A stretch of DNA of 64,000 nucleotides, from the NCBI RefSeq assembly GCF_900129785.1, contig NZ_FSRC01000001.1:1240001-1304000 (forward strand), written 5' to 3'. The stretch is from Algoriphagus halophilus. GTDB lineage: Bacteria > Bacteroidota > Bacteroidia > Cytophagales > Cyclobacteriaceae. The position numbers and the translations under genes are program-made. Below are positions 1 to 64,000 of the stretch, one piece after another. Under the pieces are notes generated by a model, which saw only the letters and a list, made by a program, of their open reading frames with translations, made no database searches and was not told where the DNA came from. The stretch's first letter is position 1. The number at the start of each line of letters is the position of its first letter.

Positions 1-956
1 CCTGGTTCTAATTCCAAATGCCCTGTCTCTGGATCTTTAGAACTAAAAAAGTCAAATTTCAATTCATCCTGTTTATACAGCTTGGTGAATTTGTTTTGGT
101 GGGTATGTAGCAAAAATTGTCGTGTGTAATTGAAGTCTACCTTGTCTACTACCAATGAATACACCAATCCTGATTCATCTGAGATGTCAAAATTCGCAAA
201 CCCATTCCGGTTACTGGCCCCATCTAAACGGTCATAACTTTGAATTTCCAATCCTACTTTACCTGTTATTTTAACAGTAGAAGGCAAGGAATATGATCCA
301 CCTGAATACACAGGTGTAACTTCAATTCGCTGAAATTTTCCATTCACTCGTGAGTCTACGTTTAATGGAACGATTGCGATTTTTTGTGGGGTAGGAGGAG
401 TGTTATCTTCGATTTCAGGAAAACCAAAGAGTAATGGATCCATGGCTCTGTCCAAACTATCTCTGATTTCAAAATGGAGGTGAGGGCCACCTGATCCCCC
501 TGTGTTTCCACTATCTGCAATTCGTTCTCCTTTTTTGACAGGAAGTTCTCCGGGTTCTGGATAAACCTCTAATTCATTTACTTGAGCCTCATACATTTTC
601 TGTCTCATGTAATCGCTCAGCTCTTTATTGAAATTCCTTAAATGGCCATAAAGCGTGATTTTGCCATTTGGATGCTTGAGGTAAATCACGTTGCCATACC
701 CAAAGGAAGAAACTTTAATTCTATGCACCCATCCATCAGCTGCGGCAAGAATGGGCTCGCCCTCTTGGCCTCCGGTTTTAAAGTCAAGCCCAGTGTGAAA
801 GTGATTCGGTCTTAACTCTGCAAAGTTTCCGGCAAGGTAATTTCTAACTCCCGGTTTAATGGGAGATATAAAATATCCTTTGTCAATCTCTTGAGAAAAG
901 CCAGAGAGGGATTGAACTACTAAAAGAAGAAGTATGAGGTACTTATTTAACTTCAA
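1..956 (-). CDS. M23 family metallopeptidase (C-terminus beyond window)
   Basis: Secreted zinc peptidase of the LytM/M23 family, expected to cut peptidoglycan cross-bridges. The mature part reads HFHTGLDF (the HxxxD zinc-ligand motif) and later GGPHLHFEI (the HxH motif), with the usual GYGNVIYLKHPNGK-type strand between them. The N-terminus is a typical signal peptide with a run of leucines and valines ending in SGFSQ. No ATG lies in frame; the best start is a TTG at 954-956, giving K-L-N-K-Y before the hydrophobic core. This start overlaps the end of the upstream FAH gene by 14 nt, which suggests translational coupling. The downstream part, seen here as about 250 residues after the peptidase core, is beta-rich and continues off the window. 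The family call is firm; the exact start is inferred. Confidence 0.85.
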   Translation of the reverse strand, partial: MKLNKYLILLLLVVQSLSGFSQEIDKGYFISPIKPGVRNYLAGNFAELRPNHFHTGLDFKTGGQEGEPILAAADGWVHRIKVSSFGYGNVIYLKHPNGKITLYGHLRNFNKELSDYMRQKMYEAQVNELEVYPEPGELPVKKGERIADSGNTGGSGGPHLHFEIRDSLDRAMDPLLFGFPEIEDNTPPTPQKIAIVPLNVDSRVNGKFQRIEVTPVYSGGSYSLPSTVKITGKVGLEIQSYDRLDGASNRNGFANFDISDESGLVYSLVVDKVDFNYTRQFLLHTHQNKFTKLYKQDELKFDFFSSKDPETGHLELEP

Positions 957-1554
957 AATCAAGCAATTTTTTCGTTCCAATAAATCCTTCCAATCGATCA
1001 CCTGGTTTGACAGGTCCAACTCCAGCAGGTGTACCTGTATAAATGAGGTCACCTTTCTTCAACATAAAGAATTTAGAAACATACTCTATGATCGTTCCAA
1101 AGTCAAAAAGCAATAAGCTAGTATTTCCTTTTTGGCGTACCTCTCCAGTGATGGTAAGGTGGAAATCAATATTGTTTAAATCGGGAAGCTCGGAGACTGG
1201 GATAAAATCTCCTATTGGGGCAGATCCGTTGAAAGCTTTTGAAATTTCCCAAGGCAAGCCCTTTGCTTTGCATTGATCCTGCAGGTCTCGTGCAGTAAAG
1301 TCAATTCCAAAACCAATCTCATCAAAGTATCGGTGTGCAAACTTTTTCTGAATATACTTTCCCTCTTTATTTATTTTCAAAACCAATTCTCCTTCATGGT
1401 GAATGTTTTGAGAAAAATCTGGATAAAAGAAAGGTGCACCTTTTTTTAATATTGCCGTTTCTGGCTTTAGAAACACCACTGGATTGGTTGGTCTTTCATT
1501 TTGTAATTCTTCTATATGGGCCACATAATTCCGGCCAATGCAAATAATCTTCAT
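943..1554 (-). CDS. Fumarylacetoacetate hydrolase (FAH) family protein
   Basis: 203-residue single-domain FAH-fold enzyme, the size of the acylpyruvase/oxaloacetate decarboxylase (FAHD1) branch. It starts MKIICIGRNYVAH, typical of this branch. The metal-binding acidic cluster appears as HHEGELVLKI (E-x-E), with the conserved GTPAGVGPV loop near the C-terminus. Members hydrolyse or decarboxylate small 2-oxo or 1,3-diketo acids using Mg2+ or Mn2+; the substrate cannot be told from sequence. It is the first gene of a two-gene minus-strand unit with the M23 peptidase, which begins inside its last codons. There is no obvious functional link between the two products. Confidence 0.88.
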   Translation of the reverse strand: MKIICIGRNYVAHIEELQNERPTNPVVFLKPETAILKKGAPFFYPDFSQNIHHEGELVLKINKEGKYIQKKFAHRYFDEIGFGIDFTARDLQDQCKAKGLPWEISKAFNGSAPIGDFIPVSELPDLNNIDFHLTITGEVRQKGNTSLLLFDFGTIIEYVSKFFMLKKGDLIYTGTPAGVGPVKPGDRLEGFIGTKKLLDFEVK

Positions 1555-1560
1555 AGGGTA

Positions 1561-1740
1561 TTAATCTACAACTTGATAGAGAATGAATGTTTCTCCTGAT
1601 TCATCAAGCAAAGAAAGCTGATTCTCTGGAATTTGGTAAGTTTTTGTTTCTGTAATTCTATGTAATGGGAATTTTCTAATCTTATATTCTGTAACAAACC
1701 AATTCAGTCCAAGTTCCAGAATTAGAACCAATGAATACAA
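1561..1740 (-). other. Unexplained short reading frame, possible gene remnant
   Basis: An open frame runs on the minus strand from a TAG at 1774-1776 to a TAA at 1561. With a TTG start at 1738-1740 it gives 59 residues (begins with Y-S-L-V-L-I-L-E, ends FILYQVVD). The amino-acid composition looks protein-like, with an alternating polar/hydrophobic pattern. There is no ATG and no clear ribosome site. It could be the 3' end of a decayed gene or a short real gene; I do not recognise it. The rest of 1741-1853 shows nothing I can name. Confidence 0.25.
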
Positions 1741-1853
1741 TTTTGGTTTTTCATCTCCAATCGCATCATCACTCTAGATGTTTAGTTTGATAATCATTCA
1801 AATGGAAAAGATCTAGTTGGATCTCACTTTAGGCTTATTGAATATCCAGCTTT

Positions 1854-2189
1854 TTAGGAGTCTTTTTCCTTTGAAATCACATTGATTAATTCATATTGGA
1901 GTGAAGAAGCATCAGCTGGAATAGGGGCTGATTTTTCAGTGACTTTGACTTGCAATTGATATAGGTAGCCCGGTTCATATTTAAATCCTTCTACTTGATC
2001 ATAAAATAACTTCCAAGCTTCCGGTTCAACAGCACTTCCCTTTTGAATTTGTAGGCATTTCATAGGCCCAACTCCCATACAGTCTACCTTTGAAGAATTG
2101 ACCCACCACAACTCAACCTGATCATCTTCAGGTTGGCATCCAGCAATACTCAAAAGGATAGTCGAGCATAGGATTAGTGATTTCATCAT
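1854..2189 (-). CDS. DUF4377 domain lipoprotein
   Basis: 111-residue protein with a lipoprotein signal (lipobox L-S-I-A-G-C, Cys at residue 18). The mature part matches the DUF4377 pattern: ELWWVNSSKVDCMGVGPMKC followed by L-Q-I-Q, a pair of cysteines and a beta-rich tail. Such domains often occur next to HslJ/META domains in envelope proteins and have no known activity. It starts inside the last codon of the SGNH hydrolase gene (4-nt overlap, ATGA type), so the two are translationally coupled. Likely periplasmic and lipid-anchored. Confidence 0.8.
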   Translation of the reverse strand: MMKSLILCSTILLSIAGCQPEDDQVELWWVNSSKVDCMGVGPMKCLQIQKGSAVEPEAWKLFYDQVEGFKYEPGYLYQLQVKVTEKSAPIPADASSLQYELINVISKEKDS

Positions 2190-2893
2190 AAACTATTGGA
2201 TATAGAATGGTATAGTTGTTCTGCCCAGCTTTGGTAAACCAATCCACTGGGATGCAATTGATCTCCTGCTAGCATCTCGGGTTTTCCTCCAATTTGACGG
2301 TATTCTTCAGTGATATCAATGTATGTAACGCCATATTGTTCACAGACTTGTTTTTTGGCGGAGTTAAATTCGTCAATTTCCTGGGCCACTTTCATGGAGT
2401 CCTTGTCATTTGCACTTGCAAAGGGGGTAACTCCCCAATCTGGAATAGAAAGTACCCAAACATGATTGGGAAGATTTCCTGCAAAACCAATGGCTTTTAG
2501 GAGCATCTGTTCAAATTCCTTTTTGTATTCCGTTACCGACCTTCCTCGGTATTGATTGTTGACACCTATGGAAAGTGTAACCAGGTCGTAGGTTTGACCT
2601 TCTATAAATTCGTTTTTTATTCCTGCTTCCAACTCATCCACTGTCCATCCTGTTTTGGCAATGATCTTTGGCTTGGCGTAGGTTTTTTCGGTATTTTCAT
2701 TTAATAAGTGGACCAACTGATTGGGATATCTGTCTTTTTCTTCCACACCTTCCCCGATGGTATAACTATCACCTAAGGCCAAATACGTAAGAGGTTCTTT
2801 AGTAGTCATTTGAATTTCATTTTCAGGCGATTTTGAGCCCATTTTGCATGCTATTAATCCACTTATGAAAAGAGCTATTATACAGAATTTCAT
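2186..2893 (-). CDS. SGNH/GDSL family hydrolase, lipoprotein
   Basis: 235-residue esterase-fold protein. A lipoprotein signal ends at G-L-I-A-C (Cys16). Block I is LALGDSYTIGEG with nucleophile Ser43; the GxN block appears as SIGVNNQYRGR; the C-terminal DQLHPSG carries Asp211 and His214, completing the triad. The family removes acyl or acetyl groups from lipids, sugars or peptidoglycan; the substrate is not predictable. It lies 6 nt after the S66 carboxypeptidase gene and overlaps the DUF4377 lipoprotein gene, so the three form one transcript with an envelope theme. Confidence 0.9.
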   Translation of the reverse strand: MKFCIIALFISGLIACKMGSKSPENEIQMTTKEPLTYLALGDSYTIGEGVEEKDRYPNQLVHLLNENTEKTYAKPKIIAKTGWTVDELEAGIKNEFIEGQTYDLVTLSIGVNNQYRGRSVTEYKKEFEQMLLKAIGFAGNLPNHVWVLSIPDWGVTPFASANDKDSMKVAQEIDEFNSAKKQVCEQYGVTYIDITEEYRQIGGKPEMLAGDQLHPSGLVYQSWAEQLYHSISNSL

Positions 2894-2899
2894 AGGATA

Positions 2900-3943
2900 T
2901 TAATTTTCAAATACATTTTCCATTAGCTTAAAAGTACCTTGATCCGCATTCATAGATACTTTTGCTCCCACTGGGACGATGAATTGCTTGGATATATGGC
3001 CAATCATTGCACCTGTGTAAGCAGGAATGTCTAAGGGGAGGATGTAATCATCCAGCACTTGGTCTAGGGTTAGTGATCCGTAACCTCCTCCAGGCTCGCA
3101 ATCCGAGCATTGGCCAAAAATGAAGCCTTTTATTTTATCTAAAGTTCCATTCAATTTTAAGGTACTCATCATTCTATCCATTCTGTAGGGGTCTTCTCCA
3201 ACATCTTCGATAAACAGGATGGCATCCTTGAAGTCAGGATAATAGTCAGAACCAGAAATTGCAGTTAACACTGTCAGATTTCCACCTAGGATTCTACCTT
3301 CCACAATTCCTCCTTTTAGCGTTTGTGTTCTATTGGATTTTACCACTAAGTCATCGGTCTCAGGATGGATATTTTCAAAAGTCATTTGTTCCCGTTCAAA
3401 GAATAACTTTTGAAACTGCGCTACATTAAAACTATTCCAGCTTCCAGACCCCATTGGGCCATGAAATGTGATTAATCCTGTTTGGGAATGAATGGCACAG
3501 TGTAAAGCAGTAATATCAGAATATCCCAAAAGTGGTTTTGGATGACGGGAGATCTGCTTATAATCGATCAGAGGTAATATTCTAGCTGCGCCAGAGCCAC
3601 CTCTAATGCTAACAATGGCTTTTACTTGATCATCTGCAAACATTTCATTTAGGTCATCCGCTCGCTCTTGATCTGTGCCTGCAAGATGTCCTCTTCGGTT
3701 CATCAGGTTTTCCCCAAATTTGACTTGAAAGCCTAACCCTTCCAAGGCTTCTTTAGCGAAAGTAAATTGCATTCGGTCAGCTGTGGCAGCAGAGGGGGAA
3801 ATCAAGCCCACCGTATCTCCTTTTTTTATCGATTTTGGAAGAATAATCTTCGCGAAGTCTTTACCTGATGGGGATGAAAAAGAAAGCGCGGAAAATGAAC
3901 CCGCAAGTAATCCAAGTGATTTGAGAAATTCTCGTTTTTGCAT
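2900..3943 (-). CDS. S66 family LD-carboxypeptidase (LdcA-like)
   Basis: 347-residue serine peptidase expected to remove the terminal D-Ala from tetrapeptides of recycled murein (L-Lys/mDAP-D-Ala bond). Visible triad: Ser142 in GYSDITALH, Glu246 in LFIEDVGEDPYRMDR, His316 in GHISKQFIVPVG. The start was set at the ATG at 3941-3943, giving MQKREFLKSLGLLAGSF, a Tat-like K-R leader; a longer frame to 4123 exists but its first 60 residues look non-coding. The leader suggests export, unlike cytosolic E. coli LdcA, so it may act in the periplasm or be lipid-bilayer attached. First gene of an operon with the SGNH hydrolase and DUF4377 lipoprotein. Confidence 0.88.
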   Translation of the reverse strand: MQKREFLKSLGLLAGSFSALSFSSPSGKDFAKIILPKSIKKGDTVGLISPSAATADRMQFTFAKEALEGLGFQVKFGENLMNRRGHLAGTDQERADDLNEMFADDQVKAIVSIRGGSGAARILPLIDYKQISRHPKPLLGYSDITALHCAIHSQTGLITFHGPMGSGSWNSFNVAQFQKLFFEREQMTFENIHPETDDLVVKSNRTQTLKGGIVEGRILGGNLTVLTAISGSDYYPDFKDAILFIEDVGEDPYRMDRMMSTLKLNGTLDKIKGFIFGQCSDCEPGGGYGSLTLDQVLDDYILPLDIPAYTGAMIGHISKQFIVPVGAKVSMNADQGTFKLMENVFEN

Positions 3944-4246
3944 TCGATAAGTGTTATATCCGAAGTGTGAAAATACGGTTTTTTTATTTGTTGAGTAGCG
4001 CTGCAAGTTAGTTTTCAAGCATTCTAATTCACTACCTGGATTACAAGAATAATACCCAAATCCTCCTAATGCGATTTGATCACGAAAGAGAACCCACATG
4101 GAATTAGATGGAAGAACTTCCACTTAAAATATGATTTTGAAATGGAGTTTCGGGGGCTTTATGGTTAAAATGATATAGCCTTTGAGAAAGAAATAGACTT
4201 CAAAGGGTACTAATCCTGCTAAATACCCTCTGAGCCTGACTACTTA
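3944..4246. other. Intergenic stretch without recognised gene
   Basis: About 300 nt between the LD-carboxypeptidase start and the end of the PBP4-type gene. It holds only an upstream in-frame extension of the carboxypeptidase frame (to 4123) that does not look coding, and a short GGGTA/TACCC inverted repeat near 4206-4229. No promoter matching TAnnTTTG and no T-tract terminator was found. Confidence 0.5.
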
Positions 4247-5557
4247 CTAAAGCATGTCTCTCACCATCACCATTACTTTTTCCATTTCCCTTCTTACCAC
4301 AGATGCTTTGTAAGGGTAATTGGAGTTCATAAAAGCAAAACAGTACATTTTTCCACTTTTAGCCTTAATAAGTCCTACCAGACTATGATGGTTGCTCATG
4401 GTGCCTGTTTTGGCAAAAATATAGGGCGTTTGGGCTTGGTAGCTTGTTTTGATCGTTCCTGAAACTCCACCTGTAGGCAACAAGTCAAATAACTGTTCAT
4501 CAGGGACCATTCTATAGATTTTCTCAAAGAGCGCCACCATAGATCGAGGGGTCACCAAATTATGTCTACTCAATCCACTTCCATCTACCCATTGAGGTTC
4601 GTCTGGTAAATCATTAAGATAGGTTTTAAGGATATACTCAATTGCTCTTTCTGTATCCAATCTTTGGAAAAGTCGGTCAGAAACCATCCACATCAGTTGC
4701 TCGGCCAAAAAATTATCACTTTCCAACATCATCTCCTCCAATATTGGAAATAGGGGGGCAGCTCTCCATTCTGAATGATCCTTGGGCAATGAATCAGGCT
4801 GATAAACCCAGGTTTTTCCAGTAGCCTCAGAAGCTAACTCAACAAACAATTCTGGGGAAGATATAAATGGAATAAATTCTTCCGAACCCCTAAAGTTATT
4901 GGGATTGTAAAAAAAATTATTGGAATGAAAATCTCTTTCTAGTTCCCGAGTCGTTTTATTGGTTGTATAGACTGCCGATTGAAATCTTTTTGGTGTTACG
5001 ATAGGACGATTTCCTGACTTTTTTACTTGAACCAGATTGCCATAAATAGGAAAAGGACTGCGCTCAGCAGAATAGTCGTAATAGTAATCGTCCCATTGCC
5101 AACCATAGCCAAAAGCAGGGGAATCTTGGTTTGAATCAGAAAAAAGCACCGTATTGAAAGGTGCAATGAATGATCGGATATCTGGTTGGTATAATTCTTT
5201 GTAGTTCCAACTAGGGTCTCCAGATCCCCAAATCCGAATGGTATCGTTACTGGTAGTGTACCTGAACGTTTGAGTGGAGTCATTTAAAATGATCAGGCTG
5301 GAGAATAAGGTCAATAACTTGGTAGTGGAGGCGGGAATAAATCGCTGTTCGCTATTTCTTTCATAGAGTACGATTTGGCTGTCCAAATCATATAATTCAA
5401 ACCCTGATAAATGATTGGCAAAAAAGCTCTGATCTCCAACAGCTTCTTCCAGTTTTAGATATTGGTCTCTGTTTAGTTGTGCATAAGCAGAATGAAAACC
5501 GAAACAGAAGAATGAAAGGACCAGGCTTAAATTTTTAATCGACAACAATTTGGTCAT
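4247..5557 (-). CDS. dacB: D-alanyl-D-alanine carboxypeptidase/endopeptidase, PBP4 type (S13)
   Basis: 436-residue penicillin-binding protein of the S13 class, which trims D-Ala or cuts cross-links in periplasmic peptidoglycan. The three active-site motifs are clear: SxxK as STTK (residues 77-80), SxN as SDN (280-282) and KTG (383-385, in FAKTGTMSN). An N-terminal signal peptide ends around YAQ. The region between SxxK and SxN is long, as expected for the inserted domains of PBP4. Its start overlaps the end of the DUF423 gene by 23 nt. The gene symbol is by family; substrate preference is not shown. Confidence 0.9.
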   Translation of the reverse strand: MTKLLSIKNLSLVLSFFCFGFHSAYAQLNRDQYLKLEEAVGDQSFFANHLSGFELYDLDSQIVLYERNSEQRFIPASTTKLLTLFSSLIILNDSTQTFRYTTSNDTIRIWGSGDPSWNYKELYQPDIRSFIAPFNTVLFSDSNQDSPAFGYGWQWDDYYYDYSAERSPFPIYGNLVQVKKSGNRPIVTPKRFQSAVYTTNKTTRELERDFHSNNFFYNPNNFRGSEEFIPFISSPELFVELASEATGKTWVYQPDSLPKDHSEWRAAPLFPILEEMMLESDNFLAEQLMWMVSDRLFQRLDTERAIEYILKTYLNDLPDEPQWVDGSGLSRHNLVTPRSMVALFEKIYRMVPDEQLFDLLPTGGVSGTIKTSYQAQTPYIFAKTGTMSNHHSLVGLIKAKSGKMYCFAFMNSNYPYKASVVRREMEKVMVMVRDML

Positions 5558-5930
5558 TTCTAAGTGCTGAATAAAAGAGGCCTAACCAACCTAAAATAAA
5601 AAAAACTCCACCTAAAGGAGTGACGGCTCCCCACCAAGTGATTCCTGTTAAGGATAAAATATAAAGTGATCCAGGAAATATAATGATCCCTAAAATCATA
5701 CTCCAAATACTGAAAGTGAGACTTTTCCAATTGGGCCTAATCATCAAAATCAATCCCATGAATGCCAGAGAAAGCGTATGGTAAAAATGATATTTTACTG
5801 CAGTTTCAAAGGTGGCAGTTCTTCCGTTATTTACTAAGGTTTCCTGCAAAGCGTGTGCTCCGAAAGCACCAATTCCTACAGCAAATGCTCCAGAAAGTGC
5901 AGCGATCATAATTATTTGTCTTCCGTTCAT
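5535..5930 (-). CDS. DUF423 family small membrane protein
   Basis: 131-residue protein with four predicted membrane helices and the family signature GAFGAHAL near residue 22, a charged amphipathic patch, and HTLSLAFMGL. DUF423 proteins are widespread inner-membrane proteins with no assigned function. It is the upstream partner of the PBP4-type gene, with a 23-nt overlap that points to coupled translation. The start is the ATG of MNGRQIIMIAAL, consistent with family length. Confidence 0.88.
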   Translation of the reverse strand: MNGRQIIMIAALSGAFAVGIGAFGAHALQETLVNNGRTATFETAVKYHFYHTLSLAFMGLILMIRPNWKSLTFSIWSMILGIIIFPGSLYILSLTGITWWGAVTPLGGVFFILGWLGLFYSALRNDQIVVD

Positions 5931-6015
5931 TGTATTGAAAATTCCACTTTTTCTTGATTGAAATCCCGTCTTTTTAGTTCTCCAAAAAGGGAAGGGAACA
6001 ATTTGAGTTCACTTT

Positions 6016-6693
6016 TTAATGAGGGTAATTTCTCGATCCAAAAATGGCAGAACCAATTCTAACCATTGTACTTCCTTCTTCTTGTGCGATTAAATAATCT
6101 CCGCTCATTCCCATGGAAATTTCCTCCATTTGAACAAAATCAGGAAGGGATTCATTTTTTAATTCTTCAAAAAGATTCTTTAGCCCTTTGAATTCTTTTC
6201 TGATTTGGGATTCATTTTCAGTAAACGTAGCCATTCCCATCAAACCTTTTATTTGTACATGAGTTAGCCCCTTAAAATTGGGGTCTTGAAACATTTCCAA
6301 CAATTCGTTTTTGTCAAAACCAAACTTAGACTCTTCATCCGCAATATGGATCTGAAGTAATACCGGGATGATTCGGTCTATTTTTTTTCCCTGTTTGTTG
6401 ACTTCTTTCAAAAGTTTAAAGGAATCCACTCCATGAATTAGGTATACATAGGGAGCGATGTATTTTACTTTATTGCTTTGAAGGTGGCCAATCATATGCC
6501 ATCGAGTGTCTTCTGGCATTTCCGGTTGTTTGGCTTGAAGCTCCTGCACTTTATTTTCTCCAAAATCCCTGATACCACAATCATATGCCTTTTTCAAGTC
6601 TTCAAGTGGCTTGGTTTTGCTGACTGCTACCAATAAGCAATCAGGGTTTATAAAAGTTTTTTTTACTGTTTCGAGATTGGCTTTAATGTCCAT
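6016..6693 (-). CDS. YggS/PROSC family pyridoxal-phosphate homeostasis protein
   Basis: 225-residue single-domain alanine-racemase-like barrel. The PLP lysine is in LLVAVSKTKP (Lys26). Other family blocks: FGENKVQEL, WHMIGHLQSNKVK, GLMGMATFTE and SMGMSGDYLIA, plus the C-terminal VRIGSAIFG. These proteins bind and buffer PLP and affect amino-acid and vitamin B6 balance; no catalysis is established. A TAnnTTTG -7 element reading on the minus strand (6735-6742) lies about 42 nt upstream. Divergent from the GH3-like gene. Confidence 0.93.
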   Translation of the reverse strand: MDIKANLETVKKTFINPDCLLVAVSKTKPLEDLKKAYDCGIRDFGENKVQELQAKQPEMPEDTRWHMIGHLQSNKVKYIAPYVYLIHGVDSFKLLKEVNKQGKKIDRIIPVLLQIHIADEESKFGFDKNELLEMFQDPNFKGLTHVQIKGLMGMATFTENESQIRKEFKGLKNLFEELKNESLPDFVQMEEISMGMSGDYLIAQEEGSTMVRIGSAIFGSRNYPH

Positions 6694-6734
6694 TTTCTAT
6701 TTTTATACTTCACTTTTTTACCCTAGGCCTAAAA

Positions 6735-6742
6735 CAAAGATA
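6735..6742 (-). promoter_or_regulatory. Candidate -7 element (TATCTTTG) for the YggS gene
   Basis: Plus-strand CAAAGATA reads TATCTTTG on the minus strand, an exact match to the Bacteroidota -7 consensus TAnnTTTG. Its last base sits on the first base of the divergent GH3-like start codon. No clear TTTG -33 partner was seen. Confidence 0.4.
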
Positions 6743-8292
6743 TGGCGATCATCAGTACTTTACTAAAACGAGGTATTCGTCTGAGAGAAAGTTTGGAACA
6801 AGAATATTCTAAACCTCTTGAATTACAGAAAAATACGCTTCGAAAACTTTTGATAAAAGCGAATCATACTCTGATCTCTTCGAAATATGATTTCCCCTCT
6901 ATTTTGAAAAGCTTCAAAAAAGGAGATGATGAGTTTTACCAATTATACAAAGCTCAAGTTCCTATTTATGATTACAATAAAATTCATGCCGAGTGGTGGC
7001 ATTTGTTGCAGGAAGGAAAGCAGAATGTTACTTGGCCCGGAAAAGTTAAATACTTCGCCTTGAGTAGTGGTACATCTGGAGCAACTTCTAAGTTTATTCC
7101 TGTTACCAGGGATATGGTAAAAGCAATTCGGAAAACTGGAGTCAGACAAATTTTATCTTTATCCAAATATGATCTTCCAGATGCTTTGTTTTCCAAAGGG
7201 ATTTTGATGTTGGGAGGAAGTACGGATTTGGAATTCAATGGTACTTATTTTTCGGGTGATTTGAGTGGGATTACTGCAGGAAAACTTCCGATTTGGTTTC
7301 AGCGCTTTTATAGACCAGGAAAAGAAATTTCCAGAAATAAAAATTGGGGGGATAAGTTGGATCAAATTGTTGAGAAAGCTCCTAAATGGGACATAGGGAT
7401 CATTGTAGGGGTGCCTGCTTGGTTACAAATCCTGCTTGAAAAAATTATAGAGCGGTATCAACTGAAGACTATTCATGATATATGGCCCAATCTGCAGATT
7501 TTTGTCCATGGAGGAGTATCCTTTGAACCATATAAGAAGGGTTTTGAAAAGCTTTTAGCTAAGCCTATCATTTACATTGAGACTTATTTGGCATCTGAAG
7601 GGTTCATTGCCTTTCAGGCATTGCCAAATAGAAAATCCATGAGATTGGTATTGAACAATGGCATATTTCATGAGTTTGTGCCTTTTAATGAAGATAATTT
7701 TGATGAGGAAGGAAATATCAAAGAGCATGCAATGACTTTGAAAATTGATGAAGTGGAGGAAGGAAATGATTATGCTTTACTAATCAGTACCTGCGCGGGA
7801 GCTTGGCGCTATTTAATTGGAGATGTGGTAAGGTTTGTTTCCAAAGAAGAATCTGAAATCATTATCACTGGAAGAACGAAGCATTATTTAAGCCTATGTG
7901 GAGAACACATGTCCGTAGATAATATGAACAAAGCAATTGAATTAGCTTCTGAAGATTTGAATATCAATGTAAGGGAGTTTACAGTCTTAGGAGTTCCTCA
8001 TGATAATTTGTTTGGCCATCATTGGTTTATAGGGAGTAGTGACGAAGCTGATCCTGTTGTTTTTAGAGAAGCACTTGACTCACATTTAAAGAAATTGAAT
8101 GATGATTATGCTGTGGAAAGAAGGCATGCCCTCAAAGAAGTGATGGTTGATATTTTGCCATCCTCTCTATTCTATGAATGGATGAAAAAACAAGGAAAAG
8201 AAGGTGGACAAAATAAATTTCCAAGGGTATTGAAAGGGGAGAAGGCTACCAGTTGGCAAGAATTTTTAAAATCTAAAAATGCCATTTCATGA
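6742..8292 (+). CDS. GH3-like acyl-adenylating protein
   Basis: 516-residue member of the bacterial branch of the GH3 (auxin-responsive promoter) family, in the ANL acyl-activating superfamily. The ATP-binding motif is LSSGTSGATSKFIPV (about residues 108-121). Later blocks include YLASEGFIAFQ (acyl-binding, motif II-like), YLIGDVVRF (motif III) and ITGRTKHYLSLCGEHM. Plant GH3 enzymes adenylate carboxylic acids and join them to amino acids; the bacterial substrates are unknown. It overlaps the LysE-type exporter gene by 4 nt, so an amide-linked amino-acid product and its export could be coupled, but this is inference. Confidence 0.88.
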   Translation: MAIISTLLKRGIRLRESLEQEYSKPLELQKNTLRKLLIKANHTLISSKYDFPSILKSFKKGDDEFYQLYKAQVPIYDYNKIHAEWWHLLQEGKQNVTWPGKVKYFALSSGTSGATSKFIPVTRDMVKAIRKTGVRQILSLSKYDLPDALFSKGILMLGGSTDLEFNGTYFSGDLSGITAGKLPIWFQRFYRPGKEISRNKNWGDKLDQIVEKAPKWDIGIIVGVPAWLQILLEKIIERYQLKTIHDIWPNLQIFVHGGVSFEPYKKGFEKLLAKPIIYIETYLASEGFIAFQALPNRKSMRLVLNNGIFHEFVPFNEDNFDEEGNIKEHAMTLKIDEVEEGNDYALLISTCAGAWRYLIGDVVRFVSKEESEIIITGRTKHYLSLCGEHMSVDNMNKAIELASEDLNINVREFTVLGVPHDNLFGHHWFIGSSDEADPVVFREALDSHLKKLNDDYAVERRHALKEVMVDILPSSLFYEWMKKQGKEGGQNKFPRVLKGEKATSWQEFLKSKNAIS

Positions 8293-8912
8293 TTGCATCA
8301 TTGATGGAAGGAATCAGTATGGGATTACTCCTTTCAGTCATGGTGGGGCCTGTTTTTTTTACGCTTATTCAAAGTAGTCTAACTCAAGGGTTCAGATATG
8401 CTGCTGTTCTTGCTTTTGGAATTTTGTGTAGTGATACATTCTATGTATTGATCACTTACCTTGGTATCAAATTTATAGCCGAAGCTACTTATTTTGAAGA
8501 AGTATTAGGATACGTTGGAGGGGCGATTTTAATCGGATTTGGGTTGGCTTCTTTGATTCGGAAAAATACAAACCGTCCCAACTCAGGAGGGATTAACATT
8601 CCTGAAGTGAAAAAGAGATCAGCATTTATCAAAGGGTTTAGCATTAATGGGGTCAACCCATTTGTCTTATTGTTTTGGATTTCAATTGCAAGTATTGTTC
8701 AATTGAAGGAAAACGGATCTAACTGGGATATTTGGCTTTATTATTCCGGAATCTTAGGCACAGTTTTCCTGATTGATTTATTAAAATCTTATATCGCTAA
8801 AAAGCTTTCTCATTTAGTGACCCCAAACATGATGAGAATCATGAATAAAGGGGTCGGAGTGATCATGATAGGCTTTGGCCTACGAATGTTGGTGTATGCC
8901 TGGAATGTCTGA
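8289..8912 (+). CDS. LysE family translocator
   Basis: 207-residue inner-membrane protein with six hydrophobic segments and the LysE/RhtB signature MVGPVFFTLIQSSLTQG near the N-terminus, plus FSINGVNPFVLLFW in the second half. The family exports amino acids and related small molecules. It starts inside the stop of the GH3-like gene (ATGA overlap), strongly suggesting one operon. Substrate unknown. Confidence 0.9.
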   Translation: MIASLMEGISMGLLLSVMVGPVFFTLIQSSLTQGFRYAAVLAFGILCSDTFYVLITYLGIKFIAEATYFEEVLGYVGGAILIGFGLASLIRKNTNRPNSGGINIPEVKKRSAFIKGFSINGVNPFVLLFWISIASIVQLKENGSNWDIWLYYSGILGTVFLIDLLKSYIAKKLSHLVTPNMMRIMNKGVGVIMIGFGLRMLVYAWNV

Positions 8913-8923
8913 TAGACCTAAAA

Positions 8924-9316
8924 TTAGCTCAGGCCATTTAAGGCACGCATTAATTTTTCTCTAACCTCTACGGCAAATCCTTCTATTTCTGGATTTTTTA
9001 CCACGCTCATAGCGGTTGATGGATCCATCAGGGATACATCGTATTTATTTTTTTCTGTTTCTCGGATGACCACATTGCAGGGTAGTAGTGTGGCGATCTG
9101 TGGCTCTATAGACAGGACTTTATCTGCAAAAACGGGATTACATGCACCTAGAATTAGGAAAGGTGGATAGGATTTATCCAATTTCTTTTTCATGGTAGCC
9201 TGGATGTCGATCTCTGTCAAAATCCCAAATCCCTCATTTTTAAGTTTTTCTTCAATTTGTTCACGAACTTCCTGAATGGATTTCGCCTCTACTTGTTTGG
9301 ATTGATAATAATTCAT
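8924..9316 (-). CDS. DUF302 domain protein
   Basis: 130-residue cytosolic protein. The DUF302 fold is recognisable from GFGILTEIDIQATMKKKL, the ILGACNPVFADKVL segment, ATLLPCNVVI and the C-terminal DPSTAMSV. Members occur near sulfur, redox or metal-resistance genes, with a conserved cysteine in the ACNP and PCN blocks. No function is established. Single-gene unit convergent with the LysE-type gene; only 11 nt separate the two 3' ends. Confidence 0.88.
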   Translation of the reverse strand: MNYYQSKQVEAKSIQEVREQIEEKLKNEGFGILTEIDIQATMKKKLDKSYPPFLILGACNPVFADKVLSIEPQIATLLPCNVVIRETEKNKYDVSLMDPSTAMSVVKNPEIEGFAVEVREKLMRALNGLS

Positions 9317-9456
9317 AATGATTTAATTTTAATTCCTTAAGTTAAGTTGATTCTTCCTTCCAGTCTGTGCTTATGATCACATAAAGGGTTAGGGGGTAGG
9401 CTTGGGATTTGTTGTGTTTATAATGAACAACTACTTTATTCTACTGTTTATTTACC

Positions 9457-10056
9457 ATGAAATATATCTACTTTTTTTTCGTGGCTTCGATGGTCTTGTT
9501 AATTCATTCAGAAGCATTTTCTCAGGAAATTCCAGCCTTAGGTTCCTATAATGAAACTAGGGTTCAATACAATGAATCAGGAATGATCATTCTGGGAGCA
9601 TGGGCTTTAGGCAACATGGTTTGGGGAGGAATTGGAGCCAGTAATACATCCGGTCAGACGAAAGCATTTCACCAGATGAATCTATATTGGAATTCGGTCA
9701 ATTTAATCATTGCAGGGATAGGGTACTGGCAGGCAACACGAGAATTACCAAGTGCCGATTTATTTGAAACCATGAATTCACAGACTAGTATAGAAAAGAT
9801 TCTATTGGTAAATGCTGCATTGGATATAGCATATATGGCAGGTGGGATTTATTTAAAAGAACGTGGGTTCAGGCTTTCAAAGGATAAGTTCGTGGGGTTC
9901 GGAAAATCAATTATACTTCAAGGTGCTTTCCTATTTACCTTTGATGCTTTGATGTATACTTTTCATGCGACTCATTCCAAAGAGTTGCCAGCATTTTTTG
10001 AACAAGTATCGTTTCAGCCTGCTGGACTAACCTTGTCTATTCCTTTAACTCACTAA
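9457..10056 (+). CDS. Conserved membrane protein of unknown function
   Basis: 199 residues. An N-terminal signal peptide (MKYIYFFFVASMVLL... ending near AFSQ) is followed by three or four hydrophobic segments (around W-A-L-G-N-M-V-W, L-I-I-A-G-I-G-Y-W, A-L-D-I-A-Y-M-A-G-G and A-F-L-F-T-F-D-A-L). It resembles a Bacteroidota-specific uncharacterised family; I cannot assign a name with certainty. Convergent with the DUF502 gene, with about 28 nt between stops. Confidence 0.7.
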   Translation: MKYIYFFFVASMVLLIHSEAFSQEIPALGSYNETRVQYNESGMIILGAWALGNMVWGGIGASNTSGQTKAFHQMNLYWNSVNLIIAGIGYWQATRELPSADLFETMNSQTSIEKILLVNAALDIAYMAGGIYLKERGFRLSKDKFVGFGKSIILQGAFLFTFDALMYTFHATHSKELPAFFEQVSFQPAGLTLSIPLTH

Positions 10057-10084
10057 ACTCAACTATTCAGGTCTGCACGAGGGT

Positions 10085-10783
10085 TTAATCAGTCGGGAAA
10101 TCCGGATCCAACTGTTTTTTAGATTCTTCAGAGCAGGAGCTAACAAAGCTTTTTCCAGCGGAGGCAATCAGGTCACAAGTCCCTGTTCCCATTCCCATGA
10201 TCGTACGCATCGCATCTTGAGTACTTGAATTCAAAAAAGTGATTTTTGATTTCGGAACGTGGTATATATTTCCGTTGGTGGGGTTGGGGGCAGTCGGTAC
10301 AAAAATCGTATATAACTCATCATTGATTTGATCAGTTATGAATCCAGTCATCATGGTTCCTGAATTGAAAGGATCTATTAATACAACTTCAGAAAATGGG
10401 AGTTTTTTAAGCCCCACAAATTGATAAACTGTCTGATGGATTAGGCTATACAGGGGCACTTTGGTCAAGTATTTTTTTTCAAAGCGGGTGAAATAAACCT
10501 TTCCTACTTTGTGACGGATCAACGCTCCTATGATAAATATAAAAAGCACCAATATTCCAATGGAAAGAAAGTTGATCAACCAATGTGGTTCATCTGTTCC
10601 GGGGTCAAGAATAGAGCTAATGGGGGCAACTAACTTGAAGATAAAATTGAATGAGAAAGAAAGAAGGATCAATACGATCGATAAAGGTAGTAAAATCAGA
10701 AAGCCTTGGAATAAGGTGTCTAATAGGTATCCTCTTTCAGGTTTGTTGCTGATGTTTTCTGATGAATTGATTACGGAGTCCAT
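10085..10783 (-). CDS. DUF502 family membrane protein
   Basis: 232-residue protein with two N-terminal membrane helices (about residues 27-50 and 73-95) and the DUF502 core: a P-L-Y-S-L-I-H-Q-T segment, PFNSGTMMTGFITD, TIFVPTAPNPTNG and a Cys-containing tail. DUF502 proteins are widespread in bacteria and in plants (COV-like) without a defined biochemical role. It lies upstream of nothing obvious on its strand: the ald terminator is 150 nt upstream. Confidence 0.88.
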   Translation of the reverse strand: MDSVINSSENISNKPERGYLLDTLFQGFLILLPLSIVLILLSFSFNFIFKLVAPISSILDPGTDEPHWLINFLSIGILVLFIFIIGALIRHKVGKVYFTRFEKKYLTKVPLYSLIHQTVYQFVGLKKLPFSEVVLIDPFNSGTMMTGFITDQINDELYTIFVPTAPNPTNGNIYHVPKSKITFLNSSTQDAMRTIMGMGTGTCDLIASAGKSFVSSCSEESKKQLDPDFPTD

Positions 10784-10934
10784 TTTGTGATAGGTTATTA
10801 ATTGTTATTAGTCAATGAATTAATCTATAAATTCATGCCATCATCCCATGGACCAAAAGGAAGAGGTTTTCAATTAAATTCCTGTGTAGCCCATGGATAT
10901 AATTGGGGATTTTTTGCCTCCATTAATTTTTTGT

Positions 10935-10969
10935 CAAAAAAAATCCCTCCTGTTTTCACAAGAGGGATT
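10935..10969 (-). terminator. Intrinsic terminator of ald
   Basis: Stem AATCCCTC (10942-10949) pairs with GAGGGATT (10962-10969) across a 12-nt loop. On the minus strand the hairpin is followed by a run of eight T. It lies 20 nt after the ald stop. Confidence 0.85.
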
Positions 10970-10988
10970 CATTGGATATATGTAAGAG

Positions 10989-12107
10989 TTAATCAGCCAA
11001 GTATTTAACTACTGGAGTATAATCCATATCGAATGCTTCTGCAACTGCTTGATAAACGATATCGCCATTGATCACATTTAAGCCAGGAACCAATTCTGGG
11101 TTTTCCTGAGCTGCTTTTTTCCATCCTTTATCTGCAAGTTGAATTGCATAAGGAAGGGTAGCATTGGTCAATGCAAGAGTAGAAGTATAAGGTACAGCTC
11201 CTGGCATGTTTGCTACACAATAATGAACAACGTCATCAATGATATAAGTTGGATCTTGGTGAGTAGTAGGCTTACAAGTTTCGATACATCCACCTTGATC
11301 TACAGCCACGTCAACAAGTACAGTGCCTGGTTGCATTTCTTTTAGCATGTCTTTGGTGATCAAATGCGGAGCTTTAGCACCAGGAATCAACACAGCACCA
11401 ATGATCAAATCATGATTTTTGATCATTTTTCTGATGTTGTATTCATTCGACATCATGGTCTTTACATTCGCTGGCATTACATCAGCAAGGTATCTCATTC
11501 TAGGAAGTGACACATCCATGATCGTGACATCAGCACCTAATCCTGCAGCCATCCAAGCTGCTTGAGTACCTACGATTCCACCACCTAAAATCAAGACCTT
11601 AGCAGGTAAAACTCCAGGAACGCCACCTAATAGAATGCCTCTTCCTTTCAAAGGTTTTTCAAGGTAGTTTGCTCCTTTTTGAACTGCCATTCTACCTGCC
11701 ACCTCTGACATCGGAATTAATAGGGGTAAGCTTCTGTCTGCTTTTTCCACTGTTTCGTAGGCAAGACAAACAGAACCACTTTCAACCATTGCTTTGGTTA
11801 AAGGTTCGTAAGATGCAAAGTGGAAATAGGTAAATAATAATTGATCCTTTTTGATGAGCTTATATTCAGGTTCAATAGGCTCTTTTACCTTCATGATCAT
11901 TTCGGCAATTTCATACGTTGCCTCGATGGTAGGAAGTATGTTTGCTCCTGCTTCTACATAGGATTCATCTGAAAAACCAGATCCTTCACCAGCTGTATGT
12001 TGTACGTATACAGTGTGGCCTCTTTTAACCAATTCTTTTGCACCTGCAGGAGTGAGGGCTACTCGATTTTCGTTGTTTTTAATTTCCTTTGGAACACCTA
12101 TAATCAT
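10989..12107 (-). CDS. ald: Alanine dehydrogenase
   Basis: 372-residue NAD-dependent L-alanine dehydrogenase (L-alanine to pyruvate and ammonia), the standard family length. N-terminal MIIGVPKEIKNNENRVALTP, then QLLFTYFHFAS (substrate lysine/histidine region) and the nucleotide fold LGGGIVGTQAAWMA, followed by MPGAVPYTSTLALTNATLPY. The longest frame begins at 12176, but the extra 23 residues are not part of the family; the ATG at 12105-12107 fits. A TATCTTTG -7 element at 12140-12147 on this strand supports the shorter start. Followed by a strong terminator. Confidence 0.95.
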   Translation of the reverse strand: MIIGVPKEIKNNENRVALTPAGAKELVKRGHTVYVQHTAGEGSGFSDESYVEAGANILPTIEATYEIAEMIMKVKEPIEPEYKLIKKDQLLFTYFHFASYEPLTKAMVESGSVCLAYETVEKADRSLPLLIPMSEVAGRMAVQKGANYLEKPLKGRGILLGGVPGVLPAKVLILGGGIVGTQAAWMAAGLGADVTIMDVSLPRMRYLADVMPANVKTMMSNEYNIRKMIKNHDLIIGAVLIPGAKAPHLITKDMLKEMQPGTVLVDVAVDQGGCIETCKPTTHQDPTYIIDDVVHYCVANMPGAVPYTSTLALTNATLPYAIQLADKGWKKAAQENPELVPGLNVINGDIVYQAVAEAFDMDYTPVVKYLAD

Positions 12108-12139
12108 GATAGATATATTTGGATTTGTATATATTACCA

Positions 12140-12147
12140 CAAAGATA
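12140..12147 (-). promoter_or_regulatory. Candidate -7 element (TATCTTTG) for ald
   Basis: Plus-strand CAAAGATA gives TATCTTTG on the minus strand, an exact TAnnTTTG match. It predicts a transcript starting about 25 nt before the ald ATG at 12107. Confidence 0.5.
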
Positions 12148-12453
12148 CTAAGCAAAAACAAACTGAAAAGTCCCACAGCAAATAGTATTTGGTGTGATTT
12201 GGAAAATCTTAAAAAATCAGAACATTGTTTTGTTAATAGATTTTATCGTTAGAATAATTTTAAAGAAAAGCGTTTAGACAAGTTTAATTTGGAAATTTTT
12301 TTTCAGGTTCATCATTTGCTATATTCTAGAACTTAAACTGTTGAAAAACAGATTTTTGAATTGTTATTTTTTTAGGAAAAGAATAATATTTTGTTTTTTC
12401 TTATTAAATCAGGTTTGATCCAAATTTTTGTTGGAAAAATATTGTCTTAGAAA

Positions 12454-12484
12454 TTTGGAAAAAATATGGAATTGGCTATTTTTG
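12454..12484 (+). promoter_or_regulatory. Full Bacteroidota-type promoter for the fused E1 gene
   Basis: TTTG at 12454-12457, 19 nt spacer, TATTTTTG at 12477-12484. Both boxes match the -33 TTTG and -7 TAnnTTTG consensus with canonical spacing. Transcription would start near 12490, leaving a leader of about 50 nt. Confidence 0.65.
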
Positions 12485-12539
12485 GAGTATCCTTATTAGA
12501 AGTAAAAATCTGCCCAAAATAATTTTAGATAAATAGTTT

Positions 12540-14954
12540 ATGCCAGAAGTACAACCCATAAGAAAAACCGAAATATCTCCAGACCTATCGAAAGATGCTA
12601 TCCTTGAGGACTTTAGGGTTGCGCTTTTGAGTAGGCAAGCCTCCCTGGTAGGGAGAAAAGAAGTATTTATGGGGAAAGCTAAGTTTGGGATTTTTGGAGA
12701 TGGTAAAGAGTTGGCTCAAATTGCCATGGCTCGGGCTTTCCAAATTGGCGATTTCCGATCTGGTTATTATAGGGATCAGACCTTTATGATGGCAATTGGT
12801 GAATTGACTGTTCAGCAGTACTTTTCACAGTTATATGCTCATACCAATGTGGAGATGGAACCTGCTAGTGCCGGTAGGTTGATGAATGGTCATTTTGCGA
12901 CTCGTTCCCTTCATGAAGATGGAAGCTGGAAGGAGTTGACCAAGATGTATAATTCTGCTGCAGATATTTCTCCTACAGCTGCCCAAATGCCAAAACTTTT
13001 AGGATTAGCATATGCATCCAAATTATTTAGGGAAAATAAAGGCTTAAAAAGCTTTACAGATTTATCTATCAATGGAAATGAGGTGGCTTGGGGTACGATA
13101 GGTAACGCATCTACATCCGAGGGGATTTTCTTTGAAGCGATCAATGCTGCCGGTGTGATGCAGGTTCCCATGGTAATTTCTATTTGGGATGATGCTTACG
13201 GAATTTCCGTACCACAAGAATATCATACCACGAAAGGCAGTATTTCAGATGCACTTTCTGGTTTTGAAAGAACTGATTCACAGAAAGGCTTTGAGATAAT
13301 TAAAGTGAAGGGATGGGATTACGAAGGCTTGATGCACGCGTTTTTTAATGCGGGTAAAATCGCAAGAGAAGATCATGTTCCTGTGTTGATTCATGTAGAA
13401 GAAATGACTCAACCCCAAGGACACTCTACCTCGGGATCCCATGAACGGTACAAATCTGCCGAGCGATTGAAATGGGAAAAGGAATGGGATTGTATTGATA
13501 AATTCAGAGAGTATATCCTTTCATCCAAAATCGCCACTCCTGAAACCTTAGATAAGATTGAGGCTCAGGTAAAAGCAGATGTTAAAAAACAAAAAGAAAC
13601 TGCATGGCAGGAATTTTCTAAAGAGATCAAGGCAGAACTTCAAGAAGCTATCTCTTTAATTAAAGGAGCTGCAGCGCATAGTACAAGAAAAGTGATTTTA
13701 ACCCAGATGGCAGATGAGCTTTCTAGGACGATTAACCCAATCAGAAAAGACGTTATCTCCACTGTAAGAAAAGCGCTTTTAACCCTGCGTTTTGATTCCA
13801 ATGAAGCCAAGAATGAGTTAAAATCTTGGTATAAGGAGCAAACAAAAAAGAATCATGATCGATACAATAGCCATTTGTATAGTGAGTCAAAATGGAGTGT
13901 CCAGAATATTGAGGAGGTTAAACCAGCGTACGATGAAAAATCTATTCTGGTAGATGGAAGAGAAGTACTTCAGAAGTATTTTGATTATACACTCGAACAT
14001 AACCCTAAGTTTTTTGCCTTTGGAGAAGATGTAGGAAAAATAGGAGATGTAAACCAGGCTTTTGCGGGGTTGCAAGCCAAGCATGGTGAATTAAGGGTGT
14101 CTGATACCAGTATTAGAGAGGCAACGATTGTAGGCCAAGGGATTGGTACGGCATTAAGAGGATTAAGGCCAGTTGCAGAAATTCAGTATATCGATTATTT
14201 GTTATATGGTCTACAAATGCTTTCTGATGATTTGGCCTGTCTTCAATATCGAACCAAAGGAGGTCAAAAAGCGCCTTTAATCATTAGAACAAGAGGGCAT
14301 CGATTAGAGGGAGTTTGGCATTCTGGTTCCCCAATGGGAATGATTTTATCAACACTTCGGGGAATGGTGGTATGTGTTCCAAGAGACATGACCCAAGCAG
14401 CTGGAATGTATTCTACTTTATTGAAGTCTGATGAGCCTGCTATTGTGGTAGAATGTCTCAATGGCTATCGGTTAAAAGAAAAATTGCCTGCCAATTTAGG
14501 CGAGTATACCGTGCCTTTGGGTAAACCTGAGGTACTCAGAGAAGGAAAAGATATTACCATTGTCACCTATGGTTCGATGTGTAGAATTGTACTCGAGGCC
14601 GCCGGTGAGTTAATTGAACTTGGGATAGATGTAGAAGTGATTGATGTGCAGACGCTTTTACCATTCGATACCCATGGGGTAATAGGAGATTCCATTAAGA
14701 AAACTAATCGAGTGATTTTTGCTGATGAGGATGTTCCGGGAGGTGCTTCAGCTTACATGATGCAGCAAGTAATAGAAGGTCAAGAAGTATTTCGGTATTT
14801 GGATTCTGAGCCATTGACGATAGCGGCCAAAGCACATAGACCTGCTTATTCCTCGGATGGAGATTATTTTTCAAAACCAAGTTTAGAAGATATAGTCGAA
14901 AAAGTTTATGCAGTCATGAACGAAGTAGATCCGAAATCATTCCCCGCATTATAA
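12540..14954 (+). CDS. 2-oxoacid dehydrogenase E1, fused alpha and beta subunits
   Basis: 804-residue thiamine-diphosphate enzyme decarboxylating a 2-oxoacid and passing the acyl group to lipoyl-E2. Residues about 20-390 are the E1-alpha half; about 450-804 are the E1-beta half (AFGEDVGKIGDVNQ, VGQGIGTALRGLRPVAEIQY, RTRGHRLEGVWHSGSPMG, EDVPGGASAYMMQQ). The ThDP motif, usually GDG...NN, is altered here: G-N-A-S-T-S-E-G at 188-195 and W-D-D-A-Y at 216-220. The pair is fused through a helical, Lys/Glu-rich linker. Likely substrates are branched-chain 2-oxoacids or pyruvate; family-level evidence favours the branched-chain type. E2 is 45 kb away at 60.6 kb. Confidence 0.88.
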   Translation: MPEVQPIRKTEISPDLSKDAILEDFRVALLSRQASLVGRKEVFMGKAKFGIFGDGKELAQIAMARAFQIGDFRSGYYRDQTFMMAIGELTVQQYFSQLYAHTNVEMEPASAGRLMNGHFATRSLHEDGSWKELTKMYNSAADISPTAAQMPKLLGLAYASKLFRENKGLKSFTDLSINGNEVAWGTIGNASTSEGIFFEAINAAGVMQVPMVISIWDDAYGISVPQEYHTTKGSISDALSGFERTDSQKGFEIIKVKGWDYEGLMHAFFNAGKIAREDHVPVLIHVEEMTQPQGHSTSGSHERYKSAERLKWEKEWDCIDKFREYILSSKIATPETLDKIEAQVKADVKKQKETAWQEFSKEIKAELQEAISLIKGAAAHSTRKVILTQMADELSRTINPIRKDVISTVRKALLTLRFDSNEAKNELKSWYKEQTKKNHDRYNSHLYSESKWSVQNIEEVKPAYDEKSILVDGREVLQKYFDYTLEHNPKFFAFGEDVGKIGDVNQAFAGLQAKHGELRVSDTSIREATIVGQGIGTALRGLRPVAEIQYIDYLLYGLQMLSDDLACLQYRTKGGQKAPLIIRTRGHRLEGVWHSGSPMGMILSTLRGMVVCVPRDMTQAAGMYSTLLKSDEPAIVVECLNGYRLKEKLPANLGEYTVPLGKPEVLREGKDITIVTYGSMCRIVLEAAGELIELGIDVEVIDVQTLLPFDTHGVIGDSIKKTNRVIFADEDVPGGASAYMMQQVIEGQEVFRYLDSEPLTIAAKAHRPAYSSDGDYFSKPSLEDIVEKVYAVMNEVDPKSFPAL

Positions 14955-14960
14955 AAAATG

Positions 14961-14987
14961 AAGCCCTTCGATTTGAAGGGCTTTTTT
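14961..14987 (+). terminator. Intrinsic terminator of the fused E1 gene
   Basis: AAGCCCTTC (14961-14969), 5-nt loop, GAAGGGCTT (14975-14983), then a T tract. The T tract touches the stop codon of the convergent lipoprotein gene. Confidence 0.88.
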
Positions 14988-15658
14988 TAATCTTTTGTGA
15001 TGGTACTTAAAGTGACATCGGGGCTCGTCACTTCATTACTTTTATTCAACGCTCTGTCTTGAATCTGAAGTTCTACCCTTAGGGTATCTGTTCGAAAGAT
15101 GGATTGCCACCCAGAGGAAAGCATGGCATACCGAATATTTCCCTCAATTGCCTGAGTTTGATCATTATTCAATATCCTAGGGAAGCGACCATTAAACGTA
15201 GTGTAAAAAGGAGGGTCTTGCCATTTAAACTCGGTGTATTGTCCATTTCTTTTCACAAAGAACTTTACGTAAATATTGTATTGATTAGGGTTTTGAACTA
15301 CCCAAATGGTGTCTTTCACAATAGCATTATTGATAATCGGATCAATCACCCAATCAATAGGGTTATAAGTAGGAGCTTCAGGAGGCCTTGTAGAGTATGT
15401 AATTAATTCACCTACATTATTTCGTTGGTATTCCACCGCATTAAAGGGGGGGGTGATTTCTGTAGCTCCCAGTCCTAAGTCTCCTTCTGCATCTTTAAAG
15501 TTTACGGATACGATCAGAGAATCTGGCCCAGAAGTAGGGATATATTCAATGGAGGAAAATTCAATTTCAGGTGTACTTGGGAAATTATCAGGTGAGTTGA
15601 CACAAGAAAAACTTGCTACAGCTAAAAAGAATATTCCTGAATAGTTTTTGAAACGCAT
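14987..15658 (-). CDS. Bacteroidota lipoprotein of unknown function
   Basis: 223 residues with a lipoprotein signal (V-A-S-F-S-C, Cys19) followed by a Pro/Ser-rich start and a beta-rich Ig-like body containing VSVNFKDAEGDLGLG, a pattern seen in many Bacteroidota surface lipoproteins. No enzyme motif was found. Convergent with the fused E1 gene. Function not recognised. Confidence 0.75.
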   Translation of the reverse strand: MRFKNYSGIFFLAVASFSCVNSPDNFPSTPEIEFSSIEYIPTSGPDSLIVSVNFKDAEGDLGLGATEITPPFNAVEYQRNNVGELITYSTRPPEAPTYNPIDWVIDPIINNAIVKDTIWVVQNPNQYNIYVKFFVKRNGQYTEFKWQDPPFYTTFNGRFPRILNNDQTQAIEGNIRYAMLSSGWQSIFRTDTLRVELQIQDRALNKSNEVTSPDVTLSTITKD

Positions 15659-15724
15659 AGGGCGAAAGTAAATTTACATCCAAGTTGAACAGTTCCATTA
15701 TTGGACTTTGCAAAATATAAAACG

Positions 15725-16720
15725 ATGCAGGATTTTAAAAGTTTTTCAGAAGTCATAAAGAATTTAAAATCTGAGGACTTTGACTCTACAGCATTAGAGC
15801 TTTTTCGATTTCAGGCATCGGAAAACCAAATCTATAAAAAATACCTTGAAGCGCGTCACATTAAAGTTGAAGACGTGAATCAATTGGAAGACATTCCTTT
15901 TTTACCCATACGGTTTTTCAAGGATCATCCCATAGTTTCAGGAGATTTGACTCAGTATCCCGACTTTTTTTCCAGTAGTGGAACGACGGGAATGATTACC
16001 AGTAAACATTATTTTTGGTCTGAGTCTTGGTATTTGAATCATGCCCAATCAATTTTTGAAAAGGAATATGGGGGCTTGAGTAATTTTCATGTCTTGGCAT
16101 TGCTCCCCGCTTATTTGGAAAGAAAAGGAAGCAGTTTGGTCAGTATGGCCAATTTCTTCATTGAACAAAGTGGATCCGAACATTCTGGTTTTTATTTATA
16201 TAATCAAGATGAATTGCTGGATAAGCTTCGATTGCTTCAACATTCCCCTAAAAAAGTATTGCTGTTGGGAGTGACCTTCGCACTCTTGGATTTAGCTGAA
16301 TCTGAAAAGGAGTTTCCAACAATGGAAAATTTGATAGTTATGGAAACTGGGGGAATGAAAGGAAGAAGAAAGGAAATGATAAGGGAAGAAGTTCATGAGA
16401 TATTGAAGCCCTATTTTGGAGTTAAAACGATTCACTCTGAATATGGAATGACCGAATTGATGTCTCAGGCTTATTCAAAAGGGGAGGGGAAATATACCTT
16501 GCCCACCACCATGCGCGTTATGTTAAGGGATGTGAACGATCCGTATTCTTGGAGTACAAAAAGTCAAGGAGGGATAAATGTCATTGATTTGGCAAATTTC
16601 CATTCCTGTGCATTCTTGGAAACCCAGGATTTGGGAAGTTTTGATGAACATGGATACCTCCAAGTTTTGGGGAGGTTTGACAATAGTGAAATCAGGGGGT
16701 GTAATCTTCTGGTTCAGTAA
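15725..16720 (+). CDS. LuxE/PaaK-like acyl-protein synthetase
   Basis: 331-residue acyl-adenylating protein related to LuxE, which transfers activated acyl groups. The ATP-binding motif is FFSSSGTTGMITSKH near residue 90, with METGGMKGRRKEM and HSEYGMTELMSQAYSKG further on, and RGCNLLVQ at the end. In Bacteroidota such genes often sit in polyketide or aryl-polyene loci, but no such genes are nearby here. The ATG at 15725 was chosen over an in-frame TTG at 15701. The start is 66 nt from the divergent lipoprotein start. Confidence 0.85.
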   Translation: MQDFKSFSEVIKNLKSEDFDSTALELFRFQASENQIYKKYLEARHIKVEDVNQLEDIPFLPIRFFKDHPIVSGDLTQYPDFFSSSGTTGMITSKHYFWSESWYLNHAQSIFEKEYGGLSNFHVLALLPAYLERKGSSLVSMANFFIEQSGSEHSGFYLYNQDELLDKLRLLQHSPKKVLLLGVTFALLDLAESEKEFPTMENLIVMETGGMKGRRKEMIREEVHEILKPYFGVKTIHSEYGMTELMSQAYSKGEGKYTLPTTMRVMLRDVNDPYSWSTKSQGGINVIDLANFHSCAFLETQDLGSFDEHGYLQVLGRFDNSEIRGCNLLVQ

Positions 16721-16771
16721 TTGCTATCTTAAGAATAATTAAACATATTTGATCAGCATAAAATCTCAACT

Positions 16772-16891
16772 ATGAAAAAATTAGCAACAATCGCATTATT
16801 AGTAGGAGTATTGGCCCTTGGAGCATGTGCCTCCAGTAAACCTTGTCCAGCTTACGCAAAAGCCCCTACTACTGAAAAACCGAATAGTTAA
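16772..16891 (+). CDS. 39-residue lipoprotein with CPAY motif
   Basis: A short but convincing gene: ATG-AAA-AAA start, hydrophobic core ATIALLVGVLALGA and lipobox L-G-A-C (Cys19), then a 20-residue tail, A-S-S-K-P-C-P-A-Y-A-K-A-P with Cys25 inside CPAY. The stop is followed at once by a strong bidirectional terminator (16897-16927). Tiny Bacteroidota lipoproteins with a CPAY segment are known to me as a recurrent type with no function. 51 nt separate it from the LuxE-like gene, so it may be co-transcribed. Confidence 0.75.
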   Translation: MKKLATIALLVGVLALGACASSKPCPAYAKAPTTEKPNS

Positions 16892-16896
16892 AAAAA

Positions 16897-16927
16897 ATGC
16901 TGACCCTAATAGTCAGCATATTTTTTT
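16897..16927. terminator. Bidirectional terminator between the small lipoprotein and the response regulator
   Basis: ATGCTGAC (16897-16904) pairs with GTCAGCAT (16912-16919); an A tract precedes and a T tract follows, so it can serve both strands. The TAG stop of the minus-strand regulator lies in the loop. Confidence 0.85.
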
Positions 16928-18063
16928 ATATCCTCTAGGCTTATCTCGGGTTCCCCCAGAATCACAAGTCTTTCAATAACATTTCTAAGTTCTCTGATAT
17001 TCCCTGTCCATGGGAATTCCTGTAATTTTTTCAGGGCACTGTCAGAAATAGTTTTACTTGCATCTCCATTTTCGGAGGCAATATCGCCGAGGAATTTCTC
17101 GACAAGTAGTGGAATATCTTCTTTTCTATCCTTCAGGGCCGGAACTTGAATCAGAATCACACTTAATCGATGGTATAAATCTTCCCTGAATTTACCTTCC
17201 TTGATTTCCTGTTTTAAATCCTTATTGGTTGCAGCTAGTACTCGCACATCCACTTTAATGTCCTTGTCACTACCTACTCGGTTGATCAGGTTTTCTTGAA
17301 GGGCCCTTAAAACTTTGGATTGAGCGGATAGGGACATGTCTCCAATTTCATCTAGAAATAGGGTGCCGCCTTGAGCCTGTTCAAATTTACCTTGCCGCTG
17401 TTTATGTGCAGAAGTGAAAGCTCCCTTCTCGTGACCAAATAGTTCGCTTTCAATTAATTCTGAAGGAATTGCAGCACAATTAACTGCCACAAATGGATTG
17501 GAAGATCTGTTGCTCTTTGCATGAACCCAGTGTGCCACTAACTCTTTTCCTGTTCCGTTTGGTCCGGTAATCAAAACCCTAGCATCGGTCGGAGCTACTT
17601 TTTCAATGGTTTCTTTTACCAGTTTAATGGCAGGGGATTCTCCCACCATATCCAGTTTTTTGGAAAGTTTCTTTTTTAAGACTTTGGTTTCTGTGACAAG
17701 ATTCTTTTTATCAAGAGCATTGCGTACAGTAAGTAAAAGTCTGTTTAAATCCGGGGGTTTTGGAATGAAGTCAAAAGCACCTTTTTTGGTGGCTTCTACG
17801 GCAGTTTCAATACTTCCGTGTGCAGAAATCATAATAAACTGAGGAGCTTTTTCCAAAGCTTTTGCTTGATCAAGCACTTCTATTCCATCCATTTTTGGCA
17901 TTTTGACATCACAAAGCACCAAATCAAAGTCTTCCTCAGTTAATTTTTTAAGTCCTTCCGCACCATCTTGTGCTTCAGATACATCAAACTTTTCGTATTC
18001 TAAAATTTCGCGTAATGTAGCGCGGATGACTTTTTCGTCATCAATAATCAAGATTTTTGACAT
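16906..18063 (-). CDS. Sigma-54-type response regulator without DNA-binding tail
   Basis: 385 residues: receiver domain (1-120; acidic pocket DDE at 8-10, phosphoacceptor Asp52 in VLCDVKMPKMDG, Thr/Ser and Lys101 switch residues) followed by a sigma-54 AAA+ domain (about 138-365; Walker A GPNGTGK 167-173, GTLFLDEIGD Walker B, NIRELRNVIERL at the C-terminal helix bundle). Two oddities: the sigma-54-contact loop reads GAFTSA instead of GAFTGA (214-219), and the protein ends at KKYADY with no Fis-type HTH. It may activate from solution or regulate without binding a specific enhancer. No histidine kinase gene is adjacent. Confidence 0.9.
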   Translation of the reverse strand: MSKILIIDDEKVIRATLREILEYEKFDVSEAQDGAEGLKKLTEEDFDLVLCDVKMPKMDGIEVLDQAKALEKAPQFIMISAHGSIETAVEATKKGAFDFIPKPPDLNRLLLTVRNALDKKNLVTETKVLKKKLSKKLDMVGESPAIKLVKETIEKVAPTDARVLITGPNGTGKELVAHWVHAKSNRSSNPFVAVNCAAIPSELIESELFGHEKGAFTSAHKQRQGKFEQAQGGTLFLDEIGDMSLSAQSKVLRALQENLINRVGSDKDIKVDVRVLAATNKDLKQEIKEGKFREDLYHRLSVILIQVPALKDRKEDIPLLVEKFLGDIASENGDASKTISDSALKKLQEFPWTGNIRELRNVIERLVILGEPEISLEDIKKYADY

Positions 18064-18085
18064 GTCTCTAATATAAAAGAAAAAA

Positions 18086-18494
18086 GTGCAAGTCTATAAG
18101 CCGGGTTCTGTTTCCTTTTGATTAAAATCAGAAAGAATTCTTGTCATTTATCTAGCCCTGACCTTGCGGTCAGGATCTATCGATCTACCCACCTCGGAAT
18201 CCCGTAAATACGAGAATCGTACGAGCAGCACTTTGCCCGAGGCCTATTTGATCTTTCAACCCATAAGGTTTGCCATGCCCCTGACATCACTGCCAAGGCG
18301 GTGGGCTCTTACTCCACCTTTTCACCCTTACCCAATCCGACGAATCGGAAATAGGCGGTATATTTTCTGCGGCACTTTCTGTAAACTGACCGTCTCCAGT
18401 CAGCCCCCTTCCCGTTAGGAAGTATGGAGCTCTACGTTGCCCGGACTTTCCTCTTCCCTGATATTAATCAAGGCAGCGACAAGACGACTTGCAC
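18086..18494 (-). ncRNA. rnpB: RNase P RNA, bacterial class A
   Basis: About 410 nt on the minus strand with all the landmark segments: the 5' helix P1 strand GTGCAAGTC pairs with GACTTGCAC at the 3' end; GAGGAAAGTCCGGGC near the 5' end (18443-18457) and CAGAACCCGGCTTA near the 3' end are the conserved core; a GGTAAGGGTG-type block and GGGCATGGCAAACC lie between. It forms the catalytic RNA that matures tRNA 5' ends. A run of T follows the 3' end (A tract at 18080-18085 on the plus strand), serving as terminator. It lies 22 nt downstream of no coding gene on its strand; the regulator gene start is at 18063. Confidence 0.96.
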
Positions 18495-18669
18495 GACGTA
18501 AAGTACGGAATTTTATACCAGAAGGGTTTCATCTCTTTGTTAAATGGTTGGTAATAAAAATTTAACTGAGGAAACATCTTCTATTTTTATTAATTATTGA
18601 ACAATTCAAGAACTTGATGGTTTGTAGATTGATAAGCTATAAAATAGCTGATTTTCATAGTGCTGGGTT

Positions 18670-18696
18670 GAACCGCTCAAATTGGGCGGTTCTTTT
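18670..18696 (+). terminator. Terminator-like hairpin upstream of the DUF4442 gene
   Basis: GAACCGC (18670-18676) pairs with GCGGTTC (18686-18692), followed by TTTT. No gene on the plus strand ends upstream, so it would end a short leader or small RNA; see findings. A second perfect small hairpin, AGCTATAAAATAGCT, lies about 30 nt before it. Confidence 0.5.
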
Positions 18697-18722
18697 CGTT
18701 TATATTCCTGTAACTTTTAGGA

Positions 18723-19196
18723 ATGAACGAAAGCAATGGATTTAAAAAATTGATTCGTGCCATCAATTGGTATCCTCCCTATCTTTTTTCAGGCATCAAA
18801 GTGGTCGACTATGCTCCGGATTTCCGGATGTTTAAGGTGAGGTTGAAACTTACATGGTATAATAGAAATTTAATTGGGACAGCATTTGGAGGCTCCTTAT
18901 ACTCCATGTGCGACCCATTCTTTATGTTTATTTTACTGACCAATCTTGGGAAAGAATATATTGTTTGGGATAAATATGCTCATATAGAATTTGTTAAACC
19001 GGGTAAGGGGACTGTTTTTGCAATTTTTTCAATGACGGAGGAAGAGATTAATCAGGTGAGGAATATTGTCGATGAGCAGGGGAAGCATGTTTTCGAGTTT
19101 CCTTGTGAAGTAAAAGATGCCCATGGAAATTTAATAGCAAGATTGAAAAAGGGGGTATATGTGAAAAAGAAGGACCTTCAAAAGCCAAATTCCTAA
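18723..19196 (+). CDS. DUF4442 hotdog-fold protein
   Basis: 157 residues matching DUF4442, a branch of the hotdog thioesterase superfamily (GTAFGGSLYSMCDPFFMFILL is the central helix region; then IEFVKPGKGTVFA). Such proteins probably hydrolyse or bind acyl-CoA/acyl-ACP; no substrate is known. The ATG follows a terminator-like hairpin by 26 nt. It is 49 nt before the DUF3109 gene. Confidence 0.85.
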   Translation: MNESNGFKKLIRAINWYPPYLFSGIKVVDYAPDFRMFKVRLKLTWYNRNLIGTAFGGSLYSMCDPFFMFILLTNLGKEYIVWDKYAHIEFVKPGKGTVFAIFSMTEEEINQVRNIVDEQGKHVFEFPCEVKDAHGNLIARLKKGVYVKKKDLQKPNS

Positions 19197-19218
19197 ACTC
19201 ATTTTCCAATGCATTGCT

Positions 19219-19226
19219 TACCTTTG
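19219..19226 (+). promoter_or_regulatory. Candidate -7 element (TACCTTTG) for the DUF3109 gene
   Basis: Exact TAnnTTTG match 20 nt before the ATG at 19246. No TTTG at the usual -33 distance. Confidence 0.4.
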
Positions 19227-19245
19227 ATGAGAAAATTTACCAGTT

Positions 19246-19809
19246 ATGATTTTAGTAGGAAATGCGGTTCTTTCTGATGATATCAAAGAGAACTTTTTTG
19301 TCTGTGACTTGGAAGCTTGTAAAGGTGCATGCTGTGTGGAAGGAGATGCAGGTGCTCCATTGGAAGATGAGGAAACTAAAATCATTGAGGATATTTATCC
19401 CATTGTCAAAGATTATATCACAGAAGAGGGGAGAAAGGTCATTGAGGCTCAGGGAACTTGGGTGATTGATAAAGATGGCGATAAAGGAACGCCTACCATA
19501 GGAGATAACCGAGAGTGTGCCTATGCATTGTACGATGAGCGAGGGATTTTAAAATGCGGGATCGAACAGGCTTATTTGGACGGGAAAATATCCTGGAAAA
19601 AGCCGATTAGTTGTCATATGTATCCTATTCGTATTACTAAGTACGATGAGTTTGACGCACTTAATTACGACCGTTGGCATATTTGTGACCCTGCTTGCCA
19701 ATTGGGGTCAAGTTTGAAAGTTCCTATCTATAAATTTTTAAAAGATGCTTTGATCCGAAAATATGGAGAAGCATGGTATGAGGAATTGGTAAAAGAAATC
19801 GAAGGATAA
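19246..19809 (+). CDS. DUF3109 family cysteine-rich protein
   Basis: 187 residues with the family signature [17 protein letters not shown] near residue 25, plus later conserved cysteines in [30 protein letters not shown] and [10 protein letters not shown]. The eight-cysteine layout resembles YkgJ-type Fe-S or zinc-binding proteins. Very common in Bacteroidota as a single gene; no function assigned. A perfect 14-bp inverted repeat follows its stop. Confidence 0.92.
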
Positions 19810-19833
19810 TTTGACTTTATATTAGGAAAGAAA

Positions 19834-19880
19834 GTTTCGAATTGGAAGTCATGGAATCACCCGTCATTCCAATTCGAAAC
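19834..19880. repeat. Perfect 14-bp inverted repeat between convergent genes
   Basis: GTTTCGAATTGGAA (19834-19847) and its exact complement TTCCAATTCGAAAC (19867-19880) with a 19-nt loop. It lies between the DUF3109 stop and the S9 peptidase stop and probably ends transcription from both sides, although only A/T-poor flanks are present and no T tract follows. Confidence 0.6.
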
Positions 19881-19896
19881 CTCAGGTAGTTGAGCT

Positions 19897-22182
19897 CTAA
19901 TCTGTTTTTAGTTGGTAGTGCCTGATCGGTTCCTCACCTAGCAAGTGTTCAATAAAATAATCCCAGCGTTTTTTGGTGAAATAATCTCCATTAGTCCTGC
20001 CGAAACTGTGATTTCTACTCGGCCAAATAAACAGATCGAAATCCTTGCCTGCATTGATTAAGGCCTCCGCTAGTTTGAAGGTTGCTGAAGGGTTGACATT
20101 TTCATCGATCCCTCCATGGGCCAGTAACAAATGCCCTTTCAAGTTAGCAGCATTGGTGACATTGGATTGCTCATGGTAGAAATCCCCCACAGGGTATCCC
20201 ATATACATTTCAGGCCACCAGGCCTTTTCCATTCGATGATCATGATCACCAGCAGAAGCAACCCCTACTTTATAAAAATCAGGATGTAATAACATGGCTC
20301 TGCCTGCATCATACCCACCTGCAGAATGACCAAATATTCCCACTTTTTCTACATCCATAAATGAGTTTTTGCTTGCCAACTCTTTAATGGCCAATACATG
20401 GTCTGTCGTGCCATCTCCAAGATTATTATAGGAAACATCGTTGAAAGCTTTTCCTCTTCCATGGGTTCCAAGTCCATCTACGGTCACCACAATAAATCCA
20501 AGTTCAGCCATGGGTTGTTGAAGCCCTATGAGACCTGCCCGAAAGGTTTTTGGAGTAATGTCAATATGGGGGCCGGTGTAAGTATAGTCTACAATAGGAT
20601 ATTTTTTCTTCGCTGAAAAAGTGGTGGGTAAATAATAGATACCATAAATGGTGGTTTTGCCGTCTTTGGCAGTAGCAGTAAACTGCTTAGGGCTTTGATA
20701 CCCCCTTTTTAATAGGTTGGAGATATCTGCTTTTGAAATCTCATGGACGATATTACCTGTTTCTAACTCCCTCACCACTGAGACTGTAGGTTCATTTACC
20801 GTGGAATAATTATCTACAAAATACTTACTACCTCCAGAATACGAAATATCATGAAATGATTTCTCAGGGGTTAAAAGCTGCAGACCCGTCCCATCAAAAT
20901 TGACCTTGTAAACAAAGGAGTAATACGGATTTACATTGTTATCTACCCCTGCTGCCTCAAAATAGATTACCTCCTTTTCTTCATCAATCGAAAGCAGGTT
21001 TTTTACTACATAATCTCCATTGGTAATTCTATTGACCAACTTTCCAGATGCCCAATCCATTAAGTAAAGCTGGTTCCAGCCTGATTTTTCTGTTCCTAGG
21101 ATGAATTGCCCATTATCCAATCTTCGGAAAATATTATTGTTGTTGATATGGGTTGGTGAGGATTCAGAATACACCTTTCGGATTTTAGTGGTTTCCGCAT
21201 TGATCTCAATCAAGTCAAAAGCTTTGAAGCCCCGATGTAAATAAGTCCCGAATAAATACTTGCCATCCGGGTTCCAATTGAAGTACATACCAATAAAATG
21301 AGGAGAGGTGAATTCCGTGAATTTGGTGGATTGTTTGGACTCTATATCAAATAGCACTGGGGTATAGGTCACCACAGTAGTATCCCCTGGGGAGCCTCGA
21401 TAATAACCTTTTAGCTGAGGACGAAACTTATCATCCTGACTATTGTCCAAAAGCAACATTTTCTCAGCTAATCTCAGGTCTACTATTTGAGTTTGTATTC
21501 TTTTTGAATCAGGAGACCAGTTGACCGTAAAGTGTTCAGGTCTTTCTCCATCCTCTCCATAGATCAGATCAGACCATCCCCAAAAGGAAGCATATTCATA
21601 ATCTTTCTTACCATCAAAGCTTAATTGTATCTCTTCTCCGGTTTCTAGATTTTCGACAAATAAGTTGAAGTTTTCGGTGTAAGCTTTCCAATTCCCATCG
21701 GGGGAAATAGAGCGGTCCCTTGTTTCGGAATCTTCCAATCTTTTAAATTCGAGTTTTTCTTCCCGGTATGTCCAGGTTTTGTTTTGCCATTGAAAACTCA
21801 ATGAATTGTCTTGATTGAAAGAGATTCGATTAAAAGGGAGGTTACGATCATCAATGGGTTCACCGGATTTCTCTTCTAGCAACTCTGCAAGCCTTGTATG
21901 ATCAAAGGCCTCAACTGTCTTTTTTTCGGATATATCCGTCAAGAAAAACCTTTTTCCATCTTGGGTATGGGTTAAATGCCAAAAGCTGGTCTTTCCTTCC
22001 AGCCAATTTGGGTTTACATCCAAGTGGTAAACCTCCCTTTGAATATTATTACTTAGAAAGTATTCGGCTTTATGGTAGGTTTCTTCGGTGATTTGAGAAA
22101 ATGCACTATTCCCAAGCAATGCCACAAAAGCTAGCAAGAATAAGTACTTTTTAGTGGGGTTTGGACGAAATGAAGGAAGCAT
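19897..22182 (-). CDS. S9 family peptidase, dipeptidyl-peptidase IV type
   Basis: 761 residues, exported (signal peptide ending near AFSQ). The first ~480 residues form the DPP-IV beta-propeller (NLPFNRISFN, DGNWKAYTENFNLFVEN, FWGWSDLIYGEDGERPEHF). The C-terminal alpha/beta hydrolase has Ser620 in GHSAGGYDA, Asp693 in HGGIDENV and His725 in SRNHSFGR. It should release N-terminal dipeptides (usually Xaa-Pro) in the periplasm. Single gene with its own terminator-like repeat downstream. The nucleophile elbow GHSAGGY differs slightly from the common GWSYGGY. Confidence 0.92.
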   Translation of the reverse strand: MLPSFRPNPTKKYLFLLAFVALLGNSAFSQITEETYHKAEYFLSNNIQREVYHLDVNPNWLEGKTSFWHLTHTQDGKRFFLTDISEKKTVEAFDHTRLAELLEEKSGEPIDDRNLPFNRISFNQDNSLSFQWQNKTWTYREEKLEFKRLEDSETRDRSISPDGNWKAYTENFNLFVENLETGEEIQLSFDGKKDYEYASFWGWSDLIYGEDGERPEHFTVNWSPDSKRIQTQIVDLRLAEKMLLLDNSQDDKFRPQLKGYYRGSPGDTTVVTYTPVLFDIESKQSTKFTEFTSPHFIGMYFNWNPDGKYLFGTYLHRGFKAFDLIEINAETTKIRKVYSESSPTHINNNNIFRRLDNGQFILGTEKSGWNQLYLMDWASGKLVNRITNGDYVVKNLLSIDEEKEVIYFEAAGVDNNVNPYYSFVYKVNFDGTGLQLLTPEKSFHDISYSGGSKYFVDNYSTVNEPTVSVVRELETGNIVHEISKADISNLLKRGYQSPKQFTATAKDGKTTIYGIYYLPTTFSAKKKYPIVDYTYTGPHIDITPKTFRAGLIGLQQPMAELGFIVVTVDGLGTHGRGKAFNDVSYNNLGDGTTDHVLAIKELASKNSFMDVEKVGIFGHSAGGYDAGRAMLLHPDFYKVGVASAGDHDHRMEKAWWPEMYMGYPVGDFYHEQSNVTNAANLKGHLLLAHGGIDENVNPSATFKLAEALINAGKDFDLFIWPSRNHSFGRTNGDYFTKKRWDYFIEHLLGEEPIRHYQLKTD

Positions 22183-22278
22183 AAATTAAGCGTGTTTTAT
22201 AGATATCAAGGTAGAACCTAAAATCTAGAGAAACCCTTCAGAAATTGATAAATAGTAATCCTATTTTATAAATGGTTT

Positions 22279-22833
22279 TTAACCAGCTGCATCGTAAGCC
22301 TTTTTTAACCAGTTAATTACTTCTTTTGAATATTGCTCTTCCGGATTGACTACGATTCTATGGCTTACCATTCCACTAGATTTAGTATCTAATTCAAGCA
22401 TGCCAGTGGGTTCTTGGCCTTTGAGATTGATTCCAATGTCAAACCGGTTTTTCGTAGCAGGAATTAACATTGCAAATTGTTTCTTTCTCCTGACGCTCAC
22501 ATAGGCATTCTTTGGAGCAAATTCAATGTCGTTTCCAAAGGTTTTAATTTCAACCTTTAATTTTTCAAATAGCGGTAAAAGGTGTTCTTTTCCCTTGTAT
22601 TGTTTGGAAATCAACTCATCCGATCCACTGGCAGATCCTGCATCGGATTTCAAGGTTTTGTGAGCGACTAGGTTGGCAAAACCATGGGTAAACCCATGAT
22701 CACTTTTTAAGAACTTGAGGATTTCACCATGTTTTGAAAAATTTTCTTTTTTGACAATGGATACCCATTCATCCAGGCTTTTTCCTGTGTTTTTTTGAAG
22801 GTTATCCATCATGGTTTGTGCTGCTTGGTCCAT
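22279..22833 (-). CDS. DUF4287 plus DUF5655 domain protein
   Basis: 184 residues in two parts: residues about 6-60 are DUF4287 (NTGKSLDEWVSIVKKEN ... GFTHGFANLVAHK) and about 75-184 are DUF5655 (YVSVRRKKQFAMLIPATKNR, DIGINLKG). Both are uncharacterised and often occur together in cytosolic proteins. It lies 11 nt after the endonuclease/exonuclease/phosphatase gene, suggesting a shared transcript. Confidence 0.85.
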   Translation of the reverse strand: MDQAAQTMMDNLQKNTGKSLDEWVSIVKKENFSKHGEILKFLKSDHGFTHGFANLVAHKTLKSDAGSASGSDELISKQYKGKEHLLPLFEKLKVEIKTFGNDIEFAPKNAYVSVRRKKQFAMLIPATKNRFDIGINLKGQEPTGMLELDTKSSGMVSHRIVVNPEEQYSKEVINWLKKAYDAAG

Positions 22834-22844
22834 TGTACTAGGTA

Positions 22845-23837
22845 TTAAAATTCGATTTCAGATACTATTGGAAAGTGATCCGAAGCATTTTTCAATTGAG
22901 TTTTCACGCTTTGAATCAAATTGTCATCTTTTTCCAGGTAGGGATTCCAAACTTTTCCATGGAGCACTTGGATTCCTTGACTGACTAAAATGTGGTCAAT
23001 CAGTACATTGACTTGATCTCCTGTAATTCGGTCTTTGAATCTACTCGAATTGGGAGTCCATCCATAAGAGTTTAATTTGGGTTTAGGCAAAACAGATTTT
23101 AGGATGAATTCTGGATGCCAAGTATCTCCAAGCAGAAGTTCAACCGCTGATTTGCTGAACTTATTTTCGTAAAAGTCCAGTTCAAATCCATCATTAATAT
23201 CGCCCATGACCATGACTTGTTGTCCTTTCTCCAAATATTCATCACAGCGCTGGCGAATGGACATACATTCTGCAAATAACTTGAGGCGGTCCCGTTGGGA
23301 AATTTGTTCAAACCTTGCATAGTCTACCATATCAAAGATTCCTTTAGATTTAGTATGAGCAATAATTACCCTTGTAAATAGCGTGTCATCTAACCCTAAA
23401 ATGCTAAGTTCTAACGGGGGCCTATAGTGTTTATATTGCTCTTTGATAAGTCTATTTAGGGTGTCCACTACGAAGGGTTCATCAAACCTCTTTCCTTCTT
23501 TTACCTCTGGGGTAAAAAGTACATTTATTTTGTCTGGATTATATAAGGCACATAGTTCCTGTTGACCAGGTGAGGGGAAACCGTGTATTCCCTTTAGGTT
23601 TTTTTGAGGAAGAAACGCCTGAACCCATGCTTCCAATTGGAGGCTAGCTGTTTTGGAAAGGTTGACTAATGTGTTCGGACCCTCTACAATACCTAAAAAA
23701 TCAGGATCCATGGCTTCAATGACCGCTGCTAACTGCTGACTTCGTTCTCCCTCTTTTCCAGTGGTGGTTGGATTTCCTTCAGGATCAAAGAGTTCCCTCA
23801 TCCATTCCACATTGTAAACTCCAATTTTTAATTTCAT
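22845..23837 (-). CDS. Endonuclease/exonuclease/phosphatase family protein
   Basis: 330-residue DNase I-like fold. Conserved parts: GVYNVEWMRELF (N-terminal Asn/Glu), LGIVEGPN (catalytic Glu), VIIAHTKSKG, VMGDINDG (Asp/Asn), and SDHFPIVSEIEF (Asp-His) at the end. Could be a nuclease or a phosphodiesterase/phosphatase; no signal peptide. Its ATG sits directly against the T tract of a terminator hairpin (23838-23869), which is unusual. Confidence 0.88.
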   Translation of the reverse strand: MKLKIGVYNVEWMRELFDPEGNPTTTGKEGERSQQLAAVIEAMDPDFLGIVEGPNTLVNLSKTASLQLEAWVQAFLPQKNLKGIHGFPSPGQQELCALYNPDKINVLFTPEVKEGKRFDEPFVVDTLNRLIKEQYKHYRPPLELSILGLDDTLFTRVIIAHTKSKGIFDMVDYARFEQISQRDRLKLFAECMSIRQRCDEYLEKGQQVMVMGDINDGFELDFYENKFSKSAVELLLGDTWHPEFILKSVLPKPKLNSYGWTPNSSRFKDRITGDQVNVLIDHILVSQGIQVLHGKVWNPYLEKDDNLIQSVKTQLKNASDHFPIVSEIEF

Positions 23838-23869
23838 AAAAAATCCCTGTTTAATTAAAAAGCAGGGAT
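23838..23869 (-). terminator. Terminator of the acyltransferase gene, abutting the next start codon
   Basis: ATCCCTG (23843-23849) pairs with CAGGGAT (23863-23869). On the minus strand the hairpin is followed by TTTTT and then at once by the ATG at 23837. Confidence 0.75.
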
Positions 23870-23915
23870 AATTTACAAAATTCAGAATATAGAATACAAA
23901 TTCGTTGCAATTACT

Positions 23916-25061
23916 TTAAACCTTGATGTAGATGCGTTTTTTGTCCATCCAAAGTCCTATGATCCAGATCAAAAGCATATAGCTGAACGCAAAAAAGAAC
24001 GAAGCATTTTTAGGGCTTAACCAGCTGGTAAACAAATTTTGATAGATCGTGGACCTTAAACTGATTTCCCCGATAGGAATCATTCCAAAAAGAGTGATTA
24101 CTAATCCGGATGCGACATACAATATCAATGGGTTTCTTCCAAAAACTTCAAAAAAGTAAGTCCAGTTATTTACTTTTTTCAACTCTATAATGTATACCAA
24201 AACAGCCAAAATCAACATATCAATTCCCACAGTCAATAATACATAGGAGCTGGTCCAAATTTTTTTGTTGATCGGGAAAACGAGGTCCCAGATATATGCT
24301 GCAGCTATCAGTACCGCTCCACCAATCAGTAGTTTTTTGATAGTTTCCATGCCATTCCCCAATTGCTGGATCAACCTCCCAACGAGGTAACCAGCGATCA
24401 CATTCACAATGGCTGGAAGAGTACTTAAAATTCCCTCTGGATCGAATGGAATTCCTTCTCCACCATACATTCTCTCAGCACCAATCCAAGATAGGTCCAA
24501 TTGGATGGCAGCATTTCCTGTCAATCCATAGGGATCTGCTGGATCACCGAAAATATACATGATGGCCCAATAGCCCAGTAAGGCAATTGCGCTAAAAATC
24601 CAGCCTAGTCTAATCCCTCCAATATATAAGATGATGGCTGCAAAGAAATAGCTAAGGGCAATTCTCTGAAGAACCCCAAATAATCTCACTTCAGTAAGCT
24701 TGATAAAATTGAACCCACCGTTCTCTGTCAGTTCATAAAAAGGGAATGCATTTAATAGCCAGCCTATTAAAAAGATCAAAAGAGCCCGCTTGCCTACTTT
24801 TTTAAAGAAATTCTTGGCAGACATGTCCTGTAGCTTTTTCATGGAAAAGCTCATGGCATTTCCTACTACAAATAGAAATGTTGGGAAAACCAGGTCGGTA
24901 GGGGTGAAACCATGCCATTTGGCATGTGCTAAAGGAGCATACAAATTTGACCAATCACCCGCGGTGTTCACAATGATCATAAAGGCGATGGTCATGCCAC
25001 GTAAAACATCTAATGCTAGATACCGATTGCTTAAGATTCCTGTATCTTGTTTTAAAGTCAT
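23916..25061 (-). CDS. NagX/HGSNAT-like membrane acyltransferase (DUF5009)
   Basis: 381-residue polytopic protein with about ten membrane helices. It starts SNRYLALDVLRGMTIAFMI and has TPTDLVFPTFLFVVGNAMSFS, the signature of the heparan-alpha-glucosaminide N-acetyltransferase/NagX family, then GRNPLILYVASG. Members move acetyl or acyl groups across the inner membrane onto sugars or cell-wall intermediates; the acceptor here is unknown. Followed by a terminator that touches the next gene. Confidence 0.88.
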   Translation of the reverse strand: MTLKQDTGILSNRYLALDVLRGMTIAFMIIVNTAGDWSNLYAPLAHAKWHGFTPTDLVFPTFLFVVGNAMSFSMKKLQDMSAKNFFKKVGKRALLIFLIGWLLNAFPFYELTENGGFNFIKLTEVRLFGVLQRIALSYFFAAIILYIGGIRLGWIFSAIALLGYWAIMYIFGDPADPYGLTGNAAIQLDLSWIGAERMYGGEGIPFDPEGILSTLPAIVNVIAGYLVGRLIQQLGNGMETIKKLLIGGAVLIAAAYIWDLVFPINKKIWTSSYVLLTVGIDMLILAVLVYIIELKKVNNWTYFFEVFGRNPLILYVASGLVITLFGMIPIGEISLRSTIYQNLFTSWLSPKNASFFFAFSYMLLIWIIGLWMDKKRIYIKV

Positions 25062-25185
25062 AATTAAGGTTTGGTCGTTTGGGTTTAAACTTAAAAAAAA
25101 TGGAGGAAGTATTCCTGCCTCAATTTAAAATATTATCTTGGATTAAGGCCTTCAGCCAATTTTTTATTGAATTAAAATTCTCCTT

Positions 25186-26064
25186 ATGAAAAATATAGAT
25201 TCTGAAAAGTTTAAAGTGGTTACTCCTATTGAGCTTCATAAAATTTCAACATCTTATGATTTGGAAACTTCAGAAAAGAAGAAATCAAAAAAGCTGAATG
25301 AGTTTCGAGAGGAATTAAGTGAACATCAAGACATCATGTATGCTCACAGCAAATATTCGGTATTGATCTGTTTGCAGGGGATGGATACCGCTGGGAAGGA
25401 TAGTTTAATCAGAGAGGTTTTCAAAGAATTCAATCCTCGTGGAGTAGTAGTTCATAGTTTTAAAACTCCTACCTCCAATGAATTAAAGCATGATTATTTG
25501 TGGAGACATTACATTGCGTTGCCAGATCGAGGGAAATATGCTGTATTTAATCGAACGCATTATGAAAACGTATTGGTAACCCGAGTGCATCCTGAATATA
25601 TTCTGGGAGAGCATCTCCCCGGCATAAACTCAGTAGAAGATATTACTCCGGATTTTTGGGAAAATAGATTTGAGCAAATCAATAATTTTGAAAATCATAT
25701 TAGCCAAAATGGAGTGATCATCTTAAAGTTTTTCTTGCACTTAGGTAAAGAGGAGCAAAGGCAACGATTGCTTAGGAGACTAGATAAGAAGAAACATAAT
25801 TGGAAATTCTCGCCGGGAGATTTGAAAGAAAGAGGCTATTGGGAGAAATATCAAGAATACTACGAAGAAGCGATCAATAGGACCTCCAAGCCCCATGCCC
25901 CATGGTATGTTATTCCTGCTGATAATAAAGAAACTGCCAGAGTTCTGGTTGCCAAGACTATTTTAGATGAAGTGACCCGATATAAGGATATTAAAGAGCC
26001 TGAATTAGAAGAATCAATTGAAGAAAATATCCATCTATACAGGGAAGAACTTCAGAAAGAATAA
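25186..26064 (+). CDS. Polyphosphate kinase 2 family protein
   Basis: 292 residues, typical of stand-alone PPK2 enzymes that phosphorylate nucleotides (ADP/GDP or AMP) from polyphosphate. Walker A is GMDTAGKDSLIRE (about residue 65), the lid-like region has RHYIALPDRGKYAVFNRTHYENVLVTRVHP, and ILKFFLHLGKEEQRQRLLRRL is the helix region with the arginine cluster. The FNRTHYENVL variant of the B motif fits the shorter class of PPK2. Single plus-strand gene; substrate class not certain. Confidence 0.9.
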   Translation: MKNIDSEKFKVVTPIELHKISTSYDLETSEKKKSKKLNEFREELSEHQDIMYAHSKYSVLICLQGMDTAGKDSLIREVFKEFNPRGVVVHSFKTPTSNELKHDYLWRHYIALPDRGKYAVFNRTHYENVLVTRVHPEYILGEHLPGINSVEDITPDFWENRFEQINNFENHISQNGVIILKFFLHLGKEEQRQRLLRRLDKKKHNWKFSPGDLKERGYWEKYQEYYEEAINRTSKPHAPWYVIPADNKETARVLVAKTILDEVTRYKDIKEPELEESIEENIHLYREELQKE

Positions 26065-26203
26065 GGTTTTGTAGTTATTAAAATGCTGGTTAAATAAACG
26101 TAATTGTGATATTTAAATAGGATTATTTTTAAATAACGTTGATTTTTTTTAACTTAAAATACTTTTAATGAGTTGATTTTTAATAGGTTAAATTTTTGTT
26201 GTT

Positions 26204-27589
26204 ATGAGAAGGTTCGCGTATTTTTTTGTTTTTCTGTGTCTAGGTTGGGTTTCATGTTCAAAAAGCACTCTTCCAGTAAATGAAAACGATAAAAACCAAG
26301 TTGTTACAGAGCATCTTTACAATTATGAATTAGTATTTACGGATGATGCTGATTTTAAACCATTGTCCAATAACTCCTATTGTGAAATGGGTTTTTCAAG
26401 TGAGGGATGCCAAAGTTTGGTAACTAACCTTAAAAATGGTGTTATAGAATTCATAAAATCCATAGACAGTACAATTCAAGTTGATAAAAACCATATAAGG
26501 GTTTATTCTGAAGTGTCTGTTTATATGGAAGAACTTACAGCTTCCCAATATGAAAATTTGAACAGGAATTCAGTAGCATTAAATTATTTCAGTAAACAGA
26601 TTTTTGAATTGCAAATTAGACGGCCAATCATGCAGTCGGACTTTATAGAGCAAACTAGAAAGCCAATCATGCAAGAGCAACTTAGGTATGATTCTTTATC
26701 AAAATCAAGTACCATGATTCAGGAAATTGGTGGAGGCCAACCTGGTCTACCTGTTCAAAACCATCGCGTATGGATAGTGGATTCTGGAATTGATAAAAAT
26801 CACCAGGATTTGAATTTTGAGCCAGCTCAAATAGATTTGTCAGCAGACTTTTCAGTCCCTTCTAGTAACCCGAAAAATGATCCATTTAATGATGAAAATG
26901 GACATGGTACATTCATGGCAGGTGTAATAGGAGGTTTGGCATCTTCTGATCCTATTTACCTCAATGGATATGGTGTCAATGGAGTTTATCCAAATGCAAA
27001 AATGATCTCTATTAAGATTTTTGATAAAAATGATAATACCAATACTGCCGAAATCGTATCTGCTTTAAATCATATTTTATCAAATTCCATTTCAGGTGAT
27101 ATTGTAAATTTAAGTTGGGGTAGTGATATCCAATTTGGAGATTGTACTGCTCCTCAATATTTAGGAATTCGAACTTTAATTTTAACGCTAGCGAATCAAG
27201 GGGTCAAAGTAGTAATGTCAGCTGGAAATAGTTCGAAAGAGTCATTAACTAATTTTCCTGGTTGCATTGATGCTACTAACCCTAACCCGACTATATCCAA
27301 TATATATACGATCGGATCTGTTGAAATCCCATGTTCTGGAACCTATCTATATTCTAGTTTTTCAGATTATGGTAGACCTACGGTAGATTATTTAGCGCCT
27401 GGTGAGGATATTTTTACTACCGCTCTTGGGGGAGAATATGTATTAGTTTCTGGGACTTCTCTTTCTGCGGCAATGTTTTCCGGCATTCTTTATCATAATC
27501 AGGGCGTGGGTACATTGACAACAATCAAAAGAGGGGCGGCAACCGGTGATCCAGATCCTGATTATCCTGTAGCTAAAATAGGAAACTGA
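26204..27589 (+). CDS. S8 (subtilisin-family) peptidase with R/KPIMQ repeats, lipoprotein
   Basis: 461 residues. A lipoprotein signal (W-V-S-C, Cys18) suggests membrane anchoring. Residues about 40-135 are a prosegment-like domain, then RRPIMQ and RKPIMQ occur at 139-157, a short linker, and the subtilase domain: Asp193 in IVDSGID, His234 in GHGTFMAG, Asn/Gly region MSAGNSS, Ser419 in SGTSLSA. All catalytic residues are present. The protein stops soon after the catalytic serine (about 40 residues), so it has no extra C-terminal domain and no type IX secretion tail. It shares the PIMQ repeat and layout with the gene at 30305-31567. Convergent with the cyclase gene. Confidence 0.85.
   Translation: MRRFAYFFVFLCLGWVSCSKSTLPVNENDKNQVVTEHLYNYELVFTDDADFKPLSNNSYCEMGFSSEGCQSLVTNLKNGVIEFIKSIDSTIQVDKNHIRVYSEVSVYMEELTASQYENLNRNSVALNYFSKQIFELQIRRPIMQSDFIEQTRKPIMQEQLRYDSLSKSSTMIQEIGGGQPGLPVQNHRVWIVDSGIDKNHQDLNFEPAQIDLSADFSVPSSNPKNDPFNDENGHGTFMAGVIGGLASSDPIYLNGYGVNGVYPNAKMISIKIFDKNDNTNTAEIVSALNHILSNSISGDIVNLSWGSDIQFGDCTAPQYLGIRTLILTLANQGVKVVMSAGNSSKESLTNFPGCIDATNPNPTISNIYTIGSVEIPCSGTYLYSSFSDYGRPTVDYLAPGEDIFTTALGGEYVLVSGTSLSAAMFSGILYHNQGVGTLTTIKRGAATGDPDPDYPVAKIGN
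26621..26674 (+). repeat. Coding repeat: RPIMQ / KPIMQ motif pair
   Basis: Two copies in the linker just upstream of the S8 catalytic domain: residues 140-144 (R-P-I-M-Q) and 153-157 (K-P-I-M-Q). The second S8 gene has three GRPIMQ copies in the equivalent place. Confidence 0.85.
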
Positions 27590-27786
27590 AATACAAGGAG
27601 ATGAATGGAATTGTCTTGGCTTTGGGTTGTGGTGTGAGAATGGGGTTTATTATTGACGAAAATGAAAAGTTGAAATAGCAGACCTGATCAAATTTGATGT
27701 AAATCGGTCAGGCCTTAGTAAGTATTATGAAGGACCAGCACCCATTTTATAATGTATGTTGGGATCCTTTATTCTTTTTGAAATCG

Positions 27787-29985
27787 TCAATTTTTTGTCT
27801 GAAGCTGAATTTCAGATAAACGTAATTCTTTATTTAGTTCATTATGTTTTTGTGAAATTTCCTTCAAAATTGATTGAAATTTTGAATCACTTCGGTATGC
27901 ATCAAATATGGGGTTGCTTATGATGTGAAAATCATCTCTGAATCCATAGGCTACTGCTTGATCTAAATAATTTATTGCTCTTGCTTTTCTGTTATTTAAA
28001 ACTTCTAATTGGGCTAAATCAAATAAAATTACTGGATCTGTACTTAAGGGATTATTGTCGCCCTTTTCTCTAATACTAATGGCATTTTTTATGAGGCTGT
28101 CGGCAATTTCAGTTTTTCCTGATTGAAGGTTGGCATAGGCGAGAGGAATTGCTGCTGAGTTAAATGGGTCGTTCAGTATTTCGGGATTTTCAAGTATCGC
28201 TTTTTCAAAAAATTCTCTAGATTTTTGGTGCTCACCACTCCAGAATTCAATAAACCCAGCAGTAGAATAAACATAATCTAAATCATGAATAGAATCAGCT
28301 AGTATTTCCTCAATAGCTTCAGAAGCTTTTTCTTTATTTCCTTGCTCTAAATATAAATAAGCAATTTGTTCAGAAGTTACTGGATCAAATTTGATGGAAT
28401 TGGCTTTTTCAAGCCAGTCTAAAGCCAAATCAAAGCGGTTTAAAATTCTATATATCCATCCTGAAATCTGAAATGGAATATAGCTTGTAGGGTTTAGTGT
28501 GGAAGATTTTTGTTGCAATAGGAGGGCCTTTGCCAAGTGGCCTTGAATCATATACACAGTTGCTAAATTACCAATGGCTTCACTATAATTGGGTTTGATT
28601 GAAATAGCTATTTCAAATGATTTTTTTGCATTGTCTAACTCCCCTAAGTAGTAATATGTGTTTCCCCTAGTTTTATATAGTTCTGCTGAATTTGAATCAA
28701 TTAACAAGCCCTTTTCACTAACAGAGTTGCTTGAGTCAAACAAGGATAATTGCGCATAGGTATCTGCCAGGCCTGCATAAGCCAGAGTAAAATTTGGATC
28801 TATTTCAATTGCTTTCTTGAAATACTCAACTGCTATATTGTAGCTTTCAGGATTATATTCAGAATATTTTTCCTTTGCTTTCAAGTACCATTCATAGGCA
28901 TCTGGACTTGAAGTCAAAACTTTGCCTATTTCCGCCTCTTCTTTTGCAGATAAAGAAATTCCTAAAACTCTTGAAATCTCTTTTGCAATTTCACTTTGAA
29001 TTCTCAATAGATCTTGACCACTTCGAGTAAAAGAAGAGGTCCACAGGTTTTTGTTTTCTTCTACATCAATAAACTGGACGTTTACTTTTGTCATATCACC
29101 CAAGTATTGAATAGATCCCTTTAAGACAGTGCTGACCTCAAGTATCTCGGCTAAAGAGTCTAAATTTAAATTCGGGTTTCTAATATCCTTAATCGAACCA
29201 TAAGAGATTACTTTAATGTCGTTTACTTCGGATAATTGACTGATAATTTCTTGGGTAATATCTTTCGAATAAACATCTTGGGATGCTTTAGGATCAACAT
29301 TGGTAAATGGCAAGACAGCCACGGATTTTTCTTTTTCCCAGGTATAATTGTTCCACAAAAGGGAATAAATTAAGAATAAAAGAATGGTGAGGGTAGAGGC
29401 CAAGGCTACCCAGAATTTCCAAGGTTCACGCTCTTGACTTTTTACCTTCTTAATCATATCCGCCCTTTTTGGGGTTGCCAAAGGTGGATTAGTCAGCGCA
29501 TGGAGTTCTAGTTCTTTCGCGACATTTTTCAGTCGGAATAGGCCTAAATTAATGTGGGTAAACCTGCTGTGATTCGGAAGGTTAGCCAATACATCTGATG
29601 AGAATAAAACACAGGAGGGAACTCCGATGCTTTGAATTCTGGATGCAACATTGACCGCATCTCCATAGACGTCTCCATTATCGAGGATAATACCGCCGCA
29701 ATGAAGACCAATTCTAAGTTCTAGTTCACTTGATTTTCCCCATTCTTTTTGTATTTCCAGACTGGCTTCTAAGGCTTCCTCAGCAGTTTCAAAAATTGCC
29801 AAAATCCCATCACCTAATTCTTTGATGATTTTACCCCGATGTTTTTCGAAGACCTCTGAGTGAAGAACCAAATTTTGCTTCATTAATTCGAAGGCATGAT
29901 CTTCATCTTGACCCATCAAAAGGGTGTATCCGACAATATCAGAAAAGTAGACGATTGAATGTTTCCTATTTAAGACTTGATCCAT
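27787..29985 (-). CDS. Adenylate/guanylate cyclase with TPR domain
   Basis: 732 residues: class III cyclase domain (about 5-170), one membrane helix (about 190-212), a TolB/FlgO-like beta region (VAVLPFTNV ... TVLKGSIQYLG ... NLWTSSF, 220-330) and six or more TPR units to about 700. Catalytic features are intact: metal Asp in YFSDIVGYT, K-E-L-G-D-G-I with the Lys and Asp of adenylate specificity, and VYGDAVNVASRIQ with the Asn and Arg of the transition state. Expected to make cAMP, with the TPR half in the periplasm or at the membrane as a sensor. Lies between two PIMQ-type S8 peptidases; convergent with the first and divergent from the second. Confidence 0.9.
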   Translation of the reverse strand: MDQVLNRKHSIVYFSDIVGYTLLMGQDEDHAFELMKQNLVLHSEVFEKHRGKIIKELGDGILAIFETAEEALEASLEIQKEWGKSSELELRIGLHCGGIILDNGDVYGDAVNVASRIQSIGVPSCVLFSSDVLANLPNHSRFTHINLGLFRLKNVAKELELHALTNPPLATPKRADMIKKVKSQEREPWKFWVALASTLTILLFLIYSLLWNNYTWEKEKSVAVLPFTNVDPKASQDVYSKDITQEIISQLSEVNDIKVISYGSIKDIRNPNLNLDSLAEILEVSTVLKGSIQYLGDMTKVNVQFIDVEENKNLWTSSFTRSGQDLLRIQSEIAKEISRVLGISLSAKEEAEIGKVLTSSPDAYEWYLKAKEKYSEYNPESYNIAVEYFKKAIEIDPNFTLAYAGLADTYAQLSLFDSSNSVSEKGLLIDSNSAELYKTRGNTYYYLGELDNAKKSFEIAISIKPNYSEAIGNLATVYMIQGHLAKALLLQQKSSTLNPTSYIPFQISGWIYRILNRFDLALDWLEKANSIKFDPVTSEQIAYLYLEQGNKEKASEAIEEILADSIHDLDYVYSTAGFIEFWSGEHQKSREFFEKAILENPEILNDPFNSAAIPLAYANLQSGKTEIADSLIKNAISIREKGDNNPLSTDPVILFDLAQLEVLNNRKARAINYLDQAVAYGFRDDFHIISNPIFDAYRSDSKFQSILKEISQKHNELNKELRLSEIQLQTKN

Positions 29986-30154
29986 AAAAAATTACAGAAG
30001 TTGGGGGCTTTATAGTTTGCATTTTTCCCAGCTAATTAAACTAAGCGAAATAAAGTGGTATTTGAAATAATAATACGTGATTTATATGGGCTTGTTAAAA
30101 GTTTTTTTAAACATTCATTATATGGTTTCATAAATATCAATTTCTGTTGGATCA

Positions 30155-30203
30155 AATCAGAATTTGGTAATCAATTTATTCTGATTCTTGATATTATTCA
30201 AGA
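30155..30203. promoter_or_regulatory. Overlapping inverted repeats, possible operator
   Basis: AATCAGAAT (30155-30163) and its complement ATTCTGATT (30178-30186) with a 14-nt spacer, directly joined to TCTTGA-N6-TCAAGA (30186-30203). Both are perfect. They sit about 100-150 nt before the S8 start at 30305. Confidence 0.5.
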
Positions 30204-30221
30204 TACACTAATTTATTTACC

Positions 30222-30258
30222 ATAAAAATGTATTTTGAACAATAAAAAGAGTATTTTG
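30222..30258 (+). repeat. Near-perfect direct repeat, ATAAAAA(T)G(A)GTATTTTG type
   Basis: ATAAAAATGTATTTTG (30222-30237) and ATAAAAAGAGTATTTTG (30242-30258), separated by 4 nt. They may be part of the S8 promoter. Confidence 0.5.
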
Positions 30259-30304
30259 GTATTACTCATTTGAGCCGATTTTGTATTGTTTTAACATCTT
30301 CCTT

Positions 30305-31567
30305 ATGAAAAAGTTATTGATTGGATTCTTATTTTTTATGATTTGTCTATCAGGTTATTGTCAAAAAACCTATGTGGTCACCATGAAAGCTTCCTTTGAA
30401 GTTCCTGTTTTTGAAAACCGGGCAACCAATTCTGATAGAATCAGGCAATCTGATTTAAACCAAGACAAGAGAAATCAGAAAAAAGTAAGGCTTCAGGAAT
30501 TCCTTAATAGAAAAGGAATTAGAAATGTGAAAAATCAATTTTTTGACGTAAAAGTAGGCTTTGTTGCACCCTTGACAGACCAAGAGCGAGAAAATCTATT
30601 AAATGATCCACAGGTTGAAAGCGTGGACGAAGACATAGAGATTCAAGGTAGGCCGATTATGCAAAGTACACCTGACTCTCAAGGAAGACCAATCATGCAA
30701 GGCAGGCCTATCATGCAATCTGATGATATAGAATCTTCATGGCTGTATGATGAAGGAAATAAAGCTAGTTGTGCCATCGCCTTGGTGAACGGTTCAACAG
30801 ATAGTAATAACCGTAAAGAAAGTATTTGGGTGATAGATACAGGGGTGGATGCCAACCATAGAGATTTGAATGTAAATCAATCTTCCAGACTTGCAATAAG
30901 CTTTGTAGATAGTCAACCATTTAATGACATATTGGGACATGGAACTCATGTTGCTGGCTTGGCTGCAGGTAAAGGTTCTGGAAGCTTATCTGCAACTGGA
31001 GTGTCCTCAGGAGCAGAAATCATCCCTATTAAAGTGTTTGATAATAATGGAGTAAGTAGTTGGGCTAAGATCCTTTTAGCTTTGGATCATATTGCAAACT
31101 ATGGTCAACCTGGTGATGTGGTATTAATGAGTTTGGGTAGTTTCGATGTATCCAATTGTGCTACTTCTAACCCAGCATTAACATCGGCTATTATGACAAT
31201 TGCTGATAGCGGAATGTTTGTAGTAATGTCTGCAGGTAACAACAATGGAAATGCGGCTCAAAATTTACCAGGATGTATCAATGGGCCTAATATCTTTACA
31301 GTCGGAGCGTTGGATTTCAGATGTGGTGCTTTAGGAGGAAAGTATGCGGCATCTAACTTTGGTTCTGGGATTGATTATTTTGTACCAGGAGCAAATATCT
31401 TTTCAGCTTGGCCAAATCAAAATGGGCAGAATGCCTATCAGGTCATGTCTGGAACCTCTATGTCAGCAGGAATTATGGCAGGAATTGTGCATGCTACACG
31501 TGGTGCTCCAAGGTCCTCTGGAACCATTACCATCAATGGAATTAGCTATAAAATAGCATCTAGATAA
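30305..31567 (+). CDS. S8 (subtilisin-family) peptidase with three GRPIMQ repeats
   Basis: 420 residues from the ATG of MKKLLIGFLFF; a longer frame from a TTG at 30281 is unlikely because it lacks the signal shape. Secretion signal to about residue 20, then an inhibitor-I9-like prosegment (KTYVVTMKASFEVPVF ... VESVDEDIEI), then GRPIMQ at 115-120, 127-132 and 133-138. The subtilase domain has Asp178 in VIDTGVD, His212 in GHGTHVAG, MSAGNNNG and Ser385 in SGTSMSAG. It ends 35 residues after the serine, with no secretion-system tail. Divergent from the cyclase gene and followed by a very strong terminator. Confidence 0.88.
   Translation: MKKLLIGFLFFMICLSGYCQKTYVVTMKASFEVPVFENRATNSDRIRQSDLNQDKRNQKKVRLQEFLNRKGIRNVKNQFFDVKVGFVAPLTDQERENLLNDPQVESVDEDIEIQGRPIMQSTPDSQGRPIMQGRPIMQSDDIESSWLYDEGNKASCAIALVNGSTDSNNRKESIWVIDTGVDANHRDLNVNQSSRLAISFVDSQPFNDILGHGTHVAGLAAGKGSGSLSATGVSSGAEIIPIKVFDNNGVSSWAKILLALDHIANYGQPGDVVLMSLGSFDVSNCATSNPALTSAIMTIADSGMFVVMSAGNNNGNAAQNLPGCINGPNIFTVGALDFRCGALGGKYAASNFGSGIDYFVPGANIFSAWPNQNGQNAYQVMSGTSMSAGIMAGIVHATRGAPRSSGTITINGISYKIASR
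30647..30718 (+). repeat. Coding repeat: three GRPIMQ motifs
   Basis: Residues 115-120, 127-132 and 133-138 of the S8 peptidase. The last two copies are directly abutting (G-R-P-I-M-Q-G-R-P-I-M-Q), and the codons differ (agg ccg, aga cca, agg cct), so the peptide and not the DNA is conserved. Confidence 0.9.
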
Positions 31568-31589
31568 AAAAGGATCCGGGTTATATAAA

Positions 31590-31627
31590 CGAAACCCCCA
31601 ACAAATAGCTGGGGGTTTCGTTTTTTT
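31590..31627 (+). terminator. Strong intrinsic terminator of the second S8 gene
   Basis: CGAAACCCCC (31590-31599) pairs with GGGGGTTTCG (31611-31620), loop of 11 nt, then TTTTTTT. Confidence 0.95.
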
Positions 31628-31653
31628 GAAAGTTAAGGGGGCTGTTTTTGATT

Positions 31654-33777
31654 TTATTCTTCCAACAAAACTTCATCAATGAATACCCAACCTTTTTCTC
31701 CTGCCCCTGGATGCCATTTCGGAAGCCTTGAAATAGGGGTGAGCCTTACTCGGATTTCTTCAAATGATTCCTTGGGAAGGTCAAAAGCAAGAGCTTCTAA
31801 TCTAGGCAACTTAATTTCTTCGCTTTGAGTGGGAACCTCCTTTTCTACTAACGTCCAATTGTCTCCTTTTTTTACCCAAATTTCTGCCAGGCTAGGCGGA
31901 AATATATAGGCACTTTCGTTATAAAGAAGACTAAGAACAATTCTAGAAATCTTTTTGTCATTCGGAAATTTGACTACAAAATCCGCAGGATTATCTTGAT
32001 AGCCTAGCCATTCTCCTGTAGTATGGTTGTTTTTTCCTTTGATTTGATCTCTTAAAGTAGAACCTCCATTTGCGCTATATTTTTTTTCAGGGTTCTTCAA
32101 TAATTCGATTTCTGATGGATGAACTCCAGATTTGAAGAGCAGGATACTTTCCGTGTCACTTCCTTTCCAATCATTGGCAAATACTCTTGCTGAAATTTTT
32201 GAGGTATTGCTGATCCAAACCGGTTCCGAATATTTTGGGCTTTGGATACTATCAGGCTCTGAACCATCTAAGGTATATCGAATGTCGACAGTTCCTATTG
32301 GATGTTTGATTTCCAACAAGGTGCTATCCTGAAATAATACTTCATCAAATACCAATTTGGGAGCATTCAATTCATAAACAAGGCCTGTTGCATCAAAGCC
32401 AAAATCGATGGAGACATCCTTTAAATTATCCAGCAACTGCCTTTTCCCATCTTCGCTAAAATCTGTTTGCCAAGCATAAAAGCTTCTCAAATTCTTAAAT
32501 TTCAATAAACTAGGAATGGCTTCATCTCCCACACGATTTCCGGAGATGGCTAAACTTTGAAGGTTTTCTACCTTTGTCAGACTTTCGATTTGTGAATTGG
32601 AAATGTCAGCGAAATTCAATTGGATTTCTTCTAGGTTTTTGAAATCGCTTAAAAATGAAAAGTCTACATTTTCCAAAGGCATTTTATTCAAGTTGAGCTT
32701 TACCACTTGTTCTTTTACCTTTTTTAAATCTAAGAGTGATTCCGGATCAAATGCTGAAATCCCAAAATAGGATACTTCCAAAGCCGGAGATTCTGGATAA
32801 ATCGGATTCACTTTTCTGAAAAAGTTATTGAGGTCCTGAATAAGTTCAGGGTCTGCTGCCTTGAAAGAATAAGTTTTTGTTTTACTGAATTTTTCTGAGG
32901 CAAAGACAAATAGCTCGTTTTCTGGAGCTAATTCCACTACTTTTTTATCAAAATCTGCTCCATGAAGTACCCAAGCTGTAAGAATTTCAATCTCTTCCTC
33001 AGTAAGTTGTTCCTTGTTTTTAGGAGGCATATGTTCTTCTTCCTCTTTTGGAAGGTGAATTCGTTGGGTCAACATGGATTCATTCACATCACCTGGTAAT
33101 ATGAATGGGCCAGATTTTCCACCTTTTTGAATTCCTTCTAGATGATCAAGACGTAATTCCCCCTTTATCTTTCCTTCTTTATGACAGCTTTGACATTTGG
33201 CTTCCAGAATTGGCTGAACCATGTCTCTAAAGACTTGAGCATCCGCTAATTGAACTTGAGGAACTTCGTCAGTTTTGATGGGTGCGAGCAGGAAATCACT
33301 ACCGTGAGTTAAATTAGCTCCAAAATGTCCCGTCAACACTACAGTTCCCGCCAATAAGAAAGAAAGTGGTTTGAAAATTGGACCTTTCTTTTGGCTCAGA
33401 AAATAGATCAATACTGAAAGTATATAAGCCGCAATACCCATCCATTGGTGCCAGTTGAGTTCTGCTCCTTCATAATCTTCTTGTGCTAGGATGAGACCCG
33501 CAATTACTGTGATGCCCGCAAAATTACTACCTATTAACAAGCAATAAGTCCCCACTTTTTTGACTTCCTCTTTAATATTGGGAATCCAGAAAAAAACGAT
33601 ACCCATCAGTATCAATACAATTGGGAAATGGAGTAAAAGGGGATGAGCTCTTCCAATTACCTGAAGCCAGTCGGGAATTAATAATTGGGTACCTGCAATT
33701 GATAAAATCAAAGCCAACCCTAACCATACGAAAAGTGCATTTTCGAGTAGTTGTTGAAATCGTTTTGTATGAAGCAT
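31654..33777 (-). CDS. Cytochrome-c/LRR/chitobiase-type membrane protein
   Basis: 707 residues. N-terminal part (1-160) has four or five membrane helices with HPLLLHFPI (DUF2231-like). Next is a planctomycete-type cytochrome c domain (about 185-275): CQSCH heme motif, IQKGGKSGPFILPGD, HMPPKNKEQLTEEEIEIL. Then about 310-470 residues carry leucine-rich-repeat-like strands (LKNLEEIQLNFADIS, LQSLAISGNRVGDEAI). Then VDIRYTLDGSEPDS is the chitobiase/FN3-associated domain, and the C-terminus is a discoidin-like beta domain. Last gene of the DUF1553/DUF1501 operon (6-nt gap). Function unknown; redox-linked membrane role inferred from heme. Confidence 0.85.
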   Translation of the reverse strand: MLHTKRFQQLLENALFVWLGLALILSIAGTQLLIPDWLQVIGRAHPLLLHFPIVLILMGIVFFWIPNIKEEVKKVGTYCLLIGSNFAGITVIAGLILAQEDYEGAELNWHQWMGIAAYILSVLIYFLSQKKGPIFKPLSFLLAGTVVLTGHFGANLTHGSDFLLAPIKTDEVPQVQLADAQVFRDMVQPILEAKCQSCHKEGKIKGELRLDHLEGIQKGGKSGPFILPGDVNESMLTQRIHLPKEEEEHMPPKNKEQLTEEEIEILTAWVLHGADFDKKVVELAPENELFVFASEKFSKTKTYSFKAADPELIQDLNNFFRKVNPIYPESPALEVSYFGISAFDPESLLDLKKVKEQVVKLNLNKMPLENVDFSFLSDFKNLEEIQLNFADISNSQIESLTKVENLQSLAISGNRVGDEAIPSLLKFKNLRSFYAWQTDFSEDGKRQLLDNLKDVSIDFGFDATGLVYELNAPKLVFDEVLFQDSTLLEIKHPIGTVDIRYTLDGSEPDSIQSPKYSEPVWISNTSKISARVFANDWKGSDTESILLFKSGVHPSEIELLKNPEKKYSANGGSTLRDQIKGKNNHTTGEWLGYQDNPADFVVKFPNDKKISRIVLSLLYNESAYIFPPSLAEIWVKKGDNWTLVEKEVPTQSEEIKLPRLEALAFDLPKESFEEIRVRLTPISRLPKWHPGAGEKGWVFIDEVLLEE

Positions 33778-33783
33778 ATGGGT

Positions 33784-35238
33784 TTAGGCAAGTAAATCTT
33801 TGACAACCTTTCCAGAAACATCCGTCAATCGATATCTCCTTCCCAAGTGTTTGTAAGTTAGCCTTTCATGGTCTATCCCCATTAAATGGAGCATGGTAGC
33901 TTGAAAGTCATGTACATGAACGGGGTTTTCTGTAATGTTATATCCAAATTCATCTGTTTCCCCATATACCATTCCTGACTTAACTCCGCCGCCAGCCATC
34001 CAGATAGAGAAGGCTCTAGGGTGATGGTCTCTACCATAATTGTTTGGTTGGATTTTACCTTGGCAATAATTGGTTCTGCCAAATTCACCGCCCCAGATCA
34101 CTAGGGTTTCATCTAACAAACCACGTTGCTTGAGATCCTTAATGAGCGCTGCTGAAGCTTGGTCTACATCTTTGGCCTGCATGGCCATTTGGTCTGGTAA
34201 GTCTCCATGTTGGTCCCATCCTTGATGATATAATTGAACAAATCGAACGCCACTTTCGGATAGTTTTCTCGCCAAAAGACAGTTGGCTGCGTAAGTGCCC
34301 GGAACTAAGCAATCTGGTCCGTACATTTTAATGATGCTGTCAGGTTCTTTGGAAACATCAGTCATTTCAGGTACGGCTGTTTGCATTCTGAAAGCCATCT
34401 CATATTGTTGGATTTTTGCACTGATGGCAGGATCGTTAAATTCTCTATAACTTAGATCATTCATGGCAGAGATTTGATCGAGCATTTTTCTACGCTCATC
34501 TCTGGACATGGATTTAGGGTCTTTTAAATACAATACAGGATCTTCTGAATTTGAAAATTGGACTCCCTGATGAGTGGCATCTAAAAATCCATTACTCCAA
34601 AGTTTAGAGTATACTCCTTGACCATTTCCTTTTCCTCTACTAAGAAGTACACAAAAGGCGGGTAGGTTGCTATTTTCACTTCCTAATCCATAGCTCAACC
34701 AAGAACCCATACTAGGTCTATTCCCTACCTGAGCTCCGGTTTGAAAAAAGGTCAGGGCAGGATCGTGGTTGATGGCTTCTGTATGCATGGATTTGACGAT
34801 ACAGATATCATCTACCACACTTGCTGTATGGGGGAATATTTCAGAAATCCAGGCCCTAGATTCACCGTATTGATTGAATTTGAAATAAGAACCGACTAAA
34901 GGGAAAGAACTTTGCCCAGCCGTCATTCCTGTCAATCGTTGCCCTTTCCGAATGGACTCAGGAAGTTCCTGACCCATATTTTTGTTAAGAAGTGGTTTGT
35001 AGTCAAAAGATTCCAATTGGCTGGGAGCCCCATTTTGGAATAAATAAATTACCCGTTTCGCTTTTGGTGCAAAATGGGGGAGGGCAGCCATAATTGCTTC
35101 CTCGTCAGGACTTCCTCCTTTGAATAAATCCGGTATAAGGAGTGATCCTAAAGCGGCACTTCCTACTCCCAAGCTTAACTTGGACAAAAATTTTCTTCTA
35201 TTAAGATTTAATCCTTGCTCTAATAGTTCCTTTTCCAT
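33784..35238 (-). CDS. DUF1501 family protein, Tat-exported
   Basis: 484 residues. It has a twin-arginine leader, LNRRKFLSKLSLGVGSAALG, then the DUF1501 sulfatase-like body: LFQNGAPSQLESFDYKP, WGGEFGRTNYCQGKIQPNNYGRDHHP, VHVHDFQATMLHLMGIDHERLTY. These proteins are related to alkaline-phosphatase/sulfatase folds and are made together with DUF1549/DUF1553 proteins. It is 1 nt after the DUF1553 gene and 6 nt before the cytochrome gene. Exported folded, probably with a metal; enzyme activity not proven. Confidence 0.93.
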   Translation of the reverse strand: MEKELLEQGLNLNRRKFLSKLSLGVGSAALGSLLIPDLFKGGSPDEEAIMAALPHFAPKAKRVIYLFQNGAPSQLESFDYKPLLNKNMGQELPESIRKGQRLTGMTAGQSSFPLVGSYFKFNQYGESRAWISEIFPHTASVVDDICIVKSMHTEAINHDPALTFFQTGAQVGNRPSMGSWLSYGLGSENSNLPAFCVLLSRGKGNGQGVYSKLWSNGFLDATHQGVQFSNSEDPVLYLKDPKSMSRDERRKMLDQISAMNDLSYREFNDPAISAKIQQYEMAFRMQTAVPEMTDVSKEPDSIIKMYGPDCLVPGTYAANCLLARKLSESGVRFVQLYHQGWDQHGDLPDQMAMQAKDVDQASAALIKDLKQRGLLDETLVIWGGEFGRTNYCQGKIQPNNYGRDHHPRAFSIWMAGGGVKSGMVYGETDEFGYNITENPVHVHDFQATMLHLMGIDHERLTYKHLGRRYRLTDVSGKVVKDLLA

Positions 35239-35239
35239 C

Positions 35240-37555
35240 TTAAATCTTTGTAATCGTTTCTTCCAAATTATATAAGCTTACTATCACTTGCATTAAAGCA
35301 GCGTTTCTAGCGGTTTCCTGACTTGGGTCAATAGGATATTCCCCAACTTCCAAGGTGGGTTTTATCTGGTCTTGATTATTCTCAAATCGTTCTAATTGAT
35401 CTTCAAAATAAGATTCCAATAAATCTTGTTCCTCGGGTTTCATATCTCTACAGAGAATTCTTTTAAAGGCATGTTCGATGGCCTCTGAGTCGTCGTTGAA
35501 TTGAGTTCCAAGATTCATCGCAAGTACTCTGGATGCTTCCAGAACCATTGGGTCATTGAGCATCACCAAGGCTTGTAATGGAGTATTGGTTCTTCCTCTT
35601 CCCACCTCACATTGGTCTCGATTACTTGCATCAAAAATGATCGCTTTTGGAGGAGGAACAGTTAGTTTGATAAAGTTGTAAAGGCCTCTTCTATAAAGGC
35701 TTTTACCGGTATCTTGAACATAGGTTGCCAAGACACCTCTTCCAGAAGATGCTGCTTCCCATACTCCCTCAGGTTGGTATGGTTTGACACTTGGTCCGCC
35801 GAGTTCCTGATGCAAAAGGCCGCTACTTGCCAACACCAAATCTTGGATATTTTCTGCAGTAAGCCTTAGTCTTGGAGCCCGAACCAAATAAATGTTTTCA
35901 GGGTCAACGGCTAAATGTTCTTTTGTGATTTCAGCTGATTGTTGATAGGTGGCAGAACTTAAAATTTGTTTCAGTAATCGCTTGATATCCCAACCATTTT
36001 CCATGAAGTCCACCGCCAACCAATCGAGCAGTTCAGGGTGACTTGGTAAATCCCCTTGCATTCCAAAATCACCGGCTGATTTTACGATTCCCGTACCAAA
36101 GATTTCTTGCCATATAAGATTGACAAAGACTCTGGCAGTCAATGGATTGTCTCTATTTACTGTCCATTTTGCCAATCCCAGTCTATTGGCCTCTAAATCC
36201 TCAGGAAATTCCAGAATAGATGCAGGTGTAGAGGCAGAAACTGGAACGGATGGGGCATCATAAACTCCTCTATCCAAAATATAAGTGGTTCTTTTTTCCT
36301 CTCCTTCCAATTCACCCATCACAGAAACACTAAGTTTAGTGGTGTCTTGGTAATTAATAAAGTCCATGATCCCAGAAAGGTCCTCATGATCCATCCATAA
36401 AACAGGAGTTTTGGCAGGTTTGGAAACCGAAACATCCCCTTCATATCCTTTTTCAGGAGTATTATTGAAGAAGGCAAAAAACTCGTAATAATCCTTTTGT
36501 GAGAAAGGGTCGTATTTGTGGTCATGGCACTGGGCACATTCCATGGTAATCCCTAAAATTCCCTTGCTGAAGGTATTGGTTTTATCTAGCACGTATTCTA
36601 TTCTATACTCCTCGTCGATCACGCCACCTTCTTCCGTGTATTTATGGTTTCGGTTAAATGCTGTAGCAAGAATTTGTTCTTTGTTGGCATTAGGCAATAG
36701 ATCACCGGCTAGCTGCCAAGTGATAAAATCATCATAGGGAAGGTTTTCATTGAATGCATGGATCACCCAATCCCGATAAGGCCATTGGGTTCGAATATTA
36801 TCATCTTGGTACCCATAACTATCCGCATATCTGGAAATATCCATCCATAGCACAGCTAGTTTTTCACCATAGGAAGGATCTGATAAAAGTCCATCCAGTA
36901 AATCTTCGTAAGTAAATTCCCCTGAAAAATCCTTAAATCGATCCAACACTTCAGGGCTAGGAGGTAATCCTGTCAAGTCCAAACTTGCTCTTTTGATCAA
37001 TTCATAGGGTTCCGCCTTAGGGTTCGGTTCCAACCCTTTCTCGAGCATTTTATGATAAATGAATTGGTCGATTTCATTGTTGGCCCATTCAGTTCCTTCT
37101 GGAACCGCAGGTTTTTCTGCCCTTGTAAATGCCCAGTGTGGTTCGTATTGAGCTCCTTCTTCAATCCATCTTTTAATGAGCGCAATTTCATTTTCAGTCA
37201 ATGCTAGATTAGACTCTGGAGGAGGCATCAGTTCACCTGGATCTTCAGAAGTGATCCGGTGATACACTTCGGATTCTTCAATTTTTCCTGAAACAAGCGC
37301 AAATTTTCCTGGGCTTTCTTTTAAAGCTGCAAAAGCTCCTTCTTCTGTATCTAATCGTAAGTCAGCCTCCCTTTTGTTTGCGTCGGGACCGTGGCAAGCA
37401 AAACACTTATCAGAAAGGATGGGGCGAATATGAAAATTGTAACTGACTTGGTTGATATTGGCCAAAGAGTTTGTCTCTTTGTTTTTTTCCTGACAAGAAA
37501 AAAACAGTGCAAATATCGGTAGAAAAGCCAGTATATGTAACTTCTTAATGGTCAT
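35240..37555 (-). CDS. DUF1549/DUF1553 protein with cytochrome-c domain
   Basis: 771 residues, first gene of the module. Lipoprotein-like leader (F-S-C, about Cys20). Residues about 35-125 are a planctomycete-type cytochrome c domain (KCFACHGPDANKREADLRLD, LMPPPESNLALTENEIALI). DUF1549 follows (IDQFIYHKMLEKGLEPNP, YGEKLAVLWMDISRYADSYGYQ, ITWQLAGDLLPNA, CAQCHDHKYDPFSQKDYYEFFAFFNN with a second CxxCH). DUF1553 is C-terminal (NPLTARVFVNLIWQEIFG, RGRTNTPLQALVMLNDP, RILCRDMKPEEQDLLE). The module is typical of Planctomycetes and some Bacteroidota; a role in polysaccharide or sulfated-compound oxidation is suspected but not shown. Confidence 0.93.
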   Translation of the reverse strand: MTIKKLHILAFLPIFALFFSCQEKNKETNSLANINQVSYNFHIRPILSDKCFACHGPDANKREADLRLDTEEGAFAALKESPGKFALVSGKIEESEVYHRITSEDPGELMPPPESNLALTENEIALIKRWIEEGAQYEPHWAFTRAEKPAVPEGTEWANNEIDQFIYHKMLEKGLEPNPKAEPYELIKRASLDLTGLPPSPEVLDRFKDFSGEFTYEDLLDGLLSDPSYGEKLAVLWMDISRYADSYGYQDDNIRTQWPYRDWVIHAFNENLPYDDFITWQLAGDLLPNANKEQILATAFNRNHKYTEEGGVIDEEYRIEYVLDKTNTFSKGILGITMECAQCHDHKYDPFSQKDYYEFFAFFNNTPEKGYEGDVSVSKPAKTPVLWMDHEDLSGIMDFINYQDTTKLSVSVMGELEGEEKRTTYILDRGVYDAPSVPVSASTPASILEFPEDLEANRLGLAKWTVNRDNPLTARVFVNLIWQEIFGTGIVKSAGDFGMQGDLPSHPELLDWLAVDFMENGWDIKRLLKQILSSATYQQSAEITKEHLAVDPENIYLVRAPRLRLTAENIQDLVLASSGLLHQELGGPSVKPYQPEGVWEAASSGRGVLATYVQDTGKSLYRRGLYNFIKLTVPPPKAIIFDASNRDQCEVGRGRTNTPLQALVMLNDPMVLEASRVLAMNLGTQFNDDSEAIEHAFKRILCRDMKPEEQDLLESYFEDQLERFENNQDQIKPTLEVGEYPIDPSQETARNAALMQVIVSLYNLEETITKI

Positions 37556-37778
37556 TTGGGATAGTTTAACGGCTTTAAGTTATAAAAAATTTTTATAAAA
37601 GTCCGATGATTTTCAATAAAAAAAAGATTAATAGAATCTATTTTTTTATTGTCTAATGTATTGGAAATTAGTGTTTTTGCCTAATAAAAAACCTGTTTTT
37701 AGTAAGAATTACAAAAATATCAAATCCAGAAATTTTAATCATTTGAGACATTTTTCGAGCTTTATTCAAAGGAAAAAT

Positions 37779-38234
37779 ATGCGTTCTATATTTTCAAAAT
37801 ATTGTATATCTATTCTTTTGGTGTTTTGCTTTTCCAATTGCAAGACGTATCAGAATATTGATTGGATCAAACCCAAGGTTCCAAAAGAAGAAAGGAGTGT
37901 GTCTTTTGAACCTAGACAGATTTCAAGAATCAAGGAAGGAGATAGCTTAATGGTGATAGCCAGTAATTCTAAAAAATACTATTTGATCTATTCTGAATCG
38001 GTAAATGAATCCATTCAAGGATTATTTTGGAAGTTTGAAAATCAAACTATTGAATTCCCGAGCTCCAGAAGGATTGCATTTTCGGAAATAGAAGAGTTAA
38101 GAGTTAGAAAATTTAATTTGGGGACAACTTTGGGCGTAGGGATTGGGGTGCCAGTGATGTCTTTAGTTATTTATTGGGGAGTGATAGTTCACCAATTGGT
38201 ATCTGATCTAGAAGATTATGTAGATGACAACTAA
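37779..38234 (+). CDS. Lipoprotein of unknown function, tandem paralogue 1
   Basis: 151 residues from ATG at 37779 (MRSIFSKYCISILLVFCF); the longer frame from 37656 looks non-coding. Lipobox-like F-S-N-C, then K-T-Y-Q-N-I-D-W-I-K-P, E-E-R-S-V-S-F-E-P-R-Q-I-S-R-I-K-E-G-D, a beta-sheet body and one C-terminal hydrophobic helix (LGVGIGVPVMSLVIYWGVIV). The next gene encodes a clear paralogue with the same mature N-terminus. I do not recognise the family. Confidence 0.75.
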   Translation: MRSIFSKYCISILLVFCFSNCKTYQNIDWIKPKVPKEERSVSFEPRQISRIKEGDSLMVIASNSKKYYLIYSESVNESIQGLFWKFENQTIEFPSSRRIAFSEIEELRVRKFNLGTTLGVGIGVPVMSLVIYWGVIVHQLVSDLEDYVDDN

Positions 38235-38235
38235 T

Positions 38236-38691
38236 ATGAAAGAATATCGATTTAGACAATTATTTATTAGGTGCCCAATAAGGATGTTTTTGTTGGTGTT
38301 TTTAGTTGGAACCTCATGTAAAACGTATCATAAGGTAGATTGGATCAAGCCAAATATACCCGTAGAAGAAAGGAGCAAGTATTTTGAACCAAGACAACTC
38401 TCACGTATTTCTGAAGGAGATGACTTGTTTGTTCTAACCAAGGATAGTGTCAGTTATGATATTACCTATTCTGAAGTTAGAAATGATTCGATCCAAGGTT
38501 TGTTCACACAGAAAAACAATAGAAGATTAAAAGTGCCCATTGAAACAGGTGTTCCTATTTCTGAAATTTATATTCTAAAAGTAAAACGAGTCAATTTTTG
38601 GGCATCATTTGGAGCAGTGGCAACGATTCCATTATTTGTTTGGGCCTATTTTCAAATGAACCCAATTCGAATTGGGTTTAGTGGAATTTGA
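38236..38691 (+). CDS. Lipoprotein of unknown function, tandem paralogue 2
   Basis: Paralogue of the preceding protein: C-K-T-Y-H-K-V-D-W-I-K-P then E-E-R-S, F-E-P-R-Q-L-S-R-I-S-E-G-D and a C-terminal membrane segment. The start is either ATG at 38224, 11 nt inside the previous gene, or ATG at 38236, right after its stop; I chose the latter because the leader is still long. Both genes very likely form one operon. The last codons contain a perfect 20-nt palindrome. Confidence 0.72.
   Translation: MKEYRFRQLFIRCPIRMFLLVFLVGTSCKTYHKVDWIKPNIPVEERSKYFEPRQLSRISEGDDLFVLTKDSVSYDITYSEVRNDSIQGLFTQKNNRRLKVPIETGVPISEIYILKVKRVNFWASFGAVATIPLFVWAYFQMNPIRIGFSGI
38659..38678. repeat. Perfect 20-nt palindrome in the end of the lipoprotein gene
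   Basis: AACCCAATTCGAATTGGGTT at 38659-38678, inside codons for N-P-I-R-I-G. It precedes the bidirectional terminator region at 38693-38721. Confidence 0.6.
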
Positions 38692-38692
38692 A

Positions 38693-38721
38693 ATAAAAAA
38701 AGCTGCCCATTTGGACAGCTT
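38693..38721 (-). terminator. Intrinsic terminator of accC
   Basis: On the minus strand AAGCTGTCC pairs with GGGCAGCTT (one bulge) around a short loop, followed by TTTTTTT. It lies 21 nt after the accC stop and also just after the plus-strand lipoprotein gene. Confidence 0.8.
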
Positions 38722-38742
38722 CTTAATTGGTATAAGGTTGGA

Positions 38743-40092
38743 TTATTTTTTAATCACAGAGAAATCAAATGTTTCCAGGAATTTAGTGGTGAAATTACCT
38801 GCTTTGAACTCAGGGTCTTCCAATAGGGCCAAGTGGAATGGAATGGTGGTTTTAATACCATCGATGACAAATTCCTCCAAAGCTCTTTTCATCCTTACAA
38901 TTACCTCTTCTCTAGACTGACCGCTTACAATAAGTTTTGCAATCATGGAATCATAGTTAGGAGGGATAACATACCCAGCATATACATGTGAATCCACTCT
39001 TACTCCTCTACCTCCAGGAATATGTAAGTTTTGTATTCTTCCCGGGCTAGGTCTGAACCCATTCGCAGGATCTTCTGCATTGATCCTACATTCCATGGCA
39101 TAAAGTTTAGGAATGTAGTTTTTGCCACTGATGACGTCTCCAGCAGCCACCTTGATTTGTTCTTTGATCAAATCAAAATCAGTTACTTCTTCAGTAATTG
39201 GGTGTTCGACCTGAATCCTGGTATTCATCTCCATGAAGTAGAAGTTGCGGTTTTTGTCCACTAAAAATTCAATGGTTCCAGCTCCTTCATAGCCAATTGC
39301 TTCGGCTCCTTTGATCGCCGCTTCACCCATGGCTTTTCGTAATTCATCAGTAATAAATGGAGAAGGAGTTTCTTCTACCAGTTTTTGATGTCTTCTTTGA
39401 ATAGAACAGTCTCTTTCGGAAAGGTGACAAGCTCTTCCATTTTTATCACCGATGATCTGGATTTCAATATGTCTTGGTTCTTCTACGAATTTTTCCAAGT
39501 AAAGACCGTCATTTCCGAAGGCTGCACCTGATTCCATTCTTGCATCATCCCAAGCTTTTTTAAATCCGCTTTCTTCTTTGACGATTCTCATTCCTCGTCC
39601 ACCACCACCGGCAGTAGCTTTCAGAATTACAGGGTAACCCATTTCATTTGCAAGCTTGATTCCTTGCTCAATGGAATCCAATAGTCCTTCAGAACCTGGA
39701 ACAGTTGGTACCCCTGCTTCTCTCATGGTGGCTTTAGCAGTAGCCTTGTCACCCATTTTGCCGATCATTTCAGGGCTGGCACCGATGAACTTAATGCCAT
39801 ATTCTTCACAAATTCTGGAAAACTCAGCATTTTCCGAAAGGAATCCATAGCCTGGATGAATGGCATCTGCATTGGTGATTTCTGCAGCAGCAATGATTCT
39901 TGGTATGTTCAAATAAGAATCCCGACTAGGAGCAGGGCCTATGCAAACCGCTTCGTCAGCGAATCTTACATGAAGACTGTCTTTGTCAGCAGTAGAATAA
40001 ACAGCAACCGTTTTGATCCCCATTTCCTTGCAAGTTCGGATCACTCGTAATGCTATTTCACCTCTATTGGCGATAAGTATCTTGTTAAACAC
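38743..40092 (-). CDS. accC: Acetyl-CoA carboxylase, biotin carboxylase subunit
   Basis: 449 residues, full family length. Carries the ATP-grasp motifs: [14 protein letters not shown] glycine-rich loop, [31 protein letters not shown], and [14 protein letters not shown] with the catalytic Glu/Asn/Arg set. It carboxylates the biotin of AccB with bicarbonate and ATP, the first step of malonyl-CoA synthesis. Co-transcribed with accB (27-nt gap) and followed by a terminator. Confidence 0.97.
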
Positions 40093-40119
40093 GGTTTTAT
40101 AGTTTAGTTGGAAAAATTA

Positions 40120-40587
40120 TTAACCAGCAGGATCTACTAGGAATAAAGGTTGATCATACTCTACTGGAGTAGAATTAGTAACCAAGATTTTTACAATTTT
40201 TCCTGAAACTTCAGATTCAATTTCATTGAAAAGTTTCATTGCTTCGATAATACAAACTGTTTGTCCAGGCTTTATAGTGTCTCCTACATTGACAAAAGCA
40301 GGTGAATCTGGATTAGGAGTCAAATAAAATGTACCAATCATAGGTGATTTTATTTCAACTAAATTAGAGTTTTCTGCAGGTGCAGGAGCTGGAGCAGTAG
40401 GAGTCGGTGCAGCAGCAGGAGTCGGCGCAGCAGCTACAGGAGCAGGTGCTGGAGCAGCCTCGACTACACGTACATTGGATGAATCTTTTTTAATAGACAA
40501 CTCAAACTCATCTGTTTTGATTTTTACTTCAGCTAAGCCTGAATTTGAGATATAATCGATTAGCTCTTGAATCTCTTTAGGTTTCAT
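40120..40587 (-). CDS. accB: Acetyl-CoA carboxylase, biotin carboxyl carrier protein
   Basis: 155 residues. N-terminal helix-rich part, then a Pro/Ala linker of about 30 residues (44-71), then the biotinyl domain with biotin Lys118 in EAMKLF. Standard AccB. It is the upstream gene of accB-accC. The efp terminator lies just upstream, so the pair probably has its own promoter or depends on read-through. Confidence 0.97.
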
Positions 40588-40635
40588 AGTCTCGTTTTTT
40601 AAAGAATGTCCTTAGACAGTTCAGAATTGGGTTTA

Positions 40636-40675
40636 AATAAAAATAGCTGAATTCAATCAGTATTGATTTCAGCTA
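40636..40675 (-). terminator. Intrinsic terminator of efp
   Basis: TAGCTGAA (40644-40651) pairs with TTCAGCTA (40668-40675), with an inner CAAT/ATTG stem. On the minus strand it is followed by TTTTTATTT. Confidence 0.75.
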
Positions 40676-40681
40676 AGTTAA

Positions 40682-41245
40682 TTATTTTACTCTTTCAGAA
40701 TAGGATCCATCTCTGGTATCCACTTTAATCATGATATCCTGTTCTACAAACAAAGGAACCATTACAGTTGCTCCAGTTTCCAGAGTAGCCGGTTTTAGTG
40801 CGTTGGTGGCAGTATCTCCTTTAATCCCTGGTTCTGTATAAGTAATCATTAATTCCACAAAAGGAGGTAATTCCACAGAAATAGGAGTTTCAGTTTCATC
40901 ATGAATAAGGATATCAACCATTTGTCCGTCTTTCAATAAATCTGGTCTTTCGATCAATTTCTCTTCAATAGGAATTTGCTCGAAGGTGTTGGTGTCCATA
41001 AAATGGTACCCCATATCATCCTTATATAAGAATTGATGAGGTCTTTTTTCAACTCTTGCAGTTTCTACTTTTTCACCAGCATTAAAAGTCTTGTCCAAGG
41101 TTTTGCCATTGGTCAATCCTTTCAATTTTGTTCTCACAAAAGCAGCACCTTTTCCAGGTTTTACGTGTTGGAAATCAACAATGGAATAAATCTCATTGTT
41201 CATCACCAGGCAAAGCCCATTTTTAAAATCTGCAGTACTAGCCAT
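40682..41245 (-). CDS. efp: Translation elongation factor P
   Basis: 187 residues with the three EF-P barrels. The acceptor loop reads [12 protein letters not shown] with Lys32 at the tip, the site modified in many species. FEQIPIEEK and [24 protein letters not shown] are typical. EF-P rescues ribosomes at polyproline. Located after fabH by 29 nt in the same strand; its own terminator follows. Confidence 0.97.
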
Positions 41246-41274
41246 ATATTCAATTATTATATTAATTAATCAAT

Positions 41275-42273
41275 TTACTTAGGGTCGTAAGCCCATTTCA
41301 AATAAAGTGCACCCCAGGTAAAACCACCGCCAAATGCAGCAAGAATTAAATTGTCTCCTTTTTTCAATTGGCTTTCGTAGTCCCAAAGACAAAGTGGAAG
41401 GGTAGCAGCAGTAGTATTGCCATACTTTTCTATGTTCATCATCACTTTGTCAGATCCGATGCCCATTCTGCTGGAAGTTGCATCAATGATTCGCTTGTTG
41501 GCCTGATGGGGTACTAGCCAAGCAACATCATCGCTGGTAAGGTTATTTCTTTCCATCACTTCAGCACTGACATCAGCCATGTTTGTCACTGCAAATTTGA
41601 ACACCGTTGAACCTTCTTGGGCTGCAAAATGCTCTCTTGCGTCTACAGTTTCATGGGTGGCAGGTTTCATGCTTCCTCCTGCTTTCATATTGAGGTATGG
41701 AGCTCCTGATCCATCAGCGTGAAGCAAGGCATCCATTATTCCAAGTTCTTCAGTAGTAGGCTCCAGTAAAATAGCTCCAGCACCATCACCAAAAAGAATA
41801 CAGGTAGTTCTGTCTTCGTAATTCACAATAGAGGACATTTTATCAGCCCCTACCACGATTACCTTTTTATGTTGACCAGTTTGGATAAACTGACTTCCCA
41901 CTTGCATGGCATACAAGAAACCGGAGCAAGCGGCTGAAATATCAAAGCTAAAGCTGTTTTTTGCCCCGACTTTGTCCGCAATGATATTGGCTGTTGCCGG
42001 GAAAGGCATATCGGGAGTAACCGTAGCGCAAATGATCAAATCTATGTCAAGAGGGTCGGTTTGGGTTTTTTCCAGCAAACCTTTGATTGCTTCTACTGCC
42101 ATGACAGAAGTTCCCTGGTTTTCACCTTTAAGGATTCTTCTCTCTTTAATGCCTGTTCTTGTGTAAATCCACTCGTCGTTGGTATCTACCAGAGTTTCAA
42201 GTTCTTTATTGGTTAAACGGTATTCAGGAACATATCCTTGAACTCCGGTTACCATGGCTCTGATTTTGTCCAT
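41275..42273 (-). CDS. fabH: 3-oxoacyl-ACP synthase III
   Basis: 332 residues from ATG at 42271-42273 ([20 protein letters not shown]). A longer frame to 42393 exists, but a TATATTTG -7 element lies inside it (42300-42307), so the shorter start is preferred. Catalytic triad: Cys in [12 protein letters not shown], His in PHQANKRI, Asn in [10 protein letters not shown]. It starts fatty acid synthesis by condensing acyl-CoA with malonyl-ACP. Followed by efp in the same direction. Confidence 0.95.
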
Positions 42274-42299
42274 TATTTTTTGGTTATAGTAAGGAGCCC

Positions 42300-42307
42300 C
42301 AAATATA
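42300..42307 (-). promoter_or_regulatory. Candidate -7 element (TATATTTG) for fabH
   Basis: Plus-strand CAAATATA gives TATATTTG on the minus strand, 27 nt before the fabH ATG; exact TAnnTTTG match. Confidence 0.5.
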
Positions 42308-42450
42308 AAACTCCTTAAAATGGGTTGAAAGGTTGGTGTACTTCCTTTGGGGATTGCCAAAAATATTATAATTGTCTCTGACCACCAAAACAAAAACTAC
42401 CAACGGTTATCAATATACTGAAAGACAGGGAATTGAATTCCTATTAAAAC

Positions 42451-42483
42451 AAAAAATCCATTCTTAAATCAAGAATGGATTTT
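42451..42483 (-). terminator. Intrinsic terminator of rpmF
   Basis: AAAATCCATTCTT (42453-42465) and its perfect complement AAGAATGGATTTT (42471-42483) with a 5-nt loop; a T tract follows on the minus strand. Bidirectional in form. Confidence 0.85.
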
Positions 42484-42503
42484 AATATTACTGAAATAGC
42501 TAA

Positions 42504-42695
42504 TTAAGCTAGTACCTCTTTTTCAATGATAACTTGTCCTTTGTAGTACAATTTACCGTCCAACCAGAACGCTCTGTGTGGCAAGTGCATTTCGCCAGTA
42601 GTTGGGCATTTAGCCAAACCAGGAGCCTCTAATTTATAATGAGTTCTTCTTTTATCTCTTCTGGTTTTCGAAATTTTTCGTTTAGGATGTGCCAT
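42504..42695 (-). CDS. rpmF: 50S ribosomal protein L32
   Basis: 63 residues: [20 protein letters not shown] followed by [23 protein letters not shown]. Standard Bacteroidota L32. Encoded 18 nt after the DUF177 gene, the usual pairing, and ended by a terminator; plsX, often next, is not here. Confidence 0.97.
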
Positions 42696-42713
42696 TTTAT
42701 ATGTGGTTTATGA

Positions 42714-43280
42714 TTATTCCTTGTTTTTTAAATTTTTTAATGATGCCCAGCGGGGATCAATTTCTTTTGTTTCTTCTTCTGAGTGGTCCTCAAGTTCATC
42801 TTCGTCAAAATCATCATCCAAGTAGACAATTCCACCTTCTCCTTCAAAATCATCCTCATCCAATTCATTACGGTAATCAGGATGGATTTTTTTTGCAGGT
42901 AGGTTGATCAGAATGAATTCATAGATCAACTGAGCCACATTGACTGAAGGAGTGTCCCTCGTTATCATAATGACATCTTCATTGATTTCTACTTCTTCAC
43001 TGCCATATTTATAGATCATGGTTTCATGAATATCTAAGGGCTGGTCATACTCCTCCAGACTTCGGTCACAGGTTAGTCTGACTTTTCCTTGGATATGGAA
43101 ATCCATTTCTATCAAATTGGCGCCTTTTTTCATATTGACCCGTACGGCCAAATTGCCTTTTTCGACAAGATGATTGTCTTCAAAATGTTGAAAGAACGAA
43201 TCGTCGATTTCGAAGTCGATTTCGTGTCTTCCCTCAACGAACTTAATTACCTCAATATCAAAGGTTCTCCAGAATTTCAC
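42714..43280 (-). CDS. DUF177 (YceD) family protein
   Basis: 188 residues. RLTCDRSLEEYD is the conserved Cys-Asp region of DUF177, with an acidic C-terminal tail rich in Asp and Glu. The family is linked to 23S rRNA/L32 biogenesis by conserved neighbourhood; it precedes rpmF here as elsewhere. An exact TAAATTTG -7 element lies upstream at 43306-43313. Confidence 0.93.
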   Translation of the reverse strand: MKFWRTFDIEVIKFVEGRHEIDFEIDDSFFQHFEDNHLVEKGNLAVRVNMKKGANLIEMDFHIQGKVRLTCDRSLEEYDQPLDIHETMIYKYGSEEVEINEDVIMITRDTPSVNVAQLIYEFILINLPAKKIHPDYRNELDEDDFEGEGGIVYLDDDFDEDELEDHSEEETKEIDPRWASLKNLKNKE

Positions 43281-43305
43281 GATTCCTCCTCTCGATTTAA
43301 GACCG

Positions 43306-43313
43306 CAAATTTA
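43306..43313 (-). promoter_or_regulatory. Candidate -7 element (TAAATTTG) for DUF177-rpmF
   Basis: Plus-strand CAAATTTA gives TAAATTTG on the minus strand, 26 nt before the ATG at 43280; exact TAnnTTTG match. Confidence 0.5.
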
Positions 43314-43389
43314 GGGAATTATTTAAATAGGATAAAATAGATTGTAAAATAATATTTGGTTAGCTGCGGAAATCTAGCCAATTTTTTAT

Positions 43390-44412
43390 CTAACGCTCTT
43401 GATTTTCCTGTTCATGCTGGGAAATAATGTCCGATGCAAGGAAAATTGCCGCCCTCATTGAACCTTCATCCGCCACATTTTTGCCTGCAATATTATAGGC
43501 CGTTCCGTGATCAGGAGAAGTTCTTATGATCGGCAAACCCGAAGTGAAATTCACTCCAGAACTGAATGCAATGGATTTGAAAGGGATTAATCCCTGGTCA
43601 TGATACATGGCCAAAACCCCGTCAAATTTCGATTGGTGCATCATTCCAAAGAATCCATCCGAAGGATAAGGTCCAAACACCATTTTATTTTGGTCTTTCA
43701 ATTCACGAATGGCTGGTTTGATGATTTCCTCTTCTTCTTTGCCCAATAACCCATCTTCCCCTGCATGAGGGTTCAATCCTAGGATCGCAATTTTCGGTCT
43801 GGCAATGCCAAAATCCTTGACCAAGGTGTTTAACAACAAATTCGATTTTTGAATGATCTTTTCTTTGGTCACTGCTTGGGGAACTTGGGCCAAAGGAATA
43901 TGTCCTGTTACCAATCCAACTCGTAGGGAGTCCGAAACCATTAACATCAAACTTTCTTTTGCTCCAACGGAAGCTGTGATGTATTCAGTATGTCCCACAA
44001 AATGCAATTCCTCTGAATTGATGTTGTTTTTATTGACAGGGGCAGTTACCAAAGCCTGAATATGGCCATTTTTCAGGTCCTCCAATGCTTGAGAAATCGC
44101 CTCAATAGCCATCTTTCCAGCTTCTTGCGTTTCCACACCAGGGATCACTTCTGGGCATTCCTCCATGACATTGATGACATTGACACGCTTATGCTGAATC
44201 TCATTCAAGGATTTAATCTGAACAAAATTAAAATCATCTATACTCAGGATCTTCTTATAAAATGAGATTGCTTTGCCATGCCCATAAATGAGTGGGGTAA
44301 AGTTTTTGAAGATACGGTTATCAGATAAGGCCTTGATCGTTACTTCAATCCCAACTCCGTTTATATCTCCGATACTTATCCCTATGATGGGTTTGCTCTT
44401 TCTTATGTTCAT
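43390..44412 (-). CDS. pdxA: 4-hydroxythreonine-4-phosphate dehydrogenase
   Basis: 340 residues from MNIRKSKPIIGISIGDINGVG; a frame reaching 44463 would add 17 residues without family support. Metal/substrate motifs: VGHTEYITA, LNPHAGEDGLLGKEE, AMYHDQGLIPFK, RTSPDHGTAYNIAG. NAD-dependent enzyme of pyridoxal-phosphate synthesis. Divergent from rsmA. Confidence 0.94.
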   Translation of the reverse strand: MNIRKSKPIIGISIGDINGVGIEVTIKALSDNRIFKNFTPLIYGHGKAISFYKKILSIDDFNFVQIKSLNEIQHKRVNVINVMEECPEVIPGVETQEAGKMAIEAISQALEDLKNGHIQALVTAPVNKNNINSEELHFVGHTEYITASVGAKESLMLMVSDSLRVGLVTGHIPLAQVPQAVTKEKIIQKSNLLLNTLVKDFGIARPKIAILGLNPHAGEDGLLGKEEEEIIKPAIRELKDQNKMVFGPYPSDGFFGMMHQSKFDGVLAMYHDQGLIPFKSIAFSSGVNFTSGLPIIRTSPDHGTAYNIAGKNVADEGSMRAAIFLASDIISQHEQENQER

Positions 44413-44487
44413 ATAATTTTGGGCTTTGCGATAATTGGCTTTTAATTGCATGCCAAAGTTCACTGTAGTCCTTTAGGAATATTATCT

Positions 44488-44495
44488 TATTTTTG
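44488..44495 (+). promoter_or_regulatory. Candidate -7 element (TATTTTTG) for rsmA
   Basis: Exact TAnnTTTG match 36 nt before the rsmA ATG at 44532. No TTTG at the expected -33 position. Confidence 0.45.
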
Positions 44496-44531
44496 AAGCT
44501 GCAATTTATAAAAAATAATCAGAGCTAACCG

Positions 44532-45317
44532 ATGGAAAAAGTCAGAGCCAAAAAACATCTTGGCCAGCACTTTTTGACCGATTTAAGTATAGCAGAGCGA
44601 ATAGCTTTGGCGGTCAAAGGGCATGGAGGAGTGACCAAGGTCTTGGAAATCGGACCTGGAATGGGTGTGCTCACTGATTATTTGTTGAAATCAGACCTGG
44701 AGTTGTACCTTATTGATATTGACAAAGAGTCCATAGAATACCTATATAAGAAATATCCTGAGCTTGGAGATAGAATTATCTTCGGGGATTATTTGAAGTA
44801 CGATTTTAAAAAAGTGATTCCAGATCAGTATGCCATAGCAGGAAACTTTCCTTACAATATTTCTTCCCAGATTTTCTTTAAGGTTCTGGAAGTGAGAGAT
44901 CAAGTAACAGAAGTGGTTTGTATGCTCCAAAAAGAGGTAGCAGAAAGGATCGCATCTCCAAAAGGGAATAAAGATTATGGAATTTTGTCTGTGCTTCTTC
45001 AGGCATATTATGATATAGAATATCTTTTTTCTGTTCCTCCTGAAGTTTTTGATCCTCCGCCAAGAGTGAACTCAGGAGTGATCCGTTTGGTTAGGAATGA
45101 AGTGAAGGGCCTGGACTGTAATGAAAAATTATTTTTTCAGGTGGTAAAAGGAGGTTTTGGAAATAGGAGGAAAACGTTGAGGAATTCATTGAAATCCTTC
45201 CAACTTCCGGAAGATTTAAAGACCAACCCTTTAATGGATAAGCGTGCCGAGCAATTGGACGTAGCAGATTTTGTTTTTATCGCACAACAAATAGAAGCCT
45301 CCCGTGGAAATCATTAA
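44532..45317 (+). CDS. rsmA: 16S rRNA (adenine1518/1519-N6) dimethyltransferase
   Basis: 261 residues. KKHLGQHFLTD at the N-terminus, SAM motif LEIGPGMGVLT, catalytic GNFPYNISSQIF, and PPPRVNSGVIRL. Modifies two adenosines in helix 45 of 16S rRNA. The mgtE gene starts with GTG inside its last 14 nt, so the two are coupled. Confidence 0.97.
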   Translation: MEKVRAKKHLGQHFLTDLSIAERIALAVKGHGGVTKVLEIGPGMGVLTDYLLKSDLELYLIDIDKESIEYLYKKYPELGDRIIFGDYLKYDFKKVIPDQYAIAGNFPYNISSQIFFKVLEVRDQVTEVVCMLQKEVAERIASPKGNKDYGILSVLLQAYYDIEYLFSVPPEVFDPPPRVNSGVIRLVRNEVKGLDCNEKLFFQVVKGGFGNRRKTLRNSLKSFQLPEDLKTNPLMDKRAEQLDVADFVFIAQQIEASRGNH

Positions 45318-46671
45318 GCAATTTGAACTTTCGAAAGAATATTTAGAAAGCCTCAGAAAGGGGATAGAGGAGGAGAATAATGCCTTTATTCAAGATTCTT
45401 TGGAAGGAGCAAATGTGGCGGATGTGGCGGCCATTTTGGAGGAGCTTTCCATGGAGGAGTCCATTTATGTGCTTCGCCTTTTGGATAATCAGTTTTCTGC
45501 AGATATTCTTATTGAGCTGGACGAAGATACCTTGACCAGAGTATTGAAGGAAATGGAAGTCTCTGAGATAGCTAGCTTAATCGAATGCATGGACTCCGAT
45601 GATGGGGCAGATATATTGAATTTGCTTTCTCTTCGGGAAAGGGAAGAGGTCATCGGATATTTTACAGATCGACAGAAATCCGAGCAGATTCTAGAGCTTT
45701 TACGCTATGAAGAGGATACTGCGGGTGGTATTATGGCCAAAGAATACATTCGAGCTAATAAAAACTGGAATGTAGTTCAGACCATCAATGAAATCCGACG
45801 ACAAGCGGAAAATGTAGATAAAATCTTCTCCATTTATGTAGTGGATAATAAGCAGCAGCTACTTGGAAGGGTTTCTTTAAAGAGAATTGTCCTAGCATCC
45901 GAACAGACTAAAATAGAGGATATTTACGAGGATGAGGTCATCTCTGTACCCACATATATGGATCAGGAGGAAGTCGCAGAAATCATGCGCAGGTATGATT
46001 TGGAAGCTGTTCCTGTTGTCAATGTTAAAAACAAGCTCGTGGGAAGAATTACCTTTGATGATATTTTGGATATTATCAGGGAAGAAGCAGAAGAGGATAT
46101 CCAGGCGATGACGGGTATTTCTGATACAGTAGATGAATATGATAGTGTAATCCGTTTGACCAAAGCAAGACTGCCATGGCTGCTAATTGGGATTGTAGGA
46201 GGGCTATTTGGCGCAGGTTTTATAGGTTTTTTTGAAGAAGGTTTGAATAAAGTGACAGCCTTGGCATTTTTCATTCCTTTGATCACCGCGACAGGAGGGA
46301 ATGTTGGTATTCAATCCTCTTCTTTGGTAGTTCAATCCCTAGCTAGCAAATCAGCTTTTGATGATTCTTTTTCCAAGCGATTTCTTAAAGTGCTTTCAGT
46401 TGCGATTATCAATGGTTTGATTTTGGCCACATTTGTCTTTGCAGTGGTCGTTTTATTTTACCAAAATGAAGTTTCATTTGCTTTGGTTGTATCCATAGCC
46501 TTATTCTCTGTGGTTTTATTGGCGTCATTTATGGGGACGATTACACCAATTCTTTTGGATAAAGTCGGGATAAATCCTGCCTTGGCTTCCGGGCCTTTTA
46601 TTACCACAGCCAATGACTTACTTGGACTTGCCGTATATTTTTTAGTGGCGATGTCTCTACTACATATTTAA
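45304..46671 (+). CDS. mgtE: Magnesium transporter MgtE
   Basis: 455 residues with the three MgtE parts: N-terminal helical superhelix (about 1-130), two CBS domains (about 135-260, e.g. EAVPVVNVKNKLVGRITFDDIL) and a five-helix membrane domain beginning ARLPWLLIGIVGGLFGAGF with the family block ITATGGNVGIQSSSLVVQ. It is a Mg2+-gated channel of the inner membrane. The start is GTG at 45304, overlapping rsmA by 14 nt. Confidence 0.95.
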   Translation: MEIIKQFELSKEYLESLRKGIEEENNAFIQDSLEGANVADVAAILEELSMEESIYVLRLLDNQFSADILIELDEDTLTRVLKEMEVSEIASLIECMDSDDGADILNLLSLREREEVIGYFTDRQKSEQILELLRYEEDTAGGIMAKEYIRANKNWNVVQTINEIRRQAENVDKIFSIYVVDNKQQLLGRVSLKRIVLASEQTKIEDIYEDEVISVPTYMDQEEVAEIMRRYDLEAVPVVNVKNKLVGRITFDDILDIIREEAEEDIQAMTGISDTVDEYDSVIRLTKARLPWLLIGIVGGLFGAGFIGFFEEGLNKVTALAFFIPLITATGGNVGIQSSSLVVQSLASKSAFDDSFSKRFLKVLSVAIINGLILATFVFAVVVLFYQNEVSFALVVSIALFSVVLLASFMGTITPILLDKVGINPALASGPFITTANDLLGLAVYFLVAMSLLHI

Positions 46672-46679
46672 CAGTACCC

Positions 46680-47609
46680 ATGAAAATATTGATAATTGAC
46701 AAAATGCATAAGAGTATTATCTCTATGCTGGAAAAGAAAGGTCATCAGGTTACTTATTCTCCAAAAATTACCAGAGAAGAAATAATGGCTCAAGTGTCAG
46801 TCTATGACGGGCTGATTATTCGATCCAAAACACCAATGGATCAACCACTATTGGAGAAAGCTGTCAATTTAAAGTTTATTGGAAGAGCAGGAGCCGGGCT
46901 TGATCAAATTGATTTGGATTACTTGGTAAACAGAGGAATCAAACTGTTTCATGCAGCCAAAGGGAATCGAGATGCTGTCGCAGAACATGCTTTGGCCATG
47001 TTGTTAGCTCTGTTTAATAATATTAAAAAATCAGATGCTGAGGTCAGAAAAGGTATTTGGGATCGTGAAGGGAATCGTGGTCATGAGTTGATGGGAAAAA
47101 CCGTTGGGATCATGGGGTACGGCAATATGGGGAAATCTTTTGCTAAACGACTTAAAGGTTTTGGAGTGGATATCTATGCCTACGATAAATATAAATTGAA
47201 CTTCGGGGCTAATGAAGTGAAAGAAGTGATTTGGGAAAAGTTGAAAGCTGAAGCGGATATCTTAAGTATTCATGTTCCTTTGACTCCAGAGACCAGAAAT
47301 TTCCTAACTATTCAAGAGTTGGAAAGTTTTGCACGTCCTTTTTGGCTGATCAATACAGCAAGGGGTGAAGTGATCAGTTTTAAGACCTTAAATGAAGCTT
47401 TGGACCGCGGCATCTTATTAGGAGCAGTATTGGACGTTTTGGAAAATGAAAAGTTCCAAAAGTTCACCGAGGAGCAAAAAGAAGAGTTTGAAAAGCTTGC
47501 TTCTAGAGAAAATGTGCTCTTTAGTCCTCATGTAGCTGGCTGGACATTTGAGTCTTATAAAAAAATAAACAAAGTCTTAGTAAAGAAGATAACAAAAGCG
47601 TTTAAATAG
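46680..47609 (+). CDS. D-2-hydroxyacid dehydrogenase, phosphoglycerate-dehydrogenase-like
   Basis: 309 residues, without the ACT domain of long SerA. NAD motif VGIMGYGNMGKSFAKRL, then LTPETRNFLT, INTARGEVI (catalytic Arg) and SPHVAGWT (catalytic His), with the conserved Glu between. Probably 3-phosphoglycerate or a related 2-hydroxyacid dehydrogenase. 8 nt after mgtE, so likely the third gene of that operon. Confidence 0.9.
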   Translation: MKILIIDKMHKSIISMLEKKGHQVTYSPKITREEIMAQVSVYDGLIIRSKTPMDQPLLEKAVNLKFIGRAGAGLDQIDLDYLVNRGIKLFHAAKGNRDAVAEHALAMLLALFNNIKKSDAEVRKGIWDREGNRGHELMGKTVGIMGYGNMGKSFAKRLKGFGVDIYAYDKYKLNFGANEVKEVIWEKLKAEADILSIHVPLTPETRNFLTIQELESFARPFWLINTARGEVISFKTLNEALDRGILLGAVLDVLENEKFQKFTEEQKEEFEKLASRENVLFSPHVAGWTFESYKKINKVLVKKITKAFK

Positions 47610-47675
47610 CTGTTTAAACACTTTATTAGATATTTTTGGCCAATGCTTGTAATTGTTTTGTAGCAATTGGTTTAT

Positions 47676-47683
47676 TATCTTTG
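47676..47683 (+). promoter_or_regulatory. Candidate -7 element (TATCTTTG) upstream of greA
   Basis: Exact TAnnTTTG match. Transcription would start near 47689, placing the hairpin at 47706-47746 inside the greA leader. Confidence 0.5.
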
Positions 47684-47705
47684 AGCATCAAATAAAGACA
47701 TCAGA

Positions 47706-47746
47706 CAAAGTAACGGTCACCAAAACGCGACCGTTACTTTGTTTTT
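47706..47746 (+). terminator. Strong hairpin with T tract before greA
   Basis: CAAAGTAACGGTC (47706-47718) pairs perfectly with GACCGTTACTTTG (47729-47741), 10-nt loop, then TTTTT. It may end the dehydrogenase transcript, attenuate greA, or both; see findings. Confidence 0.85.
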
Positions 47747-47771
47747 GGTGCCTTTCTAATTGAGTTAAATT

Positions 47772-48245
47772 ATGGGAAAAGTACAATACTACACAGAAGA
47801 AGGATTGAAGAAATTGAAGGATGAACTTCAAGATCTTAAGACTAGAGGTCGTACCGATATTGCTAAGCAAATTGCTGAAGCAAGAGATAAAGGTGATTTG
47901 AGTGAAAATGCAGAGTATGATGCTGCCAAAGATGCGCAAGGTCATTTGGAATTGAAGATTGCCAAGCTGGAAGCAGTGGTAGGAAATGCACGTGTATTTG
48001 ATAATTCTCAAATGGATACATCCAAAGTGGGAATACTTAGTACTGTAAAAATTAAAAATGTAAAAAACGGAATGACCGTTTCATATACCTTAGTATCTGA
48101 AGAAGAGGCTGACTTGAAAGCTGGAAAAATATCTTTGGGTTCTCCGTTCGGAAAAGGATTGGTTGGGAAGAAAAAAGGAGAGGTAGCAGAAATCAATGCA
48201 CCAGCAGGAATACTCCAATTCGAAATTTTAGATATTACTTATTAA
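47772..48245 (+). CDS. greA: Transcription elongation factor GreA
   Basis: 157 residues, full length: N-terminal coiled coil (EEGLKKLKDELQDLKTRGRTDI, RDKGDLSENAEYDAAKDAQG tip) and C-terminal FKBP-like domain (SPFGKGLVGKKKGEVAEI). The acidic tip DLSENAEYDAAKD is intact. It stimulates RNA cleavage in backtracked RNA polymerase. Own terminator follows at 48252. Confidence 0.97.
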   Translation: MGKVQYYTEEGLKKLKDELQDLKTRGRTDIAKQIAEARDKGDLSENAEYDAAKDAQGHLELKIAKLEAVVGNARVFDNSQMDTSKVGILSTVKIKNVKNGMTVSYTLVSEEEADLKAGKISLGSPFGKGLVGKKKGEVAEINAPAGILQFEILDITY

Positions 48246-48251
48246 ATATTT

Positions 48252-48275
48252 ATCCCGGTGATCCGGGATTTTTTT
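48252..48275 (+). terminator. Intrinsic terminator of greA
   Basis: ATCCCGG, 4-nt TGAT loop, CCGGGAT, then six T. It ends only 10 nt before the ATG of the HIT gene. Confidence 0.92.
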
Positions 48276-48285
48276 GCTCAATACT

Positions 48286-48678
48286 ATGGCTTCAATTTTC
48301 ACCAAGATTATTAATAGAGAAATTCCCGCTCATATTGTGGCTGAGGATGAGAATTACATTGCTTTTTTGGATATTATGCCCTTGGTTAAGGGACATGTCC
48401 TGGTGGTTCCAAAACAGGAAGTAGATTACATTTTTGATTTGGAACCTGAAGTATTGGCGGGTTTACATGTCTTTGCGCAAAAAGTAGCCAAGGCCATAGA
48501 TAAAACCATTAAATGTACGAGAGTAGGAGTGGCGGTAATTGGTTTAGAGGTGCCTCATGTTCACGTTCACTTGGTTCCTTTAAGAACTATGGATGACATT
48601 AATTTCGGCAGGCCAAAATTAAAACTCACTCCTGAAGAACTTGCAGAAACTGCAGAGGTGATCAAAAGTGGTTTTTAA
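48286..48678 (+). CDS. HIT family (histidine triad) protein
   Basis: 130 residues starting MASIFTKIINREIPAHI. Catalytic triad block VPHVHVHLVPL near residue 97. Cytosolic nucleotide hydrolase/transferase, often HinT-like (purine nucleoside phosphoramidase). The ATG at 48286 was preferred over a TTG at 48274, which would lie in the greA terminator T tract. Followed by its own strong terminator. Confidence 0.95.
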   Translation: MASIFTKIINREIPAHIVAEDENYIAFLDIMPLVKGHVLVVPKQEVDYIFDLEPEVLAGLHVFAQKVAKAIDKTIKCTRVGVAVIGLEVPHVHVHLVPLRTMDDINFGRPKLKLTPEELAETAEVIKSGF

Positions 48679-48698
48679 TTAGCAACTCGAAAAATAGA

Positions 48699-48728
48699 AA
48701 AGCTGACTCGTGAGAGTCAGCTTTTTTT
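48699..48728 (+). terminator. Intrinsic terminator of the HIT gene
   Basis: AAAGCTGACTC, GTGA loop, GAGTCAGCTTT, then more T; perfect 11-bp stem. Confidence 0.93.
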
Positions 48729-48747
48729 GTACCTGGAAAATTATCCA

Positions 48748-49620
48748 TCACATCACATCAAGATCTGAAATGGAGTAATTGGGAGTTCCTCCTTTTTTGG
48801 AGGCTACGAAAGCCCCTAATTTACAAGCAAAATCAAGTGTTTCAGCTAGTGTTTTATGCTCAAGGTAGCCTTTGATAAACCCACTTAAAAATGCATCACC
48901 TGCCCCAATACTATCTGCAACTTTTACTTGGTAGCCTGCATGTTCTATGATTTCACCCTTTTTATAAATTAACGCACCTGCTGATCCTTTAGTCACACAA
49001 ATTAAATCCATTGGGAAATGCTGGTCTAAATGTTGACAGACCGCTTTAATGGAAGGTTTGACATTGAAAAAGTCTGCGAAAATCACCAACTCATCTTCAT
49101 TGATTTTTAATACGTCGGCAAATCCCAATAGCGTCTCAATGATTTCAAAATCATAATATGGCGAACGTAAATTCGCATCAAAAAAACGCAGGGTTTCATG
49201 GTGAAGAAGCTTCAAGAGCGTAGTAAGACTTTCGGGATTTCTTACTCCCAGTGTGCCAAAGACAAAAGCATCTGATTCTGCTACCACTTTGTCCATATTT
49301 TTATTCCACTTAATAAAGTCCCAGGCAACAGGTGATACGATATCGTATTTTATGTTTTCAAGATCACTGTCATCCACCAGAACTTTGGACGTTTCATATT
49401 CTTCAATTTGCTGGATCAAGTCTGTCTGAAACTGAAAAGAATTTAGAAAATCGAGTAGTTTTTCTCCATCGGCATCTTTTCCTACCGCAGAGATCAGCTT
49501 TGATTCAAGACCTAATTGGTGAAGGTGAAGCGCCACATTCATGGGGGCACCACCTGGAACTGCTCCTTGGGGAAGGCAATCCCACAGCATTTCTCCAAAT
49601 ACTACTACTTTATTGATCAT
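48748..49620 (-). CDS. PfkB family carbohydrate kinase (fructokinase-like)
   Basis: 290 residues with the ribokinase fold. Starts VVVFGEMLWDCLPQGAVPGGAPMNVALHL (first PfkB signature), and the C-terminal DSIGAGDAFLSGF is the second, with catalytic Asp. Phosphorylates a sugar, most likely fructose. It is 3 nt after the sugar porter gene, so uptake and phosphorylation are coupled. Confidence 0.92.
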   Translation of the reverse strand: MINKVVVFGEMLWDCLPQGAVPGGAPMNVALHLHQLGLESKLISAVGKDADGEKLLDFLNSFQFQTDLIQQIEEYETSKVLVDDSDLENIKYDIVSPVAWDFIKWNKNMDKVVAESDAFVFGTLGVRNPESLTTLLKLLHHETLRFFDANLRSPYYDFEIIETLLGFADVLKINEDELVIFADFFNVKPSIKAVCQHLDQHFPMDLICVTKGSAGALIYKKGEIIEHAGYQVKVADSIGAGDAFLSGFIKGYLEHKTLAETLDFACKLGAFVASKKGGTPNYSISDLDVM

Positions 49621-49623
49621 AGC

Positions 49624-50955
49624 TTAGTGAATGTTTTGATGAATTTCTTCTAATGATCTTCCTTTTGTTTCAGGCATCTTAAATATTACCCACAATAATT
49701 GCCATACCATCATGACAGCAAAGAATGAGAAGATATACCCGGGGCCAAATTGATTAGCAAAAAACGGAAATACATTGGCAATTACGGCTGCCAAGATCCA
49801 ATGGGTAAATGATCCGGTTGATTGGCCATAAGCTCTTAAATCATTGGGGAACATTTCCGAAATAAACACCCAAATGACGGATCCTTGCCCGATAGCATGC
49901 GAAGCGATGAAAGCAAATACGAATATCGGTAACCAAAATGAGGGAATTCCGGGGCCTAGGAAGTTGTATGCCATTAAAGAAAGTGACACTATATAGCCCA
50001 CAGAGCCAATGTACATCAGCTTTTTTCTACCTATTCTATCTATCAAATATAGTCCGAGGAAGGTTGCAATTAGATTCACTACTCCAATTCCAATGGTAGA
50101 AATTAAAGCGGATTCTGTGGAAATTCCAGCCATTTCAAATATTCTGGGAGCGAAATAGATGATTGCATTGATACCAGACACCTGGTTGAAAAAGGCGATC
50201 ATAATTGCCATGAGTGTGGTAGGCAAAAAACGTTTTTTGAAGATGGCTGAAAAACTTCCTTTTTGTTTGATTTTCTGTTCTTCCTCTATGGCAAGACGGA
50301 TCGCTTCATCCACTCCTTCAGGATCTGTTCTTGTCAAAATTTCTCTGGCTTGAACTTCATCATTTCTTTTACCTATTAACCATCTAGGGCTTTCTGGGAT
50401 TCTGAAAATCAAAATGGAGTAAAGTAATGCAGGAATAGCTTCCGCACCCAACATCCATCGCCAGTCTTGTGTTAGCTCTGCAGTACCAATTAGGTAATTG
50501 GAGACATAGGCCATGACGATTCCAAAGACAATATTAAACTGGTATAGGGCCACCAACAGCCCGCGGTTCTTAGCAGGTGCGATTTCTGAGATATACATTG
50601 GGGCCACCACGGACGAGGCACCAACTCCCAATCCTCCCAAAAATCGGAAAAAGGTAAAGGAAGTGACATCCCATGCTAAACCAGAACCCACTGCTGAAAT
50701 CAGGTAAAATAGGCCGATCCAAAGCAAGCTTTTTTGTCTACCAAATTTATCAGCTGGAATTCCTCCGAATAAGGCTCCTATAACTGTCCCGTAGAGAGCG
50801 GAAGCAATTGCTAATCCATGCATCCAATCACTTAATTCCCAGGTTTCTTGAATAGCCCGCTCGGCACCGGAAATTACAGCCGTGTCAAAGCCAAATAAAA
50901 ATCCACCTAAAGCGGCAGTAATGGAGACAAAGAATGCATAGTTTTTTGAAGACAT
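49624..50955 (-). CDS. Sugar porter, major facilitator superfamily
   Basis: 443 residues, twelve helices. Sugar-porter motifs: GGFLFGFDTAVISGA, ADKFGRQ, RIPESPRWLIGKR, LIDRIGRKKL and PETKGRSLEEI. Proton-linked hexose uptake across the inner membrane. Operon with the PfkB kinase. Confidence 0.95.
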   Translation of the reverse strand: MSSKNYAFFVSITAALGGFLFGFDTAVISGAERAIQETWELSDWMHGLAIASALYGTVIGALFGGIPADKFGRQKSLLWIGLFYLISAVGSGLAWDVTSFTFFRFLGGLGVGASSVVAPMYISEIAPAKNRGLLVALYQFNIVFGIVMAYVSNYLIGTAELTQDWRWMLGAEAIPALLYSILIFRIPESPRWLIGKRNDEVQAREILTRTDPEGVDEAIRLAIEEEQKIKQKGSFSAIFKKRFLPTTLMAIMIAFFNQVSGINAIIYFAPRIFEMAGISTESALISTIGIGVVNLIATFLGLYLIDRIGRKKLMYIGSVGYIVSLSLMAYNFLGPGIPSFWLPIFVFAFIASHAIGQGSVIWVFISEMFPNDLRAYGQSTGSFTHWILAAVIANVFPFFANQFGPGYIFSFFAVMMVWQLLWVIFKMPETKGRSLEEIHQNIH

Positions 50956-51026
50956 GACTAGTTTGGGTTATCGCTAAGCTAAACTAACCATAAGACTAAT
51001 AAATAAAAATGAAATTTTTTCTCTTG

Positions 51027-52322
51027 TTACCGGAAAGGGTATATGTAGCTCCCAAACCTTTCCACGATTGCCTTTTCCAGCGATTCCTGATGGTCAGGGT
51101 GTGCAATTCGCATTAACTCATAGGCTCTTTGCCTCAAGTTTTTGCCATAGAGGTAGGCAATTCCAAATTCCGTGACTACGTATTGCATATGCGCACGGGT
51201 GGTAACGACTCCTGCTCCTTCTTTCAAAAATGGGACAATTTTGGAATCCCCTTTTTTGGTGGTTGAAGGTAAAGCCATGATAGGTTTTCCACCTACAGAA
51301 AGTGCCGCTCCTCTCATAAAATCCATTTGACCACCGACTCCTGAATAATGGTAACTTCCAATAGAATCTGCGCAAACCTGTCCTGTTAAATCCAATTCAA
51401 CACAACTATTGATGGAAATGACCTTTGGGTTTTTTCGAATGACAGCAGTATCATTAACATAAGCAGCTTCATGGAAAGAAAATTCAGGGTTGTCATTTAC
51501 GGTATCATATAGCTCTCTGGTTCCTGCAGCAAATGAGGAGACCACTTTTCCAGGATGTTTTTTCTTAAATGAATTGGTGACAGCTCCCGACTTCATTAAT
51601 TCTAAAATTCCATTAGAAAACATCTCGGTATGTACCCCCAAATCCTTATGGTGGTGCAATGAATTCAGTACGGCATCAGGAATCGCGCCTATCCCCATTT
51701 GAAGGGTAGACCTATCTTCAATTAGAGAAGAAATATGTTGCCCTATCTGAATCTCCCGTTCCGTGATTTTTTTTGCATAATTGATTTCTGGCAAATCATC
51801 GTCTACGTGAATGGCTGCTGAGAATTTGGAGATATGAATATGCCCATCTCCATGAGTTCTTGGCATTTTTTTATTGACTTGGGCAATAATTATCCTGGCA
51901 GTTTCTACGGCGGGTTTTGCGATATCTACTGAAGTACCAAGAGTACAAAATCCATGAGCATCAGGTTCCGAAACTTGAATTAATGCTACATCAATGCCTA
52001 GGATTTTATTTCTGAAAAGGTGTCCAATTTCGCTTAAAAAAATAGGAACATATCCTCCGTGATCAGAATTGACCGCCTTTCTGATGTTTTCGGATACAAA
52101 AAGGGAATTCATGTAAAAAGCCTTTTGGCATTCGGGCCGCACCAATGGCATTTCCCCAAGTGTCGTAATGGCAACGATCTCTACATTCCTTAATTCATTT
52201 CCTCGCTTTGCCAATGCTTTTAGCAAACGTGTGGGGGTAGCTGCACTACCATGAACAAAAACACGCTGGTGGCTTTCTATTAGGCTAACAGCCTGTTCAG
52301 GGCTTATATAGGAAAGAGACAT
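51027..52322 (-). CDS. Acetyl-CoA hydrolase/CoA-transferase family protein
   Basis: 431 residues of the acetyl-CoA hydrolase/4-hydroxybutyrate CoA-transferase family. Motifs: QMGIGAIPDAVLN, GVHTEMFSNGILELM (catalytic Glu), SIGSYHYSGVGGQMDF (oxyanion loop), VVTEFGIAYLYGKNLRQRA. It moves CoA between small acyl groups or hydrolyses acyl-CoA. Divergent from icmF, which fits an acyl-CoA context. A TAACTTTG -7 element lies upstream at 52345-52352. Confidence 0.92.
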   Translation of the reverse strand: MSLSYISPEQAVSLIESHQRVFVHGSAATPTRLLKALAKRGNELRNVEIVAITTLGEMPLVRPECQKAFYMNSLFVSENIRKAVNSDHGGYVPIFLSEIGHLFRNKILGIDVALIQVSEPDAHGFCTLGTSVDIAKPAVETARIIIAQVNKKMPRTHGDGHIHISKFSAAIHVDDDLPEINYAKKITEREIQIGQHISSLIEDRSTLQMGIGAIPDAVLNSLHHHKDLGVHTEMFSNGILELMKSGAVTNSFKKKHPGKVVSSFAAGTRELYDTVNDNPEFSFHEAAYVNDTAVIRKNPKVISINSCVELDLTGQVCADSIGSYHYSGVGGQMDFMRGAALSVGGKPIMALPSTTKKGDSKIVPFLKEGAGVVTTRAHMQYVVTEFGIAYLYGKNLRQRAYELMRIAHPDHQESLEKAIVERFGSYIYPFR

Positions 52323-52344
52323 AAGGTCAGGATTTAGGTTCAGG

Positions 52345-52352
52345 CAAAGTTA
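52345..52352 (-). promoter_or_regulatory. Candidate -7 element (TAACTTTG) for the CoA-transferase gene
   Basis: Plus-strand CAAAGTTA gives TAACTTTG on the minus strand, 23 nt before the start; exact TAnnTTTG match. Confidence 0.45.
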
Positions 52353-52556
52353 GATTTCAATGCTTTTAAAAAAGATGATATAGGTCAGTTTGCAATAGAT
52401 TATTCATCATAGGTAACCAAATAATATTTTGTTTATGATCCTTTAATTGAAGGTCATCTTGAGGCTTTTACGTATATTCGCAGGCATAAAAAGAAAAGCT
52501 ATTTGATTGGAGCAATCGCTTTTTTCTATAGTAAAATAAGAATTAAACCCGATTAT

Positions 52557-55500
52557 ATGACTGGATCCACTCAGATTTATAAACCCAAAAATCATATTCG
52601 AATAGTTACTGCAGCATCTTTGTTTGATGGTCATGACGCTGCGATCAATATTATGAGGAGAATCATTCAATCTACTGGATGTGAAGTGATTCATTTAGGG
52701 CATAATAGGTCGGTTCAGGAGATTGTGGATTGTGCCATTCAGGAAGATGTGCAAGCAATTGCTATTACCTCTTATCAAGGTGGGCATGTGGAATTTTTTA
52801 AATACATGTATGATTTACTTCATGAAAAAGGAGCCGGTCATATTAAGATTTTTGGAGGAGGTGGAGGTACGATCCTTCCAGAGGAGATCCAAGAATTGCA
52901 TGCTTATGGAATTACAAGAATTTATGCGCCGGACGATGGACGGGCTATGGGGCTCCAAGGGATGATTAATGATTTAGTTGAAAAGTCCGATTTTCCAATT
53001 GGGGATACCTTTCAAGAGGGTTTTGAATTAAACAAAACCAATAAAGCTTTCATAGGAAGGGCTATTTCTGCTTTTGAAAATTTCCCTGAAAAGTCACAGT
53101 CTTTATTAAAACAGGTAAGAACTGAAAGCCAAAATTCCAAAACTCCTGTTTTGGGAATTACCGGAACAGGTGGAGCGGGGAAGTCTTCTTTAGTAGATGA
53201 GTTGGTCAGGAGGTTTTTGATCGATTTTGAAGACAAAACACTGGCTATAATTTCAGTTGATCCTTCCAAAAGAAAAACTGGCGGAGCCTTGCTGGGTGAT
53301 CGGATTCGTATGAATGCCATTCATCACCCAAGAGTATATATGCGCTCCTTGGCCACCAGACAATCTAATCTGGCGTTATCAAAATATGTTCAGGATGCAG
53401 TCGATACGGTAAAGGCAGCAGGATTTGATTTAGTGATTCTGGAAACTTCAGGAATTGGACAATCAGATACTGAAATTATTGAGCATTCTGATTTGTCTCT
53501 GTACGTGATGACTCCGGAATATGGAGCTGCTTCCCAATTGGAGAAAATCGACATGCTGGATTTTGCAGATGTAATTGCACTCAACAAATTTGACAAGAGA
53601 GGGGCCTTGGATGCTATCCGTGATGTCAAGAAACAATTCAAAAGAAATCATAACCTCTGGGACATCCAGGATGAAGAGATTCCTGTTTTTGGAACCATTG
53701 CATCCCAATTTAATGACCCGGGAATGAATCAATTGTACAAAGCGTTGATTTCCAAGGTTAATGAGGATCATTCAGGCTGGGAAAGCAATTTTGAATTATC
53801 TGCAGGTACCTCCGAAAAAATCTATATTATTCCACCAGCAAGGACCCGCTACTTATCAGAGATATCAGAAACAAATAGAAACTATGATTCCTGGGTAGAG
53901 GAGCAAAAGGAGATTGCCCAACAACTTTTTAGCATCAAAAAATCCATGGAGGCAATTCAATCCCTTCAGGTAGCGGATCAGGATCGTTTGTTGAAGGAAC
54001 TTGAAGAAGTATATGCGCAGGTTGAATTAAACTTAGATCCAAAAAACAAAAAGTGGATTGAAGAGTGGCCTCAGGAAGCAGCAAGGTATGGGGAGGACTT
54101 TTACGTATTTAAAGTCAGAGATAAAGAAATTAAGGTGAAGACTTTTTATACTTCACTTTCAGAATCAAAGATTCCTAAAATTTCACTTCCAAAATATGAG
54201 GCCTGGGGAGATTTGTTGAAGTGGGGATTACGTGAAAATGTGCCTGGTAAATTCCCGTACACTGCTGGAGTTTTTCCTTTCAAACGAGAAGGAGAAGACC
54301 CGACTAGAATGTTTGCTGGAGAGGGAAGCCCCGAAAGAACCAATAAAAGGTTTCATTATGTGTCAAAGGATATGCCTGCCAAGAGGCTTTCAACAGCTTT
54401 TGATTCGGTAACCTTGTATGGAGAAGATCCCGATTATCGACCAGATATTTATGGGAAAATTGGTAATTCTGGAGTAAATGTGTGTTGTCTGGATGATGCA
54501 AAGAAACTCTACTCGGGTTTTAATTTGGTAGACCCCATGACCTCGGTTTCCATGACCATTAATGGTCCTGCAGCAACCATGACTGCTTTTTTCATGAATG
54601 CTGCGATCGATCAACAGTGTGAGGTTTATATCAAAGAAAATGGACTTGAGAAAGAAGTCAATCAAAAGATTGAGAAACTCTACCAAAAGAAAGGCTTAGA
54701 GAGACCCTCCTATAAAGGAAAAATTCCAGAAGGTAACGATGGACTTGGTTTGATGCTCTTGGGTGTAACTGGTGATCAGGTACTTCCACAAGAGGTGTAT
54801 ACTAAAATCAAAGCTGATACAGTAGCCAGAGTTCGAGGTACTGTTCAGGCAGATATCCTGAAAGAAGATCAAGCGCAAAATACCTGTATATTCTCCACAG
54901 AGTTCTCCCTGAGGTTGATGGGTGATGTACAGCAGTATTTTATTGAAAATAGTATCCGAAATTTCTATTCAGTTTCTATATCAGGTTACCATATCGCAGA
55001 AGCAGGGGCCAATCCGATCACCCAATTAGCATTGACACTTTCTAATGGATTTACCTATGTGGAATATTATGTGAGTAGGGGGATGGATATTAATAAATTT
55101 GCTCCCAATTTATCTTTCTTCTTTTCCAATGGGATTGATCCTGAATATGCGGTCATAGGAAGAGTGGCTCGAAGAGTGTGGGCGAAGGCGATGAAATTGA
55201 AATATGGAGCCAATGAGCGTTCTCAAATGCTCAAATATCATATACAAACTTCAGGTAGGTCTCTGCATGCCCAAGAAATTGACTTTAATGATATCCGGAC
55301 AACGCTCCAAGCCCTATACGCCATCTATGATAACTGTAATTCATTGCATACCAATGCCTATGATGAAGCCATTACCACTCCTACTGAGGCCTCTGTAAGA
55401 AGAGCTATGGCGATTCAGTTGATTATCAATAAGGAACTAGGTTTGGCTAAAAATGAAAACCCTTTGCAAGGAGCCTTTATCATTGAAGAATTAACAGATT

Positions 55501-55934
55501 TGGTAGAAGAGGCGATTTACCTTGAATTTGACAGAATTACCGAGCGTGGAGGGGTATTGGGAGCCATGGAAACGATGTATCAGCGAGGTAAGATCCAGGA
55601 GGAAAGTCTTCATTACGAAATGTTGAAGCATACAGGGGAATATCCAATTATTGGAGTGAATACCTTCTTATCAGCAGAAGGTTCACCAACAGTTACTCCC
55701 GGGGAGGTGATTCGAGCTACAAAAGAGGAAAAAGAATCACAGATTACCACCTTGAAAAATTTGAATCAATCTCATCCGAAACTTGTTGAAGAGCATCTTC
55801 AATCGTTAAAAAGAGTGGCTGTGAAAAATGAGAATATTTTTGCAGAACTGATGGAAGCGGTCAAATACTGTTCATTAGGTCAAATAACCCATGCTTTGTA
55901 TGAAGTAGGAGGACAATATAGAAGAAACATGTAA
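52557..55934 (+). CDS. icmF: Fused isobutyryl-CoA mutase (IcmF)
   Basis: 1125 residues from [17 protein letters not shown]; an in-frame TTG at 52503 is rejected because its extra residues are not in the family. Order: B12-binding domain with [14 protein letters not shown] (His lower ligand) and SYQGGH; MeaB/ArgK-type G-protein domain with P-loop [13 protein letters not shown] from residue 200 and [10 protein letters not shown]; then the large (beta/alpha)8 mutase domain, with [25 protein letters not shown] and [26 protein letters not shown]. Converts isobutyryl-CoA and butyryl-CoA with adenosylcobalamin. The fused G-protein chaperone identifies IcmF rather than methylmalonyl-CoA mutase. Confidence 0.95.
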
Positions 55935-55990
55935 ACCAATTCTTCCAGGAAAAGATAAAAGGAAAGCAAGAAAAGTTTAATAATAAAAAC

Positions 55991-56407
55991 ATGTCAAAAA
56001 GAAATGTAACTGTTCGCATGAAAGCGGACTATGAGTACGAAGCGGTCAATCCCCAAGGAAATGTAGTACAGATTGATATGTACGATGCACCTGAAAAACA
56101 AGCTCAGTCTCCTATGGATCTAATTCTTTCTGCATTAGGGGGATGTGCTTCAGTAGATGCGGTACTCATGATGAAGAAAAAAAGAAAAACCATCGAATCA
56201 TTTACAGTAGATGTAGAAGGGTTAAGGAATGATGGGGTTCCTGCTTATTATACGGATATCCATTTGTCTTTTACGTTGGTTTCTCCTGATGCCAATGAAT
56301 TGGAATTTGGGAAAGTGGTTGCGCTTTCTGTGGATAAATACTGCTCGGTTGCATCTTCACTCAACCCTAAAATTACCTACTCTTATATTGTTAAAAGGCC
56401 ATCATGA
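55991..56407 (+). CDS. OsmC family protein
   Basis: 138 residues. The two redox cysteines are visible in LGGCASVDAV and DKYCSVASSL, the OsmC/Ohr peroxiredoxin signature. Probably reduces organic hydroperoxides or acts as a related thiol protein. 56 nt after icmF and overlapping the next small gene by 4 nt. Confidence 0.93.
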   Translation: MSKRNVTVRMKADYEYEAVNPQGNVVQIDMYDAPEKQAQSPMDLILSALGGCASVDAVLMMKKKRKTIESFTVDVEGLRNDGVPAYYTDIHLSFTLVSPDANELEFGKVVALSVDKYCSVASSLNPKITYSYIVKRPS

Positions 56408-56643
56408 GGGTTGTAAATGAATTTGTCCAGGAGGAAATACGCATCAGTGTTTTCTCCTGGAACAATAAATATATCATCAAGTATGAACTGGGACCTTTGG
56501 AGCAAACCTTCAAGGTAAGTGAAATGGATATCTTGGAGGAAAGTGAGTTAGAAGCCTTCTGGAAAGGCGATTTTTTTGAAAAAGTTAGAGTTAGATTTGA
56601 AGAAATGGGTAAAACCTTTCGTGCACAGTTGGAAAATTTATAA
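56404..56643 (+). CDS. Conserved small protein of unknown function
   Basis: 79 residues, starts inside the OsmC stop (ATGA overlap). Beta strands RISVFSWNNKYIIKYELG and a helical C-terminus EKVRVRFEEMGKTFRAQL; acidic overall. No motif recognised. Its coupled position and codon use argue for a real gene. Confidence 0.75.
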   Translation: MRVVNEFVQEEIRISVFSWNNKYIIKYELGPLEQTFKVSEMDILEESELEAFWKGDFFEKVRVRFEEMGKTFRAQLENL

Positions 56644-56666
56644 TTTCCCTAACAAGTGTTTTACCT

Positions 56667-57671
56667 ATGAAAATTGGATTAAGATTCTTTTTGATCATCT
56701 GCCTGTCATTTTTTTCCTGTGAAGGGCCAAAGAGTTCGGATAAATTTTCCGTGGACGAAAGGCTAGCCAACTTGGTGAAAAACATGGAGAAAGAATTTCT
56801 CACCTTGAATGAAGAGATCATTCGTCTTGGAGATTTTTATCAGTATGTTTTGGCTAATAGGGATTCTCTTTTGAAAACTGCAGATAGATCCAGGTATACT
56901 TTTGAAGGCTCTTTTTCTAATAATTTACCTGTTCAGGGGGAAGAACTTAGTAAGTTGATTCTATCTACCAAATCTCCTGATCCGGAGAAGTCCATGGAAG
57001 AGGTGTTGTTTACGAATATTCTAGATTCTGCTTTTAAAGCTGTTTATGAAAAGCACCCAATTATTGCGCAGGTATATTCTAATTCCCCTATGCAGGTTTC
57101 AAGGGTTTACCCTCCGTATGATGCGCAAAATTTAATGGATCCAGATATTGATTTAGTTACATTTAATTTCTATTACGAGGGAGACTTGGAGCACAATCCC
57201 CAAAAAGAACCTATTTGGCTCCCTGAAGTATATGTAGATCCGGCAGGAAAGGGCTGGATTATGTCACTAGTTTACCCGGTTTATGATGGAGATGATTTAT
57301 TTGCTGTCTTGGGTATTGATATTACTGTGGAGGAGATATTACATCGTTTTTTAGAACAGGAAGATGGAAACTTATTAATAGTCAATGGAATAGGGGATAT
57401 TGTTTCAGGCAAATCAACAGCTATTGAAGCATTAAGTTTTCCGCCATTAAAAAATCATGTGTATACAGAAACGATTAAGTCTGACAATTTCCGTATTTCT
57501 GATTTTAATCTATTTAATAGTAAGAGTAGACAAGTGAGGGAAATGGGGCAAGAATTTTTATTGAAAAAGGAAAATACATTTTTGTTTGAAAATGAAAATG
57601 ACCTAAAAGAGGCAATAGCAATTCCATTTAATTTCACAGATTGGTATTTGATAGAAATAAACCCCTACTAA
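56667..57671 (+). CDS. Cache-domain lipoprotein
   Basis: 334 residues. Signal peptide ending in a C-rich S-F-F-S-C (lipobox weak but Cys present). The body fits a double-Cache (PDC) sensor: V-Y-P-P-Y-D-A-Q-N, a WLPEVYVDPAGKGWIMSLVYPVYDGDDLFAVLGIDITV segment with the typical Y-x-D and W-x-x-S positions, then EDGNLLIVNGIGDIVSGKS. No membrane helix besides the signal. Its stop (57669-57671) touches the ATG of the hybrid kinase, so it likely acts as a periplasmic sensor for it. Confidence 0.82.
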   Translation: MKIGLRFFLIICLSFFSCEGPKSSDKFSVDERLANLVKNMEKEFLTLNEEIIRLGDFYQYVLANRDSLLKTADRSRYTFEGSFSNNLPVQGEELSKLILSTKSPDPEKSMEEVLFTNILDSAFKAVYEKHPIIAQVYSNSPMQVSRVYPPYDAQNLMDPDIDLVTFNFYYEGDLEHNPQKEPIWLPEVYVDPAGKGWIMSLVYPVYDGDDLFAVLGIDITVEEILHRFLEQEDGNLLIVNGIGDIVSGKSTAIEALSFPPLKNHVYTETIKSDNFRISDFNLFNSKSRQVREMGQEFLLKKENTFLFENENDLKEAIAIPFNFTDWYLIEINPY

Positions 57672-60524
57672 ATGTGGACTAGGAAGATAAATAACCTTAG
57701 TTTTTTACTTACAACTGCTCTAGGTATTTTTCTAGTCCTATTAGTCATTGCGTTAGGCGTTAGTTTTTATTTTGCTATTTCGGACGCTCAATTAGCATCT
57801 AGGAAAGTATTCCTAACCAAGCAAACGGAGTTAGCTGCGAGAGAACTCGAATTAGAAATCTTTCGATTTGAAGAAGATGCAAGTAGCCTTTTTTCTTTTC
57901 TGGAAGATGAAGATTTGGATGAGGAAGATTTTCAATTAGATCTTCCAATGGCAATTAGAAAATTAATGAATAATTATCCAGGGTTAGTGGATACGGTTTG
58001 GGTAAACTTTCCTGAGTCCACTTCATTTTTTACTATGACGGATAGGAATGATTTTATTTCTCAGCCTTTTGATGGATTCATAAGAAGTAAGTTTCAAGAA
58101 AATTCTAGTCTATATAGGAGTAATCCAGAGGGCTTAGAAATGCTTTTCCTCTTAAACTTGGAGGATTTTAGCAGCCGCTTTGTCACAAATTATTATTTAA
58201 ATGCAGAAGGAGGAAAATTTTTATTGATTGGTGATCAATTGATTGATATAGGTCCCAGTGCTCTTAACACTCCTATTGAGTTTCAAGCTAAAGATCTTCT
58301 GACCATAAAAAATGATATCGCTATTGGTTTAAAGGGGATCTATGAGGTGACCTGGGATCAGGAAGGCAAACCTTTCAATGGAGTGTTAGTCCAATATCCA
58401 TTTGATTTTGGGGGCATCCTTGAAAATGCCTCCATGTTATTTTTTATTGAAACAGAAGAGCTTACGGAAGGTGTCTATAATACCTATTTATGGCTGTTTT
58501 TTGTTTTGATACTATTGTTATTAGGGACTATCGTATTTTTTATTCTTTCCTTAAACAATAACTTAAAATCTCAGCATCAACTTGAAAAAAGCTCTAAAGA
58601 AATTTCGGAACTTTTTGATCAGCAAAACCTACTTTTAAAAGAACTGAAAGGCTTTGTCTATTTCCATAATCATAGGGGGGAAATGACGAGGGTCAGTGAT
58701 GAGGTAGAGAAAATTCTTGGAAGTCCAAAAGAAGATTTCATCAAGGCATTTTTGCCGAATAGTTCCATCCGGGAGGTAAATGAACTTCAAGAAATAGTAA
58801 GCCATGCTTTGGATTCCAAGAAGTCGGTATTGGATTTTGAATATGATTACATCAGACCAGATCAGAAAAAGATTCGTCTAAAAATATTTGAAAAGTTGAT
58901 TTTTGATGAGAAAGGTAGGTTTAATGGAGGCTTAGGTATTTGTACTGATATAACTTCCCAATTTGAAGCAAGTCAGGAATTAGTTCAAAGTGAAAATCGC
59001 CTTAGAACCGTATTGGAAAATATTCCTGACATCATTTTTATTTATGACAATAAAGGGAAGGTCATCGACTTTCACGTCAAGGAAAAAATACCAGGCTGGG
59101 ACGGTACAGCATTAGGGAAATATTTAGCTGATTTGATTCCAGAGGATCAAAAGGAGGAAACACTCCAGGCTTTTGATACTGCGAGAAATACTGGCACCAT
59201 TCAATCTGTCAATAGGAAATTGGAGCTTCCTAGTGGTTCCAAATATTTTGAATTGAGGTATTTCCCTTTAGATGAAAATAGAATGATGTCTGTGGCAAAA
59301 GATATCACGAGCCAAAAAATTTGGGAGAAAGGCCTGATTGAAGCAATGAGTGCAGCAGATGAAGCTAGCCGAGCCAAATCAGAATTTTTGGCTAACATGA
59401 GTCACGAGATCAGGACTCCTATGAATGGATTGTTGGGAATCATTGATTTGTTGGAGTTGACCCAACTCACCAAGGATCAAAAAGAATACCTAGAAATTAT
59501 CAAGAATTCGGGGAATTCCCTCTTAGGAATTATCAAGGACATCCTGGATTATTCCAAAATTGAGGCTGGAAAAATTGATATCAATCCTTTTCCGGCCAAA
59601 CCTGCTGAAGAACTAGAGAAACAGATCCAAATTTTTTACGGACTGGCTAGTAAGAAAAAAATAAAGCTGCATAAACATATCAGTTCAGATGCATATAATC
59701 AATTTGATTCAGATTATATTCGGATTAATCAAGTGATTATCAATCTTGTAGGAAATGCCGTTAAGTTTACCCCTGTGGGAGGAATAGTTTCTGTTTCAAT
59801 GGATGTTGAGCATATTGAGGGAGACCTATATTATTTGAAAACTGAAGTGAAGGACAGTGGAATAGGTATTCCGGAAGAATTGATTCCTTCTTTGACCGAT
59901 CCGTTTTTTCAGGTGGAAAGCTCTAGTACCAGGAGTTTTCAAGGAACAGGATTGGGATTGGCAATCGCTAAGAAAATCATTGAATTGATGGGAGGAGAAC
60001 TCACCATTACCAGTAAAGTAGGTGAGGGTTCCATTTTCTCATTCTCCGTTTTACTTACTAAAGTGAATGCTGAATTCACAGAGGAAATAAAATCATCAAC
60101 TGATGAAAGGGAAAACTGGTTCGGAATGGGGGAAGAGTATCCATTAAGAATCTTATTGGCGGAGGATAATGACTTAAATCTTCAATTGATGAAATTGATG
60201 CTGGATCAGTTGGGCTACCCATTTGAAATTGCAAGAAATGGTTTGGATGCCTTAGATATGGTCATGAATCATGAGTTTGATCTAGTTCTGATGGATGTTC
60301 AAATGCCTGTAATGAATGGTCTAGAAGCTACAAAGAGGATCAGAGAGACTCCCGATATGGAAAATCTTTTTATTATAGGGTTATCAGCCAATGTCTTTGA
60401 TGAAGATCAAAAGAAAGCTTTAGAAAGTGGAATGGATGATTATTTGACCAAACCGATTCGTCTAATGGCTTTGGCAAAAAAATTGGAACTATTCTATCAT
60501 AAAAAGGCTAATCTTAAGGCATAA
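57672..60524 (+). CDS. Hybrid histidine kinase with PAS domains and receiver
   Basis: 950 residues. Membrane helices at about 12-35 and 275-297 enclose a periplasmic region of about 240 residues. Then coiled coil and two PAS-like domains (about 315-425, 440-550), HisKA with His578 in NMSHEIRTPMNG, HATPase_c (QVIINLVGNAVKFTP, DSGIGIPEEL, GTGLGLAIAKK) and a C-terminal receiver with DVQMPVMNG, phosphoacceptor Asp875. No DNA-binding output domain, so the signal must go through a separate partner. Abuts the Cache lipoprotein gene. Confidence 0.93.
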   Translation: MWTRKINNLSFLLTTALGIFLVLLVIALGVSFYFAISDAQLASRKVFLTKQTELAARELELEIFRFEEDASSLFSFLEDEDLDEEDFQLDLPMAIRKLMNNYPGLVDTVWVNFPESTSFFTMTDRNDFISQPFDGFIRSKFQENSSLYRSNPEGLEMLFLLNLEDFSSRFVTNYYLNAEGGKFLLIGDQLIDIGPSALNTPIEFQAKDLLTIKNDIAIGLKGIYEVTWDQEGKPFNGVLVQYPFDFGGILENASMLFFIETEELTEGVYNTYLWLFFVLILLLLGTIVFFILSLNNNLKSQHQLEKSSKEISELFDQQNLLLKELKGFVYFHNHRGEMTRVSDEVEKILGSPKEDFIKAFLPNSSIREVNELQEIVSHALDSKKSVLDFEYDYIRPDQKKIRLKIFEKLIFDEKGRFNGGLGICTDITSQFEASQELVQSENRLRTVLENIPDIIFIYDNKGKVIDFHVKEKIPGWDGTALGKYLADLIPEDQKEETLQAFDTARNTGTIQSVNRKLELPSGSKYFELRYFPLDENRMMSVAKDITSQKIWEKGLIEAMSAADEASRAKSEFLANMSHEIRTPMNGLLGIIDLLELTQLTKDQKEYLEIIKNSGNSLLGIIKDILDYSKIEAGKIDINPFPAKPAEELEKQIQIFYGLASKKKIKLHKHISSDAYNQFDSDYIRINQVIINLVGNAVKFTPVGGIVSVSMDVEHIEGDLYYLKTEVKDSGIGIPEELIPSLTDPFFQVESSSTRSFQGTGLGLAIAKKIIELMGGELTITSKVGEGSIFSFSVLLTKVNAEFTEEIKSSTDERENWFGMGEEYPLRILLAEDNDLNLQLMKLMLDQLGYPFEIARNGLDALDMVMNHEFDLVLMDVQMPVMNGLEATKRIRETPDMENLFIIGLSANVFDEDQKKALESGMDDYLTKPIRLMALAKKLELFYHKKANLKA

Positions 60525-60525
60525 A

Positions 60526-60550
60526 AAAACCAGGTTCATTACCTGGTTTT
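60526..60550. terminator. Bidirectional terminator, hybrid kinase / E2
   Basis: AAAACCAGGT, 5-nt loop, ACCTGGTTTT; ends the plus-strand kinase and the minus-strand E2 gene. Confidence 0.85.
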
Positions 60551-60557
60551 CTAAGTT

Positions 60558-61859
60558 TTATAATGATGTGTTAAGATCAAAGTCTGCTAAATAATCAGCT
60601 ACTCGTTTGACAAACATTCCTCCTAAAGAACCATCAACTACACGATGATCATAGGAGTGGGATAAAAACATTTTGTGTCGTATTGCAATTACATCACCAG
60701 TTGGGGTTTCTACTACTGCAGGTTTTTTGACAATGGCTCCCACTGCCATGATTGCTACTTGAGGTTGCATAATGATAGGAGTCCCCATCACATTTCCAAA
60801 AGAGCCCACATTCGATACCGTATAGGTTCCTCCACTTAAGTCATCCGCATTCAATTTGTTGTTACGCGCTCTATTCGCCAAGTCATTTACCTGTTTGGAG
60901 ATTCCGACCAAGTTTAATTGGTCTGCCTTTTTAATTACCGGAACAATTAAATTACCACTTGGTAATGCTACTGCCATCCCTATATTGATGTCTTTCTTCT
61001 TGATTATTTTATCCCCATCAATGGAAATATTAATCATGGGAAAATCCCTAATCGCTTTGGATATAGCCTCAATAAAGAATGGTGTGTAAGTAATAGACTC
61101 TCCAAATTTGGCTTTGTAAGCCATTTTATTTTTTTCGCGCCAAAGGACTATGTTGGTCATATCCGCTTCTACAAATGAAGTTACATGGGCAGAAATTCTT
61201 TTGGAATCGACCATTCTTTGAGCGATCATCTTCCTCATCCGGTCCATTTCGATGATTTCATCGGAGGCAGAAATACTTACTTGGGCTTTTGGTTGGGAAA
61301 TAGAAGGGACTTCATGAGTTGAAGCTTTTCCATTATCACTTCTATTCTCAAGGTAGTTGAGCATGTCATTTTTAGTGACACGACCATCTTTTCCTGTGCC
61401 AGGGACTGTAGCTAATTCCTCTTTGGAAATCCCTTCCTCTTTTGCAATGCTTTGAACAAGAGGGGAGTAGAATCGATCATCCGAATTTTCCTGCTGAGAA
61501 TTAGTGGCAGCTGCAGTAGAAATTAAAGACCCGGTGTTCTCAGGTGCTACAGCAAGTAATTCTTCTTTGGAGGCAACTTCTTCTGGTTTTTTTTCTTTAG
61601 CAACGTTTTCCACTTCTCCTTCAGTCTCAATTACAGCGATTGGAGCCCCTACTGCTACAACATCTCCCTCTTTAACCAAGATTTTTTTCAATACTCCTGC
61701 ATGCGTAGAAGGGACCTCGGTATCTACTTTATCAGTGGCTACCTCTAGAACAGATTCATCTTGTTCTATTTTTTCGCCTTCTTTTTTAAGCCAACTCAGG
61801 ATGGTTCCCTCTATGATACTTTCGCCCATTTTGGGCATTAGCATTTCTACACTTGCCAT
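60558..61859 (-). CDS. Dihydrolipoamide acyltransferase (E2) of a 2-oxoacid dehydrogenase
   Basis: 433 residues. N-terminal lipoyl domain with lipoyl-Lys in EVATDKVDTEVPS, then a flexible linker, E3/E1-binding domain (FYSPLVQSIAKEEGISKEEL, GTGKDGRVTKNDML) and catalytic domain ending SYDHRVVDGSLGG with the active His. Start at 61857-61859 (MASVEMLMPKMGE); the frame extends 3 residues further. Branched-chain-type E2 is likely; it should pair with the fused E1 at 12.5 kb. Downstream of a convergent terminator. Confidence 0.93.
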   Translation of the reverse strand: MASVEMLMPKMGESIIEGTILSWLKKEGEKIEQDESVLEVATDKVDTEVPSTHAGVLKKILVKEGDVVAVGAPIAVIETEGEVENVAKEKKPEEVASKEELLAVAPENTGSLISTAAATNSQQENSDDRFYSPLVQSIAKEEGISKEELATVPGTGKDGRVTKNDMLNYLENRSDNGKASTHEVPSISQPKAQVSISASDEIIEMDRMRKMIAQRMVDSKRISAHVTSFVEADMTNIVLWREKNKMAYKAKFGESITYTPFFIEAISKAIRDFPMINISIDGDKIIKKKDINIGMAVALPSGNLIVPVIKKADQLNLVGISKQVNDLANRARNNKLNADDLSGGTYTVSNVGSFGNVMGTPIIMQPQVAIMAVGAIVKKPAVVETPTGDVIAIRHKMFLSHSYDHRVVDGSLGGMFVKRVADYLADFDLNTSL

Positions 61860-61953
61860 AATCTTCAAAATAATTAAATTGGGTATATATTCGACTTTTA
61901 AAATTAAATTTTATTGGCGATCAACCCAAGTCTTTTGATTAAAATTTTATTTG

Positions 61954-63204
61954 CTATTTCTTAGAAAAACAAATTCTCAATAGATTCAATACAGCTACTG
62001 CGGTCAATTGGATATTAAGTAACCTATCTTGTGTAAGTTGTAATTTTTTGGTTTCTACAAATCCATTTCCTGCACAAGCAATCCATATGGTTCCTACAGG
62101 CTTTGCCTCAGTTCCTCCATCTGGCCCGGCAATTCCACTACTAGCTAGACCAAAGTCAGATTGGAATAGTTTCTTAATTCCTTTGGACATCTCAATGACT
62201 GTTTCCTCACTTACAGCACCAAATTCTTCAAGAGTGGCAATACTTACTCCTAATATCTCATGCTTGAACTGATTGTGATAAGGGACCAGCGCACCTTGAA
62301 AATATGCGCTACTTCCTGATATACTTGTCACTAAATGTGATATATATCCACCAGTACAGCTCTCAGCCAAAGCTAGGGTTTTATTGCTTTTCTTCAAAAG
62401 CTTACCAATAGCTGATTCTAAGGTTTCATCATTGTAACCATAGATATAGTCTTTGATTTGTGGATAAACCAGGTCAATTTGATGTTGGATTTCATTCTTT
62501 AGTAGTACTTGATCATCACCGAATCCAGTTAATCTTAGTTTGACATGACCTAAAGAAGGCAAATAGGCTAATTTGATATGGGATGGCAACGCATTTTCCC
62601 AATCCCTGATCAAGTCCGCTAACCAGCTTTCACCTATTCCCACGGTTTTAATCACCTGATGGACAATTACTGGTAATTCGTAGAGATCTGCGAGCTTAGG
62701 AATGACGAAATCTGTCATCAGCTTTTTCATCTCATGTGGAACCCCAGGCATTGACATCCAGTAGGTATTGTTTTCTTCAAACCACATTCCCGGTGCTGTA
62801 CCCACTTCATTAGGCACATAGGTACAGCAAGAAGGAAGATGTCCCTGTAAAATATTTAAAGGGGTAATTTCTCTGCCTCTTCGTTGGAAGAAGCTAGTAA
62901 CTGCTGCTACAGCTTCAGGAAACGCTACAATGGGGCAATTGAAATATTCAGCCATCAAAGGCTTCGTAAGATCATCCTGAGTAGGGCCAAGTCCTCCTGT
63001 GATCAGTACAATATCTGCCCGCTGTTCGGCCTTAGAAAATGCTTCAATAATATCATCTCTATTATCACCTACAGTAGTTCGCCTAACTACTCTCACACCG
63101 ATTAAATCTAACTCCTGACTAATCCAGTGGCTATTTGTATCTACTATTTGACCATATAGCAATTCATCTCCAATTGCTATAATTTCTGCTTTTACAGTCT
63201 TCAT
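61954..63204 (-). CDS. cinA: CinA family protein with nicotinamide-nucleotide amidohydrolase domain
   Basis: 416 residues. N-terminal MoCF-like domain (GDELLYGQIVDTNSHWI, ITGGLGPTQDDLTK) and C-terminal CinA/PncC domain (LALAESCTGGYISHLVTSISGSS, ASSGIAGPDGGTEAKPVGT). Hydrolyses nicotinamide mononucleotide in pyridine-nucleotide salvage. Follows the SDR gene by 19 nt. Confidence 0.96.
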   Translation of the reverse strand: MKTVKAEIIAIGDELLYGQIVDTNSHWISQELDLIGVRVVRRTTVGDNRDDIIEAFSKAEQRADIVLITGGLGPTQDDLTKPLMAEYFNCPIVAFPEAVAAVTSFFQRRGREITPLNILQGHLPSCCTYVPNEVGTAPGMWFEENNTYWMSMPGVPHEMKKLMTDFVIPKLADLYELPVIVHQVIKTVGIGESWLADLIRDWENALPSHIKLAYLPSLGHVKLRLTGFGDDQVLLKNEIQHQIDLVYPQIKDYIYGYNDETLESAIGKLLKKSNKTLALAESCTGGYISHLVTSISGSSAYFQGALVPYHNQFKHEILGVSIATLEEFGAVSEETVIEMSKGIKKLFQSDFGLASSGIAGPDGGTEAKPVGTIWIACAGNGFVETKKLQLTQDRLLNIQLTAVAVLNLLRICFSKK

Positions 63205-63223
63205 TCGAGGTTGTATGCTGGGT

Positions 63224-64000
63224 TTATCTGACTTTGGCTTTTAGAAGTATTTTTGAAAATATTCCTGGAACAAATCTTTTGAGGTAAATGGCCAGGACCT
63301 CTTTGCCTCCAATATATAGCTCTTCTTTTCTTTTTTTAATTCCCTTAAATATTTTTGAGGCACATGCTTCAGCGCTCATTCCATTGGCTTGGGCATCATC
63401 CATTTGGTTCAACGGTTTTCCATCTGCAGTAATCGCGTTGACAGAGACATTTGTTTGGATGAATCCTGGACAAATGATGGTAACCGTGATATGATCATCG
63501 TGGTGTTCTGCCCGTAAAGAATCAAAATACCCATGTAGGGCATGTTTAGAAGCAGCATAAGATGATCTATACGGAGACCCAATAATTCCTACAAGGGAGC
63601 TTGTGATCGCAAAATGTCCTGATTTTTGACTTATGAAATAAGGTAAGATCGCTTTGGTTAATGCGATGGTCCCAAAAAAGTTTACTTCCATGATTTGACG
63701 ATCAACTTCAAGCTTGGTTTGCATGGCAAGGGATCTTTGACTGATCCCTCCATTATGGAATACAATATCTATAGAACCGAAAAGTTGAATCGCTTTTTCA
63801 ACTTTTGATACCATGCTATCAGGATCTGCAAGGTCCAAAGGTAAAATGGCACAGTCTTCGGGGTATTCACATTCACTCCTTACTTTTTTTAAATCCTCTT
63901 CTTTTCTAGAAGAAAGAATGACGGAATATCCTTCTTTTGAAAATTTTTTGGCAGTGGCAGCTCCTATTCCTGCAGATGCTCCTGTAATCCAAATGACAGG
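63224..64000 (-). CDS. Short-chain dehydrogenase/reductase (start beyond window)
   Basis: At least 259 codons; the frame stays open to the window edge, so the start lies further right. Cofactor motif ITGASAGIGAATA lies at the edge, then SSRKEEDL, VFHNGGIS (NNAG-like), ITSSLVG and the catalytic YAASKHALHG. Classic SDR, NAD(P)-dependent; substrate unknown. It looks like the first gene of a unit with cinA (and perhaps E2). Confidence 0.9.
   Translation of the reverse strand, partial: PVIWITGASAGIGAATAKKFSKEGYSVILSSRKEEDLKKVRSECEYPEDCAILPLDLADPDSMVSKVEKAIQLFGSIDIVFHNGGISQRSLAMQTKLEVDRQIMEVNFFGTIALTKAILPYFISQKSGHFAITSSLVGIIGSPYRSSYAASKHALHGYFDSLRAEHHDDHITVTIICPGFIQTNVSVNAITADGKPLNQMDDAQANGMSAEACASKIFKGIKKRKEELYIGGKEVLAIYLKRFVPGIFSKILLKAKVR

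Follow-up and report, generated by a model that had tools for sequence, protein, structure and literature searches.

Why do two exported proteases and a nucleotide cyclase share one neighbourhood, and why do both proteases carry the same short peptide in several copies? These questions are raised by a locus in the window, the 64,000-nucleotide stretch of the Algoriphagus halophilus genome that we analysed, where an adenylate cyclase-TPR gene lies between genes for two S8 peptidases, A and B. We found that these genes form a linked two- or three-gene cassette, consisting of one or two exported subtilases and a tail-to-tail membrane TPR partner. We propose, at a little under an even chance, that it is a signalling cassette in which a subtilase cuts itself after Gln and the resulting xPxMQ peptides are read by the TPR receptor, which sets an output.

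The locus and its three genes

Peptidase A (26204..27589, + strand, 461 aa in the ORF list) is a predicted lipoprotein with a signal ending ...WVSC, and peptidase B (30305..31567, + strand, 420 aa from the ATG at 30305) is predicted to be secreted. The ORF of B is open from a TTG at 30281 (30281-31567), and the start at ATG 30305 gives the better signal peptide. Both proteins match Pfam Peptidase_S8 (95.8 bits for A and 94.4 bits for B) and have an intact Asp-His-Ser triad (D193/H234/S419 in A, D178/H212/S385 in B) with an oxyanion Asn in an S8 fold, which places them among the S8 subtilases. B comprises an I9 pro-domain and an S8 domain, with Inhibitor_I9 at 24.5 bits against a cut-off of 21.2. 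A Pfam search of A gave no Inhibitor_I9 match, and its N-terminal region is I9-like by predicted secondary structure only, with a similar order of strands and helices. The middle gene (27787..29985, - strand, 732 aa) matches Pfam Guanylate_cyc and TPRs; it is convergent with A, with 197 bp between the 3' ends, and divergent from B. The initial annotation had described two S8 genes around an adenylate cyclase-TPR gene; we found all three to be intact and confirmed its ORFs, coordinates and residue numbers.

The partner has the order class III adenylate cyclase domain, one TM segment (192-210), TolB/FlgO-like region and TPRs. Among 37 partners with a cyclase domain, the first two catalytic motifs are kept in all, while the third fits the pattern in 25 and takes the form GDAVNxxxR in the remaining 12; by the specificity rule, we take the pattern KELGDG...GDAVN to be that of an adenylate cyclase. 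One partner (G110) is split into two ORFs. Class III adenylate cyclases with a TolB/FlgO-TPR region are common in these genomes. The others share the domain order and catalytic motifs, whereas the subfamily in the window is tied to motif-bearing peptidases.

In seven genomes a TIR-like N-terminus with D[IV]FISYR replaces the cyclase and the TolB/FlgO-TPR part is kept. By hydropathy the cyclase type has one TM segment and the TIR type has three, so that the TolB/FlgO-TPR part is predicted to lie outside (periplasmic) in both if the enzyme is inside. The TIR type occupies one side of a branch in the partner tree (100/99), and thus one output swap suffices. We call these seven N-termini TIR-like. 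D[IV]FISYR and E96 are conserved in 7/7 rows of an alignment (A4) that combines six partners with L161, a protein lacking an S8 gene beside it; profile matches are weak. The best PDB profile match of the region is the flax L6 TIR (E 0.15), PADLOC ThsB matched one of two TIR-type proteins (E 0.0012, 17.2 bits), and Pfam TIR at E 0.01 gave no match in three TIR-type proteins.

Cyclase and TIR-like outputs are likewise interchangeable in defence systems. The cassette could therefore be read as directed against phage or stress, the periplasmic TPR/peptidase pair detecting damage to the envelope and the output domain, cyclase or TIR, triggering a protective or suicidal response. Besides ThsB, weak PADLOC matches to PycC (28.5 bits, in the partner) and to 'subtilase' (58.8 bits) lean the same way. 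However, these matches reflect shared domains, the gene neighbours of the PycC-matching partner are peptidases, no effector gene was recognised beside the pair, and most loci of the genus lie at the same chromosomal place, unlike a defence island; we consider this reading highly improbable. The partner also scored 68.5 bits against NCBIfam TIGR04510 (peptide-modification-system cyclase), below the cut-off of 400. Labels of defence system, RiPP cyclase or Pycsar were not adopted, as only weak shared-domain matches were found.

Linkage of peptidases and partner

The initial annotation had joined the cyclase to the peptidases as a guess from neighbourhood, and this weakest link of its account proved the strongest, becoming a well-supported linkage. 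In 72 genomes of the genus, searched at E <=1e-30 for A- or B-type peptidases and E <=1e-60 for the cyclase, both were present in 32 and neither in 40. Peptidase matches were obtained in 34 genomes and cyclase matches in 32, all of the latter (32/32) with a peptidase; the two peptidase-only genomes (G011 and G046) hold S8 proteins without motif and without partner (L181 and L182). The 90%-complete, 5%-contaminated class takes in 50 of the 72 genomes, 30 of them with the cyclase, and leaves out 22. The peptidase of G024 is a fragment without the linker, and in G040 peptidase and cyclase lie on two different contigs, both of which stop at the 3' side of the gene or shortly beyond it.

The flanking arrangement first described holds for this genome and is the exception among two-peptidase loci. 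The order A-C-B (C being the cyclase) is found in 3/16 (the window, G015 and G021), whereas 13/16 have the order A-B-C with C pointing back; genomes with a single peptidase, A only or B only, also exist. A fixed A-C-B unit was therefore rejected. In the fetched loci, all partner-type genes within 4 kb of a motif-type S8 gene are convergent with the nearest one (46/46). Two of the conditions that the initial annotation had named as refuting it, loss of the motif in homologues and peptidases that never neighbour the cyclase, were checked, and neither was borne out. Forty-four of these 46 pairs lie within 240 bp, and the 3' ends overlap in 17, by 26 bases in 14 of these. The G141 peptidase was missed by the gene caller and is absent from this count, from the S8 tree and from the count of residues after copies given below.

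An HGSNAT-like neighbour gene is present in 71 of the 72 genomes. In the stretches beside it from 20 cassette-less genomes, A, B and C were absent in 20/20, and both flanking genes lay on one stretch in 19, several with other genes between them; the exception is L316, where the right side differs. We conclude that A, B and C are gained or lost together as a cassette. Within the genus, part of this linkage is ordinary vertical synteny, and genomes so closely akin do not count as independent observations.

Beyond the genus, we searched 390 genomes of the family, drawn evenly from a larger group and including those of the genus, and scored up to two and four candidates per genome, so that the family counts are lower bounds. 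The peptidase-partner pair was found in at least 14 genomes of at least eight other genera, and overall the cassette is spread over about ten genera and several unrelated locations. Partners outside the genus have, where listed, 29-38% identity to that of the window. The pair of G079 is at a contig end, where a small ORF (L146_0) resembles the tail of the partner, and the peptidase of G359 is a fragment too incomplete to show the motif. Outside the genus the pairing holds in one direction only: eight loci with related cyclase- or TIR-TPR genes (L161 and L174-L180) have no S8. A scan of genome contigs for relatives, with generic S8 motifs, gave 80 loci, none with a partner match, and the linker motif was absent from the S8 proteins at the 18 of these loci that were examined. 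In an order-wide search of 390 genomes with alignment A3, the top match outside the family scored 247 bits, a level at which generic S8 proteins and the weakest cassette members overlap.

Might the genes simply be neighbours by inheritance, with no joint working? A shared flank is kept in much of the genus and, as an HGSNAT neighbour, at 5/14 loci outside it. Against this, the genus flanks are absent at 9/14 non-genus loci, some of which share flanks among themselves, and in G050 the cassette lies among unrelated genes (locus L090). The arrangement is convergent at L090 and at all nine flank-less loci (G141 by its coordinates), and the pair kept without genus flanks means that the linkage outlives its context. 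Together with the joint absence of all three genes from the cassette-less genomes, this leaves neutral synteny very improbable and already disfavoured.

The linker motif and its relation to the partner

The motif lies in the linker between pro-domain and catalytic domain, in two copies in A (R/KPIMQ) and three in B (GRPIMQ), all on the + strand. In A these are RPIMQ at 26621..26635 (A1, residues 140-144) and KPIMQ at 26660..26674 (A2, residues 153-157), of which A2 is the better conserved in an alignment of A proteins. In B, in 420-aa numbering, RPIMQ is found at 30650..30664 (B1, residues 116-120), 30686..30700 (B2, residues 128-132) and 30704..30718 (B3, residues 134-138). An AF2 model of B has pLDDT below 50 over residues 116-128, which cover the first copy and the start of the second, and B3, the proposed junction site, forms a beta bridge at I136-M137 and is ordered at the pro/mature junction in the model. 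The whole genome has 21 DNA sites able to encode PIMQ, five of them in A and B. We read 3-kb stretches around the remaining 16, in which a single frame of 40 codons or longer had [RK]PIMQ outside A and B, a 75-codon minus-strand frame (L003); a genome-wide tag was thus rejected.

The motif is kept in homologues. At least two copies are present in all 40 A-type homologues from the protein database (P0121-P0160, the first being A itself) and in 30 of the 46 that could be scored among the best 50 homologues of B. The other 16 comprise 13 more distant S8 proteins without the motif, one protein with a single copy (P0005) and two with a divergent form (P0040 and P0042). Repeats were also seen in 7/7 more distant homologues, in one of which W follows one copy. 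The form varies by lineage (RPIMQ, RPRMQ, RPMMQ, RARMQ, NPMQQ, KPIQQ, RPIHQ, EPIMM and EPILH). Among 143 copies the last residue is Q in 137, the fourth M in 108 and the second P in 123 or A in 20, with the third free, counts that are descriptive since the motif alphabet was drawn up after the sequences had been seen.

In 61 proteins, copies are on average 0.88 identical within one protein versus 0.63 between proteins, the latter figure being raised by construction through that same alphabet. Synonymous codons nevertheless differ between copies at 214 of 357 comparable positions, and copy pairs with identical peptides have identical DNA in 2/67. Agreement within a protein despite differing codons indicates selection on the peptide, as the initial annotation had argued from codon differences that are indeed visible in the window. 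The same differences led us to reject a recent DNA duplication. A chance origin was also rejected, as a linker repeat is found in 57/59 partner-adjacent S8 proteins versus a mean of 11% of shuffled linkers.

The repeat criterion used here is motif-blind (4 of 5 residues identical in two 5-mers), and it is satisfied by 8/24 other S8 proteins. These eight include two cassette members located where a contig stops, L146 and L196; a further three have PT-rich linkers on which the criterion also fires (L182, L199 and L200), and the last three are weak (L164, L165 and L185); two cassette members, L087_6 and L105_6, fail it. Three S8 fragments (L160_0, L167_8 and L192_0) were left out of these counts and G141 was added by hand. 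The motif itself was absent from 22/22 partnerless S8 homologues examined, and motif presence thus follows the partner; one partnerless S8 protein, L183, stops near a contig end. At loci with intact downstream sequence, motif-bearing peptidases have the partner adjoining. In a tree of 82 S8 catalytic domains, all 22 motif-less proteins lie to the same side of one branch (97/95), and the A and B proteins of the genus form separate groups (97/84 and 94/88).

A and B of the same genome agree in the second motif residue in 16/16 cases (3 RA/RA, 13 P/P and none mixed), and their motif likeness is 0.80 compared with 0.72 in permuted pairs (p = 0.0002); the A and B labels of L087 are exchanged in this comparison, which does not affect the identity score. 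This agreement, though few independent events underlie it, suggests a common reader of the two motifs.

A narrower reading is that the repeats are a device in cis only, redundant autoprocessing or inhibitory sites, and that the partner senses something else, for example its own cleavage by the peptidase. The repeats do sit at the pro/mature junction. The variable residue of P-x-M-Q, third in the motif, takes the place of P3, which is solvent-facing in a subtilase substrate. Moreover, Gln at P1 has a precedent in PCSK9, and A and B have an identical copy in common in only 6/16 genomes. Sites acting in cis would, however, sit poorly with a motif that follows the partner and with the agreement of two peptidases from separate tree groups, and we hold this reading to be quite unlikely.

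Possible working of the cassette and related systems

The signalling cassette that we favour depends on processing of the linker, which is supported only indirectly, by the residue after the copy, by spacing and by the ordered B3 at the modelled junction. In 138/140 copies the residue that follows is one of G, S, E, T, A, D and N, letters that make up 44% of the linker background; as the copies are related by descent, a binomial test of this excess is indicative only. The distance from the last copy to the catalytic Asp is 32-45 residues. A Gln/small-residue site is not universal, since H or M is the last residue of some motifs (EPILH and EPIMM) and W follows a copy in one distant homologue.

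The main rival is docking on the intact linker, in which the TPR domain would bind uncut repeats in the zymogen or retained pro-domain and tether or inhibit the peptidase at the membrane, with occupancy setting the cyclase. TPR domains commonly bind short linear motifs, and avidity would follow from the repeats. In the model of B the first copy seems to be disordered, and the agreement of copies within a protein, and of A with B above permuted pairs, is what one shared binder would produce. On the other hand, the small or acidic residue after the copy and the narrow spacing to the catalytic Asp fit a protease site better, and on balance docking appears unlikely.

For the signalling cassette we infer the following topology and steps. 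A pro/mature linker carries two to four similar pentapeptides of the xPxMQ class, and the zymogen would cut itself after the motif Gln, with P-x-M-Q as P4-P1 and a small or acidic P1'. The repeated sites would expose or free short peptides ending ...PIMQ, and the periplasmic TPR domain, common to both peptidases, may bind the motif and thereby set the output, cAMP here and a TIR-like output in one clade. The cell would thus sense whether its own protease is exported, activated or crowded. The initial annotation had imagined much the same route from released peptides to cAMP, and overall its interpretation is partly supported. A more specific and tentative version is that the protease carries its own signal, tandem pheromone-like pentapeptides placed in the zymogen junction, freed by the enzyme itself and read by the TPR receptor. 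The reading site would be on the outside of the inner membrane, and the cytoplasmic output module, cyclase or TIR-like, would be interchangeable.

In Bacteroidota, little is known about which extracellular signals drive cAMP. The linker motif, seen only beside one receptor family, offers a candidate ligand-receptor pair whose peptides can be read from sequence (GRPIMQ and STPDSQGRPIMQ). With cyclase and TIR-like domains exchanged on one receptor, peptide sensing would be linked to nucleotide messengers of two classes.

Every part of the cassette is of a known kind. A precedent for Gln at P1 is described for PCSK9 (PMC8551645), and the motif position and next residues of the cassette fit a predicted cleavage after Gln. 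PCSK9 has one site, whereas the cassette linker, of about 36 residues, has 2-4 motif copies, which also sets it apart from the I9 subtilases pro-subtilisin E and pro-Tk-subtilisin. Peptidases are combined with cNMP cyclase or TIR domains in peptidase/messenger conflict systems (PMC7159879). As presented there, these are MoxR-vWA, iSTAND or GTPase types with trypsin or caspase domains, and subtilisin is mentioned there as a NucA fusion (PMC7159879). The combination of a repeated linker peptide, a convergent TPR-cyclase or TIR receptor and joint gain and loss was not found in the open-licence literature searched.

The nearest parallel is Rap-Phr, of the RRNPPA group, which includes precursors with tandem pheromones that extracellular proteases mature and TPR domains bind (PMC11343458). 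The likeness, as that source describes the group, lies in short tandem peptides within an exported precursor, extracellular proteases in their maturation and a TPR peptide receptor (PMC11343458). RRNPPA receptors are cytoplasmic, with an HTH or 3-helix bundle and TPRs, and bind a re-imported peptide, whereas the partner is of another kind, a transmembrane cyclase or TIR-like protein whose TPR part is predicted to be periplasmic. In the cassette, moreover, it is the protease that contains the repeats, the genes converge and the hosts belong to the Cyclobacteriaceae/Algoriphagus group. The parallel is one of possible working and not of membership, and we claim no homology to Rap. If the proposed reading is true, the cassette would be a Gram-negative transmembrane counterpart to TPR-peptide quorum sensing, with maturation enzyme and pheromone in one polypeptide.

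Junctions between peptidase and partner genes

Among the fetched loci, 14 (L088, L090, L091, L093-L097, L099, L101, L155 and L190-L192) have S8 peptidase and partner genes whose 3' ends overlap by 26 bases, and these include L155, a locus from another genus whose partner has a TIR-like N-terminus. This overlap may couple the two genes through antisense effects or termination. In the window genome, the cyclase and peptidase B genes are divergent and have one intergenic region of 319 bp in common (window positions 29986-30304), an arrangement from which most relatives differ.

Variation among partner genes

The partner region of L157 (genome G110) holds two neighbouring ORFs of 245 and 524 aa in place of one, with the cyclase domain on one and the TPR part on the other. 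At L153, a second TIR-like TPR gene (10506-12560) follows the first and, judged by eye, apparently lacks the three TM segments. Within its fetched stretch, L179 (G267) carries a tandem array of six cyclase/TPR-type genes with no S8 neighbour. The TIR-TM-TPR gene of L161 (G293), of the same type as the TIR-like partners, likewise has no S8 gene anywhere in the stretch fetched, and is an exception to the S8-partner pairing on the partner side.

Degenerate motif copies in S8 linkers

Five S8 linkers (L096, L101, L089, L098 and L196) contain a degenerate pentapeptide copy (GPVLQ, GPVIQ or TPIIQ, DPILQ, DPFIQ) sandwiched between two good ones, which looks like the decayed remnant of a third.
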